A stretch of DNA of 64,000 bases from positions 124,001 through 188,000 of the forward strand of contig VGOW01000001.1 in NCBI GenBank assembly GCA_016875735.1. The letters are read 5' to 3'. Shown here one piece after another: positions 1 to 64,000 of the stretch (position 1 is its first letter; each line of letters begins with the position of its first letter). A program made the position numbers and the translations under genes. The stretch is from Chloroflexota bacterium (GTDB lineage Bacteria; Chloroflexota; Anaerolineae; Anaerolineales; VGOW01). The notes beneath the pieces are model-generated. The model was given only the letters and a program-made list of their open reading frames with translations, was not told where the DNA came from and made no database searches.

Positions 1-352
1 CGGCAAGAAAGAGGAGCTAGTGTTCCTTGGCAAAGAACTCGGCGAACAGCGCGACTATTCGGACTCGGTGGCGCAGGAGATTGACGCCGAAGTGCGGCGG
101 TTGGTGCAAGAGGCCCACGATAAGGCATTGGAAATTTTGCGTGAGCATCGCGCCACACTCGACTCGGTGGCGAAGAAGTTGATGGAAGTGGAGACTCTCG
201 ATCAGGCCGAATTCGACGCGGTGATGAAAGGCGAAACGCCGCCATCGGAGAGCAGCGGCCCCACGCCGCCTGCCCCGCGCCCCACTCGCCCCACACCCGA
301 GTCGCCAACCCCCTCCGAGGGCTGGCCGCTCCCCGTGCCGAGCGGCGCGTAA
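1..352 (+). CDS. ftsH: ATP-dependent zinc metalloprotease FtsH, C-terminal part (5' truncated by window)
   Basis: Reads FLGKELGEQRDYSDSVAQEIDAEVRRLVQEAHDKALEILREHR...LMEVETLDQAEF, the typical FtsH M41 C-terminus, then a Pro-rich tail. Confidence 0.88.
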   Translation, partial: GKKEELVFLGKELGEQRDYSDSVAQEIDAEVRRLVQEAHDKALEILREHRATLDSVAKKLMEVETLDQAEFDAVMKGETPPSESSGPTPPAPRPTRPTPESPTPSEGWPLPVPSGA

Positions 353-369
353 AGTTGGCGCAACAGAAA

Positions 370-404
370 ACGCGAACCCCGGTGTCGAACCGGGGTTTTG
401 TTTT
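370..404 (+). terminator. Rho-independent terminator after ftsH
   Basis: aaccccggt-gtcga-accggggtt stem followed by ttgtttt. Confidence 0.75.
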
Positions 405-444
405 CTGCATCCGCGAAGTGTCCCGGCAGACCGGCAGATGGCCA

Positions 445-465
445 TTTACCAATTACCAATTACTT
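445..465. repeat. 7-bp short tandem repeat (STRR)
   Basis: tttacca attacca attactt. Confidence 0.6.
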
Positions 466-553
466 CTGGTATAATCCCGCCTCGCCAGTGGCGAAATCTA
501 CTGCGCAATACTCTGCGGCCTATCGAGGCCGCGATCTGTGAGGAAGACTAGAA

Positions 554-751
554 ATGCCAAAGAGAACTTATCAGCCAAAAATTCGCCGCCGCGCCCGTGT
601 GCACGGCTTCCGCGCCCGCATGAAAACCGCCGATGGCCGCAACGTGCTCAAGGCGCGGCGACTCAAGGGCCGCCACAGCCTCGCCGTCAAACGCAACCAC
701 GTCAAAAAGGTGAACTGGAACGAGACGAAGGGCAGCAACAGCAACGTGTAA
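554..751 (+). CDS. rpmH: 50S ribosomal protein L34 with about 20 aa C-terminal extension
   Basis: [45 protein letters not shown] is the canonical L34 core; adjacent to rnpA. Confidence 0.93.
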
Positions 752-1084
752 GTGTCGCCACTGAAAGCGAACAGCGACTTCCAGCGGGTGCGGCGCGAAG
801 GTCGGTCATGGCCTCACCCGCTGATTGTTTTAATCGCCCGCGCCAATGGTCTCGACGAAACCCGTATCGGCGTCGCGGCCAGCAAATCGGTGGGCGGCGC
901 TGTGGCTCGCAACCGGGCCAAACGGCGATTGCGCGAAGCGGCGCGGCGGGCAGCGCCCACCCTCGACAACGGCTGGGATATTGTGTTGGTCGCCCGGCCC
1001 GATCTGCCGAAGGCCAAATGGCCCGATGTGACTCAGTCGCTTTCGCAATTGTTGCGCCGGGCCAAACTTCTGAGAGAAGGGTGA
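752..1084 (+). CDS. rnpA: Ribonuclease P protein component (GTG start immediately after rpmH stop)
   Basis: [23 protein letters not shown]...[28 protein letters not shown] motif. Confidence 0.93.
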
Positions 1085-1085
1085 C

Positions 1086-1295
1086 ATGAAAAAAATCGCC
1101 CTCGGCCTGATCCATTTCTACAAGCGTTTCATTTCGCCCCTCTTGCCGCCGAGCTGCATCTATTACCCCACCTGCTCGCAGTACACTTACGAAGCCATCG
1201 AGAAGTACGGCGTTCTGTGCGGCGGCTGGATGGGTTTGCTCCGCATCCTGCGCTGTCACCCATTTGCGCGCGGTGGGCACGACCCGGTGCCGTGA
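1086..1295 (+). CDS. yidD: Membrane protein insertion efficiency factor YidD
   Basis: [35 protein letters not shown]...[17 protein letters not shown]. Confidence 0.95.
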
Positions 1296-1296
1296 A

Positions 1297-1361
1297 AAGG
1301 ATGAAGGATGAGCGATGAAGGATGAATGGCTTTCGTCATTCGCCATTGGTCGCCCGTCATA
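1297..1361. repeat. 7-bp STRR between yidD and the PQQ lipoprotein gene
   Basis: aaggatg aaggatg agcgatg aaggatg aatggct ttcgtca ttcgcca ttggtcg. Confidence 0.65.
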
Positions 1362-1375
1362 GGTCCAAAAGTCCG

Positions 1376-2461
1376 ATGAAGAAAACGAGTTTCGCAATTC
1401 TCCTTGCTCTTGCCGCACTCGCGCTCGCCGCGTGCGGAACGGCCCCGGCGCAATCGTGGTCGGGCGTCGCCATCTCGGCGGACGCGGCCACCGTTTACGT
1501 GACCCGCTCCACACACCTCTACGCCCTCAACACCCGAGCCAGCGGTCAAACGCTCTGGCAATTCCCGCCCGACAACGACAACAACATCGGCCCGTTTTAC
1601 GCCGACCCGGCGCTGGCGGGTGACACACTCATCATCACCTCTTACAACAAATCGGTGTACGCCCTCGACGCCAACAGCGGCGCGCAGAAGTGGGCCTTCG
1701 CCCAATCGAAAGATCGCTACATCGCCCCCGCCGCCGTGTTCGGCGACACGGTGTATGCCGCCTCCGCCGACAATACCCTCTACGCGCTCGACCTCGCCAG
1801 CGGCAACCTCAAATGGACATTCGACAAAGCCACCGCCGGATTGTGGGGCGCGGCCCTGCCCGCTGAAGATAAAGTGTTCGTGCCCTCGATGGATCACAAC
1901 CTCTACGCGGTGGACGCCGCCACCGGCAACCAACTATGGGCCGTCACCCTCAACGGCGCGTTGGCCGGCGCGCCCGCGCTCGGCGACGGAGTCATTTACG
2001 TCGGCTCACTCAACGACACGCTCTACGCCCTCGATATGGCCGACGGCTCGGAGCAGTGGACGGTGAAAGCCGATGGCTGGGTGTGGGGCACGCCACTCGT
2101 CGTCGGCGAAACGCTATACTTCGGCGACTTGGCCGGCAACGTCTATTCGGTGGATGCCCTCAGTGGCGGCATTCATTGGAAATCGCAAGTCGGCGGAGCG
2201 GTGCGCGGCGCCCCGTCCCTATCCGGCGACACATTGATCGTGCCCGTGGACGACGTCTCCAACGGAATCGTGGTTGCCCTCAATGCCGCCGACGGCTCCA
2301 CCCGCTGGCAGAAGATCATCGACGAGCGCAACGCTGACCGAATGCTCGCCAATCCCGTGATCGCAAACGATGCCGCGCTCATCGTGCCCATGAATGCCGA
2401 GAAACTCATCTATGCGCTCAGCCTCGGCGGCGGCGCAGAGTTGTGGGCCGTAAAACCGTAA
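1376..2461 (+). CDS. PQQ-binding-like beta-propeller lipoprotein (BamB-like repeats)
   Basis: Lipobox LALAACG; repeated YALDxxxGxxxWxF blades. Start placed at ATG 1376. Confidence 0.85.
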   Translation: MKKTSFAILLALAALALAACGTAPAQSWSGVAISADAATVYVTRSTHLYALNTRASGQTLWQFPPDNDNNIGPFYADPALAGDTLIITSYNKSVYALDANSGAQKWAFAQSKDRYIAPAAVFGDTVYAASADNTLYALDLASGNLKWTFDKATAGLWGAALPAEDKVFVPSMDHNLYAVDAATGNQLWAVTLNGALAGAPALGDGVIYVGSLNDTLYALDMADGSEQWTVKADGWVWGTPLVVGETLYFGDLAGNVYSVDALSGGIHWKSQVGGAVRGAPSLSGDTLIVPVDDVSNGIVVALNAADGSTRWQKIIDERNADRMLANPVIANDAALIVPMNAEKLIYALSLGGGAELWAVKP

Positions 2462-2472
2462 CGGAGCAGTCT

Positions 2473-3297
2473 ATGTGGAATACCCTCATCCTTTATCCAT
2501 TCACCAACGCCCTGCTATTTCTATACACGCTGGTCGGCAACAACTTCACCCTCGCCATCGCCATCTTCACCGTGCTCGTGCGGCTCATCACCGTGCCGTT
2601 CACAATGGCCGGGCAGAAGAATCAACAGCGCATGAGCGAGATGCAGCCGAAGATCAAAGAGATACAAGAGAAGTACAAAGACCAGCCTGAAAAACTCAAC
2701 GCCGAATTGGCCGCCATCGGCTTCAGCCCCTTCAGCATGGTGGGTGGATGCTTGCCCATGCTCTTGCAGTTTCCGATCATGATCGGCCTCTACCAATCCA
2801 TCACCCACGCCATGGCCGTCACCCCTCTCTCGCTGGTGGATTTGTATCACGCCATCTACCCCTTCTTCCCCAACTTCGACAAACTGATCCCGGTGAACAG
2901 CCACTTCCTGTGGCTCAACCTCGCCCTGCCCGATCCGTTCTACGTGTTGCCGGTGCTGGTTTTCGCCACCACCTGGCTTTCGCAAAAACTGATCACCCCG
3001 CCCCCTCAGCCCGGCGCCGACACACAAACCACGCAAATGACTCAGAGCATGGGCATCAGCATGTCGGTCATGTTCGGGTTCATGTCACTGCAATTTGCCT
3101 CCGGCCTTTCAATCTACTTCATCGTTTCCAACCTCGTGAGCATGGTGCAGTATCCGCTCTCCAATGCTCAGCAAAGGAAACGACTCTTCGCCTTCCTGCG
3201 CGGCGAAAAACTGCCGGAGCCTGCTCCAGCGCCCAAAGGGCAAAAGGCGCTGGGCAAGCCGCCAGCCAAACCGGCCAAAGCCGGAGCGAAAAAGTAA
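2473..3297 (+). CDS. yidC: Membrane protein insertase YidC/Oxa1
   Basis: LIRLITVPFTMAGQKNQQRMSEMQPKIKEIQEKYKDQPEKLNAELA..GGCLPMLLQFPIMIGLYQ. Confidence 0.95.
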   Translation: MWNTLILYPFTNALLFLYTLVGNNFTLAIAIFTVLVRLITVPFTMAGQKNQQRMSEMQPKIKEIQEKYKDQPEKLNAELAAIGFSPFSMVGGCLPMLLQFPIMIGLYQSITHAMAVTPLSLVDLYHAIYPFFPNFDKLIPVNSHFLWLNLALPDPFYVLPVLVFATTWLSQKLITPPPQPGADTQTTQMTQSMGISMSVMFGFMSLQFASGLSIYFIVSNLVSMVQYPLSNAQQRKRLFAFLRGEKLPEPAPAPKGQKALGKPPAKPAKAGAKK

Positions 3298-3301
3298 AGC
3301 C

Positions 3302-3967
3302 ATGGCCGAGAACCGCACCTTTCTCGAAGTGATTGCCCCCAACGTCGAAGACGCAGTGGCGCGCGGCCTCTTCGAATTGGGCGTGGATGAAGCCGACGTG
3401 GACGTGGAGGTATTGGACGCCGGAGACCCCGCCGAAGGCCGCCAATCGCGCGTGCGGCTCACCGTGCGCCCCATCGAAACACAGCCCGAAGACCCGGTCA
3501 TTGCCGTGGCCCGCACCGCCCTGCAAGAACTGCTGGGCAAACTCCGCGCGCGCGGGCGCATCGTCGCGCAGTGGGATGACGAGTCGGACGGCGAAGAAGA
3601 GCGCCCGCTGGTGCTCAACGTCAAGGGCGACGATCTCGGAATGCTCATCGGCCACCGCGGCGAAACCCTCTCCGCGCTCCAATACATCACCCGACTCATC
3701 GTCGCCAAACGGGTGGGCAAGCAGATCAATGTGGTGGTGGACATCGAAAGCTACAAAAGCCGCCGCGCCGATCAACTCAAGCGGCTGGCAAAACGGCTGG
3801 CTGATCAAGCCGCACAGCAGGGACGAACCCTGTCGCTCGAGCCCATGCCCCCCAACGAACGGCGCATCATTCACATTGCCCTGCGCGATCACCCCCGCGT
3901 CACCACCGAAAGCGTGGGCGAAGGGCGGGCGCGCAAAGTCACCATCATCCCCAAAAACCGAAAATAG
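3302..3967 (+). CDS. jag: Jag/KhpB RNA-binding protein (Jag_N, KH, R3H)
   Basis: KH GMLIGHRGETLSALQYI and R3H LEPMPPNERRIIHIALRDHPRVTTESVGEGRARKV. Confidence 0.93.
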   Translation: MAENRTFLEVIAPNVEDAVARGLFELGVDEADVDVEVLDAGDPAEGRQSRVRLTVRPIETQPEDPVIAVARTALQELLGKLRARGRIVAQWDDESDGEEERPLVLNVKGDDLGMLIGHRGETLSALQYITRLIVAKRVGKQINVVVDIESYKSRRADQLKRLAKRLADQAAQQGRTLSLEPMPPNERRIIHIALRDHPRVTTESVGEGRARKVTIIPKNRK

Positions 3968-4001
3968 AAAACTGCTTGCCACTGCGGCAAGCAGTTTTTT
4001 T
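3968..4001 (+). terminator. Rho-independent terminator after jag
   Basis: aaaactgcttgcc-actgc-ggcaagcagtttttttt-like stem plus T-tract. Confidence 0.9.
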
Positions 4002-4143
4002 AGGGTTGCGTTAACCTTGCAACTGCAAAGTGACGGCAATAAGACTGCAACGTTGCCCATCTGCCCGCAATGCTAAAATCCATTCTAGCCGCGAAGCGCC
4101 CGCTGGCGGCCTCCTATGCCCGAAAAGAAACTCCGAGTTCTAT

Positions 4144-4506
4144 ATGATTGAGGACAACCCCGATAACCGCTTGCTCGTCCAACGCATCCTCACCGCCGAC
4201 GGTTACGACGTGCTGTCTGCTTCCAACGGCCCCGATGGCATCGAAGCCGCCAGAGCCAACAAGCCCGACGCGATTCTCGTGGACATCAACATGCCCGATG
4301 TGGATGGTTACACTGTCACCGCCAAACTGCGCGAGATGACTCACCTCACCCGCGTGCCCATCATCGCCCTCACCGCCAACGTCATGAAAGGCGATCGCGA
4401 GAAGACTCTGGCCGCCGGGTGCGACGGCTACATCCAAAAGCCCATCGACATCGATCACTTCCCCAAACAGATCGCCCGCTACATCGAAGAGGCCCAACTG
4501 ATATGA
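4144..4506 (+). CDS. Single-domain response regulator (REC); probable frameshift at its start
   Basis: IEDNPDNRLLVQRIL..ILVDINMPDVDGYTV..PIIALTANVMKGDREKTLAAGCDGYIQKPID. The conserved first strand LRVLYIEDN is split across frames at about 4146. Confidence 0.8.
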   Translation: MIEDNPDNRLLVQRILTADGYDVLSASNGPDGIEAARANKPDAILVDINMPDVDGYTVTAKLREMTHLTRVPIIALTANVMKGDREKTLAAGCDGYIQKPIDIDHFPKQIARYIEEAQLI

Positions 4507-4919
4507 CGATTGCCCCGCGCCGCTCGGTTCACGCCAAAGACGCCACCGTGCTGATCGTGGAAGACAACCCCTCGAACTTCGTGCTCATGGCGCGGATGCT
4601 CGCCTACATGGGCGTGCAGCGGTGCGAATGGAAAACATCGGGCTGGCAAATGGTAGAATTTGCCGATACCCTTCCGCAGGTTGATTTGATTCTCATGGAC
4701 ATCCGCCTCCCCTACGAAGACGGATACGCCGCCCTCAAAAAATTGCGCGAGCACCCTCGGCTGGCCAACACTATGGTAGTTGCCGTCACCGCTGAAGCCA
4801 ACGCCGAGCAAATGACCCGAGCCCGCGGCGCAGGCTTCGACGGCTTTCTCGGCAAACCGCTCGACCCCGACAAATTCCCCGATCAGATTCGCCGCATGTT
4901 GCGCGGCGAGTCGGTGTAG
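4503..4919 (+). CDS. Single-domain response regulator (REC)
   Basis: TVLIVEDNPSNFVLMARML..LILMDIRLPYEDGYAALKKLR..GFDGFLGKPLD. Confidence 0.88.
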   Translation: MTIAPRRSVHAKDATVLIVEDNPSNFVLMARMLAYMGVQRCEWKTSGWQMVEFADTLPQVDLILMDIRLPYEDGYAALKKLREHPRLANTMVVAVTAEANAEQMTRARGAGFDGFLGKPLDPDKFPDQIRRMLRGESV

Positions 4920-5001
4920 GAATTGGCCACCCCATAACGTCGCGCCGCACTGGCGCGGGGTGCAGTCGATTCGTTTGGCGAAGTCTTTTGCAAGGACGCA
5001 T

Positions 5002-8000
5002 ATGAAGGCTTCTCTCCCTGCCCTCGGCTCCATTCGCCTCCCGCGCAGTCAACTCATCCTCACCGCACTGCTCGTCATTGTCGGCGTCGGCGCAGAACTG
5101 CTCATCCTGCTCAACCTCGCCCAACTCAGCCGCAGCATCGATTTCAGCCTCGCCCCCGCCCGCAACCTCCTGCCGCAGATCTCCGCCCTGCGCGGCGACG
5201 TGCTTCTGCTTCACGCCGACACCGAAACCGAACTGAGCCGAGATTTGCCGGATTACGATCTCCTCATCACCCGCCGCGCCAGCGTGGCCGACCGGCTGGC
5301 AGCGCTGCGCGCCATCGCCCCCGCCACCGACGACTTCACCGCCGCCTTCGCCAGTGTGGACATCATGCTCACCATCTTCGACTCGGAGATGGCCATCCTT
5401 CGCAACAACCTCGACCCGGCGCAGCTGCCCGTGCACCGCTTCGAGATCAAACGCGCCTACGAGGGCGCCGAAGCCGCGCTGGATACGTTGTATCAAAGGC
5501 AGGAGCAAGCCTTTTACGCCGCTACTGCCTCAACCTTCGACGCCCTTCGCGCCACGCAAATCATTCTCTTCTCCGTCGGCATCATCGTTCTTCTGCTCGG
5601 AGTTGGGCTCGTCGTCAGCATCCGCCGCGCCGCGCGCCGCGAGTCGGTGCTGGCCTCGGGCCGCCTTCAAGTGGCCGCCGAAGTGGGCGCGGCGGCGGCC
5701 TCCGTGTTGAGTCTCGATCAGCTCTTCGACACCACCCTCAATCTGATCTGCGACCGATTCGGCTACGTTCACGCCGCCATTTTTCTTGTGGACGACAAGG
5801 GCGAATACGCCGCCCTGCGCGCCGCCACCGGCGAGGCCGGGCGCAAACTCCTCGCCGCCGGCCACCGAGTCCTCGTCGGCTCCAATTCCACCATCGGCGC
5901 CGTCACCTTCAGCAATCAGCACCGGCTCTTTCGCGAAAGCCGCCGCACCACCGAATACTTCACCGGCGAACTGCTCGAGCCTGCCCGCTCCGAATTGGCC
6001 GTGCCCCTTCGGCAGAGCGGGCATGTCATCGGCGCCCTCGATGTGCAATCGCGCGACGATGACGCCTTCAGCGGCGAAGACATCTCTGTTCTGCAAACCC
6101 TCGCCGATCAAATCGGCGTCGCCGTCGGCAATGCCGCCGAATTCACCCGCGAACAAGCCCGCGCCCGGCAAATGGCCGCGCTCTCCGAAGCCACTGCCGA
6201 ACTCACCGGCCCGCAGGTCACCTTCGATTCGTTGCTGGAAACAATTGCCCGCCGCGCGCGCACCCTCCTCGCCGCCGATGACGCTCAAGTATGGGCGCCC
6301 GGCAACGCCGACGAACTGCAACTCAGAGCCAGCGTGACTCAGCCCAGCCGGGCGGGACAACGCATCAAAGTAAATGAGGGCGTCGCCGGGCAAGTATTCG
6401 CCGCCGCGCAACCGTTGACGATAGAAGACTATCGCCGTTGGCAAGGCCGCCGCTCCACTTTCCTCGAAGACGGAGCGATCCACTCCATCGTCGGCGTGCC
6501 GCTGGTGTGGCAGGGCGAAGTGTCCGGCGTGCTGATCGCCAATCGACTCCAACAAAGCCACCGCTTCACCATCGAAGACGAGCGCATTGCCGCGCTGTTC
6601 GCCTCGCAAGCCGCCGCCGCCATCCAAAATGCGCGGCTCCTGCAAGAGACTCAAGACCGAGTCAACGAACTCTACACCCTCAACCAAATCGGCCAGGCAC
6701 TTGCCGCGCAAACCGACCTGCGCTCGCTGTTCGACGTAGTGCGGCAGGAAACCACGCGCGCTGTGAACGCCCGCAACTTTTACATTGCCCTCTACGCACG
6801 AAGTGGCCGACCGGCTCGGCCTCGCCCTCGACAACGCTCGTTTGCTTGAGCAAGTGAATCGCGAACGCGACCGGCTGACCTTCCTCTACGAATCGGCGCG
6901 GGCGCTGGCCGCCAGCCTCCGCCAAACCGACATTCTCAACACCGCGCTCGGCTTCGCGCCGCGCGTGGGCGCACAGCACGCCCTCATCCTGCTCACCGAC
7001 GACGCCGCGCCGGGCCGCGCCACCTTCCCGCGCCACCATTCCCGGCCTCGACCGAATGCGCGACGACGCCCAACGCGCCTTCGCCGACTCGCTCGCTTCG
7101 CAAGGCATTGTCCGCTGGACCATCGATCAACAGCGGCCCGCCGTTGTGCGTGACACCGCCGCCGACCCGCGAACCCTGCCCGACGCTGGACACGCGCAAC
7201 CGCGTTCGGTGATCATCGCCCCGCTCCGCGCCCACACCGGCGACGTGTCGGGCGTGGTGGCTTACACCCACTGCGAGCCAAACGCCTTCAACGACGATCA
7301 AATCCCGCTCGTCGAATCCATCAGCGCGCAGGTGTCGGTGGCTCTCAACAACGCGCGCCTCTACCAGCAATTGGAGCAACAGCGATTCGGCGCGTCGGCG
7401 CTGGCGCAAGCCACACAAGCCATGTCGCGTTCGCTCAGCGACGAAGAACTTTACCACGCGCTCGCCGATCAACTCGCTTCGATCTTCAAGGCCGAGTGCG
7501 TCATCCATCTTTGGAATGAAGGCGAGGGGACTCTCACTCCAACCAGCCTCGTGGCCCAGCCCGGCAACCGCGCCGCCTGGCCGACACTCAACCAGCCCTT
7601 CCCCACCGACGAGCGCCCCGATCTTCTGAACGTGGTGGAAAGCCGAAGCCTCCGTATCGCCACTCAGAGCGCGCGCGGCAAGCCCGGCGGAGAGCCGCGC
7701 GAATCCATGCGCCTGCCCCTTATCTGCGCACCCCGCTCAACTCCATCATCGGTTTCTCGCGCGTGATCATGAAAGGCATCGACGGCGCAGTGACCGATTT
7801 GCAAATGCAAGACCTCTCGGCCATTCACAGCGCCGGCCAGCATTTGCTCGGCCTCATCAACGACATCCTCGACCTCTCGCGCATCGAAGCCGGAAAGATG
7901 GAACTGAACTTCGACCGCGTGGACTTGCCCGAAATCGTCAAAGACGTCATGTCCACCACCGTCGGCTTGGTGAAAGACAAACCCATCCGCCTCACGCCCG

Positions 8001-8809
8001 ACATCCAGCCCAACCTGCCGCCCGTCCACGCCGACAACATTCGCATCCGCCAAGTGCTGCTCAACCTCATGTCCAACGCCGCCAAATTCACCGAAGAGGG
8101 ATCGATCACCGTGCGCGCCTTTGTGGTGGAGAAGGACGGCCAGCATCCGATGGTGCACGTGAGCGTGAAAGACACCGGCATCGGCATCCCCGAAAAAGAT
8201 CAGCCGCGACTGTTCCAAACATTTTCGCAAGTCGATGGATCGGCGACGCGCAAAGTGGGCGGCAGTGGGCTGGGCCTTTCCATCTGCAAGAACCTCATCG
8301 AATTGCACGGCGGCACCATCACGGTGGAAAGCCAGATCGGAGTCGGCTCCACGTTCACCTTCACCCTGCCCGTTCACGTCGAGACGCCGATGACTCCCAT
8401 CGAGCTGCCGTTGGATGGTCACCAGATTCGCGCCGTGCTGGCCATCGACGACGACGCGCGGCTCATCGATCTCTATCGCCGCTACCTCGAGCCCAAAGGC
8501 TACACCCTGCACGGCCTCATCAACCCGCGCGAAGCAGTGGCCGCCGCCCGCGCTCTCAGGCCGCAAACCATTTTGCTCGACGTGATGATGCCGCCCGATC
8601 ACGACGGCTGGCAAGTGCTGGCCGAACTCAAAGGCCACCCGGACACGCGCGACATTCCGGTGATCATTTGCTCCATCCTCACCGAGCAAGAGAAGGCGCG
8701 CAAACTTGGCGCAGTAGATTACTTGGTCAAACCCATTCTCGATGTCGATCTCTTCGACGCACTGCACCGGCTGGAAAATCACTCCGCCGCCAGCGTGTCG
8801 GCGAACTGA
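5002..8809 (+). pseudogene. Multi-GAF hybrid histidine kinase with C-terminal REC, disrupted into four ORFs (5002-6849, 6785-7153, 7056-7766, 7763-8809)
   Basis: Consecutive frames encode TM plus GAF domains, then LRTPLNSIIGFSRV.. HATPase_c (QVLLNLMSNAAKF, DTGIGIPEKDQPRLFQTF) and REC (TILLDVMMPPDHDGW). Frame changes near 6800, 7030 and 7715. Confidence 0.75.
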
Positions 8810-8890
8810 CGACAGACGATAGGCGATGGACGAACGACGACACCGCGCGTCAGTGTTGATCTTTCGTCTATCGTCCTCCGTCCATCGTCC
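8810..8890. repeat. Inverted 7-bp STRR patches between kinase and chimeric gene
   Basis: gacgataggcgatggacgaa ... ttcgtctatcgtcctccgtccatcgtcc. Confidence 0.55.
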
Positions 8891-8895
8891 CCCTC

Positions 8896-10473
8896 ATGCC
8901 CGATTTCTCTCTCGAATGTATTGACTGCGGTCACCGCGCGCTGTCGAGTGGCGCGGCGAGCAAATGCCCCCGCTGTGGCAGTGAATGGCAAGAGGCTCGC
9001 TACGAGTATGCCAGCATCGGCCCCGGCCTCAATGCCTTGCTCGCCGGACGCGCCTTCAACTTGTGGCGCTATCAAGAATTGCTCCCCGTCCGCAATCCAT
9101 CGAACGTCGTCTCGCTCGGCGAAGGCGGCTCCCCGTTGGTGCACGGCTACAACTTGGGACTCATGCTCGGCCGCCCGTCTTTGTACATCAAAGATGAACG
9201 GCAAGGCCCCGCCGGATCATTCAAGGATCGACAAGCCACGCTGGTCGTTTCGATGATGAAAGAGAACGGCGTCACCGAAGCGGTGGCCGCCTCCACTGGC
9301 AACGTTGCCATTTCGTATTCGGCCTATTGCGCGCGCGCCGGAATCAAACTGTGGGCTTTCCTCACCAGCATGGTGCCGCCCGACAAAATGCGCGAGGTCG
9401 CCCTCTACGGCACGCAAGTGGTGAAAGTGACCGGCACGTACGACCGGGCCAAAGAACTGGCCGCCGAGTTCGCCCGGCAACGCAACTTGTTCTACGATCG
9501 GGGCGCGCGCAACATCGCCGCTGTGGAAAGCATGAAGACGCTGGCCTTCGAGTGCGCCGAACAGCTCACCCGACTGCTCGGCCTCGCGCCCATCTTTGGC
9601 AAGCAAGCCCTGCGCGAGGGCATGGATATTTTCGCCCTCGTCGTCCTCCGCACCAGCGCGGCGGCGCTCATCCTGTGGGGCGCTTACGCAATCTTCGCCC
9701 GCCGATACATGTACATTTACCCCGCCGGTCTCATTGCCTGCGGCATGGCCGGGTTCGTCAACGGTGTCGGCTCGCTCCTCTATTACAGCGGCCTCGCCCG
9801 CCTCGATGCCTCGCTCGCCCAACTTCTGTACACCACCAATCCGCTCTTCCTCGCCATCCTCCTCCGCCTCGACGGCCAGCCCATCTCGCGCCTCACCGCC
9901 ACGCGCATGATCATCGCCTTCCCGGCCATTGCCTTTCTGCTCACTGGCGGCAGTCAACACGTCGGCCAAACCATCGGCATGATGCTCATGCTGTTCGGCG
10001 GGCTCTTGTACGCCCTGCATCTCGCCATCACCCAACGCGCCCTGCGCGACATGCCCTCGCAAACCGTGACGCTGTACACCGTCACTGCGATGGCGATCAC
10101 GGTGATACCGTCGGCGCTCGCCATTCGTCTGCCCCTCACGCACACCCCGCCCGTCGCCTTCGTGGGAGCCGTCGGTCTCACCCTCGTCACCGTGATCTCG
10201 CGTTTGCTGCTTTTCGTCAGCGTGAAGCATTTGGGCGGGTTGCAAGCCGCGCTGTTGGGACTCAGCGAGCTGCTGGTCTCCATCGCCACCGCGTTCGTCT
10301 TCTTCGGCGAGCAACTCACCGCCACGCAATGGGCGGCCGCCATCGCGCTGATGATCAGTGTGGCGCTGGTGAGCCGCGAGCAAAACCTGAACGCGCATCA
10401 CATCTCCGAAGGCTGGCTGGCATGGATTTACGGCGTGATGGAGGGAGTGCGTTGGCCGGAGAAGGATGAATGA
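8896..10473 (+). CDS. Chimeric ORF: N-terminal half of threonine synthase fused in frame to EamA/DMT transporter
   Basis: Residues about 1-230 are threonine-synthase-like (zinc-ribbon start, PLP Lys motif IKDERQGPAGSFKDRQATL, ASTGNVAISYSAYCARAGI); from LAPIFGKQALREGMDIFALVVLRTSAAALILW onward it is an EamA-type multi-TM transporter. Confidence 0.8.
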   Translation: MPDFSLECIDCGHRALSSGAASKCPRCGSEWQEARYEYASIGPGLNALLAGRAFNLWRYQELLPVRNPSNVVSLGEGGSPLVHGYNLGLMLGRPSLYIKDERQGPAGSFKDRQATLVVSMMKENGVTEAVAASTGNVAISYSAYCARAGIKLWAFLTSMVPPDKMREVALYGTQVVKVTGTYDRAKELAAEFARQRNLFYDRGARNIAAVESMKTLAFECAEQLTRLLGLAPIFGKQALREGMDIFALVVLRTSAAALILWGAYAIFARRYMYIYPAGLIACGMAGFVNGVGSLLYYSGLARLDASLAQLLYTTNPLFLAILLRLDGQPISRLTATRMIIAFPAIAFLLTGGSQHVGQTIGMMLMLFGGLLYALHLAITQRALRDMPSQTVTLYTVTAMAITVIPSALAIRLPLTHTPPVAFVGAVGLTLVTVISRLLLFVSVKHLGGLQAALLGLSELLVSIATAFVFFGEQLTATQWAAAIALMISVALVSREQNLNAHHISEGWLAWIYGVMEGVRWPEKDE

Positions 10474-10502
10474 CGAATGGCAAATGGCGAATAGCGAATG
10501 AA
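10468..10502. repeat. 7-bp STRR
   Basis: gaatgac gaatggc aaatggc gaatagc gaatgaa. Confidence 0.65.
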
Positions 10503-10504
10503 AC

Positions 10505-10539
10505 AAAAACCCTGCCAGCGTAACGCTCGCAGGGTTTTT
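10505..10539. terminator. Bidirectional terminator between convergent EamA-type gene and lon
   Basis: aaaaaccctgc ... gcagggttttt with inner agcg-taa-cgct stem; A-tract and T-tract flank it. Confidence 0.85.
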
Positions 10540-10567
10540 CATCCTTCATCCTTCTGCCTTCATCCTT
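10540..10567. repeat. 7-bp STRR
   Basis: catcctt catcctt ctgcctt catcctt. Confidence 0.65.
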
Positions 10568-13113
10568 TAATGCGCCGTCGGGCGAACGATCCCCGCTCGC
10601 GGCCTTGTTTTGAGCGGCGGCTTCGCGCGGAGAGGCCGTTTGATCCGGGCGACGGGGGGCATGAGAGCAATGCCAATCACCTCGTCCATCGTTTCGGCCA
10701 GCACGATTTTGACATCGCGTTTGACATTTCGCGGAACGTCCACGAGATCCTTTTCATTCTTCTTCGGCAAGATCATCGTTCGGAATCCGGCGCGGTGCGC
10801 GGCCAGCACTTTTTCTTTGACGCCGCCCACCGGCAGCACCCGCCCGCGCAGTGTGATCTCGCCGGTCATCGCCACCTCGCGGCGCACTTTGCGCCCGGTG
10901 AAGGCCGAGACCAGCGCAGTGGCAATGGTGATACCCGCCGACGGCCCGTCTTTGGGAATGCCGCCTTCGGGCACGTGAACGTGAATGTCGGTCTTTTCGA
11001 ATCGACTCTCTTCGACGCCCAGCGCTTTGGCCTGCGACCGAACGAAGGAGAGCGCGGCCTGCGCCGACTCTTGCATCACTTCGCCCACCTGCCCGGTCAC
11101 TTGCATTCCGCCTTTGCCTTTCAGCAGATTCACTTCGACCACAATGGTGTCGCCGCCGCCTTCCGTCCAGGCCACGCCGTTGGCAATACCCTCCTGATCA
11201 ACGCGCTCGGTTTCGGGCGGCGAGTATTGCGGCGGGCCGAGATACTTGTGCAGTGAGCCGGGCATCACTCGCTTGGCCCACGGTTTGCGCTCGGCTTTGC
11301 GCCGCGCCACTTTGCGGCACACGTTGGCGATCTCCCGCTCCAAATTGCGCACGCCCGATTCGTAGGTGTATTCGCGCACCATGCCGCGCAGTGAGCCGTC
11401 GGTGAAATCCAGATCGTCGCGGGTGAGTCCGTTCTCGGCCAGCTGGCGGGGAATGATGAAGCGGCGGGCGATCTCCAATTTTTCTTCTTCGACGTAACCG
11501 GAGAACTCGATCACTTCCAGCCGATCCTGCAACGCTGGCGGCAGGGGCCCGAGATAGTTGGCTGTGGTGACGAACAGCACTTTGGAAAGATCGTATGACA
11601 CGTCGAGGTAATGATCGAGGAAAGCGTGATTCTGCTCGGGGTCGAGCACTTCGAGCAGAGCGGCCGAGGGGTCGCCGCGAAAGTCGGCGCTTAGTTTGTC
11701 GATCTCATCGAGCATGAACAGGGGGTTGATCGTTCCAGCGCGGCGCATGGTTTGGATGATGCGTCCCGGCAGTGCGCCGATATACGTGCGGCGGTGCCCG
11801 CGTATCTCGGCCTCGTCGCGCACGCCGCCCAACGACACACGCGCGAACTTGCGCCCCAGCGCTTCGGCAATCGAGCGCCCCAACGAAGTTTTGCCGGTGC
11901 CGGGCGGCCCCACAAAGCACAAAATGGGCGAGCGCATCTTGTCCTTCGCCAGCGAGCGCACGGCCATGTATTCGAGCACCCGGTCTTTGGCTTTGGGCAA
12001 ACCGTAATGCTGTTGATCGAGCAATCGTTTGGCGCGCGCCATCTCAAGATTGTCGTCGGTGGATTGATGCCATGGAAGTTCGATCAACCAATCGAGATAG
12101 GTGCGGATGATCCCGCTCTCCGGCGACATGGGCGGCATTTGTTGAAGACGCTCCAACTCTTTCAGCGCGGCCTTGTTGGCCTCTTCCGGAAGGGAGGCCG
12201 CCGCCACTTTTTCTTTGAGGTCGCCGATCTCCTGCGCCCACAAATCGCCCTCGCCCAATTCGGACTGAATGGCCTTCATCTTTTCGCGCAGGTAATACTC
12301 GCGCTGGCTCTTGTCCACTTCCGATTGGACTTGCGTGTTGATGTGATCTTCGAGTTCGAGAACGTCCAACTCTTTGCCCAGCAAAACGCTCACGCGCTGA
12401 AGCCGTTCGGCCGGCTCGGCAATTTCGAGAACGGTCTGCGCGTCGGCCACGTCCACTTTGAGCGACGAGGTGACCATATCGGCCAGCCAGCCGGGTCCGT
12501 CCACATTCATCGCATACACATACGCTTCTTCGGGGATGCTCCGGTTGAGGCTGACCACTTTCTCGAACAAGGCGAGCACGGCGCGCATAAGGGCTTCGGT
12601 TTCGAGCGTCTTCTCCGTCGGCTCGTAAATGGGCCGCGCCCTCACCCGATAATACGGCTCGATTTGAGTGAACTCGATCACTTCCACGCGGCGGCGCCCC
12701 TGCGCCAACACCGACGTGGTGCCGTCGGGCATTCGCAACATGCGTCCCACCGCTACTTCGCATCCGGTCGTGTACAGATCGTCCGGGCCGGGATCGATCA
12801 CTTGATCGTCGATCTGCGCCAGCGCAATCACCGTCTCTTGATTGGCGTTGGCGGCGGCGATGGCCGCCAGCGATTTTTCTCGGCCCACGAGGAGCGGCGT
12901 GACCATGTGCGGGAAGAGAACCATGTCGCGCAGAGGCAGGGCCGGGCATTCGATGAAGCCGTGCGCGTCGAGTTTGGCTTCGTGAACGTCCATCAACTCT
13001 TCGGCGCGGGTGCGCATCGCGTCGGCCATATCGGCGTGGAAGAGCCACTCCGGAATGGGCGCGTCGTCGTACATCGAGTCGTCAAAATCGGGAGCTTGGT
13101 TTCGCATCGGCAC
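10567..13113 (-). CDS. lon: ATP-dependent protease La (Lon)
   Basis: [23 protein letters not shown]; Walker [57 protein letters not shown]; catalytic [15 protein letters not shown]. Confidence 0.97.
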
Positions 13114-13115
13114 AG

Positions 13116-14450
13116 TTATGATTTCAACAACAATCGCACATCGGCGACGAGAAAAACACTGCCGGTGACTAAAATGATTTGCTCTGGGCCGCCGCGAGCG
13201 TCGGCCAGCGCATCGGCTACAGTATGTGCCACATTCACCGAACGCGCAACTCCGATTTGGCGGCTGGTCTCCGCCAAACGTTCGGCGTTGCTGGCGCGCG
13301 GGTGATCGGCTTTGGCTACAATCATTCGACTCGACAGCGGCAACAACTCAGCCAGCATCCCTTCCACGTCTTTGTCATCCGACGCGCCGAAGATCAGCGC
13401 GGGGTGAGCGTCGGGGAAAGTTTCTTTCACCGTCGCGGCGAGTTTCGAGGCCGAGTCGCGGTTGTGGGCGCAGTCGAGGACGATCGTTTTACTGCTGGCT
13501 GAGTCGCGGATCACTTCGAAACGACCCGGCCACGAAACGGTTGCCAAGCCGCGCTGTATCGCCTCGAGCGGGACTTCGAAGCCCTGCATTCGCAGTTCAT
13601 GAATCATGGCTACTGCCACCGCCGCGTTTTCGATTTGGTGTTGGCCGAGCAGTGGGATGTCAAACGGTGTCGGCGCCCATTCGCCGACTTCCGGTTGCAG
13701 AGCGGTGGAGGGTTGAATGGAGAATCGCTGTCCGGCGTCGGAGACGGAATCCCTCGAGGCAATCCAATCGCGGCCAATCACTCGCAAACGCGCGCCGCGA
13801 TCTCGCGCGATCGAAGAAATTTTTTCCAGCGCGTCACTGCTCTGCGGGGCGCACACCACCGGCACGCCGGGTTTGATGATGCCCGCTTTCTCTTCGGCGA
13901 TCTCCGGCAGGGTGTTGCCGAGCAGTTGGATGTGATCGTAACTGAGCGAGGTGATGGCGCAGGCGTTGGGGTGCAGCACGTTGGTCGCGTCGAGCCGGCC
14001 GCCGAGCCCCACTTCGAATACGCCGAAGGTCGCGCGCTGGCGGGCAAACCATTCGTGCGCAAGCGCCGTGGTGATCTCGAACGTGGTGACGCCCGGCAGT
14101 GAGTCGAAGACGGGCCTGAGTTCGGTGGTGAGTGAAGACAGGGTATCGTGCGAGATCGGCTGGTCGTCGAACTGAATGCGCTCGCAGAAGTCGTTGAGGT
14201 GCGGCGAGGTGTAGAGGCCAACCCGGTATCTGGCGGCGCGCAGAATGGAGGCGGCCATCGCCGACACCGAGCCTTTGCCTTTGGTGCCGGCCACATGCAG
14301 TGAGGGGAGCCGCCGTTGCGGATCGCCGAGCCGCGCCAACAGCGTGCGCATGCGGGTGAGGTCGAACGTGTCCGGCGAATACTTGTAGCGCGACTTGAGT
14401 CCGTAATCGACGAAGCTGTAAATGTAATCGAGGGTTTGATCGTAATCCAT
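13116..14450 (-). CDS. folC: Folylpolyglutamate synthase/dihydrofolate synthase
   Basis: LHVAGTKGKGSVSAMAASILRAARYRVGLYTSPHL...VGLGGRLDATNVL. Confidence 0.94.
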   Translation of the reverse strand: MDYDQTLDYIYSFVDYGLKSRYKYSPDTFDLTRMRTLLARLGDPQRRLPSLHVAGTKGKGSVSAMAASILRAARYRVGLYTSPHLNDFCERIQFDDQPISHDTLSSLTTELRPVFDSLPGVTTFEITTALAHEWFARQRATFGVFEVGLGGRLDATNVLHPNACAITSLSYDHIQLLGNTLPEIAEEKAGIIKPGVPVVCAPQSSDALEKISSIARDRGARLRVIGRDWIASRDSVSDAGQRFSIQPSTALQPEVGEWAPTPFDIPLLGQHQIENAAVAVAMIHELRMQGFEVPLEAIQRGLATVSWPGRFEVIRDSASSKTIVLDCAHNRDSASKLAATVKETFPDAHPALIFGASDDKDVEGMLAELLPLSSRMIVAKADHPRASNAERLAETSRQIGVARSVNVAHTVADALADARGGPEQIILVTGSVFLVADVRLLLKS

Positions 14451-14511
14451 GAGAGCGAGCGGGATTCTATCACTGTTTGTTTGGGATACAATTCGAGGCG
14501 GGCAGGAAGAG

Positions 14512-14566
14512 TAATCAGGAATTGGTAAGCGGTAATTACCAATTCCTGATTACCAATCACCAATCA
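14512..14566. repeat. Perfect 17-bp inverted repeat made of STRR units, in divergent folC/GT-C intergenic region
   Basis: taatcaggaattggtaa (14512-14528) / ttaccaattcctgatta (14536-14552), then ccaatca ccaatca cc. Confidence 0.75.
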
Positions 14567-14570
14567 CCGA

Positions 14571-16517
14571 ATGATCCGCCGCCTCTCCCTCCCCTCCCTC
14601 ATCCTCTTGCTGGCCACGGCACTGCGCCTCTATCATCTCGACTTTCGCGCGCTGTGGTGGGATGAAGGGTTGAGTCTTTTCTTCGCCCGACTCAATTACA
14701 TTGAGAATGCGCGCATGGCTGTGATTCTGGCCGACACGAACCCGCCAGTGTATCGGCTGTTGCTCGGCGCGTGGGTTGGGATGGTGGGCAGTTCGGCGTT
14801 CACGACTCGGCTGTTCTCGGTTTTGCCCGGCGTGATACTCGTCGCCATCGTTCATCGGTTGGGGCGAGCGCTGAGGCTCTCGCGCACAACATCGCTGATG
14901 GCAATGGTTCTGTGCGCCGCCTCGCCGATGCTGATCTATTACTCGCAAGAGGCCAAAGGCTACAGCCTCGTGGCGATGGCGGCGGCCGCGTCGGTGATGT
15001 TGTGGATTATAGTAACCCCCACCCTAACCCTCCCCCGTCGGAAAAACACCGACAGGGGAGGGGATCGACTCCCCTCTCCCGCGAAGCGGGGGAGGGGCTG
15101 GGGGTGGGGGATGGCAGGGTTATACACCCTCGCCCTCCTCCTCGCCGTCGGCTCACATTACATCGCCGCATTTCTGATCGCCGTCGAGAATCTGTGGACG
15201 ATTGCGCTCACCATTCGGCATTGGCGCGGCAACGAACGGCAATGGCTGATCCTTTGGGCGCGGATGATCGGCGCGCAAGCTATTGTTGCGCTGGCCCTGC
15301 TTCCATTCGTCGCCCTCACCTTCGGCGGCACGAGCGCGGCGGTGCGCGGCGAGACGGGCGGGTTCAGCGGGTTGAACGGCCCGGCGCAATTCTTCGGCCA
15401 GCATGCCATCGAACTCACGCAGGGGCCAACGGCGGGAGGAGTGTGGGCATGGGTGGGAGCGGGAGCAATCATCGGGTTAGTGGTAATTGGTTATTGGAGA
15501 TTGGAGATTAGAGATTGGAAGTTGCTGACTTGGATTGCCATTCCAATCCTTTGCGGCTTCGCTCTCAACACTTATCACGAATTCTTCTTTCCGCGATTCG
15601 TCCTCTACACTGTCCCGCCGATCATGCTCCTCGCAGCCAACGGCCTCCATCGCCTCGCCTCGCCATTCGCCATTCGTCATTCGTCATTCATCATTGTCTC
15701 ATTGTTCATTGTCTCATTGTGGACTCCGTCTCTTCTCGCTCATTACAACGCTCCCACCGACCCCGCCGAAGACTGGCGGCCCGTGGCCGAGGCCATGCGC
15801 CCGCTGATGCGCGAAAGGGACGCCGCCATTTACGTTTGGGGCTGGATGCCCGGCTACCTCGACTCTTATCTCCCCCCTGCCCCGCGCCCTCGTTACGCGC
15901 TCGGCTTCTTCACTCCGCAGTCGCTCGACGCTGACATGACTCGCATCACCGCCGGGCGCGATCGGGTGTGGCTGTTGGATTATCAAATCGATCAGTTCGA
16001 TGCGCGCAACATGGCCGGGCGATGGCTGGGCCAACGCGCCGCATTGGTGTTCGACGAGTGGCACGGCAACGCGCACATCGCGTTATTTGCGCTCAAACAA
16101 TCGCGCACAATTTCGCCGGGGCAGTTTGAGTTTGAGTTTGGGAATGGTTTGCGGCTGACGGTTTCAGAAATGCAAGCCGCGCTCGCGCCGGGTGACGCGC
16201 TGGCGATCTCGATGGTGTGGGAAGCGACTCGGCCGCTCGCCGAGCGCTACACCGTCTTTTTGCACCTGCAAGCCGACGATGGCACGCTCGTCGCCGGGCG
16301 CGACTCCGAGCCGAACAACGGACTCATGCCCATCGCCGAATGGGAGCCGGGCGAGCGCCACGCCGAATTGCGCGGCCTGCTCATCCCGCCCGAGACTCCG
16401 CCGGGGCGCTATTGGATCACGGTGGGGATGTACAACACGCTGACGGGCGCGGTGGATGAAGCGGGGCCAATGGTGGTGGGGGCGGTGGAGGTCAATTCGG
16501 GTCATTCCACGCCCTGA
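14571..16517 (+). CDS. GT39-like GT-C membrane glycosyltransferase
   Basis: FRALWWDEGLSLFFARLNYIENARMAVILADTNPPVYRLLLGAWVGMVGSSAFTTRLFSVL, multi-TM. Confidence 0.82.
   Translation: MIRRLSLPSLILLLATALRLYHLDFRALWWDEGLSLFFARLNYIENARMAVILADTNPPVYRLLLGAWVGMVGSSAFTTRLFSVLPGVILVAIVHRLGRALRLSRTTSLMAMVLCAASPMLIYYSQEAKGYSLVAMAAAASVMLWIIVTPTLTLPRRKNTDRGGDRLPSPAKRGRGWGWGMAGLYTLALLLAVGSHYIAAFLIAVENLWTIALTIRHWRGNERQWLILWARMIGAQAIVALALLPFVALTFGGTSAAVRGETGGFSGLNGPAQFFGQHAIELTQGPTAGGVWAWVGAGAIIGLVVIGYWRLEIRDWKLLTWIAIPILCGFALNTYHEFFFPRFVLYTVPPIMLLAANGLHRLASPFAIRHSSFIIVSLFIVSLWTPSLLAHYNAPTDPAEDWRPVAEAMRPLMRERDAAIYVWGWMPGYLDSYLPPAPRPRYALGFFTPQSLDADMTRITAGRDRVWLLDYQIDQFDARNMAGRWLGQRAALVFDEWHGNAHIALFALKQSRTISPGQFEFEFGNGLRLTVSEMQAALAPGDALAISMVWEATRPLAERYTVFLHLQADDGTLVAGRDSEPNNGLMPIAEWEPGERHAELRGLLIPPETPPGRYWITVGMYNTLTGAVDEAGPMVVGAVEVNSGHSTP
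15013..15111. repeat. GC-rich nested palindromic element inside CDS
   Basis: cccccaccctaaccctcccccgtcgg...ccgac...cccctctcccgcgaagcgggggaggggctgggggtggggg; translated in frame as TPTLTLPRRKNTDRGGDRLPSPAKRGRGWGWG. Confidence 0.75.
15484..15521. repeat. In-CDS 7-bp STRR
   Basis: ttggtta ttggaga ttggaga ttagaga ttggaag; translated VIGYWRLEIRDWKL. Confidence 0.7.
15661..15720. repeat. In-CDS 7/8-bp STRR
   Basis: gccattc gccattc gtcattc gtcattc atcattg...; translated FAIRHSSFIIVSLFIVSL. Confidence 0.75.
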
Positions 16518-16520
16518 TTC

Positions 16521-16549
16521 TTGACAATAGTAACGTGATGCGTTACCAT
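16521..16549 (+). promoter_or_regulatory. Putative higBA promoter and palindromic operator
   Basis: TTGACA at 16521, spacer, TACCAT; gtaacg-tgatg-cgttac dyad at 16530-16546 directly upstream of the toxin ORF. Confidence 0.5.
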
Positions 16550-16557
16550 TAGACGCG

Positions 16558-16839
16558 ATGATACGGAGTTTCGGCGACAAGGAAACCGAGAAGGTTTTCA
16601 ATCGCGAGTTCTCGCGCAAACTGCCGACCGACATACAACGGCCTGCCCGTCGCAAATTAGAAATCCTGAATGCGGCTGAAACTCTGGAAGACGTGCGCAC
16701 CCCGCCATCCAATCACTTGGAGAAACTATCTGGCAATCGCAAGGGCCAGCACAGTATCCGCATCAATGATCAATGGCGCATCTGTTTCGTGTGGAAGGAT
16801 GGCGACGCCCATTCAGTGGAAATCGTGGATTACCATTAG
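16558..16839 (+). CDS. higB: RelE/HigB-family toxin
   Basis: MIRSFGDKETEKVFNREFSRKLP..LNAAETLEDVRTPPSNHLEKLSGNRKGQHSIRINDQWRICFVWKDGDAHSVEIVDYH. Confidence 0.94.
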   Translation: MIRSFGDKETEKVFNREFSRKLPTDIQRPARRKLEILNAAETLEDVRTPPSNHLEKLSGNRKGQHSIRINDQWRICFVWKDGDAHSVEIVDYH

Positions 16840-16845
16840 CGGAAA

Positions 16846-17157
16846 GTGAAACTTATGGCCGAGCGTAAATTACCCCCCATTCATCCCGGCGAGATCTTGC
16901 TTGAAGAATTTCTCAAACCGCTGGAGATCAGCCAATACCGTCTTGCCAAAGACATCAGCGTGCCCACGCGGCGAATCAATGAAATCGTGTTGGGCAAACG
17001 GGCAATCAGCCCCGACACGGCCCTGCGCCTCTCGCGCTATTTTGGCTTGTCCGACCGATTCTGGATGAACCTGCAAAGCCGCTATGATATTGAAATTGAG
17101 AAGGACAGATTGGCCGGGCGACTCGAACGCGAGGTTCGCGTGTTCGTGGCCGTGTAA
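16846..17157 (+). CDS. higA: HigA-family antitoxin (XRE HTH)
   Basis: PPIHPGEILLEEFLKPLEISQYRLAKDISVPTRRINEIVLGKRAISPDTALRLSRYFGLSDRFWMNLQ. Confidence 0.95.
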   Translation: MKLMAERKLPPIHPGEILLEEFLKPLEISQYRLAKDISVPTRRINEIVLGKRAISPDTALRLSRYFGLSDRFWMNLQSRYDIEIEKDRLAGRLEREVRVFVAV

Positions 17158-17182
17158 AAGCTCCGAGTCCTCGCGCGGTTCA

Positions 17183-17215
17183 AGGTGACAGTCACTTCCA
17201 AAGTGACTGTCACCT
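17183..17215. repeat. Perfect REP-like hairpin after higA
   Basis: aggtgacagtcactt-cca-aagtgactgtcacct, 15-bp arms, 3-nt loop. Confidence 0.85.
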
Positions 17216-17327
17216 ACTGTTGAGCGCGCCTCCGCCATTCGTTTATTCGTTGCGCGAAGCAATTCGTTGACAGCCTTAAGCGCGATAAGCACAATGCTAT
17301 AATCCTCCTCACCCCTCCTTCTTCTTT

Positions 17328-17357
17328 CGTCCATCGTCTATCGTCATTCATCCTTCC
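17328..17357. repeat. 7-bp STRR
   Basis: gtccatc gtctatc gtcattc atccttc. Confidence 0.6.
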
Positions 17358-17359
17358 CC

Positions 17360-18640
17360 ATGCGCCTCAACCCCGCCCTCACCATCACCATCGCCGTCGT
17401 CGCCGCCGCCGTATTGCTCGGCGCGGCGTGGGTCATCCTCAAACCCGCCGGGCCTGCGCTGGCCTCCGCCGAGTTCAGCCTCAGCGCCATCTCGCCCAAT
17501 GCCGACGGCCTCGACGACATCACCCGCATCACCTATCGTTTGCGCCGCCCCACGTCCGTCTCCATCTATTTTCTCGACTCCGGCGGCGCGCGCTACAACT
17601 TCCGCGCCGACAACCCCCGCGACTCCGGCGAGCACACCCTGCTCTTCTCCGGCATCGTCGATGGCTACCCGCTCGCGGGCGACGACAACGAGGCGGCCCT
17701 GCTCAAGCGTGTGCTTCAGAATAGATCGTACACGTGGGTGATCGAAGCGACTGAATCGAACGGGGAAACGACTCGACTCACGGGAACGCTCACCGTGACC
17801 GACTCCGACACCGCGCTCCCGCATCTGCGCAACCTCACCGCCAGCCCCGCGCTCTTCACCCCGAATCAGGACGGCATCAACGATCGGGCGACGATCAACG
17901 TGTGGCTGGGCAAAGACATTCCCGAAGACAACTTGCGCGTCACACTCATCGGGCGGGGCGGCGAGCAATATCCCATCGCCGAGGCCGGCACCGATGTGTT
18001 GCCGGGGCGCGAGGGATTGCACACCTACGATTACGACGGCGGCATCGACAACGGCGTGAACCCGCCGCCCGATGGCGACTATATTGTGCGCGCCGAAGCC
18101 GAAGACGCCATCGGCCAAAAGATGCAGATCGAAACGGCGCTGAAGATTCAGAACAGCGGCCTGCCCCGCGCCGAAATCTATTTGGGCGAAGTGGAGTGGT
18201 CGTCGGCTACCGTCGTGATCGGGCAAACGCTGGAATTCACGCTGACGGTAGAGAATTACGGGACGGCGCCCATCCGCACCTTCGGGCCGTGGTCGGGAAC
18301 GATGTACGATCAGGAACAAAACTCCAACACGCTCGGCTTCTACGAAGAGGACGGCGCGTGGCGAGTCGGCGTCGATTGCGATTCATGCATCCGCGATTAT
18401 CCGTGGCGTTGGGCGCTCGGCACACCGGAGACTCTCACGCCCATTGTCGAGAACGGCGAGACGCACTACTACCTTATGCCCAATCAGCGCGCGGTGATCA
18501 CCGGCAGTGTCACCCTCACCCAAGTGATCGACGCCCGCAACCCGCAATACTTTTGGGCCGGGCTGATCCATGAAGCGGTGGGCATCACCAACATCAACAA
18601 CCGCGTTGACCCAAAACAGATCACGATCGAGAAGCCGTGA
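17360..18640 (+). CDS. Secreted/membrane-anchored protein with FlgD-type Ig-like repeats
   Basis: N-terminal TM; SPNADGLDDITRITYRLRRPTSVSIYFLD and TPNQDGINDRATINVWL repeats. Confidence 0.65.
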   Translation: MRLNPALTITIAVVAAAVLLGAAWVILKPAGPALASAEFSLSAISPNADGLDDITRITYRLRRPTSVSIYFLDSGGARYNFRADNPRDSGEHTLLFSGIVDGYPLAGDDNEAALLKRVLQNRSYTWVIEATESNGETTRLTGTLTVTDSDTALPHLRNLTASPALFTPNQDGINDRATINVWLGKDIPEDNLRVTLIGRGGEQYPIAEAGTDVLPGREGLHTYDYDGGIDNGVNPPPDGDYIVRAEAEDAIGQKMQIETALKIQNSGLPRAEIYLGEVEWSSATVVIGQTLEFTLTVENYGTAPIRTFGPWSGTMYDQEQNSNTLGFYEEDGAWRVGVDCDSCIRDYPWRWALGTPETLTPIVENGETHYYLMPNQRAVITGSVTLTQVIDARNPQYFWAGLIHEAVGITNINNRVDPKQITIEKP

Positions 18641-18909
18641 GGCGCTTAAGGTCTCGACTCGTAATTGTCGCGCACCAGCATCCTGAGCCCAGCGGCGATG
18701 CTGCTGAGCGAAACGAAGTAAAGCCGAAGCATCGCCGCGAAGTCGAAGGAGGCGGTTCTGGCGCGAGTCCCGCGCTCTTCGGCTTCGCTCAGAGCGCTTG
18801 CGTAAGGTGACTCATTCAGTCAGATCATCATTTGCTACTCGTGATGTTTTCCGGTAAGATCACCACGAAAGAGAGCGGCAAAGCAATGCCACTGCTCCGT
18901 TCACGCCAA

Positions 18910-18931
18910 GCCACTGCGTTGCGGCAGTGGC
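18910..18931 (+). promoter_or_regulatory. Leader hairpin upstream of phnD-like gene
   Basis: gccactgc-gttgcg-gcagtggc, about 15 nt before the aggagg SD. Confidence 0.35.
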
Positions 18932-18960
18932 AAAACACTTTCTCTCAGGAGGAGAAAAAA

Positions 18961-20013
18961 ATGATCAGAAGCAAATTGTTCTATCTGTTTAGCGCCCTTG
19001 CCGTATTGGCGCTGATCATCAGTGCCTGCGGCACCGCCGCCACCGAGGCTCCCGCGCCCACCGAAGCGCCCAAGCCCACCGAGCCGCCGCCCACCAAAGA
19101 ACCCACAGCCGTTCCGCCCACCGCCGTTCCCGAACCAACCCCCGTTCCGCTCGGCTCGCCCGAGAAACCCATCATCATGGCTATCGCTCCGTCGGCCACT
19201 ACCGATGAGTTGATCGCCAGCGGCGACACCATCGCCAAGCTCCTTTCGGATGAGACCGGCCTTACCATTCAAGCGGTGGTGCCCACCAATTACAAAGCGA
19301 TGATCGAAGCCATGTGCTCCGGCAACGGCCAGATCGGTTGGCTGCCGCCGTTCGCTTACCTCGTGGCTCACGAAACCAAGACGAAGGACGCCGCCGGAGC
19401 CGAAGTGTCCTGCGCCGATGTAGCCTTCATCACCCTGCGCAACGGGTTGGATCACTACGCCACGCAGTTCATCGCCCGCGCCCAAGACGGCTACACCGCC
19501 GGAACCGACCCCAGCGCCCTCAAGCAATTCGACGGCAAGAAGCCGTGCTGGACGGATCCGTTCTCGGCTTCGGGTTACGTGATCCCCGCTTCGCTGTTGG
19601 GGCAAGAAGGCGTCAAGTTCAAGACCGCCGCGTTCGTGCAGGGCCATCCCACCGTGGTGCGCGCCGTGTATGCGGGCGGCATCTGCGACTTCGGGGCAAC
19701 GTTCGTCGATGCCCGCACCAACTCGGCCGTCCAAACTGATCTGCCGGATGTGAACGACAAAGTGATCGTCGTCTATCAAACCGAGAACATCATCCCCAAC
19801 GACACCGTGGGCTTCGCCTACGATGTGCCTGCCGAACTGCGCGACACGCTCACTGCCGCGCTCGACAAAGTGTCGAAGACTGAGGAAGGCGCCGCCGCGA
19901 TGAAGAAACTGTATTCCATCGACGGCCTTCAAGCCGCCGACGACACCTTCTTCGACGAGTTCCGCGTCCTGCTCGCCGCTTCGGGCATCGACGTGGCTTC
20001 GCTCGTCCGCTAA
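18961..20013 (+). CDS. phnD: Phosphate/phosphonate-type ABC transporter substrate-binding lipoprotein (PhnD-like)
   Basis: Lipobox LIISACG, Pro/Thr linker; PIIMAIAPSATTDELIASGDTIAKLLSDETGLTIQAVVPTNYKAMIEAM. Confidence 0.87.
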   Translation: MIRSKLFYLFSALAVLALIISACGTAATEAPAPTEAPKPTEPPPTKEPTAVPPTAVPEPTPVPLGSPEKPIIMAIAPSATTDELIASGDTIAKLLSDETGLTIQAVVPTNYKAMIEAMCSGNGQIGWLPPFAYLVAHETKTKDAAGAEVSCADVAFITLRNGLDHYATQFIARAQDGYTAGTDPSALKQFDGKKPCWTDPFSASGYVIPASLLGQEGVKFKTAAFVQGHPTVVRAVYAGGICDFGATFVDARTNSAVQTDLPDVNDKVIVVYQTENIIPNDTVGFAYDVPAELRDTLTAALDKVSKTEEGAAAMKKLYSIDGLQAADDTFFDEFRVLLAASGIDVASLVR

Positions 20014-20032
20014 CCCCAACCGCAACCCGTTC

Positions 20033-20061
20033 GTAGGGGCAGGTCTGAGACCTGCCCCTAC
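20033..20061. repeat. Perfect REP-like palindrome between phnD and phnC
   Basis: gtaggggcaggtct-g-agacctgcccctac, 14-bp arms. Confidence 0.85.
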
Positions 20062-20081
20062 ATGTTTTATCGCCCGCCCTC

Positions 20082-20849
20082 ATGCTCGAAATCCAACATC
20101 TGCACAAAGTCTATCCCAACGGCACCGTCGCCCTCACCGATGTCAACTTCACGGTGAACGACGGTGAGTTTCTCGTGGTCATCGGCCTCTCCGGTTCGGG
20201 CAAGTCCACCCTGCTCCGCTGTATCAACCGCCTCATCGAACCCACGCAGGGCAAGATCATTTGGGACGGGGTTGACATCACCGCCGCCTCCGGCGCCGAC
20301 ATGCGCCGCATCCGCCGGCAGATCGGCATGGTCTTTCAGCAGTTCAATCTCGTCAAACGGTCGAGCGTGATCACCAACGTGTTGGCCGGGCGGCTCGGCT
20401 ACGCAAACCCGTGGGCGAGTCTGTTGGGGATGTGGCCCAAAGAAGAGCGCGACCGCGCCCTGCGCGCCCTCAACCGCGTGGGCATCGCCGACAAAGCCAG
20501 CGCCCGCGCCGACGCCCTCTCCGGCGGCCAACAGCAACGAGTGGGCATCGCCCGCGCCCTCATGCAAGAGCCCAAACTGATTCTGGCCGATGAGCCGGTG
20601 GCCTCGCTCGACCCGGTGCTCTCGCACAGCATCCTGCAATACCTCGAACAGCTCAACCGCGACGAAAAGATCACCGCCGTGTGCAGTCTGCATTTTTTGG
20701 ATCTCGTTCATCGTTACGCCACGCGAGTCATCGCGCTGAAAGACGGCAAGGTTGTGTTCGAGGGTCTGCCGCAGGAAATCGACCGCGCGCGCTTCAAAGA
20801 AATCTACGGTGAAGAGGCGGTGGAAGTCCGCGCCGGAATGGCGGCGTAA
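20082..20849 (+). CDS. phnC: Phosphonate-type ABC transporter ATP-binding protein
   Basis: [59 protein letters not shown]. Confidence 0.93.
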
Positions 20850-20873
20850 AGAATTCACGGCGCGGTGGTATTG

Positions 20874-22280
20874 ATGCGTTACAGTATAGCTTCCCTGATT
20901 GTTCCCGGTCTCGGCCAATTTTTGCAGGGGCGCCGCGCGCGCGGGCTCGGCCTGTTCGGCCTCATCGCCGTCATGCTCGGGTTGATCGCTTGGGCCGTCG
21001 CGCCGCCCTCCACCTTCAGCGAATCGACAATCAACTTCAAAGGCGATCCATCAAACTGGATGTGGCTCGTCGTCCCGGCCATCGTTTGGGTTTGGGCCGT
21101 GTGGGACGCCGCCGCGCCACCGCCCGCATGGTCTGCATGGATCGTTACCCTCGCCAGCCTCATCCTGTTTTATTCGCTCGGCTGGGAAGCCTCGGGGCTC
21201 GATCCCGCCGCGCTCACCAAAAACTTCGAGCGCGCACAGCTCGTTCTGCGCCCCATGTTGCGCCCCGATTTTATTCAGCCGCGCGCCGAACACCACGAAG
21301 GCTGGATCGAACTGATCGTGCCGTGCGGCGAAACACCGGCAGAGGGCGCGCACACGATCAATGACACCACCCTCACCCTCTCCGCCGGATGCACCGCCGT
21401 GGGCGACACGCTCACGGTGAACGGCTCCGGCTTCTGGCCCGACACCGACGCCCAGCTCGTGTGGCAAAGCCCCATCGGCGATTTCTTCCCGCTTCGCGAT
21501 GAGGCCAATCAATTTCGCAGTATCCTCGTCGATTCTCAAGGCAACACTTCTGCATCCTTCGTCGTGCCCAACGCCATCCCGCCCGGAATCGATCCCACAC
21601 TCCCGCAAGAACAGCGGCTGTACGTTCAGCAATCGCGCCCGCTCGGCGGCTATGAACTTTCGACCAATGGCGCATTCGTGGTGCAGGGCATTTATCAAAC
21701 GGTGGCGTTGGCGCTCATGGCTACCACGCTCGGCACGCTCTTCGCCATCCCGGTCAGTTTTCTGGCCGCTCGCAACCTCATGAGCGCCAACCCGATCACG
21801 TTGGCGGTTTACGTCACCGTGCGCACCCTGCTCAACATCGTGCGCTCCATCGAGTCACTCATCATCGCCGTCGTCTTCGTTGTCTTTGTCGGCCTCGGGC
21901 CGTTCGCGGGGATGTTGGCGCTGGCCGTGCACACGGTGGCCGCGCTCGCCAAACTGTATTCCGAAGTCATCGAAGGCATCGACCCCGGCCCCATCGAAGC
22001 CATGCAAGCCACCGGCGCGAACTGGCTGCAAGTGGTGCGCTACGGAGTCGTGCCGCAAATCGTGCCGCCATTCACCGCCTTCACCATTTATCGCTGGGAC
22101 ATCAACGTGCGCTCGTCCACCATCGTCGGGCTGGTGGGCGGCGGCGGCATCGGCTTCTTTCTCGTGCAGTGGATCAACCTCAGCGACTTCCGCGCGGTGA
22201 GCGCCTCCTTCATCGCCATTCTCGTGGTGGTGATGGCGATGGACTTTGTGAGCGCGCGCGTCCGAGAACGACTGCACTGA
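20874..22280 (+). CDS. phnE: PhnE-type permease with large extracytoplasmic insert
   Basis: Permease core TVALALMATTLGTLFAIPVSFLAARNLM..EAMQATGANWLQVVRYGVVPQIVPPFTAFTIYRWDINVRSSTIVGLVGGGGIG preceded by a Cys-containing beta-rich region. Confidence 0.88.
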   Translation: MRYSIASLIVPGLGQFLQGRRARGLGLFGLIAVMLGLIAWAVAPPSTFSESTINFKGDPSNWMWLVVPAIVWVWAVWDAAAPPPAWSAWIVTLASLILFYSLGWEASGLDPAALTKNFERAQLVLRPMLRPDFIQPRAEHHEGWIELIVPCGETPAEGAHTINDTTLTLSAGCTAVGDTLTVNGSGFWPDTDAQLVWQSPIGDFFPLRDEANQFRSILVDSQGNTSASFVVPNAIPPGIDPTLPQEQRLYVQQSRPLGGYELSTNGAFVVQGIYQTVALALMATTLGTLFAIPVSFLAARNLMSANPITLAVYVTVRTLLNIVRSIESLIIAVVFVVFVGLGPFAGMLALAVHTVAALAKLYSEVIEGIDPGPIEAMQATGANWLQVVRYGVVPQIVPPFTAFTIYRWDINVRSSTIVGLVGGGGIGFFLVQWINLSDFRAVSASFIAILVVVMAMDFVSARVRERLH

Positions 22281-22282
22281 TC

Positions 22283-23440
22283 ATGAACACGACCCGCCGC
22301 CCCGCTCTGCCCAGTTCGCTCCGAACCACGCTCATCGCGCTCGGTGTGATCGCCGCTTACGTCATCGCCTGGCGCGGCTCGCAAGTAGACTTCCCCAGAC
22401 TCTTCCGCGCGCTGGCGACGAATGAGAAAGGCCGCGAACTGCTCGGCGATTTCATGACTCCCGACATCGTCGCGCGGGACATCGCCCCCGTGACTCTGCA
22501 ACTGCCTCTGCCCGTGCCGTGCGGCTCCGCGCCCGAAGGCGAGGTAGCCGCCAGCGGCCCGCGGCTGGCGCCCAGCGTGGCCTGCGCCGAACTGCGCGAG
22601 AAGTTCACCGTCGAGGGATTCGATCTCGCGCCGAACACCGAACTGCAACTGCGCTGGCGGCTCCCCAGCGATCAATACTTCCCCGGCCCGTTCATTGCCA
22701 CCGACGCCGACGGCCACTTCTCCGCCGAGTTCGAAGCCCGCCCCATCGTCGCCACCAAAGACGGCGTGCCCAGCAAAATCGAAGTTGAACTGCTCGTGCC
22801 GGTGGGCAATCCCAAACCCAGCCCCGCCGTTTACGAAGTGTTGGATGCCATCGTCATCACTATCTTTATGGCGCTCATGGCCACCACCGCCGCCGTCATC
22901 ATCGCCGCGCCGCTCAGTTTCCTCGCCGCCAGCAACATCACCAAACACGGCCCGATGGGCGCGGCCATGTATTACCTCACCCGAACATTCTTCAGCGTGT
23001 TCCGTTCTTACGAGCCGATCATTCTGGCCATGCTCTTCGCCTTTTGGGTTGGCTTCGGCGCGTTCGCCGGAGTGATCGCTCTGGCCATCATCACCATCGC
23101 TTCGCTGGGCAAACTGTATTCCGAGGCAGTGGAGCATATCGATCCCGGCCCGATGGAGGCGCTCACCGCCACAGGCGCAAACCGCATCCAAGTGATCCTC
23201 TACGGAGTCATCCCGCAAATCGTCCCCGACTTCCTGTCGTTCACCATTTATCATTGGGACATCAACGTGCGTATCTCCACCATCATCGGCTACGTGGGCG
23301 GCGGCGGCATCGGCTACTACCTGGCGCAGATGATCAACACCTCGCAGAACAACAAAGCCGGAACCGCCATTTGGGCTATCGTCATCGTCGTCTGGGCGAT
23401 GGACTTCCTCAGCGCGGAGATCCGCAAACGCCTCACCTAA
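22283..23440 (+). CDS. phnE: PhnE-type permease, second copy with related extracytoplasmic insert
   Basis: EALTATGANRIQVILYGVIPQIVPDFLSFTIYHWDINVRISTIIGYVGGGGIGYYL. Confidence 0.88.
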   Translation: MNTTRRPALPSSLRTTLIALGVIAAYVIAWRGSQVDFPRLFRALATNEKGRELLGDFMTPDIVARDIAPVTLQLPLPVPCGSAPEGEVAASGPRLAPSVACAELREKFTVEGFDLAPNTELQLRWRLPSDQYFPGPFIATDADGHFSAEFEARPIVATKDGVPSKIEVELLVPVGNPKPSPAVYEVLDAIVITIFMALMATTAAVIIAAPLSFLAASNITKHGPMGAAMYYLTRTFFSVFRSYEPIILAMLFAFWVGFGAFAGVIALAIITIASLGKLYSEAVEHIDPGPMEALTATGANRIQVILYGVIPQIVPDFLSFTIYHWDINVRISTIIGYVGGGGIGYYLAQMINTSQNNKAGTAIWAIVIVVWAMDFLSAEIRKRLT

Positions 23441-23500
23441 TTCTCTGCTTCTCCGATTCTCCATTCGTTTGAAATTGGAGAGTTGGAGAATTGGAGATTA
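23441..23500. repeat. STRR (7/8-bp), inverted halves
   Basis: ttctctg cttctcc gattctcc attcg..gaa attggag agttggag aattggag. Confidence 0.55.
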
Positions 23501-24246
23501 TGCTCTCCGCCATCATCCTCACCCTCAACGAAGAAAAGCATCTGCCCGATTGCCTCGCCAGTCTGCGCTGGACCGATGAGATCGTCGTCTTCGACTCGTT
23601 CAGCGCCGATAGCACCGAGCAGATCGCGCGAGAGTTCGGCGCGCGGTTCATCCAGCATCCTTTCGCCAACTACGCCGCACAGCGCAACGCCGCGCTCGAC
23701 TGCGCCAACGCCGAGTGGGTGCTCTTCGTGGACGCCGACGAGCGCGTGACGGCGCCCCTTGCCAATGAGATCCGATCCGTGATCGAAAAACCGGAGCCGG
23801 TCGGCTGGTGGATCCCGCGCCACAATTACATCTTCGGCAAACTCACATTGAACGCCGGTTGGTATCCCGATTATCAACTGCGCCTCCTCCGGCGCGGCCG
23901 CGTTCGCTTCGATCCGAGTCGGCACGTGCACGAGTTGGCCGTGCTCGACGGGGAAGAGGGCCGTTTGCGAAACCCGCTCATTCATCTGAACTATGATACG
24001 GTTGCGGAGTTCATCGCCAAGCAATACGCATACACGCGCTACGACGCAAGCATTTTGCGCGCCGAAGGCAAACGCGCCAAGCCGCAAAACTTCATTCTGC
24101 AGCCGCTGAGGCAGTTCTACTGGCGATGGATCGCGTTGGGCGGCTGGCGCGATGGCTGGCACGGCTTGCGCCTCAGCGCCCTCATGGCCTACTTTCAATT
24201 CGTGCTCTACCGAAACTTGAAGGAAATGGACGAAAACCAGAAATGA
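23500..24246 (+). CDS. Family 2 glycosyltransferase (WaaE/KdtX-like)
   Basis: LSAIILTLNEEKHLPDCLASLRWTDEIVVFDSFSADSTEQIAREFGARFIQHPFANYAAQRNAAL..VLFVDADERV. Confidence 0.9.
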   Translation: MLSAIILTLNEEKHLPDCLASLRWTDEIVVFDSFSADSTEQIAREFGARFIQHPFANYAAQRNAALDCANAEWVLFVDADERVTAPLANEIRSVIEKPEPVGWWIPRHNYIFGKLTLNAGWYPDYQLRLLRRGRVRFDPSRHVHELAVLDGEEGRLRNPLIHLNYDTVAEFIAKQYAYTRYDASILRAEGKRAKPQNFILQPLRQFYWRWIALGGWRDGWHGLRLSALMAYFQFVLYRNLKEMDENQK

Positions 24247-24262
24247 GGTAAAATCCCGAAGC

Positions 24263-24790
24263 ATGGGTGAAGGTTTTGTGACCGATCTGACTCGGCCCGT
24301 GCTGGTGCTCAACGCCAACTACGAACCGCTCAATGTGTGCGACACCAAACGCGCTGTCGGCTTGCTCGTCACCGGCAAAGCGGAGTTGGTCGTCAACGGT
24401 CGCGGCCACATCCGCACGGCGCGCATCATCTATCCCGCGCCATCGGTCATCCGGCTCGAACACATGATCCGCCGCCCGCGCCCGCGCGTCAAACTGTCCA
24501 AGCGCGAAGTCTTCCGGCGAGACAATTTCACCTGCCAATACTGCGGGAGACAGACTCCGCATCTCACCATCGATCACGTGATCCCGCGCCATCGGGGGGG
24601 CGGACACCGCTGGGACAATTTGGTGGCCGCCTGCCCGCCGTGCAACCGGCGCAAAGGCGGGCGCTCGGCGGCAGAGGCGCAAATGACCCTGCGGCGCAAG
24701 CCGGGCGAACCTCCGGCCACAGCCAACTATCTTTTCGGGCGTCACCTCAAAGAAAACTCTGAGTGGGAAAAATACATTCAGGGTTGGTAA
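24263..24790 (+). CDS. HNH endonuclease family protein
   Basis: VLNANYEPLNVCDTKRAVGLLVTGKAE..RDNFTCQYCGRQTPHLTIDHVIPRHRGGGHRWDNLVAACPPCNRRKGGR. Confidence 0.93.
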   Translation: MGEGFVTDLTRPVLVLNANYEPLNVCDTKRAVGLLVTGKAELVVNGRGHIRTARIIYPAPSVIRLEHMIRRPRPRVKLSKREVFRRDNFTCQYCGRQTPHLTIDHVIPRHRGGGHRWDNLVAACPPCNRRKGGRSAAEAQMTLRRKPGEPPATANYLFGRHLKENSEWEKYIQGW

Positions 24791-24791
24791 A

Positions 24792-24831
24792 CAAAAACGC
24801 GAGCCGCAACCATGCGGCTCGCGCCGTTTTT
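24792..24831. terminator. Bidirectional terminator between HNH gene and hpf
   Basis: aaaaacgcgagccgca-acca-tgcggctcgcgccgttttt. Confidence 0.9.
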
Positions 24832-24853
24832 CAGGGGGAACGGTTCTCGCCGC

Positions 24854-25426
24854 TCAGGCCAGATCAGGTTCGATCAAGCCGAGGTTGCCGTCTTTGCGGG
24901 TATACAGCACGTTCATTTTCGCCGTGTCGGCGTTGAAGAAAATGAAGAAGTTGTCGTGCTGAAGAAGAGCCATCTGCTCGATGGCTTCGGCTTCGGTCAT
25001 CGGCGTCACCGGGAAACTCTTGCGGCGAACGATTTGCGGGCCGGGCGCAGCCTCGATGTCGGCGGCCAGCTCCGGCTCGGGCTCCATCGCCGTTTTCATT
25101 TCGGCGGCGTCGGCGCGGGTGTGGCGGCGCTTGGCCTTATACCGTTCGATCTGTCGGTGCATTTTTTCCACCGCTTCGTCAATTCCGGTATACATATCGG
25201 CGGCGCGTTCTTCGGTGCGGAGAATAGCCCCGCGCAGGGGCACGGTGAGCTGCACCACTTGGCGATCGTCGGCGTCGCGGGCTTTCTTCTCGACCGACAA
25301 ATCGACCCGCACTTCGTTGATCTCCGAAAGATAGTGATCGAGTTTGCTGACTTTCTTTTCGACGTAGTCCCGCACTTTGTCCCACACACCAATACCATGT
25401 CCTTTGATTACCACTTTATTCGTCAT
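24854..25426 (-). CDS. hpf: Ribosome hibernation promoting factor, long form
   Basis: VRDYVEKKVSKLDHYLSEINEVRVDLSVEKKARDADDRQVVQLTVPL; C-terminal VRRKSFPVTPMTEAEAIEQMALLQHDNFFIFFNADTAKMNVLYTRKDGNLGLIEP. Confidence 0.93.
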   Translation of the reverse strand: MTNKVVIKGHGIGVWDKVRDYVEKKVSKLDHYLSEINEVRVDLSVEKKARDADDRQVVQLTVPLRGAILRTEERAADMYTGIDEAVEKMHRQIERYKAKRRHTRADAAEMKTAMEPEPELAADIEAAPGPQIVRRKSFPVTPMTEAEAIEQMALLQHDNFFIFFNADTAKMNVLYTRKDGNLGLIEPDLA

Positions 25427-26202
25427 GATGAGCCTCCATCGAAATTGAGAGTATCGGCGCTATCGTAACGCGCCCGCGCCAGAGTGTAGGCCCACACTTC
25501 TTTTGCCCCATTCTGAAGCAGGGCCTCGGCGCAGGCGGCCAAGGTAGCGCCGGTTGTACATACGTCGTCGATGAGGATGGTCGTGAGGCCGCGCGCGAGA
25601 GTCGGATCGGCGGCAAATGCTCCGGCAACGTTCTGCTGTCTCTGCGCCGCCGTAAGCCCCACTTGCGATTGCGTGACCTTCACGCGGCGCAGGCCATCGG
25701 CCATCACGGGCGCGCGTCGGTGCGCGCCGAGCTGCCGCGCCAACACTTCGGCCTGATTGAATCCGCGCTCGCGCAGCCTCTGCGCCGAGAGCGGCACCGG
25801 CATGAGCACGGCGTTGGCGGGCATCGATTCGGGCCAATGCTCCGACATCAGCCCGGCCAATGCTTCAGCCACCGGCGCGTTGTTGCGATACTTGAGCGTA
25901 TGGATGGCGCGGCGCAACGGCCCCTCGTGAAAGGCCAACGAACGCAGACCGCTGCCGCCAAACAAAACACGCCGACACTGACCGCATGGGTCAGTGATCG
26001 GCGCATTGCGTGGATAACCACAGCGGTCGCACACGTTGTGAGAGAGGTATTCGATTTGAGCGCGGCAGAGCGAACACAAACGCTCGCCCACTCGCTGGCA
26101 CCCCGAACATCGGGGCGGAAAAACCACGTCGAGCGACGACCACCAAACTCGCTCGATGAAAATACGAAACCGATCAGCGCCTCCGGCTCTTGTCGCCCGC
26201 AC
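25423..26202 (-). CDS. comF: ComF family phosphoribosyltransferase-like protein
   Basis: FPPRCSGCQRVGERLCSLC..CGYPR..CGQCRR..VPLSAQRLRERGFNQAEVLARQL..ILIDDVCTTGATL. Confidence 0.92.
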   Translation of the reverse strand: MRATRAGGADRFRIFIERVWWSSLDVVFPPRCSGCQRVGERLCSLCRAQIEYLSHNVCDRCGYPRNAPITDPCGQCRRVLFGGSGLRSLAFHEGPLRRAIHTLKYRNNAPVAEALAGLMSEHWPESMPANAVLMPVPLSAQRLRERGFNQAEVLARQLGAHRRAPVMADGLRRVKVTQSQVGLTAAQRQQNVAGAFAADPTLARGLTTILIDDVCTTGATLAACAEALLQNGAKEVWAYTLARARYDSADTLNFDGGSS

Positions 26203-26241
26203 AGCCAGAAACCACCTCCCTCGTGACGCCGCCGAGATCGA

Positions 26242-27189
26242 CTAACCGCCGAAGATTCCGGCCAGCGCCGAGTTCCGCAGCAACAGCCCGGCCGGGCCGA
26301 GCAGCACAATCCAGATCGTGGGAAAGATAAAGAGCGCCATCGGGAACAGCATTTTAATCGGCGCTTGATGCGCTTTGTATTCGGCCCGCTGGCGGCGGCG
26401 CACCCGCATCTGATCGGATTGAATGCGCAGTATCTTGCCCATGCTCACGCCCAACTGCTCGGCCTGCAGAACGGCGGCAATGAAACTGGTTAGGTCGGAA
26501 ACCTCAAATCGCGCCGACATATCACGCAACGCCTCGCGGCGGGTTTTTCCCAGCCGGATCTCTTGAAGCACACGGCCAAAACCCATCGAGAGTTCGTTGG
26601 CCCACTTCTCGTTCACTTTGCCCATCGCCGCATCGAAGCCCAACCCGGCCTCCACGCAAATGGTGAGCAGATCCAAACAATCAGGCAAGGCCTTCACCGC
26701 TTCATCTTGCCGGCGGCTGGCCTTGCTCGACAGCCACAGTTGCGGGAAGTAGTAACCGAGAGCGGTGAACAACAATGTCAACCCAATGTTGCGCGGCCAA
26801 TTCTTCTCCGGCGCAACCATGAAGACGACGAACAGCAATCCGCCGATGCCGACGGCGGCCACGATGCGGATCATCATGAATTCGCGCGGGCCAAGGTTGC
26901 CCGGGTTGCCCGCCAGATCGAGTTGGTGTTGCGTGGCCTCTAACGCCGCTTCGGGAGTGAACCGGGTGGCCCACTGCCCCATCTGCCGGATGATTGGCAG
27001 GAAGACTCGCTCGGTGATCGGTTGAGACATTTCGATCTCTTCGAGCGTCACCGGTTTCTCGCGAGAGCCGAACTCGGCCAACCGCGATTGCAGAGGGTCG
27101 GCGGCCTCGGGGGAACGGAAGCCGACAAAGACGAGGATACCGGCGATCACCACCACCACCACTACGCCGATGCCGATTAGAATTTCCAT
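26242..27189 (-). CDS. tadC: Tad pilus assembly protein TadC (T2SS-F)
   Basis: ALPDCLDLLTICVEAGLGFDAAMGKVNEKW...VSDLTSFIAAVLQAEQLGVSMGKILRIQSDQMRVRRRQRAEYKAHQAPIKMLFPM. Confidence 0.92.
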   Translation of the reverse strand: MEILIGIGVVVVVVIAGILVFVGFRSPEAADPLQSRLAEFGSREKPVTLEEIEMSQPITERVFLPIIRQMGQWATRFTPEAALEATQHQLDLAGNPGNLGPREFMMIRIVAAVGIGGLLFVVFMVAPEKNWPRNIGLTLLFTALGYYFPQLWLSSKASRRQDEAVKALPDCLDLLTICVEAGLGFDAAMGKVNEKWANELSMGFGRVLQEIRLGKTRREALRDMSARFEVSDLTSFIAAVLQAEQLGVSMGKILRIQSDQMRVRRRQRAEYKAHQAPIKMLFPMALFIFPTIWIVLLGPAGLLLRNSALAGIFGG

Positions 27190-27216
27190 AGGAAGTCCTC
27201 CACGCCAGCGAAACGA

Positions 27217-28263
27217 TCAGACTTCGATGCTGACGATCTTGCGGATGATTGCGCCGCCGAGCAGGATCATGATCAACGAAATGATCAACAGGCCCCAGCC
27301 GCACGGCTGATTCTTGGCGATAAAGAACTCGCCGATATATGGCCGATTGACGAGGGAGAGGATGCCCATTAGCGCAACGGGCATGAGGGTGATGGCCCAG
27401 CCCGTGGCAATACCTTGCGAGGTGAGCACCGCAATTTCACCTTTGATGCGGATGCGCTCGCGGATAGTGTGCGAAATCACGTCGAGAATTTCGGCCAAGT
27501 TGCCGCCCACCTCGCGCTGAATGTTGATGGCCGTGATCACCAAATCGAGGTCTTCGCTGGAAATGCGATCCAGCAAATGGTCGAGGGCGGTTTCCATCGG
27601 GAGGCCGAGTTGTATTTCTTGAACCACGCGCCGAAATTCGACGGACATGGGCGGCGGCAGTTCTCTGGCGACGGCCTCCATAGCCTGCAGCACACTGTAG
27701 CCGGAGCGGAGGGCGTTGACCAGCAGATTCAGGGTATCGCCCAGCTGGCCGTCGAAGGCTTTGATCCGCTGGCTCTTCCGATGGTTAACGTAGAACATCG
27801 GCGCGTACAGTCCGATCCCGCCGCCGGCCAGCGCATAGGCAATGTCCGCAGGGCCGCGATTAATCAAACACGATAGAATTGCCCCCCCCCGCGAAGTGCA
27901 GTCAGAGATGACAGAGAGCAAAACGCCGATGACGACGCCCCCGAGACAACCCATCAACAGCAGTACAGAATACTCGCCGACGTTTATTTTCAGATCAGCC
28001 GAGTTGAGGGTGCTCTGCACTTTGCCAAAGAAACTTCGGTTTCGCAGGGCTTCGTTGAGGCGCTCTCCGAGAGGGCTTTGGCGAGGTTTGGCTACAGTGG
28101 GAACAGGGGCGGCAACCTTCACGGTGGCGTCGGTGTATCGGCCAAGCCGTTCTTGCACCACCGAGGGTTGGTTGCGAGAGGCGATGATGCCGAATGCCAC
28201 CAGCCCCAGAGCCAGAACCCCGCCCACGATTGCGATGATGATAGGCAGCATCTCTATCTCCTG
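27217..28263 (-). CDS. tadB: Tad pilus assembly protein TadB (T2SS-F); contains G9 tract
   Basis: QLGDTLNLLVNALRSGYSVLQAMEAVARELPPPMSVEFRRVVQEIQLG..ALDHLLDRISSEDLDLVITAINIQREVGGNLAEILD. Confidence 0.92.
   Translation of the reverse strand, partial: QEIEMLPIIIAIVGGVLALGLVAFGIIASRNQPSVVQERLGRYTDATVKVAAPVPTVAKPRQSPLGERLNEALRNRSFFGKVQSTLNSADLKINVGEYSVLLLMGCLGGVVIGVLLSVISDCTSRGGAILSCLINRGPADIAYALAGGGIGLYAPMFYVNHRKSQRIKAFDGQLGDTLNLLVNALRSGYSVLQAMEAVARELPPPMSVEFRRVVQEIQLGLPMETALDHLLDRISSEDLDLVITAINIQREVGGNLAEILDVISHTIRERIRIKGEIAVLTSQGIATGWAITLMPVALMGILSLVNRPYIGEFFIAKNQPCGWGLLIISLIMILLGGAIIRKIVSIEV
27882..27890. repeat. Homopolymer C9/G9 inside tadB
   Basis: gaattgcccccccccgcgaag. Confidence 0.9.
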
Positions 28264-28313
28264 TGGCTCCCGCAAGGCGGGAAATCTGGCCCTATTGTAC
28301 GCCTAAATCGGGG

Positions 28314-29735
28314 CTAATAGCGTATTCGCTCGCCAATGCCAAAAATGGACGGCGGCAGTTGCAACCCGGCGGCCTCGATGCGATCCATGAATTTGGGGCG
28401 GAGTCCCGTGGGGCGCATCCGACCCACAACGCGGCCATTTTCCACGCCGGTCTGCTCGAACACAAACAAATCGGTCATGGTAATGACATCACCTTCCATA
28501 CCTTGCACTTCGGAAATTTGTGTGATCTTGCGCGAGCCATCGCGCAGGCGCTCGAGGTGGCAAATGACATTGATGGCCGATGCAATCTGCTCACGAATGG
28601 CGCGCACCGGCAGATCCATGCCAGCCATGAGGGTCATCGTTTCCAAACGGGAGAGGGTATCGCGCGGGCCGTTGGAGTGGGCGGTGGTCATCGAGCCATC
28701 GTGGCCGGTGTTCATGGCTTGCAGCATGTCCAGCGCGGCCTTATCACGAATCTCCCCGACCACGATCCGGTCGGGCCTCATCCGCAGCGCATTGACCACA
28801 AGATTCTGGATCGTCACTTCACCTTTGCCTTCGATGTTTGCCGGGCGAGACTCCAATGTGACAACGTGCTCCTGCCGCAATTGCAGTTCGGCGGCGTTCT
28901 CGATGGTGAGGATGCGCTCATCGGCGGGGATGAAGCCGGAAAGAATGTTGAGGAACGTGGTCTTGCCGGAGCCAGTGCCGCCGGAGATGACGATGTTGAG
29001 GCGGGCAATGACGCAGGCCTTCATGAATTCCATCGCTTCGGGCGTGACTGCGCCGAGGGCGATGTATTGCTCCACCGTGATCGGTTTTTTGGCGAACTTA
29101 CGGATGGTCAGAGTCGGCCCCACCAACGAGATGGGCGGGATGACGGCATTGACGCGGGAGCCGTCGGGGAGGCGGGCATCCACATAAGGGCTGGATTCGT
29201 CGATGCGGCGGCCCAACGGAGCGACAATGCGGTCAATGATGCGCATCAAGTGCTCATCGCTTTCAAAGGTGACGGGGACGCGTTGCAGCTTGCCCTGGCG
29301 CTCGATGTAGATATTCTTCGCGCCGTTGACCATGATTTCGGTGATGGTCTCATCCTGCAACAAAGACTCGAGGGGGCCGAAGCCCAGAATTTCGGCGACG
29401 ATTTGATCGAAGAGCCGCTTCTTCTCGGCGCGCGAGAGGACGAGGTTCTCCTCGTTGAGAATGGTTTCGTAAAGGTCTTCGATGGTTTTGCGCACTTCGG
29501 CGGTGCGGGTGACATCCATCGACGGATCCAACTGCTGCAAAAGCTTGTTCTGCACTCGCGTCTTGAGATCGAAGTAGGTGTCTTTAGCTTGCGTTTGGCC
29601 GGAGGGCGCTTCGGTGCGGCGCATGCGCAGTTCGGCAAGTTTGGAGCCTTGATCGCCGCCGGGGGGCGCGGGTTGGCCGGAGGGCGCCGCCGATGTGGGC
29701 TGCGGCGTCGTTTGTATGCGTTTGAGGAGAGACAC
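28314..29735 (-). CDS. cpaF: Tad secretion ATPase CpaF/TadA
   Basis: EIMVNGAKNIYIERQGKL..ISGGTGSGKTTFLNILSGFIPADERILTIENAAELQLRQEHVVTLESR..VGEIRDKAALDMLQAMNTGHDGSMTTAHSN. Confidence 0.96.
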   Translation of the reverse strand: MSLLKRIQTTPQPTSAAPSGQPAPPGGDQGSKLAELRMRRTEAPSGQTQAKDTYFDLKTRVQNKLLQQLDPSMDVTRTAEVRKTIEDLYETILNEENLVLSRAEKKRLFDQIVAEILGFGPLESLLQDETITEIMVNGAKNIYIERQGKLQRVPVTFESDEHLMRIIDRIVAPLGRRIDESSPYVDARLPDGSRVNAVIPPISLVGPTLTIRKFAKKPITVEQYIALGAVTPEAMEFMKACVIARLNIVISGGTGSGKTTFLNILSGFIPADERILTIENAAELQLRQEHVVTLESRPANIEGKGEVTIQNLVVNALRMRPDRIVVGEIRDKAALDMLQAMNTGHDGSMTTAHSNGPRDTLSRLETMTLMAGMDLPVRAIREQIASAINVICHLERLRDGSRKITQISEVQGMEGDVITMTDLFVFEQTGVENGRVVGRMRPTGLRPKFMDRIEAAGLQLPPSIFGIGERIRY

Positions 29736-29760
29736 TGCTAACCGCCTTTCACTGATCTAT

Positions 29761-31014
29761 CTACCCGCCAAACAACCGGCGCGGCGCAGGCTTCTTGCCC
29801 TTTTCTTCCACCACTGCCGGTTCTTTCTCAGGCGCGGGGGCCAATCCTGCTTTGAGTTTGTTGGCCATGTCCAGCATCGCCATACTAAACGGGAGGCTAC
29901 GATTGCCGATGAGGAGCGGCACGCCGCTGTTGATCGAGAACAGCACTCGCTCCTCAAGAGGAAGCTGGGCAGTGACTTCGTGCTTGATCGATTCTTGAAT
30001 GTTTTGCGCCGTGATGCCGCCCCGCTTGTCCACACGATTGAGGACAAACATAACGCGGTCGGCGGGGAAATTCAGGGCGTCAATCACATCGAAGAAAATG
30101 CGGGCATCCTTGATCGCCGGAATATCCGGCGTTGCCACCAATACTATTTTATCCGATACGTCAAACGCCGATAAGACGATTTCGGTGAGGGCTGACGGCG
30201 TATCGACAATCACATAAGCATATCGCGTTTTCAGAAACTCCAGCGCTTTTTTGACTTGCGCCGCATTGACGATATCGGCTTGTTCGGGAGTGGGCGGCCC
30301 CAAAAAGACTTTGAACCCGGCGCTGTGGTCGGTAGCCACGCTGGCGGCGAATTCCCCGTCGAGCGTCTCGGCGTTCTCGAACAGTTCGATGACACTGTGC
30401 TGCGGCTTGAGATTCAGAAAGACGGCCAGATCGCCGAATTGCAGATTGCAGTCCACGAGCGCTACTCGCGTCTCTTCGGTGTGAAGGGCGACGGCCAAAT
30501 TGGAGGCGATGGTGGTGCATCCCACTCCGCCTTTGGCGCTGTAAACGGTGATGATCTTTCCTTCCAGCGGCGCAAAGGTTTGGCCGCCCGGCCCAACCGC
30601 TATTTGCATCGGCGCCGCCGCTGTGCGCAGCCTGCTGATTTCGTAAGCGCGTCGGATGGTGCTGATCAATTCGTCGCCGGAGGGAGGCTTGGTGAGAAAG
30701 TCTCTCGCGCCGGCCATCATCGCGCGCCGCAAATAGTCGGCGTCGCTCTGCACGGAGAGGATGACAATTTGGGCCGACGGCACGTCTTTGGAGATTAACT
30801 CCGTTGCCGTGATGCCATCCATATCCGGCATGTTAATGTCCATGATCACGACGTGTGGCCGCTTCTCTCGGGCCAACGTCACCGCCTCTTTGCCGGTTTT
30901 GGCGGTGCCCACCACCTCGATGTCTGCCTCGAACTGAAGCAGTTTTCTGATGTTCTCCCGGGTCTCGGCAATATCGTCTACGATCAAGACACCGATCTTT
31001 TGACCTGCGGCCAT
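29761..31014 (-). CDS. cpaE: CpaE/TadZ-like ATPase with N-terminal receiver domain
   Basis: VLIVDDIAETRENIRKLLQFE..VVIMDINMPDMDGI.. then ITVYSAKGGVGCTTIASNLAVAL..ALVDCNLQFGDLAVFLNL. Confidence 0.93.
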   Translation of the reverse strand: MAAGQKIGVLIVDDIAETRENIRKLLQFEADIEVVGTAKTGKEAVTLAREKRPHVVIMDINMPDMDGITATELISKDVPSAQIVILSVQSDADYLRRAMMAGARDFLTKPPSGDELISTIRRAYEISRLRTAAAPMQIAVGPGGQTFAPLEGKIITVYSAKGGVGCTTIASNLAVALHTEETRVALVDCNLQFGDLAVFLNLKPQHSVIELFENAETLDGEFAASVATDHSAGFKVFLGPPTPEQADIVNAAQVKKALEFLKTRYAYVIVDTPSALTEIVLSAFDVSDKIVLVATPDIPAIKDARIFFDVIDALNFPADRVMFVLNRVDKRGGITAQNIQESIKHEVTAQLPLEERVLFSINSGVPLLIGNRSLPFSMAMLDMANKLKAGLAPAPEKEPAVVEEKGKKPAPRRLFGG

Positions 31015-31072
31015 AAGGTTTCCGACTCTCCGATGTTACGGCTGCGGTGCGCGGCGCCGAGAGTTTGTCTCC

Positions 31073-31105
31073 AAACCTCACAGGTTTGAGAAACCTGTGA
31101 GGTTT
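31073..31105. repeat. Perfect REP-like hairpin between cpaB and cpaE
   Basis: aaacctcacaggttt-gag-aaacctgtgaggttt, 15-bp arms, 3-nt loop. Confidence 0.87.
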
Positions 31106-31141
31106 TTACTCGGTTCGCCGCGCATCATATTTCGCGGTGAG

Positions 31142-32278
31142 TTACGGGCAATTCACTCCAATGCAGATGTATGTGCCGTCGGGCAGCGGGACAATGGAGA
31201 TGGGCGGTTCGTTCGGCAGTTTGGGCGGCTTGAGCTGTCGCACGGCGGGCTCGAGGCCGAAGGCCAACGGCGCCGGCACCGAGATGCGGGAATGCTCGAT
31301 GGCGTATTGCAGTGTTACGCTTTCGGTGTCCACGCGCGATGTGTCGCCAGCGGAGCGCAAGGCCAATGTGAGTTTGGCGTTGGCAAACAGGAAGTAGTTG
31401 ACGACGAGTGAGTCTTGCGGGGACACAATGAGGGTGACGATGTCGGGCGGCGGGATGGCGGTGGGAGGCGGAGGCGGACTCCCTTCGGGGAGGGGCGTCG
31501 CGGTGGGCAGAGCGATCAGCACATCTTTATCGGTGAAGGTGCCCACTTTCAACACAATAGCATCCTGCACGACTTGCTGAACGACCAATCGCGGCCTCTG
31601 CTCCTCCGAGGGTTGGAGAAGAAATGGGATGCTGATCTGCCCCTCACTGAATTCCACCACACCTTCGGGGCCTGCCGGTTGAATGCTGAAGGTGAGGGAG
31701 CCCGTCACCGGATCCACCGTGACATTGGTGAACACACTGGCGTCGTCGGGCAGAATGGTTTGGGTGGTTTCGTTGAGATCGACGAACATGAGGGAAGCCA
31801 ACACGTTGACGTGATCGCCCTCGGCCAGCCCATAGCCGACGCCGGAAAGCCGCGTCATGGGGATGGTGATGGCGACTTTCCCCGGCGGGATGCGGAGCGC
31901 GGCTTCGGAGCCGGTGGAACTGAGTTTGCTGGCGTCATCGGCAACCAGCGTGCTCAATATCGGCTCGCCGCGCTCAATATCGTATCGGGCGAGTTTGCCG
32001 ACCACCGCTGTCACATCGGTCATGGCCGTGCCCGGCAGGCTGGAAGTGGGCCAGGGTGCGAGGGCCACCGCATCGGGTGGAATCTGTTGGCCGCGCGACA
32101 GCGGCTGAACGGCTATCACGACTTGGGTGATTTCGACTTGAGGCGCCGGCGTAGCGCCTTCGGGGGTGGGCGTAGGCCCGCCGCCGCCGCCGCCGAAGCG
32201 GCTCAACACCAAAAACAAGGCCGCCGTCCCTAATAGAAGCAACAAACCAAGTAGTATGAAAAGTCGACCGCGTTGCAT
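31142..32278 (-). CDS. cpaB: Flp pilus assembly protein CpaB/RcpC (SAF domain)
   Basis: VEITQVVIAVQPLSRGQQIPPDAVALAPWPTSSLPG..TAVVGKLARYDIERGEPILSTLV. Confidence 0.88.
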   Translation of the reverse strand: MQRGRLFILLGLLLLLGTAALFLVLSRFGGGGGGPTPTPEGATPAPQVEITQVVIAVQPLSRGQQIPPDAVALAPWPTSSLPGTAMTDVTAVVGKLARYDIERGEPILSTLVADDASKLSSTGSEAALRIPPGKVAITIPMTRLSGVGYGLAEGDHVNVLASLMFVDLNETTQTILPDDASVFTNVTVDPVTGSLTFSIQPAGPEGVVEFSEGQISIPFLLQPSEEQRPRLVVQQVVQDAIVLKVGTFTDKDVLIALPTATPLPEGSPPPPPTAIPPPDIVTLIVSPQDSLVVNYFLFANAKLTLALRSAGDTSRVDTESVTLQYAIEHSRISVPAPLAFGLEPAVRQLKPPKLPNEPPISIVPLPDGTYICIGVNCP

Positions 32279-32390
32279 TCGGCCCTCCTCAAAAGAGGGG
32301 ATGTGGACTACAGTGCCAAGTATGATACTTTGATCGGATGAAAAGTCAAGCGAACTGAGGGCGGCGCAACCGCAGGCCGCTGAAAATACA

Positions 32391-32414
32391 GAGCCTCATC
32401 GTGCGATGAGGCTC
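32391..32414 (-). terminator. Hairpin/attenuator between flp and cpaB
   Basis: gagcctcatcg-tg-cgatgaggctc followed on the minus strand by tgtattttc. Confidence 0.65.
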
Positions 32415-32456
32415 CAACTTGCACAATCACCGGCGTCAACCGTGTGTCAGCCGCGG

Positions 32457-32603
32457 TCAGATATTGGAAACGATATTGGAGAAGACGTTGCCGATGGCAG
32501 GCCCCAGCAACGCCAAGATGACAATGACGACGACGGCCACCAAAACCAGAATCAACGCATACTCCACCAAGCCTTGCCCCTTTTCGCGTAGGATGAACAA
32601 CAT
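32457..32603 (-). CDS. flp: Flp/Fap pilin
   Basis: MLFILREKGQGLVEYALILVLVAVVVIVILALLGPAIGNVFSNIVSNI; strong upstream aaggaggtg SD. Confidence 0.93.
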   Translation of the reverse strand: MLFILREKGQGLVEYALILVLVAVVVIVILALLGPAIGNVFSNIVSNI

Positions 32604-32697
32604 GTGGGTTTCACCTCCTTCCGGTGTGTATCGAGTGGTTATGTCACACGAGCGCATTATAGGGGGAGGCCGTCTCCTCCGCAATTCCCTGCAAGTA

Positions 32698-33759
32698 CTA
32701 CATCAGCGCGTTCACGCCCCCCACAGGCAAATCGATTTCCACGCGAGTGCCCTGCCCGGGGGTGCTATCGACAAGCAGCAAGCCGCCGAGTAGTTCGGCT
32801 CTTTCTCTGAGGGTGCGCAAACCGATGTGTTTGCTTTCCTGCTGCGCCAGCGCCGCGCCCACGTCGAAGCCTTTTCCATTGTCTTCCACCACCGCTCGCA
32901 CCCGGCTCTCGTCCACATCCAAAGTGATTCGCACCTGCGAGCACTGCGCGTGATCGCGAATGTTGGCGAGCAATTCTTGGATGGCGCGAAAGGCCATCAC
33001 CTCACGGTGCGGCTCAAAGCGGCGCTCCTCGCCGGCAATGGTCAACGTGGTTTGGATGCCCGACTTCTCCTCGAAACTCTTGACGTAGCGGCGAACAATT
33101 GGGGCCAGCCCCAAATCGTCCAGCATCATCGGCCGCAGTTCGGTAATAAAATCGCGCACCCGTTGGAAAGTGGCCGTGGCGGTCGTCTTCAGGTTTTGCA
33201 GTTCGATGCGCGCCTGTTCGGGATTGTTTTCGAAGAGTCGTTGGACAATCTCCGCCTGCAAAACGAAATTGGTGAGAGACTGCGCCGGGCCGTCGTGCAT
33301 GGCTTTGGACATACGCTGGCGCTCCGACTCTTGCGCATCAATAATGCGAACGATGATTGGCTCGGCCTCATTGCCGCCTTTGGCCGCCGCGCCGGGCTTT
33401 GCAATGGTCGGCGACGCCTCACCGAGCGCTTCGAGCACACCCTCCAGCGTCTTTGCGTATCGGTCGAGGCTGTTCTGATCACTCTGCAACTTCTCCAACT
33501 GCCCGCGCATGGTGAACAGCCGTTGTTGCGCGTCGAGCGCCCCATCGTACACCTGCCGAATGTCGTTGCGCGGCACGGTCTCGAAATGTTGTTGCACTTG
33601 CCGCAGCTGGTTCGTGATGTTGGTGTTGCGCTGAGCCAATTTATCCACTTCGCCCCTGCTCTGCTCAATGAGCAGGCCGATCTCTTTCATCTCACGCTGA
33701 GTCTGCTCAAGTTCCTGCCGAACCTGATCGAGAAACTCCAGCAATGTTGTCTCTGCCAT
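32698..33759 (-). CDS. NarL/DegS-type sensor histidine kinase, soluble
   Basis: SERQRMSKAMHDGPAQSLTNFVLQAEIVQRLF (HisKA_3), VVEDNGKGFDVGAALAQQESKHIGLRTLRERAELLGG. Confidence 0.9.
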   Translation of the reverse strand: MAETTLLEFLDQVRQELEQTQREMKEIGLLIEQSRGEVDKLAQRNTNITNQLRQVQQHFETVPRNDIRQVYDGALDAQQRLFTMRGQLEKLQSDQNSLDRYAKTLEGVLEALGEASPTIAKPGAAAKGGNEAEPIIVRIIDAQESERQRMSKAMHDGPAQSLTNFVLQAEIVQRLFENNPEQARIELQNLKTTATATFQRVRDFITELRPMMLDDLGLAPIVRRYVKSFEEKSGIQTTLTIAGEERRFEPHREVMAFRAIQELLANIRDHAQCSQVRITLDVDESRVRAVVEDNGKGFDVGAALAQQESKHIGLRTLRERAELLGGLLLVDSTPGQGTRVEIDLPVGGVNALM

Positions 33760-33770
33760 GGCTGTCCTGC

Positions 33771-34502
33771 CTATTTCTGGGAATCCTGCAAGCGCACCCA
33801 ACCGTGCCGCAAAGCGTACACGGCGGCCTGCGTCCGATCTTCCACATCCAACTTGTGCAAGATCGCCGTCATGTGATTCTTCACCGTCTGATGGCTAATC
33901 CCCAACGTGGAGGCGATCTCTTTGTTGCTCAGCCCTCGTGTCACATATTGAAGTATCTGCATCTCGCGCGGCGACAGCGGCGAGTACATCTCCTGCATTT
34001 CATCTAATATCGGGCGGCCTGCCTGCGACACTTGTTTCTCGATCCACTCGTCCACACCGTCACGGTCGAACAACTGATCGCCCACCACAAAATGCCCGCG
34101 CAGCACGTGCCGCAGCACTTCCACCAACTTCTGCGGCTGAACATCCTTCGGGCAAAAGGCGTGCGCCCCGGCGCGCAAAGCATGAACCCCCTGCTGGGCA
34201 TCGTCGTAGGCCGTCAGCATAATAATCAGAGCCTTGTTTCGATCCGACTTCAACTGCCGAACGATCTGCAAGCCGTTCATGCCCGGCAGATTCACATCCA
34301 ACAGAATCACGTCCGGGTTCAATGACCGGATCAACTCGATGGCCTCGCCGCCGTCGGCGGTTTCACCCAACACAGTCATGTCGGGCTCGCCACGCAAAAT
34401 CTCTTTCAGGCCTTGCCGGAAGACGGGATGATCCTCAACGATCACGACACCTTTTTTGTCCATAGGACTCCTCTGAGTCTTAAGTCGTCGCGAGTATAGC
34501 AC
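33771..34502 (-). CDS. NarL/LuxR family response regulator
   Basis: VVIVEDHPVFRQGLKEIL..DVILLDVNLPGMNGLQI..LSPREMQILQYVTRGLSNKEIASTLGISHQTVKNHMTAILHKLDVEDRTQAAVYAL. Confidence 0.94.
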   Translation of the reverse strand: MLYSRRLKTQRSPMDKKGVVIVEDHPVFRQGLKEILRGEPDMTVLGETADGGEAIELIRSLNPDVILLDVNLPGMNGLQIVRQLKSDRNKALIIMLTAYDDAQQGVHALRAGAHAFCPKDVQPQKLVEVLRHVLRGHFVVGDQLFDRDGVDEWIEKQVSQAGRPILDEMQEMYSPLSPREMQILQYVTRGLSNKEIASTLGISHQTVKNHMTAILHKLDVEDRTQAAVYALRHGWVRLQDSQK

Positions 34503-34559
34503 AGCCGTCAGAGCAGGCGCAAATATGCTGAGACTCTATCTGGGAGGATCGACCACCTG

Positions 34560-34576
34560 CCCCGCCTTTGGCGGGG
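34560..34576. repeat. Small palindrome ccccgcc-ttt-ggcgggg in RR/GT-C intergenic region
   Basis: Followed by a second GC-rich dyad gggcagggg-caag-ccctgcccc. Confidence 0.55.
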
Positions 34577-34635
34577 TTGCGGTCGCCCGCAATGGGCAGG
34601 GGCAAGCCCTGCCCCAACCGATTGGCAGATTGGCT

Positions 34636-36054
34636 CTAATGCCGCTCGAGCAGATATACAGTCATATTCAAGTTTGGGTTCGCCGGATCGCACAAGGCCC
34701 CCGTTTGGAACTGCGGCTTCAAGTCGGGCTGGCGGGTGAACTCCGGACACCAGCCCGGGTACGTGATCACATACGTCGGCTTCCCTTCACGAATAAAATC
34801 CCACAGCCGTGAGTCATCGCCCATCAACGGAATCATTTCCGGCGAAACGAGTCCGGCCAAATCCATCAGCCGCACATCGGCAAAATAACCCAATGCCCCA
34901 ATGTCGTGCGCCGCCACCAATGTATCCGACCCTGCGTGTGATGCGATCCACTTCGCCACCGCCACCATTTCATTGTTGATCACGCGCACATCGGACACGA
35001 GCGCATTCGCGCCCAACCCCCAAAAGGCCGCCGCCGCCGCGCCCACACTCATCACCCACGCCCGGCTCACTACCCGCCGCCACATCACCGAGACATTCCA
35101 CCGCGCCCACTTCGCCAGCCCCGCTCCGCCGATGGCGATCAACATCGGGATGACCGGAATGAGATAACGACCGTGCTGATAGGTCACCGGCAAACGCAGT
35201 GCATACGCGGCGAGGAACGCGCCCACCCATGCCAACTGCGGCCAGCGGCCTCGCGCGCCCAACGCCACGCCCGGCGCAAGCAACGCCAGCGAGCCGATGA
35301 GCGGCGCAGAAAAAATTTGCCACACTCGTTGCCACAGCGGCAGTTCCCTCAGAATGGCATACTCGGCTTGCTTCGCAAAAAAGGTGTTCGGCCAAACTTG
35401 CCCGCTCAGCGCAACATTGAAAATGAAATACGGGATCAGAATGAATGCCGCTCCACCCGCCAACCCTCCCAACCGTTTCAACCGCAGGGTTCCGTCAGCG
35501 GCCGCAGCCCAAACCGCCCACGCGCAAAACGGCAGCAGAGTCAACCCATCGGGCCGCGCCCACACCGCGAGCCCGATCAGCACGCCGCACAAAAACTCCC
35601 CTCTCCGTTTGGGAGAGGGGCCGGGGGTGAGGGCCCACGCCCCCATCGCCAGCGCGCAAAACAGAATCGTCTCCATGCCCGATGCCGCCGCCCACACCAA
35701 ATGCCATTCCACTGCCGCCAACGCCCCCGCCCACCATTGCCCCGACACTCGATACATGAGCCACGCCGTCGCGCCGAGCAACAACGCATTCAGCGCCATC
35801 GCCCACAGCTCGTAATCGATTCTCAGCGTGTATCCGATCGCCAGCATCGCCGTCCACAACGGAGAGGTGGAGCCGGCCGAGGGCTGGCCGAGAATGAACG
35901 CCCACTGCCCGTGCCAGCCCAGATTGCGCGCGTAGGTTTGATGGATCCACGCATCGTCGAGCGGGAAGCCGGACTCGCCCGCCAACCGAAGCGCAACGGC
36001 ATACCCCGCCGCCGATAACGCGCCGAGCGCGATCGGACTCCATTCGCGTTTCAT
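34636..36054 (-). CDS. GT-C membrane glycosyltransferase
   Basis: Multi-TM; FPLDDAWIHQTYARNLGWHGQWAFILGQPSAGSTSPLWTAMLAIGY; C-terminal HDIGALGYFADVRLMDLAGLVSPE. Confidence 0.8.
   Translation of the reverse strand: MKREWSPIALGALSAAGYAVALRLAGESGFPLDDAWIHQTYARNLGWHGQWAFILGQPSAGSTSPLWTAMLAIGYTLRIDYELWAMALNALLLGATAWLMYRVSGQWWAGALAAVEWHLVWAAASGMETILFCALAMGAWALTPGPSPKRRGEFLCGVLIGLAVWARPDGLTLLPFCAWAVWAAAADGTLRLKRLGGLAGGAAFILIPYFIFNVALSGQVWPNTFFAKQAEYAILRELPLWQRVWQIFSAPLIGSLALLAPGVALGARGRWPQLAWVGAFLAAYALRLPVTYQHGRYLIPVIPMLIAIGGAGLAKWARWNVSVMWRRVVSRAWVMSVGAAAAAFWGLGANALVSDVRVINNEMVAVAKWIASHAGSDTLVAAHDIGALGYFADVRLMDLAGLVSPEMIPLMGDDSRLWDFIREGKPTYVITYPGWCPEFTRQPDLKPQFQTGALCDPANPNLNMTVYLLERH
35595..35634. 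repeat. GC-rich palindromic element inside CDS
   Basis: ctcccctctccgtttgggagaggggccgggggtgagggc; translated in frame ALTPGPSPKRRGEF. Confidence 0.8.
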
Positions 36055-37595
36055 CGCGCGACCTCGAACAACTTCCACTCGCCCCAACGATTTACCAATT
36101 GCAGTCGCTCGCCGCGCTCGCTTGCATACAATGCGCCCAGCCCGGCCGGGATATTGTGATCGAGCAAAACATAGCGCGCATTGAATCGGTCGGCGGCGAG
36201 GAGCAGAATGGATACATCGCCGTTAACGAGCGGGATGCCGGGGTGGCCGGTCGCCACCCAGAACCCGGGCGGGTTGTTGCTCATCACGACGGCGTCGCCG
36301 GGAATGGCCGCCCCGATTTCACGGAAGGATGCATCACCGCCGTTCCATTCTTTCAACCGAATCGTGATCATTGCCAGAGTCAGTATCGCCGCCATCGCAA
36401 TAGTCAGGATCGAAAAATTAAGTTTGGCCTTTTCGGGCTGCCAATGTTTGAGGCGAGCGGCGGCCCAATCAATCGCGGCGTCGAGGCCAGCAAAGCAAGC
36501 GGCGAAATAGAAGGGCATGAGGGCGGCGCTGGAATGGAACAGTCCGCCGCGCGCGCCGGGGAGACTGAAAGCGAGAGTCATGGCGATGTAAAGCATGGCC
36601 GCATACAGAAGCGCCGGGCGGAAGTATGTGTGCCGACGCAATTGCCATAGGCCGAGCGCAATGAACGGCGTGAGGAAAACAAGCCCCTGCACGCCGATGA
36701 TGGTTTGAAGGTTGATGAGCAGGGACTGCCATTTGCCATCGAGTATCGCCGCCCATCCCGCGGCGAAGTATCGTTGCGGAGTGAGATTGGGCGGATAGTT
36801 GAAGAGATCGTTGTAATCGAGGAGCCACAGCGCGCTCGCGCCGCCGCGGCCCAACGGCGAGCCGACAGCGAGCATGTTGCGGATGAGCCAAGGGAGGGTG
36901 GCGAGGAGATAGCCGACAATGAACAATGACGAATGAACAATGAACAATGAGCCAATGAACAATGAGGGTCGGCGGGCGAATGGTTGCTTACCACTCACCA
37001 CGCACGAACCGCCGACCGCCAACAGCAGAATCCCATCGGCGCGGGTGAGGTGCGCCAACCCGGCGCCCACTCCGGCGGCGAAGGCCCATCTCCAATCTCT
37101 GCTCTCTGCGGTGTGTGAAATAGCGAGGAGGGTCGCGCCGCCGATGAGTCCGTAAAGGGCAAACGAATCGGTTGTGCCCCAATAGGCTGGATAGAAGCCG
37201 CTGAAGATGGTGAGCAAGCCTGCGCCGAACGCATGGCGGTGGAGGCCGGTGGCGCGCAGTGAACAGTGATACGTGATCAGCGGGAGGAGGCTGGCGAGAA
37301 GGAGAAGGGGAAATCGCGCCGCCGCGAAGGATTGCCCAAAAGCCGCCATCGAGAGCGCGGCGACGATGGACGTGAGCGGCATCCAATAGAGGTGGCTCGG
37401 CTGTGGCAGCGATTGCGGATCGCCGAGATAATTCCACAGATACGGCTCGGTGAAGCCTTGCCCCTGCGCCAACCGCAGTGCGCCGCCGAAATAATAGGCG
37501 TCGTCCACGTATCCGGGCGCGCGGATGAACGAGGCCGCGCCGAAGTTGAACAGCAGGGCGAGGGCGAAGAGGAAGAGAAGATCGCGGCGAGGCAT
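36051..37595 (-). CDS. GT39-like GT-C membrane glycosyltransferase
   Basis: PGYVDDAYYFGGALRLAQGQGFTEPYLWNYLGDPQSLPQPSHLYWMPLTSIVAALSM, multi-TM. Confidence 0.82.
   Translation of the reverse strand: MPRRDLLFLFALALLFNFGAASFIRAPGYVDDAYYFGGALRLAQGQGFTEPYLWNYLGDPQSLPQPSHLYWMPLTSIVAALSMAAFGQSFAAARFPLLLLASLLPLITYHCSLRATGLHRHAFGAGLLTIFSGFYPAYWGTTDSFALYGLIGGATLLAISHTAESRDWRWAFAAGVGAGLAHLTRADGILLLAVGGSCVVSGKQPFARRPSLFIGSLFIVHSSLFIVGYLLATLPWLIRNMLAVGSPLGRGGASALWLLDYNDLFNYPPNLTPQRYFAAGWAAILDGKWQSLLINLQTIIGVQGLVFLTPFIALGLWQLRRHTYFRPALLYAAMLYIAMTLAFSLPGARGGLFHSSAALMPFYFAACFAGLDAAIDWAAARLKHWQPEKAKLNFSILTIAMAAILTLAMITIRLKEWNGGDASFREIGAAIPGDAVVMSNNPPGFWVATGHPGIPLVNGDVSILLLAADRFNARYVLLDHNIPAGLGALYASERGERLQLVNRWGEWKLFEVAR
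36917..36967. repeat. In-CDS 7-bp STRR
   Basis: aatgaac aatgacg aatgaac aatgaac aatgagcc aatgaac aatgagg; encodes SLFIGSLFIVHSSLFIV on the minus strand. Confidence 0.78.
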
Positions 37596-37598
37596 GAA

Positions 37599-39149
37599 TC
37601 AATGACTGCCGAGACTCACGAACTCATGCACGGCCAAATCGTCGAAGTGCGTTATCGCCGCCAACAAAAAGTGATCGGCGAGCCAGGCGAGATGAGGGTG
37701 CGTGTCCGGCGCATATTCTTCGATGGCCCTATCGAAGACGATAAACCACACGCGCCCTGCCCCGCCCACTGCCGTCTCGACATCGCTCACTGCAAACAAG
37801 CCCAACACCTCCTGCGTGGGCAAGGCCAGTGTGTCGCTTCCCGAACCGGGAGGGTCGGCGAGGAACGATTGCGGCAGACCGCGATCATAATAGTGCATCG
37901 GGAAAAACGTGAGTTTGTTGCTGTGAAGGATCACATCGCCCGGCTCGGCATTTTGCCGAAGGAATGCGGCCGCCGCTGGAAAGTCCGGGCGCGGGAATTG
38001 CGCGAAAGTGTAGTGCGCCCATAGCCCGGCCACCGATGTGACTCCGAGCAACGCGGCCAATAGCCATCGGACTGGAGCGGGCATTGCCCCCCTCCAACTC
38101 CCCCCATTCGCGTCGCTCATGGGGGGAGAGAAAAGCCACCCCAACACAATCGAATACATCAACGAGGCGGGCAACAATGCGCGTTGAATGTACACCGGCT
38201 GATAGAGCGAGGCGAGAAACAACAGTGTCGGCGTCCCGGCGGCCAGCGCCGTGAGCCACGCCGCCCGCCGCGACTCGGCGCCCTGGCGAGTCTTGAAAAG
38301 TTGAAAGAGCAGCATGAACGGCAGCGCCATCGCAGTGAACAACGCGAGCGTCAGCCACATTCGCGCCGCCAACAATTCCTCGCCCGCGTGATACACCATC
38401 GCGCTTTGCAACAGCGTCACAAAATCGGGGCGCGTCACCCAATAGGCCTGCCGCAGTTTTGCGAACTGCCCCGGCACGTTGAGAAACCACGGCAGCCACA
38501 GCGCAAACGCCGCCGCCCCCGCCGCCGCCACTTTTGCAAACAGCTTCGGGCGAGGGAGCGTGCTCAACCCAAAGGCCAGCAAAAAAAACACGGCGAGGTT
38601 GTGCATATACATAGCCGCCGATGAGAACACAGCAACGACGAGCCAATAGCGGATGGCCGATAGCGGATGGCGGATCGAACGCGCGCGGAGATAAAACAGA
38701 ACCGTAAGAGAACAAAACAGCGCCAACCCGGCATACATGCGCGCCTCTTGCGCGTAATGAACTTGGAACGGAGAGAATGCCGCGATCACCATCCCCGCTA
38801 TCGCCGCCCGTTTGCCGAACAACCGCCGACCGATCCCGTAGGCCGCCGCCACCGCCGCCGCGCCCGCGAACACCGAAAGCATCCGCGCCGCGAACGGCGA
38901 CTGCCCCGCCGCTCGCATCCAGCCGTCGAGCGCAGTGTAATAGGCAATGGGGTGCACATCCGCCGATGCGCCCGCCACCGGAGTCAAAGTCCCGGCCAAC
39001 ATCGCCCGAAATCCTTTCTCGGCGAACAGCGCCGCAAACGCTTCGTCGTACCACAGCGGGCGCGCATTGAGGCCAATCAGCCGAAGGATAAAGGCAAACA
39101 GAAGCACAATGATCGGGGAGCGGAGGCTGATTGCGCCGTCATGCTTCAT
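37599..39149 (-). CDS. GT39-like GT-C membrane glycosyltransferase
   Basis: LNARPLWYDEAFAALFAEKGFRAMLAGTLTPVAGASADVHPIAYYTALDGWMRAAGQSPFAARMLSVFAG. Confidence 0.85.
   Translation of the reverse strand: MKHDGAISLRSPIIVLLFAFILRLIGLNARPLWYDEAFAALFAEKGFRAMLAGTLTPVAGASADVHPIAYYTALDGWMRAAGQSPFAARMLSVFAGAAAVAAAYGIGRRLFGKRAAIAGMVIAAFSPFQVHYAQEARMYAGLALFCSLTVLFYLRARSIRHPLSAIRYWLVVAVFSSAAMYMHNLAVFFLLAFGLSTLPRPKLFAKVAAAGAAAFALWLPWFLNVPGQFAKLRQAYWVTRPDFVTLLQSAMVYHAGEELLAARMWLTLALFTAMALPFMLLFQLFKTRQGAESRRAAWLTALAAGTPTLLFLASLYQPVYIQRALLPASLMYSIVLGWLFSPPMSDANGGSWRGAMPAPVRWLLAALLGVTSVAGLWAHYTFAQFPRPDFPAAAAFLRQNAEPGDVILHSNKLTFFPMHYYDRGLPQSFLADPPGSGSDTLALPTQEVLGLFAVSDVETAVGGAGRVWFIVFDRAIEEYAPDTHPHLAWLADHFLLAAITHFDDLAVHEFVSLGSH
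38098..38128. repeat. Palindrome inside CDS
   Basis: ctccccccat-tcgcgtcgctc-atggggggag; encodes FSPPMSDANGGSW. Confidence 0.7.
38644..38677. repeat. In-CDS 7-bp STRR
   Basis: agcggatggccgatagcggatggcggatcg; encodes SIRHPLSAIRYWL. Confidence 0.65.
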
Positions 39150-39183
39150 CGTTCATTTCTCATCGCTCATCGTTTGTCGTTGT
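39144..39183. repeat. 7-bp STRR, intergenic
   Basis: ttcattt ctcatcg ctcatcg tttgtcg. Confidence 0.5.
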
Positions 39184-39192
39184 GGCAACGCT

Positions 39193-40836
39193 CTACGATC
39201 CATCGGCCACTTCGAAAACCGTTACGGCTTCATTGGCGAACACGGCTTTGAGAAAAGTCGGCGGCGCGAAATCGCCCATCGCTCGCTCGGCAGGCCCGTA
39301 AAAGACAAACCGACAGCCGCATTCAACGAGCAATGCCTTTCCCTCATCCTCTGTCAGCGCCCCGCTGAAAAACTTTTCGACCGCCGCCGTCTTCGCCTCG
39401 TAATAAGCCGTTTCTATCGGGTGCCCAAGAAACACACGATGCCCGATGCGCGCCGGGATGAGACTGCCGGTTCGTTCCGAGACAAACACGGTATCCTGCC
39501 AATCGGAATGCTCGCCCAGCCAATCGACCGCCTCTATCACTTCTCTTCGATCAAAAAGTTTGGGCGAGTGAGTGGCAGCCAACAGCGCTCCACCCAATGT
39601 GAGATACAACGACGACTGCAACGAGAAGGTGATGATCAATACAACGACCAAGCCTCGCATCCGGCGATAGGGGTAGCCGACTCTCGCCAACCATCGTTTG
39701 AGTCCACCCCACCGCCGCAGGGCGGGCAAGAGTCCGTTTCCCAAACCGATAGCGGCCAGCACGGCCAATGGCCCCATCACCGCTTCGGTGAAGCGGCGTT
39801 GAAACTGAGTCGGCAAATAAATCAGAATCATCACCCCGATCACCCACGCGATCAGCACTCTTACTTCGCCCGTTTTGTGTCGCGCCACATGCCACGCGCC
39901 CCAAACCGCCAATGCGCCCGGCAAGCCCAGTCCGAGCAGATAATAGATTGGTGAGGGTGAGGTGATAGCCTCTGCATTTTGTTGTGAGAAGCTTTGCCAG
40001 ACGGGATGGTTGAACACTCCCATCGAGTAAAGCAATAGGGGCATTTGAGCCGCCGCTAGTAAACTCAACGAGAAAATTTCTCGCGGCGCAATGCGGCGCA
40101 AGCCCAGCCACTTCCAGGCCGCATCACCAGCCAGCGCCACATCTACAACAAGCGGCGCAAACGGCTGAATGGCTTGAACAGCCAACGCCGACGCAACCCC
40201 GACGGCCAGCCAACGTCGTTGGCCGGTATGCCAGTGCTCAAGAAAAGCCAACACGGTCGTCCACATCAAGGCAAACACGGCCGAGAAGTGCGGAAAGACC
40301 ATCAAACTGAAAAAGCCGTATAGGTCGATCAACCAGAAATCAACAGCCGCCATGTCCGGGCGAGGTTGCCAGCCGAAGACGAGCATGAGCCAGCCAAGTC
40401 CTGAGCCGAGAGCGAAAAGCAGAAATGCAACGCGGCGCAGGGCAACCGATCCAAGAAACCGGGCGGCAAAGAAATACATCGTCAGCAACATCCACAGCCC
40501 GAACAGCCAGCGGGCGAGTTCATAGAGCACTCGCGGCGGCAGAGGCAAAACACGCCCAATCTGGCCAAGCGCGATATAGAATGTTTTGACATAGGCCGGT
40601 GGAATTGCCTCCGACGAATGCAGAAGAGGATACTGCCACGAGCCGCGCAGTCCGGTTTGGATGCCGGCTAGATGCACGTTGTAGTCGAGAAAATCATAAA
40701 CAGCGCCGAGGAAGATTTGATCCGAAGTCTGGGCGGCGTAACCGGCGGCAATCGGAACCGACGACAACAATAACACCATCAGGCTGGCAGCTACCACCCA
40801 GCGCAGCTCGGCGCGAGTGATAGTCATTTCAGACAA
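39193..40836 (-). CDS. Polytopic membrane protein, GT-C-like (paralog of the 40917-42569 product)
   Basis: RRVAFLLFALGSGLGWLM, VDFWLIDLYGFFSLMVFPHFS, C-terminal IPARIGHRVFLGHPIETAYYEAKTAAVEKFFSG..CRFVFYGPAE. Confidence 0.75.
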   Translation of the reverse strand: MSEMTITRAELRWVVAASLMVLLLSSVPIAAGYAAQTSDQIFLGAVYDFLDYNVHLAGIQTGLRGSWQYPLLHSSEAIPPAYVKTFYIALGQIGRVLPLPPRVLYELARWLFGLWMLLTMYFFAARFLGSVALRRVAFLLFALGSGLGWLMLVFGWQPRPDMAAVDFWLIDLYGFFSLMVFPHFSAVFALMWTTVLAFLEHWHTGQRRWLAVGVASALAVQAIQPFAPLVVDVALAGDAAWKWLGLRRIAPREIFSLSLLAAAQMPLLLYSMGVFNHPVWQSFSQQNAEAITSPSPIYYLLGLGLPGALAVWGAWHVARHKTGEVRVLIAWVIGVMILIYLPTQFQRRFTEAVMGPLAVLAAIGLGNGLLPALRRWGGLKRWLARVGYPYRRMRGLVVVLIITFSLQSSLYLTLGGALLAATHSPKLFDRREVIEAVDWLGEHSDWQDTVFVSERTGSLIPARIGHRVFLGHPIETAYYEAKTAAVEKFFSGALTEDEGKALLVECGCRFVFYGPAERAMGDFAPPTFLKAVFANEAVTVFEVADGS

Positions 40837-40916
40837 CGCCTTTCATTTTTAACCGGGCATTTCCGCTGGAACTACAAGCAATGCACGCTGGCCGCCGAAG
40901 ACCGTGGAGGGCGGAG

Positions 40917-42569
40917 TCATGGAATGAATTCATAAATCACCACTCCGTGCGCGGAATATCGTCGTCGAAAATAATGAGCCGAATCCGGATCAAATGGGCC
41001 TAGCTGCTGTTCGGCTGGCCCATAAAAAAGAAATCGGCACTTCAATGTCTGCAACAATCGCTCGCGTTCTGTGTCGTCAATCTCTCGGCTGAAGATGCGG
41101 TCAATAGTGTCTTGCTTCTGATAAAAGTCTAGCGTCAGATTCCAATGCCCAATACATGTGCGCGCGCCGCTTCGAGCCGGAATGTAGTTCCCGGTAGGGT
41201 ATGCCGCCAGAGTCAGATCGCTTGCCGCGGCTTGCCTCAGCCAATCGGCGGCCATCGCAACGCCGCGCGGGATAAATATAGCAGGCGACCGGAGCCAAGC
41301 ATTCATTGAATAGGCCCCCAGCAACAAGAGATTTGACAGCGTGCAAAATGCAATCACCAGATTCAGGCTGAGCATGCGGAGTCGGCGAGGGGAATACCAA
41401 CGCGCAACGGGGCTGGCGGCCGATAGCCGCCGTATCCATGGAAGCACAACGGTGACTAATCCGATGGCGGCCAAAGCGCTCAACGGCGTCTGCGCGCCCA
41501 TTATGAATCGCCTTTGGAATTGAAGAGGCGCATACAGCATGATCATCGCCGTGAATAACCAAACCAACATCAGAGCTTCACGCCCGACCCTTCGCTTGTA
41601 CACCCTTAACCCGCCAATAGCCCCAAGTATGCTCACTGCCCCGAAGCCGGTCACGTAATAGCCAAAAGGCGGAGACATTGTGATGTCCTGCCTTGCCAGC
41701 GCTTCAAAAACCGGATTAGTAAGCGCCAGATAGAAGTAATAGAGCAGTGGCAACCCTGCGCCCATCATCGCCGCCGCAAATACCCCCAACACGGAACTCG
41801 CCCCTGAGCGATGCAACCAGCTCAGCGTTATGGCCGACAAGATCGCCGTCATGATTATGACCGGCGCTATCTTCGGGTGGGCAATTGACAGCCCTAAACC
41901 GGAGACAAAGGCAAACGGCCCTAGTTTCCATCCCGGCATAAACGCCGCTCGAGTCATCGAAGCAAGCAGCGTCAAGGCCAATGCCCATGCTACGGAAAAG
42001 TGCGGGACAAGCAAAATCGAGAAAAACACGTAAGCATCCATCAGCCAAAAATCTATGCTCGAAATGCCGTCCGGGCCGACAGGCCTGATAACTTGCATCA
42101 ACCATCCGAAGCCTGATCCCATGCATAGAAGCAAAAAGGCGACCTTGCGAATCGCAACCGATGCGATATGAACCCGAATATAGTCGTATGCTGCTAGAAG
42201 AAGACCCAGCCCACCCAGCCCCCGCACTGCATGGTAAGCAATCAAGGGCGTAACACCAAGCCACCGGCAGATGTTCCCCAGCAGAATGTAGAATTCGTAT
42301 AGGAACATCGGCGGATGAGCCTCGGCGGTAAATGGCAAACTCATCAACCATGATCCATGCCGGCCCTGTTGCATAACGGCCAAATACACATTAGCGTCAA
42401 TAGAGTTGAATAGGATTCCTGAGAAGAATAACTCCGGAGTCTGGCGCAGCCACCCAACAACGTAGGGCACGAACGTCGCGGCTACAACGATCGCCGACAC
42501 GCCCAAGACCCAGATGATTTCCGAGCGGGCGCTACTCTGTGGGTTCGATTTGATAGAGCCGATACGCAT
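40917..42569 (-). CDS. Polytopic membrane protein, GT-C-like (paralog of the 39193-40836 product)
   Basis: RKVAFLLLCMGSGFGWLM, IDFWLMDAYVFFSILLVPHFS, IPARSGARTCIGHWNLTLDFYQKQDTIDRIFSR..CRFLFYGPAE. Confidence 0.75.
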   Translation of the reverse strand: MRIGSIKSNPQSSARSEIIWVLGVSAIVVAATFVPYVVGWLRQTPELFFSGILFNSIDANVYLAVMQQGRHGSWLMSLPFTAEAHPPMFLYEFYILLGNICRWLGVTPLIAYHAVRGLGGLGLLLAAYDYIRVHIASVAIRKVAFLLLCMGSGFGWLMQVIRPVGPDGISSIDFWLMDAYVFFSILLVPHFSVAWALALTLLASMTRAAFMPGWKLGPFAFVSGLGLSIAHPKIAPVIIMTAILSAITLSWLHRSGASSVLGVFAAAMMGAGLPLLYYFYLALTNPVFEALARQDITMSPPFGYYVTGFGAVSILGAIGGLRVYKRRVGREALMLVWLFTAMIMLYAPLQFQRRFIMGAQTPLSALAAIGLVTVVLPWIRRLSAASPVARWYSPRRLRMLSLNLVIAFCTLSNLLLLGAYSMNAWLRSPAIFIPRGVAMAADWLRQAAASDLTLAAYPTGNYIPARSGARTCIGHWNLTLDFYQKQDTIDRIFSREIDDTERERLLQTLKCRFLFYGPAEQQLGPFDPDSAHYFRRRYSAHGVVIYEFIP

Positions 42570-44553
42570 CCCCGAAATTCTCCACGAGAAAAAGCGAGGA
42601 TTTCAGTTTAGCCAACTCCTGCCAATCCTCTGGTTCAAACGGCTCGGTTCCAGAAGACTGAAATAGCTCAACCGCGAGATCGTAGATGAGGACATGGGTG
42701 ATGCCGGACCTTTGCCAGTCGATGAGGATGCTGGCGGACGTGCCGCCAAGCCGCCGAGCATGCCACCACGCATCCAGAATCCCGTCCGGAATGCACCGGC
42801 CAGGATCGCAATAGTAGGAACGTGGCTCAAACATGAAAATGACTTGGCTGTCCACCGGCAGGCTGTTGACTGCGCGCATCGCCGCGTAATGCCAACCTAG
42901 TCGCTGGTATAGAAACTCTTCACGGGTTTGCAGGCCGAGCAGCACGCGGCCCGGGCCATTGGTTATGAAATCGCTGATCGATTGATAGCCGGTTAACGCC
43001 AGCCCCATTGCCAGCAAGACGCCGATCACGCGATGAACGGACAATATCTTTGTCGCCAATACCCGCAAGCCGTCAAAGGCGATAGCGCTCGCAAGAGCGA
43101 GCGGCGGCAGTATTGGAAAGAGCAATCGTGGCTGGACAGCCAATCGGGATTGGGCGGAGCCGAACAACCATACAGCATAGATTGCCGATGCCATGATCAA
43201 TACGTCAACCAACCAACGCCGAATCAAGGGCGCACGATCAGCCGCCCCGATCGGCAGCATCGGCAGTAGCAGGAAGAACATGAAGCCGATAGTAGCATGC
43301 CACTCTCCTCCTTCAACGCCCAATATGCTCATGTACCAAGGAGCGGCAAGCAGCAATCCATGTTGGTTTGTGTAGAGCCAGCCGGAGCGCGGCCTGCTAA
43401 ACCAAGCCGTGCGCCAACTATCCCACCCTACCCCGTTCGCAAAGAAAGGGTATGTTGGGTTGCCCGTCAGAACGAAGTTCTTCAGAAGGTATGGAGAGGC
43501 TGTCAAGCCAGCCACAATGCCAAAGGCCATGAGCGCCTTGATCCGCTCGGCCCAGTTTGATTTCGCGCTAAAACTAATGACGAGCGCGAGCGCACAAATA
43601 ACCACACCACCGCTGATCTTTGTTCCGAAAGCCAGACCAGCCATTAGTCCCGCAACAATCAGCCAGCGCGGGTTCTGCATATTGTCTTCGCGCCAGATGA
43701 CCAATGCCCCGAAGCCAGCGGCTGTAAAAAACATTAGAGCGATATCGATATAAGGCTCGCCTGCCAAGAGCGGCACCGACGACGCACTGAGCAAGATGGC
43801 AACCGCCAGCCAACCTAGACGCGTCGTGCTGGAGCGTTGCCCCCATTGCCAAACTAAGCCGCATAGCAACACGCAAAACCACCAGTGCAATGGGGCGGCG
43901 GCCAGCTCGCCGCCGATCAACAACGCCCAAGTGAAGAGAAGCTCAACACTGATTGAGTATCCTAAGGGGGGAATGGAAGCAGGCACGCTCAAACGCCCGG
44001 TCGCCACGTCCAGCTTTGGGCCAGTAAGATGATACAGCAACGCATCCCAGCTGATGACTGGCCCAAGCGCGTTTAGCAACGCAATGGCCATAGTAAGCCC
44101 AACAAACGCAGCCAGCCCCCACTCCACTGTAGTGGGGGGCCTCACCTCCTGCCATACGCCCGCAAAATCTCTGAGCCAATCGCGAATGAACCGGCGCAAC
44201 ACAAAAGCGGCCAACAACAAGAGCAGCCAAGCCGCGATCGAATTCAGCGTTCTAAGAAACCCGCAAACCAACACCACATAGCTAAGCAATCCCAATCCCA
44301 GTCCGGATTCATATGCTGTGCGCTCAAGGAGCGATTTCCGGGCGAATGGCAATTTCAGCCAACCTAGAACAGCGCGGCCAACACCTGCTCCGACTGCAAT
44401 CAACATACTCGTGCATAGAAGAGCCCAAGTGGCGGCGCCCATTGCCATCACTTGTGATAGCACGATTGGCTTATGATTCGCATAGTAAGCAGAGGCAACA
44501 ACCAATGCCCAAATAAAGACAAACCCCGAAAGGGCTCCTTTGAGGCGGCTCAT
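42532..44553 (-). CDS. GT-C membrane glycosyltransferase/hypothetical polytopic protein
   Basis: About 12 TM segments; ALGPVISWDALLYHLTGPKLDVATGRLSVPASIPPLGYSISVELLFTWALLIGGE. Confidence 0.75.
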   Translation of the reverse strand: MSRLKGALSGFVFIWALVVASAYYANHKPIVLSQVMAMGAATWALLCTSMLIAVGAGVGRAVLGWLKLPFARKSLLERTAYESGLGLGLLSYVVLVCGFLRTLNSIAAWLLLLLAAFVLRRFIRDWLRDFAGVWQEVRPPTTVEWGLAAFVGLTMAIALLNALGPVISWDALLYHLTGPKLDVATGRLSVPASIPPLGYSISVELLFTWALLIGGELAAAPLHWWFCVLLCGLVWQWGQRSSTTRLGWLAVAILLSASSVPLLAGEPYIDIALMFFTAAGFGALVIWREDNMQNPRWLIVAGLMAGLAFGTKISGGVVICALALVISFSAKSNWAERIKALMAFGIVAGLTASPYLLKNFVLTGNPTYPFFANGVGWDSWRTAWFSRPRSGWLYTNQHGLLLAAPWYMSILGVEGGEWHATIGFMFFLLLPMLPIGAADRAPLIRRWLVDVLIMASAIYAVWLFGSAQSRLAVQPRLLFPILPPLALASAIAFDGLRVLATKILSVHRVIGVLLAMGLALTGYQSISDFITNGPGRVLLGLQTREEFLYQRLGWHYAAMRAVNSLPVDSQVIFMFEPRSYYCDPGRCIPDGILDAWWHARRLGGTSASILIDWQRSGITHVLIYDLAVELFQSSGTEPFEPEDWQELAKLKSSLFLVENFGDAYRLYQIEPTE

Positions 44554-45761
44554 GCGAGCGACCTCGGGCGGCAGGCAATTAATCCAGCCAGCAACCCCAA
44601 GGGCAAGGGAAGATACATGGGCCATTGTTCAATACGCCCCTTAACCGTCACAGCAAACAAGACCCACAGCCCTGCAAACATGACTGCCTCAACAGCCGCT
44701 ATCCAAATGTACGCCCTGCCTCCCCAGCGATTCGCGGCGCGCGCAAATAGATATACGAGAGTCGGCGTCATCATCACGTAGTTTGTCGTGGCAGTGCGGA
44801 GCGCAACCAGGTTGGTGATCACCAGCGTCAGCATCACCACCCAATCGAATCGCTTTCCTTCACCAAGCCGCGCTTGCCACCACTCCCATGCCAACCATCC
44901 TGCCAACAACAGGTTGAGTAACCACTCTACCGGTTGGCCAAGAAACGGAAACACGATACGAGTCAGCGTATTGATCGGTGAGCCAATATCAGTGTAACTA
45001 CCATAGCTTTCGATCTGCCGGAGCATCATCGCCACCCAATCGGGCGCAAAGATGAACGACAACCCGCATAACACGATCATGCTTCCCAACAATGAGATGG
45101 CAAGCCGCCACCGCCGCGCCGACAGACTCCACAATCCGATCAGCGGCACGATGATGAACGTCATTTGCGGTTTGGCAGTCGCTAACGCCAGAGTGATGCC
45201 TGCCAACACATCGCGACGCTCATGAATCGCCCAAAGGCCGCCAGCAATCAATACCGCTGACACGGCCGCAAACTGCCAAAGAATAATCGTCCGCGCCCCA
45301 TGATAGAACATCAATGTCCACAATAGCGTAGCGGCCGCCAGCCATGCTGGCGGCGACCAGCGGTTGAATCGGAAGCTAAAAAGGGCCGTCGCTGCCAAAG
45401 CTGCTTCCGTGCAAACAGTGCCAACTGCGCGCGCCCAATTCCAATCAAGCCATGCGAGGGGGATGTAAAAAAAGATCGCGTAGAAAGGATAGGCGAAGTG
45501 GGCCTTATCTTCACCCGAGTCATTCGCCAATCGGCCATATATGGCTATCTGCCCGCGCTCACCAACCGCCTGACTGTATGGACTCAAACCTTCAAATAGC
45601 CACGCTCGAGCGCCATAGTAGCGCGGGATTGAATCATTCCCGCCAGGAACACGGATCGTGAAGTAATAGTAGGTGACCACCGTGTTCCCGATCAGCGCTA
45701 TTCCCAACAAGCTCAATAACATCCACTGCCGTCTGTCGAATCGTTGCTTTGCGCTCATATC
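44550..45761 (-). CDS. GT87-like (DUF2029) mannosyltransferase-type membrane protein
   Basis: GGNDSIPRYYGARAWLFEGLSPYSQAVGERGQIAIYGR..DKAHFAYPFYAIFFYIPLAWLDWNWARAVGTV. Confidence 0.78.
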   Translation of the reverse strand, partial: DMSAKQRFDRRQWMLLSLLGIALIGNTVVTYYYFTIRVPGGNDSIPRYYGARAWLFEGLSPYSQAVGERGQIAIYGRLANDSGEDKAHFAYPFYAIFFYIPLAWLDWNWARAVGTVCTEAALAATALFSFRFNRWSPPAWLAAATLLWTLMFYHGARTIILWQFAAVSAVLIAGGLWAIHERRDVLAGITLALATAKPQMTFIIVPLIGLWSLSARRWRLAISLLGSMIVLCGLSFIFAPDWVAMMLRQIESYGSYTDIGSPINTLTRIVFPFLGQPVEWLLNLLLAGWLAWEWWQARLGEGKRFDWVVMLTLVITNLVALRTATTNYVMMTPTLVYLFARAANRWGGRAYIWIAAVEAVMFAGLWVLFAVTVKGRIEQWPMYLPLPLGLLAGLIACRPRSLA

Positions 45762-47254
45762 ACTTGACCCGATACACCACAATCGGCCCATACGTGCCAT
45801 CAAGCGTCGGCAGCTGCGTTATCGGCTCCAGAGTCCGCGCCCCGAAGAACGGGCTAAAACTTCCAATGGCATAGGCTTCATGATCGATGATCAGAGTCCC
45901 GCCGCGCTCCACAAAATAATCGAGCAATCGTTTTTCTTGCCGCGCTTCGATTGCATCCCAATCCACCAGCCCGTCGAGGCTCAACACTCGCCGCCCGCTG
46001 TAATAGGCATAGATGCCGGCGTTGAACGCGCCCACCGTTTCATCGCCGCTCACGTTTTGCGCCAGCCACTCCGCGCCCGCGCGCATGTCGCTCTGCCATT
46101 TGTATTCCGGCTGGCCGATCATTTTGATCGACTGTCCGATCACGATCAACCCCAACGCAACCGCAACCCACACACCGAACCGCTTTCCAATGGGTGCCGC
46201 CAACCCGGCGGCGAACGTTGGCCCGGCCACGAGCGCCGCGCCCCACGCCAGCGGCGCAAAATACCATCCACGCGGATACCAGCGCACGAACGTATGCACG
46301 AACACGATCAGCAGCGCTCTGGCCAATGGCAGCCACAAGCGAGCCGCTCGCGCGCTCGTCAATCGGACTCGCCCAACGCGCACAAACAGCGCTCCGACAA
46401 TGAGGGCAATCAATGCCACACCCGGATAAATGATCAAATAACGAAAACTGTAATTGATGATTGGGAACAGCACACTGCCCCACACGTCGCCGCCCGATTG
46501 AATGCGATACGCCACCAGAGACGGGATCGCCGCCGCCGATGACTGCACCACCGTGCCCACTCGTTGCCAGCTCCACACGAACCATGGAGCGACGACTGCA
46601 ACGGCGGCGACCATTGCGATGGCAAATGCAGTCCATCTCTTTTTTAGAATGAGCCACAGCGATAACACGCCGATGATCAGCCCAACATCGCTTCGCGCCA
46701 ACACCGCGAGTCCCGCCAAGGCGCCGAACAGCGCCGCGCGGCCGTTCGATTCAGGCGACGCCGTCAGCCGCGCCCAACCGGCCACGCACGCGGACAGCAT
46801 CATCATCGTCAACCCTGTTTCCAATCCATTGACCGATGCGCGGGTTGAAAAGATACAAGGCCATCACAGCCAACGACGCCCTGCGGGCCAATGATCGATC
46901 CTCCCAACCACCGAACCACCCAACCACCGAACCACCCAACCATCCAGCAACCACATCGCAGACCGCCCCCAATGTCAGAACGAGATGCGCCGCCAGATCG
47001 CCGTTTGGGGCGAATCGAAAGATCGGCGCGATGAGCAATGCCCACAGCGGATGGAATCCATTCGTCGGCTTCACCCCGTCGAACGTCGCGCCCAATCCGG
47101 CGGCAATGTTGCGGGCAATCACAAAGTAAATGAAGGCATCGTCGGGCAGTGTGTGGGGAATGAGAGTCGTAACGGGCAGCCACGCGATGATAAGCCGCAC
47201 GGCCAGACCTGCCGCTATGATCACTCCCCACTTGCGCCGCTCATCAATCATCAC
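45760..47254 (-). pseudogene. GT39-like membrane protein split by a frameshift near 46840
   Basis: N-terminal ORF (46751-47254) LPDDAFIYFVIARNIAAGLGATFDGVKPTNGFHPLWALLIAPIF..LFNPR continues in another frame as SVNGLETGLTMMMLSACVAGWARL. Confidence 0.75.
46904..46945. repeat. In-CDS 8-bp tandem repeat
   Basis: (aaccaccc/aaccaccg) x about 5; encodes WLGGSVVGWFGGW. Confidence 0.7.
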
Positions 47255-47264
47255 TCATCATTTT
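47240..47264. repeat. 7-bp STRR, intergenic
   Basis: catcaat catcact catcatt. Confidence 0.5.
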
Positions 47265-48716
47265 CACAATTACTACTGAAAGCGCATCCCGATACCGCAC
47301 TGCCCAGTCCGGTTTCGCCAACAGCGCGCGGGCAATCGGCGCTTTGGCTTCCACCAGCACAACGCCAATGTTGTATTTCTCCAAAGTCTTTTCCCAATCC
47401 GGCCCGGCTGTGTAGGCGTTGAGATACTCGTTGAGAAAATCGTCGTCGTAGAGATCCGTGCGGCCATCCACGAACACGGGCACATCGGGATACAACGCCC
47501 ATACGAGGTAGCCGCCGAAGTTGTATGAATTGAACATCGCGCCCGGCGGCGGATGCGTTTTGAGATATTCCGCCGCGCCCATCGGTGCAGTGAGTGCGAT
47601 GGCCGACTTGGTCGTGTCGGGGTTCAGCGGCATGGCGATTTTCACCGCCGAGGCGGCGGCCACGAGAATCAAAAGCGCCCAATTCAGAGTCTGCATCACG
47701 GACGTTGGCGATGCGCTGTCGCGCAACTTCATCTGCGGCCAGCGTTCTCCCAACTCGGCAATGACCGAGTCAGCATGGCGCATGAGGACGGGCGCACACA
47801 CGACGGCGAAGGCGGCGATATTGCGTCCGGCGAGCAGAGCCAATACGCTGAACACGGCGAAGAGCAAAAAGTCGGTAGTATCGAGTCGCCGCCGACCGAG
47901 ACCTGCCGCGCCGAAAGTGATCAGCCACATGACGATGAACGCCTGCGCTTCGCGGGCGTGAAAATTTGGCGACTGCCACTCTTGAATATAGTTTTGCAAT
48001 GCGCCGATGGAGACGGTGCGGAACGGATACCACAACATTTGTATTCCGTATGGGTTGACGGCCACCGCCGCCGCGCACGCCAACCCCATCCCGCCAACCC
48101 ACAGCATTCCCCGCGACGCATCGCCGGATCGAAAGCCGCCAACGGCAAACGCAAAGGCGTAACCGACAAAAGTGATAGCGAGCAGAACAAACCCAATGGC
48201 AAATCCGCCATGCAAGTTCACCCACACGATCATGAGCGGCGGCAAAATCCACAGCCGGTTGATTCCGCGATAGCGATAGAGGATGAGAATGTAGTTGAAC
48301 ACTGCCGTGAGCAACAACGAAACGATATGCGGGCGGGCCGCCCAATACACTCCCGACACGGCGGCGGCCAACACAACAACAAAAGCGCGCAGATACGATC
48401 CGCCCTCGCCGGAAAGATACACAAACAAAAACGCCAGCCAAACGATGATCGCCGTCGCCGCGTTAAGCCCGCCCCAACCGAAGGCGCGATAGAGGACGGC
48501 CATGGGAATCTCGCTGAGCCACGAGTGATTAGCCCACGGCTGGTTGAGGCGCGTGTGCGAGAAGGCGTCGAAGTTGAGCAGGCGTCGGTTGTCGAGCATC
48601 CACGTTCCGGCGCGCAAATGCCAAAAGGTGTCCGAGTCCACCGCCACGCGTGTTGCCATAGCAAAGAGGCCGACGAAGAGAATGGCGGTGGCGAGGCGGC
48701 GAGGGGTGAGAGTCAT
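47244..48716 (-). CDS. Polytopic membrane protein, GT-C-like
   Basis: VDSDTFWHLRAGTWMLDNRRLLNFDAFSHTRLNQPWANHSWLSEIPMAVLYRAFGWGGL. Confidence 0.75.
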   Translation of the reverse strand: MTLTPRRLATAILFVGLFAMATRVAVDSDTFWHLRAGTWMLDNRRLLNFDAFSHTRLNQPWANHSWLSEIPMAVLYRAFGWGGLNAATAIIVWLAFLFVYLSGEGGSYLRAFVVVLAAAVSGVYWAARPHIVSLLLTAVFNYILILYRYRGINRLWILPPLMIVWVNLHGGFAIGFVLLAITFVGYAFAFAVGGFRSGDASRGMLWVGGMGLACAAAVAVNPYGIQMLWYPFRTVSIGALQNYIQEWQSPNFHAREAQAFIVMWLITFGAAGLGRRRLDTTDFLLFAVFSVLALLAGRNIAAFAVVCAPVLMRHADSVIAELGERWPQMKLRDSASPTSVMQTLNWALLILVAAASAVKIAMPLNPDTTKSAIALTAPMGAAEYLKTHPPPGAMFNSYNFGGYLVWALYPDVPVFVDGRTDLYDDDFLNEYLNAYTAGPDWEKTLEKYNIGVVLVEAKAPIARALLAKPDWAVRYRDALSVVIVKMMSDD

Positions 48717-50363
48717 TTCGGCAAGTTGAGTTCGGCGGGGGTCACTTTACGCGAGAGATTATAAAAGATGCGAAAGTCGCCGATGGCTTTTTCCTCGAAG
48801 GCCACCCCAAGCGCGGCGAACTGTGCACGCAACTGTTCATCGAGGGTGGGATGTTTGGTGGTGATGTACGCCACACGATCACTGGCGGCCACTGCCTCTC
48901 GGTATGGCGCGTAGCGGTCATAGCGAGTGGTGTATTTGAAGTCGAGATGATAGGGCAACGCTGCGGAGTATATCAACTTTTCGCCTGAAAGGAATGCCAT
49001 GGGGAACGTGACCCAATAGTTGCTGTAGCCGCGCGTTTCGCCGCGCGCGATGAGGAAGTCGATCACGGCCGGCATGTCGCGCATGTCCACTTGCGCCACG
49101 GCGTCGAATTGAGTGGTGATGCCCGGCGGCGCGGTGAGCGCCGATTCGATGTTGCCCCACAGGTTGAAGGCCAGCACACCGCAAAGCGCGGCAATGGCGG
49201 CGCGCGGGTAATTGCGCCGGATTCGATTCAAAAGGTCTGCGGTGAACAGGGCCAGCGGCGGCGCCAACGGGAGAAAATATCGCCCTGAGGGATCGTTGCC
49301 AAACGGGGTGGCGACGAAGGCCACGATGAGCGTGAGGCACAGTCCGGTCAACATGATTCTCGGCCACTCACGCAAGCCCGTTTTGATCATTCAAATGACT
49401 GCGCCGATGAAGAGGGACAGGGCGAGGGGCGCGAGCGGCAATGCCAGCCAACGCACGGCCCACGGCGGGCGCGCGCCGACGACGGCGGACAGGCCGAGCA
49501 CGATGAGGCCGAAGAGGCGAAAGGCGATGGCGGCGAGCGGGCTTTGCTGTGAGGCTCCGGCGATGGCCGCGCCGCCGAGTTCGCTCACGGTGGCCGCGCC
49601 GAAGAGGGTGGCCTGCCACCACGGAAAACTGCCGATGACAAAACCAGACAGGGCCAAAATATGATTCACCACAGAGAACACGGAGCGCACAGGGTTTTGA
49701 CAAGCAGATTCCTCTCTGTGTTCTCTGTGAACTCTGTGGTGAAAAACAAGGGCAATGCTTACCGGCAAAAGATACACGCCGATCAGTCCGAATGTCCAAA
49801 ACCCGAAGCCGGCCAACACGCCGAAGAGAAGCCATTCGAGGTGACGCCGACTCTTCTCGCGCAACCTCATCGCCCACAAGAGCAAAATGTTGCCGATGAG
49901 CAGTGTTTCGCCGTAGCCGCCGAGCGTCGCGGTGGTGTATAGAGTCACGAGCACGGTCGGGTATAGCCATGAGCAGAGCCGCCGCGTTCGCCGCCCAACG
50001 ATCACGAAAAACTTTGAGCGCCAGCAAATACGTTGTGGCCACCGTGCCGAGATAGAGAATGAATTGGGTGATGCGAACGGCCAGCACGCTCTGCCCCAAA
50101 AGAACGAACGCGCCCGCGATGAGCCACGCATCGGCGCTGCCGAGATAGGCCTGCCCGTAAAAGAAGGCCGGGCGCTCACCCTGCAAAATGTGCCGGGCCA
50201 TCAGCGCCACCACCGCCTCGTCGGCGTTGAAGGGAAAGGCATCGAGCGCCAGCAACGCCGCTTTGAGCGCAACCGCCGCGAGCAACGCGCACACAATCCC
50301 TGCGTTGTCACGCGGAAATGATGACCGTATAATCATTTGTGTTGATGCAAAATCTTGCATCAT
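48713..50363 (-). pseudogene. GT39-like membrane glycosyltransferase with one frameshift (about 49958) and one in-frame TGA (49391-49393)
   Basis: DAFPFNADEAVVALMARHILQGERPAFFYGQAYLGSADAWLIAGAF... frame change ...TVLVTLYTTATLGGYGETLLIGNILLLWAM...FIGAVI*MIKTGLREWPRIMLTGL in the same frame across the stop. Confidence 0.75.
49665..49743. repeat. Palindromic 79-bp element inside the GT-C gene
   Basis: ttcaccacagagaacacggag...ctctgtgttctctgtgaactctgtggtgaa; encodes FHHRVHREHREESACQNPVRSVFSVVNH. Confidence 0.8.
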
Positions 50364-50385
50364 CAGCTACCCAATCCCTGACCCA

Positions 50386-51945
50386 ATGCCCCCTCAACGC
50401 CTCAACCCATCCGGCCATTCGCCACTTGCTATCCGCTACGCAAAGCGGCTGTTCGCTATTCGCTACTCGCCCATTCTCCTCTTCGCCCTCGCCGTGTTCC
50501 TTCGCCTCCTGCCCGGCGAGCGAATAGTGGACGATGCCTATATTACCTTTCGTTATGCGCGCAACATTGTCAATGGAGTCGGCTTCGTGTACAACCCAGG
50601 CGAACATGTGATGGGCACCACCACCCCGCTCTACACCTTACTCATGGCCGCGCTCTCAATCCTTGGGCGAACCGGCAACTTCCCCGCCCTCTCGATCTGG
50701 GTGAACGCAATCGCCGATGGATTCACTTGCGCCCTTCTCGCCCCACTGGGCCAAACGATCAGTGGCCGCCGCCGGGTGGGAATCGCCGACGGGGTGCTGT
50801 ATGCCATCGCGCCGTTCGGCGTCACCTTTGCCATCGGCGGAATGGAAACATCGGTCTTCGTATTGCTCATCACTCTCACTGCGTTGCTCTATCTGCGCGA
50901 TCACCCGGCGTGGGGTTTCACCTCGGCCCTCGCTCTCCTCACCCGCCCCGACGCCATCATCTTCATCGGCCCCATCGGCCTCGACTTCGCCGTGCGCATC
51001 TTCCGCAAACAATCCTCGCTCCGCTTTCACCATTTCGCATCCGTCATTCCCCTGCTCCTGTGGACGCTCTTCGCCGCCCTTTACTTCGGCTCGCCCATCC
51101 CGCACTCCATCGCCGCCAAAACCGCCGCCTATCGCCTCCAGCCCGCCGAAGGTTTCGTTCGCCTGCTTCAACATTACGCCACGCCGTTCTTCGAGAATCT
51201 CACCTTTCCGAACACGCCGATCCTCTTTGCATTCCTCATCGCCTATCTTTCGTTGTCGATCATCGGCATCATCAACGCCCTTCGCCGCGACTCGCGCTCT
51301 CTCCCCATCACTCTCTACCCCTTTCTCTATTTTGCCGTCTTCGCCGTCGCCAACCCGCTCATCTTTCGCTGGTATCTCACGCCACCACTGCCCTTCTACT
51401 TCATCGTCATCCTCACCGGCCTCTCCGCCATACTTCAACTTCAAATCTCAAATCTCAAATCTCAAATTGCATTCATCATCCTTTGGACATTTTTCATTGC
51501 AATGAGTCTGCGAGCATGGACTCTCACACCCGATCACGGCCCGAACCGGCCCGCCCCGCAAATGGCCTGGTTCCAACTCGAGCAACTCTACACGCAGATC
51601 GGCAAAGACCTCGCCCCTGAAGTGACGCCGACAACCGTCATCGCCGCTGGCGACATTGGCGCACTCGGTTACTTCTCCGGCGCGCGTATCCTCGACACGC
51701 TCGGCCTCGTCTCCCCCGAATCGACGGCCTACTATCCCCTCCCGCCCGATCAACTCGTCATCACCTACGCCATCTCCGCCGATCTCATCGCCGAGGCGCG
51801 GCCCGATCACGTCGTCTTCCTCGAAGTGTATGGCCGCCGCACCCTCCTCGCCGACTCGCGGTTTCTGGCCGACTACACCCTGCGGCAAAAGATTCCCACC
51901 GACATTTACGGAAGCGATGGGATGTTGGTCTATCAACACAAATGA
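50386..51945 (+). CDS. GT-C membrane glycosyltransferase
   Basis: RIVDDAYITFRYARNIVNGVGFVYNPGEHVMGTTTPLYTLLMAAL; C-terminal GDIGALGYFSGARILDTLGLVSPES. Confidence 0.82.
   Translation: MPPQRLNPSGHSPLAIRYAKRLFAIRYSPILLFALAVFLRLLPGERIVDDAYITFRYARNIVNGVGFVYNPGEHVMGTTTPLYTLLMAALSILGRTGNFPALSIWVNAIADGFTCALLAPLGQTISGRRRVGIADGVLYAIAPFGVTFAIGGMETSVFVLLITLTALLYLRDHPAWGFTSALALLTRPDAIIFIGPIGLDFAVRIFRKQSSLRFHHFASVIPLLLWTLFAALYFGSPIPHSIAAKTAAYRLQPAEGFVRLLQHYATPFFENLTFPNTPILFAFLIAYLSLSIIGIINALRRDSRSLPITLYPFLYFAVFAVANPLIFRWYLTPPLPFYFIVILTGLSAILQLQISNLKSQIAFIILWTFFIAMSLRAWTLTPDHGPNRPAPQMAWFQLEQLYTQIGKDLAPEVTPTTVIAAGDIGALGYFSGARILDTLGLVSPESTAYYPLPPDQLVITYAISADLIAEARPDHVVFLEVYGRRTLLADSRFLADYTLRQKIPTDIYGSDGMLVYQHK
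50413..50477. repeat. In-CDS 7-bp STRR forming the protein N-terminus
   Basis: gccattc gccactt gctatcc gctacgc .. gctgttc gctattc gctactc; encodes HSPLAIRYAKRLFAIRYSP. Confidence 0.7.
51440..51469. repeat. In-CDS 7-bp STRR
   Basis: caaatct caaatct caaatct caaattg; encodes LQISNLKSQIA. Confidence 0.8.
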
Positions 51946-51976
51946 GAATCGCCATCGCCCCAATTCCCATTCACTG

Positions 51977-52004
51977 TTTACCAATTACCGATCACTGATC
52001 ACCC
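51977..52004. repeat. 7-bp STRR, convergent intergenic
   Basis: ttaccaa ttaccga tcactga tcacccc. Confidence 0.6.
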
Positions 52005-52918
52005 CTCGCCGCCTTCCTCCCATACGCCGTAAACAAATCCAACGTATTCACCGGCGCCATCCACTCGCCCATCTTCAACGCGGCAATCGCCCGCTCCAGT
52101 GGGCGGCCCACCCACGAGCCGAACGCCGCGCTCACCCGCCCGGCCAAATACCCCAAACGCAAATAACGCCCCTCGGTGTGATCGCCCACATATTGAAATC
52201 CGACTCGCTCCAGCATGGCCCGCAGAGTGGCCCGCGAGAAAAAGGCAATGTGCATCTCCATCAAAAACGGCCAACGCGCGCCCATCAACTTCGCCGTCAG
52301 GCTGCCCATGTCAATCGTATGAATGACAACAACGCCGCCCGGTTTGAGCAAGCGAAAAACATGATCGAGCTCGGCGCGGGGATCATCGAAATGCTCGATG
52401 ACATCCCACAACGTGATCACGTCAAACGACTCGGATGGGAAGCCAACACTGCTCAACGTCCCGCGCCGCACCGGCAGTCCCGCGCGCACCGCCTCCCCTA
52501 CCGCCCACCCCGACGGCTCGATCCCTTCGGCGTCCCACCCCGCCGCCCGCGCCACTTCCACAAACACGCCAATGTACGCGCCCACATCCAGCAGCTTGCG
52601 CCCGTTGGGTTCGCCCGCAACTCGATGCAACGGCTTGAGGTGTTTGCGAAACGTCCGCTCACGGCCCGCGCGCTCGCGCAAATAGAGCGGGTCTTCCACT
52701 GACTCGTAAGCCTGCATCACTTCCGCCGGATCACCGCGCGGGTTGGCATACACGTAACCGCACCGCAGGCATTGCACCACTCGGTAATGCTGGCCGTAAT
52801 CGGGCGAGGTGCAGAGGAACGCACTGCCGCCCTTCCCCCGTCCATTGGGCGATAACGTCGAAGGATACAGTTCGCGGCACTCATCCGCGCCGCACAGGTT
52901 GCAGGGAATAAATCGCAC
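51992..52918 (-). CDS. Class I SAM-dependent methyltransferase
   Basis: FIPCNLCGADECRELYPS..RCLRCGYVYANPRGD..LLDVGAYIGVFVEVARAAGWDAEGIEPSGWAV..FDVITLWDVIEHFDDPRAELDHVFRLLKPGGVVVI. Confidence 0.9.
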   Translation of the reverse strand: MRFIPCNLCGADECRELYPSTLSPNGRGKGGSAFLCTSPDYGQHYRVVQCLRCGYVYANPRGDPAEVMQAYESVEDPLYLRERAGRERTFRKHLKPLHRVAGEPNGRKLLDVGAYIGVFVEVARAAGWDAEGIEPSGWAVGEAVRAGLPVRRGTLSSVGFPSESFDVITLWDVIEHFDDPRAELDHVFRLLKPGGVVVIHTIDMGSLTAKLMGARWPFLMEMHIAFFSRATLRAMLERVGFQYVGDHTEGRYLRLGYLAGRVSAAFGSWVGRPLERAIAALKMGEWMAPVNTLDLFTAYGRKAARGDQ

Positions 52919-52921
52919 GAT

Positions 52922-53002
52922 GGTGATCAGTGATCGGTGATCAGTAATTGGTAATTGGCGAGCTGGCAACTGACTACTGATTACTGATTACTGACTACTG
53001 AC
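52922..53002. repeat. 7-bp STRR, longest in window
   Basis: gtgatca gtgatcg gtgatca gtaattg gtaattg gcgagct ggcaact gactact gattact gattact gactact gacagat. Confidence 0.85.
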
Positions 53003-54084
53003 AGATACACTTCCTCAAACTTCGGCGCCGCCTTCTCCCAATCGAACTCCGACGCTTTCGCTTTTGCCGAGGCGCTCAATTGCGCTTTACGCTCCGGCGG
53101 CAGGCTGATCACTTCCAGCAATGCCTTCGCCGCCGTTGGGGCATTCGCATAATCGGCGATGAAACCGTTTCGTCCATCATCAATCACATCGCGGAAGGCC
53201 TCGATGTCGTTGACCACAGGCACAGCCCCAGCGGCCGTCGCTTCGAGCATCGCCAACCCGAAGCCCTCGTAAGTTGCCGCGCTCAAAAACACTTCTGCCG
53301 CCGCCAACTCTCCTTTCAATGCTTCATCGCCAAGTTCCCCTTTCCATTCCACTGCGCCGCCAATACCCGATTCTTCTGCCTGCCGTTGGAGTTGGCCGCG
53401 CAGAGGCCCCTCGCCCACCACGACCAGCGAAAGGTCGGGACGAGCCTCGCGGGCGCGGGCGAAAACTTTCAATAGCCCACTCACGTTTTTGTTCGGCGCG
53501 AGTCGGCCCACCGTGATCAAACGTCCGGGCACGGGCTGGCGGCGCTCCATCGAAAACGAGGCGCAGTCAATCGCATTGTCAATCCGAACCGCCCATCGAG
53601 CGCGCGGCGCAAATCGTCGCTCGTCGCTGGCGCTGTTCGGGATCACTGCCGAAGCCGCCCACAGAGACCGGCGCGTGACGAGCGTAAAGTATAACCGCTT
53701 GAGCGCGGAATGATCGGGGGTGTGAAAAAAACCGCCGTGCGTGGAGACGACGAACGGGCGGCGGTGAATCGATCTCGTCGCGGCAACGAAATCGAGAAAG
53801 AAGTCTGTGTTGTGAACGTGCAGCACATCGAATCGACTCAGCAACGGGAGAATGCCCGGCGCAAAAAAAAACAGCGGGCCGCCAATAAACGGAACTCGAT
53901 GAACGGGGATGCCGCCCACCACCTCCTCGCCGGCCAATGCGCCGGGCCGCCGCCACAATCGGTTGAGCGTCGCCACTTCCACCGTGTGCCCGCGCGCGGC
54001 GAGTCGTGTGGCGAGATCGGAAACGAATCGCTCCACCCCGCCCACCGAGGGATGATATTGGCGGCAGAGGTGGAGGATGTTCAC
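52981..54084 (-). CDS. Family 4 glycosyltransferase
   Basis: MNILHLCRQYHPSVGGVERFVSDLATRLAARGHTVEVATLNR..EVFLSAATYEGFGLAMLEATAAGAVPVVNDIEAFRDVIDDGRNGFIADY. Confidence 0.92.
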   Translation of the reverse strand: MNILHLCRQYHPSVGGVERFVSDLATRLAARGHTVEVATLNRLWRRPGALAGEEVVGGIPVHRVPFIGGPLFFFAPGILPLLSRFDVLHVHNTDFFLDFVAATRSIHRRPFVVSTHGGFFHTPDHSALKRLYFTLVTRRSLWAASAVIPNSASDERRFAPRARWAVRIDNAIDCASFSMERRQPVPGRLITVGRLAPNKNVSGLLKVFARAREARPDLSLVVVGEGPLRGQLQRQAEESGIGGAVEWKGELGDEALKGELAAAEVFLSAATYEGFGLAMLEATAAGAVPVVNDIEAFRDVIDDGRNGFIADYANAPTAAKALLEVISLPPERKAQLSASAKAKASEFDWEKAAPKFEEVYLSVVSNQ

Positions 54085-56390
54085 AGGCAGATTAGAGACA
54101 AAGCCAAGGCATTCTGTGGATCGAGTTCCAGCACAGCGTGTTTGACTTGTTGAGATGCAACGCAGGAGTCGTAAGTATTCGACCAGATCAGTAACCGCTC
54201 GAAACGAGGCGGATCGGTTCTAGGATCGAAGTCCAATACTACCAGGCCATCTGTTACATCCATTGGCAATGGCTGGCGTTCATATAACCCCAAACTATAT
54301 GTGCGCCCGAAAGTGCTCCCGGCGCCTTCCAGCCCAGAGTCAGCGAGGGCAAACAACGCACGACGATAATCGTTCATTGCCGCTTCGATTTCGCCAGCTT
54401 CGATTTCCACGTCGCCGGATAAGAGGGTCACGCGAGCGATGATAGGCGCGGGCAAAGAAGCAGAAGACAGAGCGGCCCTGATCAGATCGCGCGCCTGCTC
54501 TACATCGCCGCGGGCAATAGCTTGAGTGATTTCATCGATTGTCTCAGTCGTCGTGGCAGCGACAACAGGCACATCTTTCAAAGCTCGACGTCGAAGTTCG
54601 GTTTGTAGCCAATAATCGCGGTCACGCCAATCAGGGCGTTGCGCTAACACAGCCAAATATTCGCGATGCGCGCCATCTTCATCGCCCAACACTTCAGCCA
54701 TCTGTCCGGCGGTCAAGCGAATTGTTGGCGCAAGAGGCGCCAGTTCAACCGCCCTCTGCAATGCTTCGTAGGCCGCCTGCCTATCTCCATTATGCCAGCG
54801 CGAGAGTCCCAAACTTGTATATGAAATCGCCAAATTGCCTTCCGTCGCAACTGCCGATTCGAAATGCCTTTGAGCCGCTTGCCAATCATCCAGTTCGGCG
54901 GATAACCATCCGGCATTCATTTGATAAAAAGCCAAAGTAGGATCACGGCGAATCGCCTCCTGCGCTTTTGCGTAAGCTTGCTCCACTTCGCCGTTGCTAT
55001 ACAGTTGCCGTGCTTCCTCAAATGAGCCATAAGCCATCAACCATTGAATCTGGAAAGCGAGGCCGACAGCAAAAGGAACGATCAGCGCAACGATTGGAAA
55101 GCGCGAACGCGGCAGCGGTGCAGCCGTCATCAACAAAGCAGTCACCATCATCAAAGGCACCATCGTCGCTAAGCAGTGAGTCGGGTCATCGAGGGATGAA
55201 TGGGTGACAAACCCGGTCAAACTAAAACAACTCGCCCAAGTCTCCAGCCGTAAGTCGGATGGCGCTGCTTTCACTCGTTGCCATCCTACGTGCGCCAAGA
55301 AAACCAATAGCATCGCCAAAGCGCCAACGCCTACCAATCCGAACTCAGCCAAAGTTTGTGCCACAATGCCGTGAGCATGAATGGGCCAAAATTCGGGTGG
55401 CAGGGAGACGAAACGCGGAACTTCAAAACCAAAGCGTCCTGGCCCCACTCCCAACCAAGGGCTTTCCCACGCAAGCTGGCCAGCAATTTTCCAGAAGACA
55501 AAGCGAGTGGCAAACAGGCCGCCGCCGTGCGTCGGGTGAGAGCTTTGATACACGAGTATCCCAATGAGTACGGCTACGGCGCACAACCCTAACCATATCC
55601 AGCGCTTCAAAAACGGTAACCAGCCCTCGCGTTTCGACGAATGGGATCGCCAAATCATTATAGCTGCCACCCCGGCCAACATCGAAAGCAATCCCGCCAG
55701 CGCTCCACGCGACGAGGCAAAAACAGTGTTGACTGTATACATGATCAACCAGATCAACAAAGAACTTCGCACCCCGTGTCGAGGGGCGCGCCGCCATACC
55801 ACTATCACATATGGCAAGGCCAAATTGGCTGAATTCATCAACAAGTTGGAATGGCCTAGTAGCGTCACTGGGCGATACAACGCCCCTAACAATAGGGTGC
55901 CCTGACCACTGGCATAGTACGCATAAATTTCCAGGAGGCCGGCGGCCATTGCCAAACCCGATACGGTTAGTAGTGCATTAATTATCGAAGCACGAGGCCA
56001 GCCTGCGGAAAGCCAATCGACTGCCATGAGGAAGATCAGCAGAAAGCCAGATAGCTTTAGCAAGCGAGCTGCGCTGACACGCCCATCGGGTGACACAGCC
56101 CAAGAGGCAAATGCCGCAAGGATAGTTGCCAACAGGCCCCATTCCAAGCCGGTGACCGACCAGGCCGCCCGTTCGGCAACACCTCGCCAAAGCAACCAAC
56201 TGATCACCAATGATGCTCCTAAAATCAGTGTCACGACCTGCCAGAGCAGATAGGTGTTTGCAAACAGCCCTCCCCCTGCCAAGACAATGTAGCATAAAGC
56301 AACCATCGCCACGATGTGCTTCAGGCCGACCTCTAAGGAAGATCGACGAGAGAGGGGCATTCTTCCAAAGGCAACGACGCGTTCAATCAT
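54081..56390 (-). CDS. O-antigen ligase-like (Wzy_C) membrane protein with C-terminal TPRs
   Basis: LLGHSNLLMNSANLALPY, ESPWLGVGPGRFGFEVPRF..PIHAHGIVAQTLAEFGLVG; TPR repeats follow. Confidence 0.85.
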   Translation of the reverse strand: MIERVVAFGRMPLSRRSSLEVGLKHIVAMVALCYIVLAGGGLFANTYLLWQVVTLILGASLVISWLLWRGVAERAAWSVTGLEWGLLATILAAFASWAVSPDGRVSAARLLKLSGFLLIFLMAVDWLSAGWPRASIINALLTVSGLAMAAGLLEIYAYYASGQGTLLLGALYRPVTLLGHSNLLMNSANLALPYVIVVWRRAPRHGVRSSLLIWLIMYTVNTVFASSRGALAGLLSMLAGVAAIMIWRSHSSKREGWLPFLKRWIWLGLCAVAVLIGILVYQSSHPTHGGGLFATRFVFWKIAGQLAWESPWLGVGPGRFGFEVPRFVSLPPEFWPIHAHGIVAQTLAEFGLVGVGALAMLLVFLAHVGWQRVKAAPSDLRLETWASCFSLTGFVTHSSLDDPTHCLATMVPLMMVTALLMTAAPLPRSRFPIVALIVPFAVGLAFQIQWLMAYGSFEEARQLYSNGEVEQAYAKAQEAIRRDPTLAFYQMNAGWLSAELDDWQAAQRHFESAVATEGNLAISYTSLGLSRWHNGDRQAAYEALQRAVELAPLAPTIRLTAGQMAEVLGDEDGAHREYLAVLAQRPDWRDRDYWLQTELRRRALKDVPVVAATTTETIDEITQAIARGDVEQARDLIRAALSSASLPAPIIARVTLLSGDVEIEAGEIEAAMNDYRRALFALADSGLEGAGSTFGRTYSLGLYERQPLPMDVTDGLVVLDFDPRTDPPRFERLLIWSNTYDSCVASQQVKHAVLELDPQNALALSLICL

Positions 56391-57207
56391 TTTTACTGTC
56401 GTATCGCCTCAAACCCGCCAACTGCATCCCCACCGCGATCACGAACTTCGGATTGTTGATCAAATACCGCCTCCACAACCGGCGCGGCTCGGTCGCCAAA
56501 CGGAACAGCCACTCGAGTCCGCTCCTCTGCATCCAGCGCGGCGCTTGCCGTTTCAGCCCGGCGTGGAAATCGAAGGCCGCGCCGACTCCGATCAGCACGG
56601 GTGCAGTCAACTGCTCACGGTGCGCGGCCATCCATCGCTCCTGTTTCGGCGTGCTCAGCCCCACCCACACAACATCGGCGGCAGAGTCGTTGATCATCTT
56701 CACGATCTGTTGATCCTCATCCTCATTCAGCGCGCGAAACGGCGGCGAGTGAGTCCCGGCAACCTGCAAGTTCGGGAATCGTTCGCGCAATCGCGCCGCC
56801 AGCAGTTCTGGCGCGCCCTCTGCGCCGCCGTAGAAAAAATGCCGCCACCCTTTTGGCGTTGAACACTCGCACACGGCTAACATTAAATCCGGCCCGTACA
56901 CACGCGATACTTGTCGGTATCCGCGCAAACGGCTCACCCACACCAGCGGCATCCCATCGGGCGTTACCATTCCGGCGGTGTTGTGGATTTGGCGCAGTTC
57001 ATCGTCGTCTTGGCTTTCCATCACGCCGTGCACGCCGCTCACGCACACGTAACGCCGCTCGCGCCGAGCGATCCACCCTTCGATAATTTCCAACACCAGC
57101 GGCATATTGACCGCGCTGACATGCACGCCGAGCACATTGGCCCGCTCGACATCCCCCTCTCCCGTCACGCGGGGGAGGGGTAAGGGGTGGGGGCCGAAAG
57201 CCGTCAC
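56383..57207 (-). CDS. WecG/TagA/CpsF family glycosyltransferase (GT26); GTG start proposed
   Basis: VLGVHVSAVNMPLVLEIIEGWIARRERRYVCVSGVHGVMESQDD..NTAGMVTPDGMPLVW..VWVGLSTPKQERWMAAHRE..GVGAAFDFHAG. Confidence 0.92.
   Translation of the reverse strand: MTAFGPHPLPLPRVTGEGDVERANVLGVHVSAVNMPLVLEIIEGWIARRERRYVCVSGVHGVMESQDDDELRQIHNTAGMVTPDGMPLVWVSRLRGYRQVSRVYGPDLMLAVCECSTPKGWRHFFYGGAEGAPELLAARLRERFPNLQVAGTHSPPFRALNEDEDQQIVKMINDSAADVVWVGLSTPKQERWMAAHREQLTAPVLIGVGAAFDFHAGLKRQAPRWMQRSGLEWLFRLATEPRRLWRRYLINNPKFVIAVGMQLAGLRRYDSKND
57153..57193. repeat. GC-rich palindromic element at N-terminus of the wecG-like CDS
   Basis: ccccctctcccgtcacgcgggggaggggtaaggggtggggg; encodes PHPLPLPRVTGEGD. Confidence 0.8.
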
Positions 57208-58182
57208 TTTCCCATTCTCTCCCGCACCTGCGACTCGATCCACGCGTACGTGCGTGCCATCCCCTCCTCGAGTGGAATCTCCGGCTCCCACTTCAACACT
57301 TGCCGCAAACGGGTGTTATCCGAATTGCGCCCGCGCACTCCCTGCGGGCCGGGAATGTGCTTCTTAGTGATCGTGATCCCGGCGATGGCTGCCGTCATGT
57401 CCGCCAGATCATTGATCGTGATCAGTCGATCCTGCCCCACGTTGAGCGGATCACGGTAATCGGACTCCATCAACTTGCGAATGCCGGTGAGGCAATCGTC
57501 GATGTAGCAAAACGAGCGCGTCTGTTCGCCGTCGCCCCAAATTTCAATTTCGTGGTTGCCCGTCAGTTTGGCAATGGCGACTTTGCGGCACATGGCCGCC
57601 GGGGCTTTCTCGCGTCCGCCATCCCATGTGCCCAGCGGGCCAAAGATGTTGTGGAAACGGACGACGCGCGTCTCGATCCGGCCTTCCTCACGATAGTGCA
57701 TACACAACCGCTCCGTCACCAACTTTTCCCAGCCATACGCATCCTGCGGTTGCGCCGGGTAAGCATCCTCTTCTTTCAGCGGAGTCACCTCGGCCTCCAT
57801 CTGCCGATACTCCGGATAAATGCAGGCCGACGAGGTGAACAGCAATCGCTTCGCCCCATTCATCTCTGCCGCTTCGAGCGTGTGCAAATTGATGAGCAAA
57901 TTGTTGCGCAAAATCTGTGCGTGGTTGGATGAGATGAAACCCATGCCGCCCATATCCGAAGCCAGCGCATACACATCGTCCACGCCGCGAGCGGCTCGCA
58001 AACAATTATCGCGCCGCCGCAAATCGAATATCTCAAACTCGTCCGCGGCCGTCGGTTCGTATTCGGAATGCTTGATGTCCACGCCGCGCACCCAATAACC
58101 CTCGGCCTTCAGCCGCTTCACAAGATGGTGGCCGATGAACCCGCCCGCGCCCGTCACCAGCGCCCTCGGTTGACTGCTCATG
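57204..58182 (-). CDS. NAD-dependent epimerase, GDP-mannose 3,5-epimerase-like
   Basis: ALVTGAGGFIGHHLVKRLKAEGYWVRGVDIK..LFTSSACIYPEYRQ..DAYGWEKLVTERLCMHYREE..WGDGEQTRSFCYIDDC. Confidence 0.88.
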
Positions 58183-58449
58183 TCATGAGTCCTTTCGCCA
58201 CGATGGTTGGCAAGATTATGATGCGTTCGGGGACAGCGGTCAATTCCCACCCAACCGTTCCATCGCCGGCCCATGATCGGGAACAAGCCTCAGCGCTCGC
58301 CGGTACACCGACTCTGCACCCGCGCGGTCGCCCAACGCCGCCCGCCAATCGCCCACCCGGATCAATCGCGCCGCCCATCGATCGGTGAACGGAGCCGGAG
58401 TCAACTGCGGCGCGAGATCAATCGCCATTGTCTCCTGCCGAAAAAAGAT

Positions 58450-60624
58450 TTACCCATAAGCCGCCGCGCCGAACGATCCGGGCCCGAAAACCGATTGAGC
58501 AAAATATCCATCCACCGCCGCCTCTCCCAAACTCGCCGCTGACTCAAAATCGCCGCGCGCCGCCGACGCCTCTGCCCACAGCCACGACACCTCCAACCGA
58601 TCCTCGCCCGTATCAAAATACGCCAGTTCCACTTTCTTCAGCAACACTTCGGCGTCAGTGGCGCGGCCCATTTGCAGATACGTTGCAATCAACGGCATGT
58701 AATCTCTCGCCCGGTCGCCGCCATTCGCCTTCGCTTCGAGTTGAGTCAGAGGGGGCACGGGCAGGGCCGGAGCGTTTGCCCACCACTGGCGCAGCACATC
58801 GGCGCGGAACGGCGTGGCCCGCCAAAAGTATGCATCGGCCCAATCGCGGCGCAGAGCGAGGGTTCGCACATATGCTTCGCGCGCCTCATTCCACTCGTTT
58901 GCGGCTTCAGCGGCCACGCCGTAATTCAATTGCAACAGCGGCGATCCACTGCCCAATGCCGCCGCCGCGCGAAATTCGTTCAGCGCGCGAGCCGAATCGC
59001 CGCGAGCAAAATACAACGCGGCAAGATTGGCGTGATTGAGCCACCAATCGGGATCGAGTCGCGCCGTCGTCTCGAAGACGGCGATGGCTCGATCCAACGC
59101 GGCAGTGTCTCCCTCATTCGCGCGGATGCTTTCGGCCAATCCCCACTGTTGATGAGCGATGGCGGATCCCGGATCGCGTCGGGCGGCTTCTTCGAAGTGG
59201 GAGGCCGCCTCTGCCCACTGCGACCGTGTGGCCGAAACCACACCATCATGCAGCGGCGCGAGCCGCCACACGTTGTAGAGTCCGGTGGCGGAGAGAATCA
59301 GGCCGAGCGAGATCGGAAAGTATGTCTGCGCGAGGGCCAGTGGAGGCGCCGCCCGGAATCGAGCGGTCGTTCGAGTATCCGCGCCCCGACCGGCCAACCC
59401 TGCTCCGAGCAGAACGGTCATCAATAACGAGTTCATGGGTTCGACATTAACCGAATCGACGAGGCTGTGCGCGGCCCAGCAGATTGAAGCGGCCAACGCG
59501 CTGAGAGCCACAGCGCGATCATTGCCCGTGAGTCGATGCACTTGCCGCCACAGGGCAACGAAAGTTGCAGCGGCCAACACGCCAAACGCAATTACGCCGA
59601 CGACGCCAGTTTCAGCGAGCAGGTTGAAGAAGATGCTGTGGGCGTGGGCGAAGAAGCCGTAGGGCGGGACGGAGTTGTATCGAAGATAGGCGCTGCCGAA
59701 GGTGAGCGGCCCCTGCCCGGTGAGCGGCCTCTGCAAAAACGCTTTCCACGCCGGAACCCAAAACTCCACCCGAGCCTGACTCGCAGTGGCTTTCTGCGGG
59801 TTGAGAATCTGTCGTGAGGCGATCCTGCCCAACGCAACCAACGCGACGAAACCAATGAGGGCGATTGGCAAAGAGATTTGCCAGCGTCCTTTTGCGCGTT
59901 GCCATTGTGACCGGAAAAAAGTTGCGCCGCCGGACTCTTTCAGCTTGACGACAGCGATGGCGGCCAGCCCGGCGGCGAAGCCCAACCAGCCGCCGCGCGA
60001 GGCGGTGAGGAACAGCAAGCCCAACGCCGAAAGAATCCACAACGAGAGGAAGATGCGCGGCGCGCGCGCGCGCGAATCGATGAGCCGCGCGATGGCCGAG
60101 AGGGTGAGCAAATTGAGGAAGGTGGCTTGGCCGTTTGCCAGCGGCAGGCGGTAGGCAATGTCGGGGATCCACTGGCCGGGGGCTGCCGCCAGCCAACCGC
60201 GATACCAGCTGAGAGCCAACAGCCACGACACACCCATGAGCAACGACCCGGCCAATAGCAAGGTTTTGACGAAGAGTTCGCGCGGCCAGCCGCGCGCCGC
60301 GAGCTGCGCGGTGAGCGCGAAGCCGAACACATACATGGCCGCCACCCACACTTCGTCGAGCGAGCGTCGAGGATCGATGGAGGTGAGCGCGGCGAGGAAG
60401 AGGGCGAGGGGAACGGAAAGCGGAGTCGGATTCGATACTTTGCGCCGGAGTCCGAGCGCAAGCCAAGTGGCCGAGGCCAGTGTCATCGCCCCCACGCCGA
60501 GGCGAATCAAATTGTAGTCGGAATATGCCCGCCAGGTGTTGGCGAAGAAGAGGAGGAAGGCGAAGAGGAGGAAGAGGAGGGATTCTTGGAGGAGGTAGGC
60601 GCGGGAAACTGGAGAGGAAGGCAT
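58450..60624 (-). CDS. O-antigen ligase-like (Wzy_C) membrane protein with C-terminal TPRs (second copy)
   Basis: RPLTGQGPLTFGSAYLRYNSVPPYGFFAHAHSIFFNLLAETGVVGVIAFG; TPR region LDPDWWLNHANLAALYFARGDSARALNEFRAAAAL. Confidence 0.85.
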   Translation of the reverse strand: MPSSPVSRAYLLQESLLFLLFAFLLFFANTWRAYSDYNLIRLGVGAMTLASATWLALGLRRKVSNPTPLSVPLALFLAALTSIDPRRSLDEVWVAAMYVFGFALTAQLAARGWPRELFVKTLLLAGSLLMGVSWLLALSWYRGWLAAAPGQWIPDIAYRLPLANGQATFLNLLTLSAIARLIDSRARAPRIFLSLWILSALGLLFLTASRGGWLGFAAGLAAIAVVKLKESGGATFFRSQWQRAKGRWQISLPIALIGFVALVALGRIASRQILNPQKATASQARVEFWVPAWKAFLQRPLTGQGPLTFGSAYLRYNSVPPYGFFAHAHSIFFNLLAETGVVGVIAFGVLAAATFVALWRQVHRLTGNDRAVALSALAASICWAAHSLVDSVNVEPMNSLLMTVLLGAGLAGRGADTRTTARFRAAPPLALAQTYFPISLGLILSATGLYNVWRLAPLHDGVVSATRSQWAEAASHFEEAARRDPGSAIAHQQWGLAESIRANEGDTAALDRAIAVFETTARLDPDWWLNHANLAALYFARGDSARALNEFRAAAALGSGSPLLQLNYGVAAEAANEWNEAREAYVRTLALRRDWADAYFWRATPFRADVLRQWWANAPALPVPPLTQLEAKANGGDRARDYMPLIATYLQMGRATDAEVLLKKVELAYFDTGEDRLEVSWLWAEASAARGDFESAASLGEAAVDGYFAQSVFGPGSFGAAAYG
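60061..60074. repeat. (CG)7 dinucleotide tract in CDS
   Basis: cgcgcgcgcgcgcg. Confidence 0.85.
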
Positions 60625-60657
60625 CGGCGACAAACTTCGCAAAACTGGATAGCGGAA

Positions 60658-61848
60658 TTACAAGCCACTCAACACCTGCCGGTACACTTGTTCCGTCTGC
60701 TCTGCCAATCGCTCCCAAGTGTACAGGCGATTTACTTTATCGCGTCCCCGACTGCCCATCTCTTCTCTGAGGCGGGGCCGCTCCAATAAATAGATCAGTC
60801 TTTCAGCGAGGGCTGAAGATTCTTGCGGAACCAGAAACCCATCCGCGCCATCATCCACAACATTGCGCACTGCCGAAATATCGCACCCGACGACGGGTTT
60901 ACCCATGCTCCATGCTTCAGTGAATACACCTCCGAAGCTCTCTTGCGTGGAGGGCAAACACAGAATATCACACGCGGCCAGCGCATCTGTCTTCATCTGC
61001 AAATCAACCTCGCCTACTTCCAATACTCGCTTGTCTGTTACTGTGGCGAACAACCCAATGGAATACGTCGTGCGCGGGCCAACAAAAGCGAAACGCACTT
61101 CCGGGATCCGCCGCCAAACCAGATTTGCCGCATCGAGTAATTGGCGAATACCTTTGTATGGGTACTTCTGGCCCAAAAACAATACAAGTGGCGCTTCATT
61201 CAAATTGAAACGAGAACGGAAACGCGCGCCATCAGGGGCATCGGCGAGAATTGGCCCATGGCCAGTAACAAACACTTTCTGCTCTTCCACACCCAATCCT
61301 ATCAGGAGTTGCCGTTCGGCTTCAGTCAAAGCGATCACCGCATCCGCCTCCCGGTACAGTCGGTGATAGTAACGATGTAACCAGCCGCCCCATCGTGGGT
61401 GATGAACAGGCGTAAATACGAATGGAATGCCTCGTTGCCGAGCCACTTTGAGGGATGCAAAACTCAGCCCCTCGCGACCGATCCGACAATTGTGGATCAA
61501 CTCGGCATTCTGCGCCCATCGGTTGATTTCAGTAGTCAACGCGTCTGCGATGTTCGGCAAAGCCCATCGTTGCAGAGGAAAATACATCACCACCCACGGG
61601 GCCAAGCGATGCCGCGCCGAGTCGGGCAAAGAAATTCTCTGTACAGGGATGCCATCCACTTCATAGGCACGTTCGGGCTGTGGAGCATTCAGGGTTGTGC
61701 CCATTAACCAATCCGTGCGTGATTCATCCCATTGTGTGACGACTTGCAATCGATGGCGACACGCAAGTTCTCGTGCGAGCTGATGCATATGCAATTGCGC
61801 GCCGCCAACGGAGGGGGGGTAGGCAGTGAGGGTGAAGAGGAGGTTCAT
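60658..61848 (-). CDS. Family 4 glycosyltransferase
   Basis: MNLLFTLTAYPPSVGGAQLHMHQLARELACRHRLQVVTQW..ILCLPSTQESFGGVFTEAWSMGKPVVGCDISAVRNVVDDGADGFLV. Confidence 0.93.
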   Translation of the reverse strand: MNLLFTLTAYPPSVGGAQLHMHQLARELACRHRLQVVTQWDESRTDWLMGTTLNAPQPERAYEVDGIPVQRISLPDSARHRLAPWVVMYFPLQRWALPNIADALTTEINRWAQNAELIHNCRIGREGLSFASLKVARQRGIPFVFTPVHHPRWGGWLHRYYHRLYREADAVIALTEAERQLLIGLGVEEQKVFVTGHGPILADAPDGARFRSRFNLNEAPLVLFLGQKYPYKGIRQLLDAANLVWRRIPEVRFAFVGPRTTYSIGLFATVTDKRVLEVGEVDLQMKTDALAACDILCLPSTQESFGGVFTEAWSMGKPVVGCDISAVRNVVDDGADGFLVPQESSALAERLIYLLERPRLREEMGSRGRDKVNRLYTWERLAEQTEQVYRQVLSGL

Positions 61849-62768
61849 ACCTCCATGCCCAGAACCCTGAAAGGGGGCGCATCTTTTAGACGCTTCTCTG
61901 CCGACTGCCTGTCACGCACCCAAATCGTGTTGTCCTCTCCCGACTCTTGGCGCGTGCCCGGGGTCAGTTCGATCAGTTCACGTTTGAGCGGATCGTACTG
62001 GCAAGGTCGAAAGCCATATCTTTCAATAGTGTCAAATGTGGTGCGAGGCGCTATACCATAACGCTTACAGTTCTCGTTAATTTCGACAATCAGGGCTTGG
62101 AGGGAAGGGTCGCTGAGTGTGTGTGTACTTCCAGCAAGAACAAATGCCTCGTATCCCTCGACGTCAATCTTCATCAGCGTCGGCTGTCGATCAACTAATA
62201 CTGCATCAAGAGTAGTGGTTTCTATCTGAGCCAACTCATGCTGGTAGACATTATCGGCATTATCAGACACGACATGATTCAACGTATCCAATTGCCAAGT
62301 GAATTTGATCGATCTGCGCTCGTTGCTCAGTGCCTGAGCATGGCAGTCAACAAGGCCAGATAGGCAATTCAGGGCAACATTCGCCTGCAGGCGATCAAAC
62401 GCAATAGGTCCTGGCTCAAAGGCGACGGTGCCACACCCCACTACTCCACTGGCCAGGATCGTATACATCCCTACGTTAGCACCTGCATCAACGAATAGAT
62501 CGGTTGGTCGCAGGAAATGTAGCAAGAATCCCATCTCGCTGAATTCACTGAGCCCAACATAGATATTCAAAGTAGCCCCATGCATACTAGGGGACACCAG
62601 CAGTCTTGTCTTGTTCACAAATGGGATGGCGACGGGGCCGGGAACCAACCGGCTGCCAATTTGCCAGCGCAACCAGCGTAAAAGGGCCATCATCGGTTGT
62701 TGGCGTGTCAGAGGATGATAGGCAACAACGCGGAAAGTGTAAAGAAGGTTACGCAGGTATCTCTGCAT
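61845..62768 (-). CDS. FkbM family methyltransferase
   Basis: DLFVDAGANVGMYTILASGVVGCGTVAFEPGPIAFDRLQANVALN..PTLMKIDVEGYEAFVLAGS. Confidence 0.93.
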   Translation of the reverse strand: MQRYLRNLLYTFRVVAYHPLTRQQPMMALLRWLRWQIGSRLVPGPVAIPFVNKTRLLVSPSMHGATLNIYVGLSEFSEMGFLLHFLRPTDLFVDAGANVGMYTILASGVVGCGTVAFEPGPIAFDRLQANVALNCLSGLVDCHAQALSNERRSIKFTWQLDTLNHVVSDNADNVYQHELAQIETTTLDAVLVDRQPTLMKIDVEGYEAFVLAGSTHTLSDPSLQALIVEINENCKRYGIAPRTTFDTIERYGFRPCQYDPLKRELIELTPGTRQESGEDNTIWVRDRQSAEKRLKDAPPFRVLGMEV

Positions 62769-64000
62769 ACTGTTCAGCCGGATAGATGAATTCCGTGCCG
62801 TTCAAGATACCATCACAGATAACATCTAGGCCAGCATCCTGCCCGGGAGCAAGATCGTCCAGCCCAGAAATGTGCAATTGATAGGGAGGTGAGCCCCCAG
62901 TAGGCTTAATGCACCTCAACGGAATCATGCGTCGGAAGAAGAAGTGGTAGGCATATTTGCGTACACGCAGAGTAGTTTCGGCATCTAAGCGATGTGGGAA
63001 TGGCAATTGATCCAACAACTTGAAATACTCTTCGGGCGAACCTGCATCGTACGTTACTCCTTTGCCACGAATCCATGCTTCGCCAGCGACGATAACTGGT
63101 AGCCCTAGACTGGCAAGTTCTACGCCGGTTTTTGTCCCATAAATGAGGACAGCGTTGCATTGAAGCATCGCAGCATATGTACTGATACGACTCTCCGGCG
63201 GAATAATGAAAACATTGGGAGGCAGAACCGGAAATGCTTTTTTGATCTCAGTTTGAAGGGGTTGTCGCGAGGGGATGAGCCCACGCAATTCGGCTGGATG
63301 GATCCGCACGATTAACTGCAAGTTGGGATGTCTAGCGAAATAACGGATAGTATGTATCACCCAATCCAGCATGTTGGGAAAGGCATTAGCGCGGTAGTGT
63401 AACTGCGCATCCCAGATCACATTAGTCAACATGCCAATACACGGCTTAGAAAAGTCCACTTTCAATTCATTAACAATAGCCGCGATATTCTCTTGGGGCT
63501 TATCGTGAAACCAAATCCAGTCGCGCGTACCCTGCCAGCGGCTTTTCAAATAATCCATTCCCTCGGTTTCCAATCGATCTGACCACGAGATATTTTCCCA
63601 ATTAGCCGTAGGCTCGGACAGCAAAGCATGGTGATATGTTTCATGATGAGTGAATATGAAACATCTTTTCCGATACGCCGGATTCCAATTACAAACATGC
63701 ACACCTTGTTGTCGCGCCACCTCCGCAATTATCCCTTGCGGCACGTAAATTCCATGATGGAAACAAGCTACATCAAACTTGTGGACGGCAAACAACTGTT
63801 GTATCGCTTGCGCTGTGAGCAGAGATGCGTGGAAGTATCGCCGAAGAATAGGTTCGGCATATGGCTCGCCTTCCAAGTCGCCGCGCGCATAAAAGCGTAG
63901 GGCCCCAGCCAAAGCATGCTCTCCGATTGCCAAGCCGTCTAACGTGAACGAGCCGATTTCTGTAAAAGGCACTCTAGTTGCCAACTCGGCAACACGTTGC
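62749..64000 (-). CDS. Capsule polysaccharide biosynthesis-like protein (5' end beyond window)
   Basis: FHHGIYVPQGIIAEVARQQGVHVCNWNPAYRKRCFIFTHHETYH..NLQLIVRIHPAELRG..VLIYGTKTGVELASLGLPVIVAGEAWIRGKG; frame open to the window edge. Confidence 0.8.
   Translation of the reverse strand, partial: QRVAELATRVPFTEIGSFTLDGLAIGEHALAGALRFYARGDLEGEPYAEPILRRYFHASLLTAQAIQQLFAVHKFDVACFHHGIYVPQGIIAEVARQQGVHVCNWNPAYRKRCFIFTHHETYHHALLSEPTANWENISWSDRLETEGMDYLKSRWQGTRDWIWFHDKPQENIAAIVNELKVDFSKPCIGMLTNVIWDAQLHYRANAFPNMLDWVIHTIRYFARHPNLQLIVRIHPAELRGLIPSRQPLQTEIKKAFPVLPPNVFIIPPESRISTYAAMLQCNAVLIYGTKTGVELASLGLPVIVAGEAWIRGKGVTYDAGSPEEYFKLLDQLPFPHRLDAETTLRVRKYAYHFFFRRMIPLRCIKPTGGSPPYQLHISGLDDLAPGQDAGLDVICDGILNGTEFIYPAEQYAEIPA

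Follow-up and report, generated by a model that had tools for sequence, protein, structure and literature searches.

The BoxC/PIT/TM_ECO repeats (PIT stands for potential intrastrand triplex) are known from E. coli, Synechocystis and more than 260 genomes, and the E. coli copies are stated to be always intergenic (Holder et al. 2015, PMC4666352). According to the references given in that paper, PIT elements were also treated by Hoyne et al. 2000 and by Hoyne and Maher 2002. Rickettsia palindromic elements (RPEs), as the work of Ogata et al. 2000 is summarised in PMC10969869 and PMC2229807, are palindromes of ~100-150 bp that occupy in-frame positions in unrelated and often essential genes, with many further copies being intergenic. 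Intragenic copies have been reported for the GTAG/CGTC REPs (PMC3733652), and in-frame fusions for the ERIC, YPAL and Correia-type elements (PMC2229807). In Enterobacter sp. 638, 100 copies of CCCTCTCCC-N2-3-GGGAGAGGG palindromes lie at the 3' ends of genes and are presumed to have a role in transcription (PMC2869309).

The element analysed here is a palindromic insert in a gene of a Chloroflexota bacterium, found in a stretch of 64,000 nucleotides of contig VGOW01000001.1 that is referred to as the window. Among the named genomes compared, the closest homologs of the Lon protein of this genome come from Chloroflexi/Chloroflexota assemblies (58-61%, against 54% or less in others), which places the source in Chloroflexota. 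By its sequence, the element is an inverted dimer of the BoxC/PIT/TM_ECO repeat and represents a subtype of its own within this already named family. The succession of pyrimidine arm, loop, purine arm, 3-nt loop (TTA or CCG) and third strand is common to both, as are the two types of second loop, TTA (A) and CCG (B), and the occurrence as single or inverted-pair copies. Unlike the intergenic E. coli repeats, at least 20 copies lie here in frame inside genes. Many copies also belong to a subtype, GGGTGGGGG/GGGGGAGGG, whose loop 1 contains a long covarying stem, and the loops of the left units are longer than the 1-6 nt to which TM motifs are limited.

The resemblance to the other systems is more distant. 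With the RPEs, compared at the level of the published descriptions cited above, the present element shares the placement of a palindrome in frame in unrelated genes; it differs from them in the host, in the use of all codon phases and in a family that extends across many phyla. The analogy with RPEs drawn in a preliminary description of this DNA stands as a concept, while by sequence the family is that of BoxC/PIT/TM_ECO (PMC4666352). The GTAG/CGTC REP, ERIC, YPAL and Correia-type elements are also short hairpin repeats that are sometimes translated, but in the present copies neither a tag tetranucleotide at the ends nor a target duplication is seen. The Enterobacter palindromes have the hairpin core in common with the present element, though they are not reported as in-frame inserts. 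No earlier report of in-frame BoxC/PIT elements was found in the open-licence literature, and the frequent in-frame residence of this repeat in conserved genes appears to be new.

The focal element and its host gene

The focal element is a nested inverted repeat of exactly 96 bp, or 32 codons, and is read in frame as residues 149-180 (peptide TPTLTLPRRKNTDRGGDRLPSPAKRGRGWGWG) of a 648-aa ORF (Table 1). The predicted peptide spanning the insert reads ...LWIIVTPTLTLPR. The preliminary description had already recognised a palindrome that is read through in frame in a coding sequence, and this is borne out. Its extent of 15013-15111 (~99 bp) captured the nested repeat but reached 2 bp too far to the left and 1 bp too far to the right. 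Three blocks, a pyrimidine arm, a complementary purine arm and a purine-rich third strand, follow one another in both focal halves, as they do in most of the 88 units of the family. Fold prediction pairs 15016-15025 with 15101-15110 as an outer stem, inside which lie the two hairpins. As RNA, the element is predicted to fold at -74.3 kcal/mol, against a mean of -48.9 kcal/mol for dinucleotide shuffles (z -6.55; equalled by none of 200 shuffles), and the DNA fold has a z-score of -6.22, likewise from dinucleotide shuffles. The terminal inverted repeat pattern gives 19 matches in the window against 1.3 expected, overlapping matches being counted.

Table 1. The host gene, the parts of the focal element and further copies (nucleotide positions refer to the window, residues to the respective protein)
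Feature	Position	Strand	Remarks
Host gene, 648-aa GT-C type membrane glycosyltransferase-like protein	14571..16517	+	Orthologs, weak TIGR03663 match, fold matches
Complete inverted-dimer BoxC/PIT/TM-like element	15015..15110	.	32 codons
Left 'third strand' CCCCCACCC	15016..15024	-	GGGTGGGGG on - strand
Second loop TAA	15025..15027	-	TTA on - strand, type A of E. coli TM_ECO
Hairpin 1, arms CCCTCCCC / GGGGAGGG	15028..15062	-	Extended stem GTCGG/CCGAC, loop AAAAACA
Linker GATCGACT	15063..15070	.	Related to AGTCGACT of other dimers
Hairpin 2, arms CCCCTCTCCC / GGGGGAGGGG	15071..15097	+	Loop GCGAAGC
Right 'third strand' GGGGGTGGGGG	15100..15110	+	After loop CT
Second window copy, single unit, peptide LTPGPSPKRRGE	35598..35634	-	In frame in ORF 34639-36087 (-)
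Third window copy	57154..57194	+	Open in N-terminal part of WecG/TagA-type glycosyltransferase ORF 56386-57291 (-)
Copy in MobA	residues 142-154		Inside Pfam match 27-183
Copy in MnmA	residues 142-158		Inside Pfam match 13-223
Copy in Eco57I methylase	residues 498-525		Inside Pfam match 407-619
Copy in Eco57I methylase	residues 517-553		Inside Pfam match 440-649
Copy in MoCoBD_2, xanthine-dehydrogenase-type	residues 494-501		Inside Pfam match 375-642
Copy in Elp3-like GNAT	residues 454-470		Inside Pfam match 433-535
Copy in PMT_2	residues 160-177		Inside Pfam match 133-298

Other repeats were observed in and around the same gene. A 7-bp tandem repeat, AATTACC, occupies 14534-14568, immediately 5' of the start codon. 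Inside the ORF, an (ATTGGAG)n tract at 15475-15519 and a tract at 15660-15720, made up of the 7-bp tandem (TCGTCAT)n followed by TCATTGTC repeats, are both in frame and give the peptides GYWRLEIRDWKL and FAIRHSSFIIVSLFIVSLW, respectively. With at most one mismatch, the pattern CCATTCGCCATTCG has 46 matches in the genome, as against one for the reversed pattern.

The host protein has orthologs with 64% identity in two genomes of the same genus and matches TIGR03663 weakly. Its nearest solved structures by fold comparison are ArnT (E 1.3e-9), ALG12, Pmt and PglB, and a Pfam search of the protein returned no significant domain. An AlphaFold2 model, made with 18 aligned homologs, has a mean pLDDT of 85.5. 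In this model, the insert is a low-confidence loop (pLDDT ~50) between helices 131-148 and 175-195. The insert would lengthen the loop between two transmembrane helices. As judged from the basic charge of the insert and from the short, Arg-rich loops of the orthologs (NLHPRPPAPPPRRQ in genome G002, RMLSSRRERLG in G006), this loop is probably cytoplasmic.

A comparison of orthologs had been proposed in the preliminary description. Those of the same genus and the same order were found to be without the insert peptide and to carry unrelated loops of ~10-25 residues at the focal site, and no distant ortholog having the peptide without the palindrome was seen among those compared. As the ortholog loop is itself variable, the empty site cannot be delimited to the single base.

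The repeat family in the genome

The copies were gathered via BLAST and pattern searches, together with the regions around the matches, from a source genome that is a fragmented assembly. It contains 55 BLAST matches to the element and 88 units in 71 clusters, ~62 with measurable ends; the dispersed copies number ~65. A search of the genome had been suggested in the preliminary description, and the palindrome was found to recur in frame in unrelated genes. Three architectures were observed: single units, one hairpin flanked on both sides by a third strand, and inverted dimers of 80-112 bp, to which the focal copy belongs. The core CCCTCTCCC / GGGAGAGGG / GGGTGAGGG is exact in several copies of this genome, the focal copy being its G-rich variant, and the copy at C39:34088-34120 (CCCTCTCCCTGTGGGAGAGGGCCGGGGTGAGGG) is identical to E. 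coli TM_ECO no. 1 over the first 33 of the 34 bases of the latter.

Two subtypes occur side by side, GGGAGAGGG...GGGTGAGGG and GGGGGAGGG...GGGTGGGGG, and loop 1 of the latter often has a longer stem. Across 27 loops of this kind, 129 of the 135 stem positions are paired despite 17 different stem sequences, which indicates that it is the base pairing that is kept and not the sequence. When the arms were exchanged among copies as a control, a mean of 71 and a maximum of 94 positions were paired. The stems were judged by direct comparison. The second loops of the family are CCG, CTG, TTG and TTA, with TTA in the left focal half and a CT/GCT variant in the right. Loops are short in the GGGTGAGGG subtype; in the focal element, the left unit has ~17 nt, an extra 5-bp stem being counted in, and the right one 7 nt, compared with the 1-6 nt of the ITxF rule.

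Two further copies lie in the window. The hydrophobic host of the second copy has no Pfam match, and the third copy may be situated upstream of the true start of its ORF. Elsewhere in the genome, three near-identical 77-bp dimers, CCCTCACCCTAACCCTCTCCC-N3-GGGAGAGGGGACTCCCTTCCCC...GGGGATGAGGG (L114, L124 and L126), form a separate subfamily and are seemingly intergenic.

Copies inside genes

An open frame contains 38 of the clusters. Four of these (C24, C25, C39:19195 and C67) are 5' of the likely start and were left out of the intragenic count; several others (C7, C14, C43:18595, C110 and C10:19631) are N-terminal and ambiguous; some candidate copies at or before predicted starts may be intergenic. 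The internal in-frame copies, at least 20 in number and situated at loops or linkers in unrelated genes, are supported by ortholog alignment or Pfam spans. Alignments with orthologs cover mnmA, elp3, murE, rpiB and mobA, along with GcvT-like, ABC-F, HNH-helicase and DNA methylase genes. Several copies fall inside a Pfam match (Table 1), and others stand between the domains of one protein, namely GCV_T/GCV_T_C, SHMT/GCV_T, Helicase_C/EcoEI_R_C and N6_N4_Mtase/Mrr_cat. The orthologous sites were found to be element-free for the ABC-F gene (5/5) and two Eco57I methylases (3/3), and also for MurE and the HNH-helicase. Two paralogous DNA methylase/Mrr-type genes (L152, C2:46316; L028, C39:35372) were seen to carry differing versions of the element at the identical interdomain position.

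In gene orientation, the codon phases are distributed 9/8/6 for sense units and 10/6/2 for antisense units. A fixed frame or a conserved peptide is ruled out, as every codon phase is used; no single peptide is thus selected, the DNA being conserved and the peptide a by-product. A TGA would arise from GGGTGAGGG in sense phase 2, and the copies found in this phase are mostly of the TGA-free subtype, as expected if stop-bearing insertions were purged.

The occupied loops also differ between genomes. In the mobA loop, the own genome, G003 and G006, which belongs to another family of the order, have a sense unit; G002 has an antisense unit belonging to the other subtype, and G001 and G004 are element-free. 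The loops of elp3, rpiB, the GcvT-like gene and the C30 methyltransferase also hold units in several genomes, and these vary in orientation, subtype or size. Such loops were either hit repeatedly, or old insertions in them were overwritten by other copies. At two overlapping contig ends, C62 (L009) and C130 (L013), identical flanks enclose a dimer in one case and a single hairpin in the other, a difference of 42 bp (14 codons). This pair represents either a population/strain polymorphism or an assembly bubble. Similar hairpin-sparing deletions are reported for E. coli inverted pairs (Holder et al., PMC4666352).

Distribution in other genomes

The exact three-block pattern is present in 17 of 61 relatives, and in none when it is read backwards; by BLAST, the element is found in 22 of the 61. 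In species-representative genomes, the exact pattern occurs in at least 118 stretches, and the matches listed include Proteobacteria, Verrucomicrobia, Planctomycetes, Cyanobacteria, Myxococcales, Nitrospiria, Omnitrophica, Armatimonadota and Chloroflexi. At these cross-phylum loci, again among the matches listed, 31 of 121 exact units lie in long ORFs accepted under a crude rule, many of which may be spurious. Pfam supports in-frame copies between the domains of Mfd (L208), PriA-like (L257), VgrG (L264), ABC-F (L311) and MoCoBD/cytochrome c (L233) proteins, as well as one in an FtsX protein (L295), and such cases include Proteobacteria and Cyanobacteria. Intragenic residence appears not to be limited to this lineage, and to be commoner here. 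In the PriA-like helicase, which is from Gastranaerophilales, a DUF559 domain adjoins the in-frame GC-rich element, and the gene is AT-rich. None of 50,697 phage records matched the E. coli-type unit, which occurs in only 23 plasmid records, all of them from Enterobacterales.

Nature of the element

We take the focal feature to be a complete inverted-dimer BoxC/PIT/TM potential intrastrand-triplex repeat, that is, a non-autonomous selfish palindromic DNA element, and put the probability of this at about 0.8. Other explanations have to be weighed against it. It is rather improbable that the copies are of the REP/REPIN type and owe their mobility to a Y1 (RAYT) transposase encoded in this genome. 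Four Y1_Tnp genes are present, and one of them (C43:16982-17350) has four element clusters around it within ~5 kb (L130, C43:13683-18643), but no element occurs within 1.5 kb of the other three, and four relatives that have elements (G026, G022, G030 and G052) show no detectable Y1_Tnp. A REP-like GTAG/CGTC tag is not conserved beside the ends either, as no such tetranucleotide emerged from the flank composition. Presence and absence across the 61 relatives do not support a requirement for RAYT. Two of the four clusters in the L130 region are in one Eco57I-type methylase gene.

We also regard it as unlikely that the repeat is a functional DNA signal kept by selection, such as a replication pause, a site for nucleoid or repair proteins or a recombination site, with the genes as mere hosts. 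The extreme sequence conservation across phyla among the matches listed would agree with this, as would the polymerase stop by TM_ECO in vitro and its reported instability (PMC4666352). Nevertheless, the element is patchy in relatives (17/61 by exact pattern, 22/61 by BLAST), and as far as the account of the E. coli PIT elements in that paper goes, no promoter or terminator activity and no in vivo role was detected for them.

Still less probable is a classical MITE whose terminal inverted repeats are recognised by a DDE transposase acting in trans. Such repeats are present (~20 bp), and the size of 80-112 bp would suit a MITE, but direct repeats at the ends of 62 copies stay at the shuffled level, showing no target-site duplication above it. 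That the insert is an ordinary GC-rich low-complexity protein linker and no mobile element is very improbable, for although the orthologs likewise have variable basic or proline-rich loops at the focal site, the DNA motif recurs at ~65 sites in differing frames and orientations, and the focal element has a strong fold z-score.

Spread and significance

For the selfish BoxC/PIT-type repeat, we infer mobility from the dispersal of the copies and the empty sites. The copies would land roughly anywhere, and those that break genes would be removed by purifying selection. The surviving ones would then be intergenic or in frame in permissive loops, where, going by the predicted translation, they would be read as incidental Pro/Gly/Arg-rich linkers. 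Such copies may later shrink via hairpin-associated deletions, and they may be overwritten by other copies. As no target duplication is seen, a single-strand/hairpin route of copying would be our guess.

It is conceivable, though we lean against it, that BoxC/PIT-type elements form one cross-phylum selfish lineage, for which flexible protein loops are, besides the gaps between genes, a lasting niche across genera. An occupied loop would then stay occupied while its element undergoes overwriting, inversion or in-frame shortening. If this is true, a DNA parasite moulds the loops of conserved proteins.

For decades, the BoxC/PIT repeats have been on record with neither a function nor a way of spreading assigned to them. 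In-frame copies with empty sites in relatives make their mobility, the direction of change and the cost directly testable. Further, the recurring stretches PTLTLP..., PHPGPLP... and SPLP...GEGxGVR in predicted proteins are to be read as translated repeat DNA, and not as protein domains.
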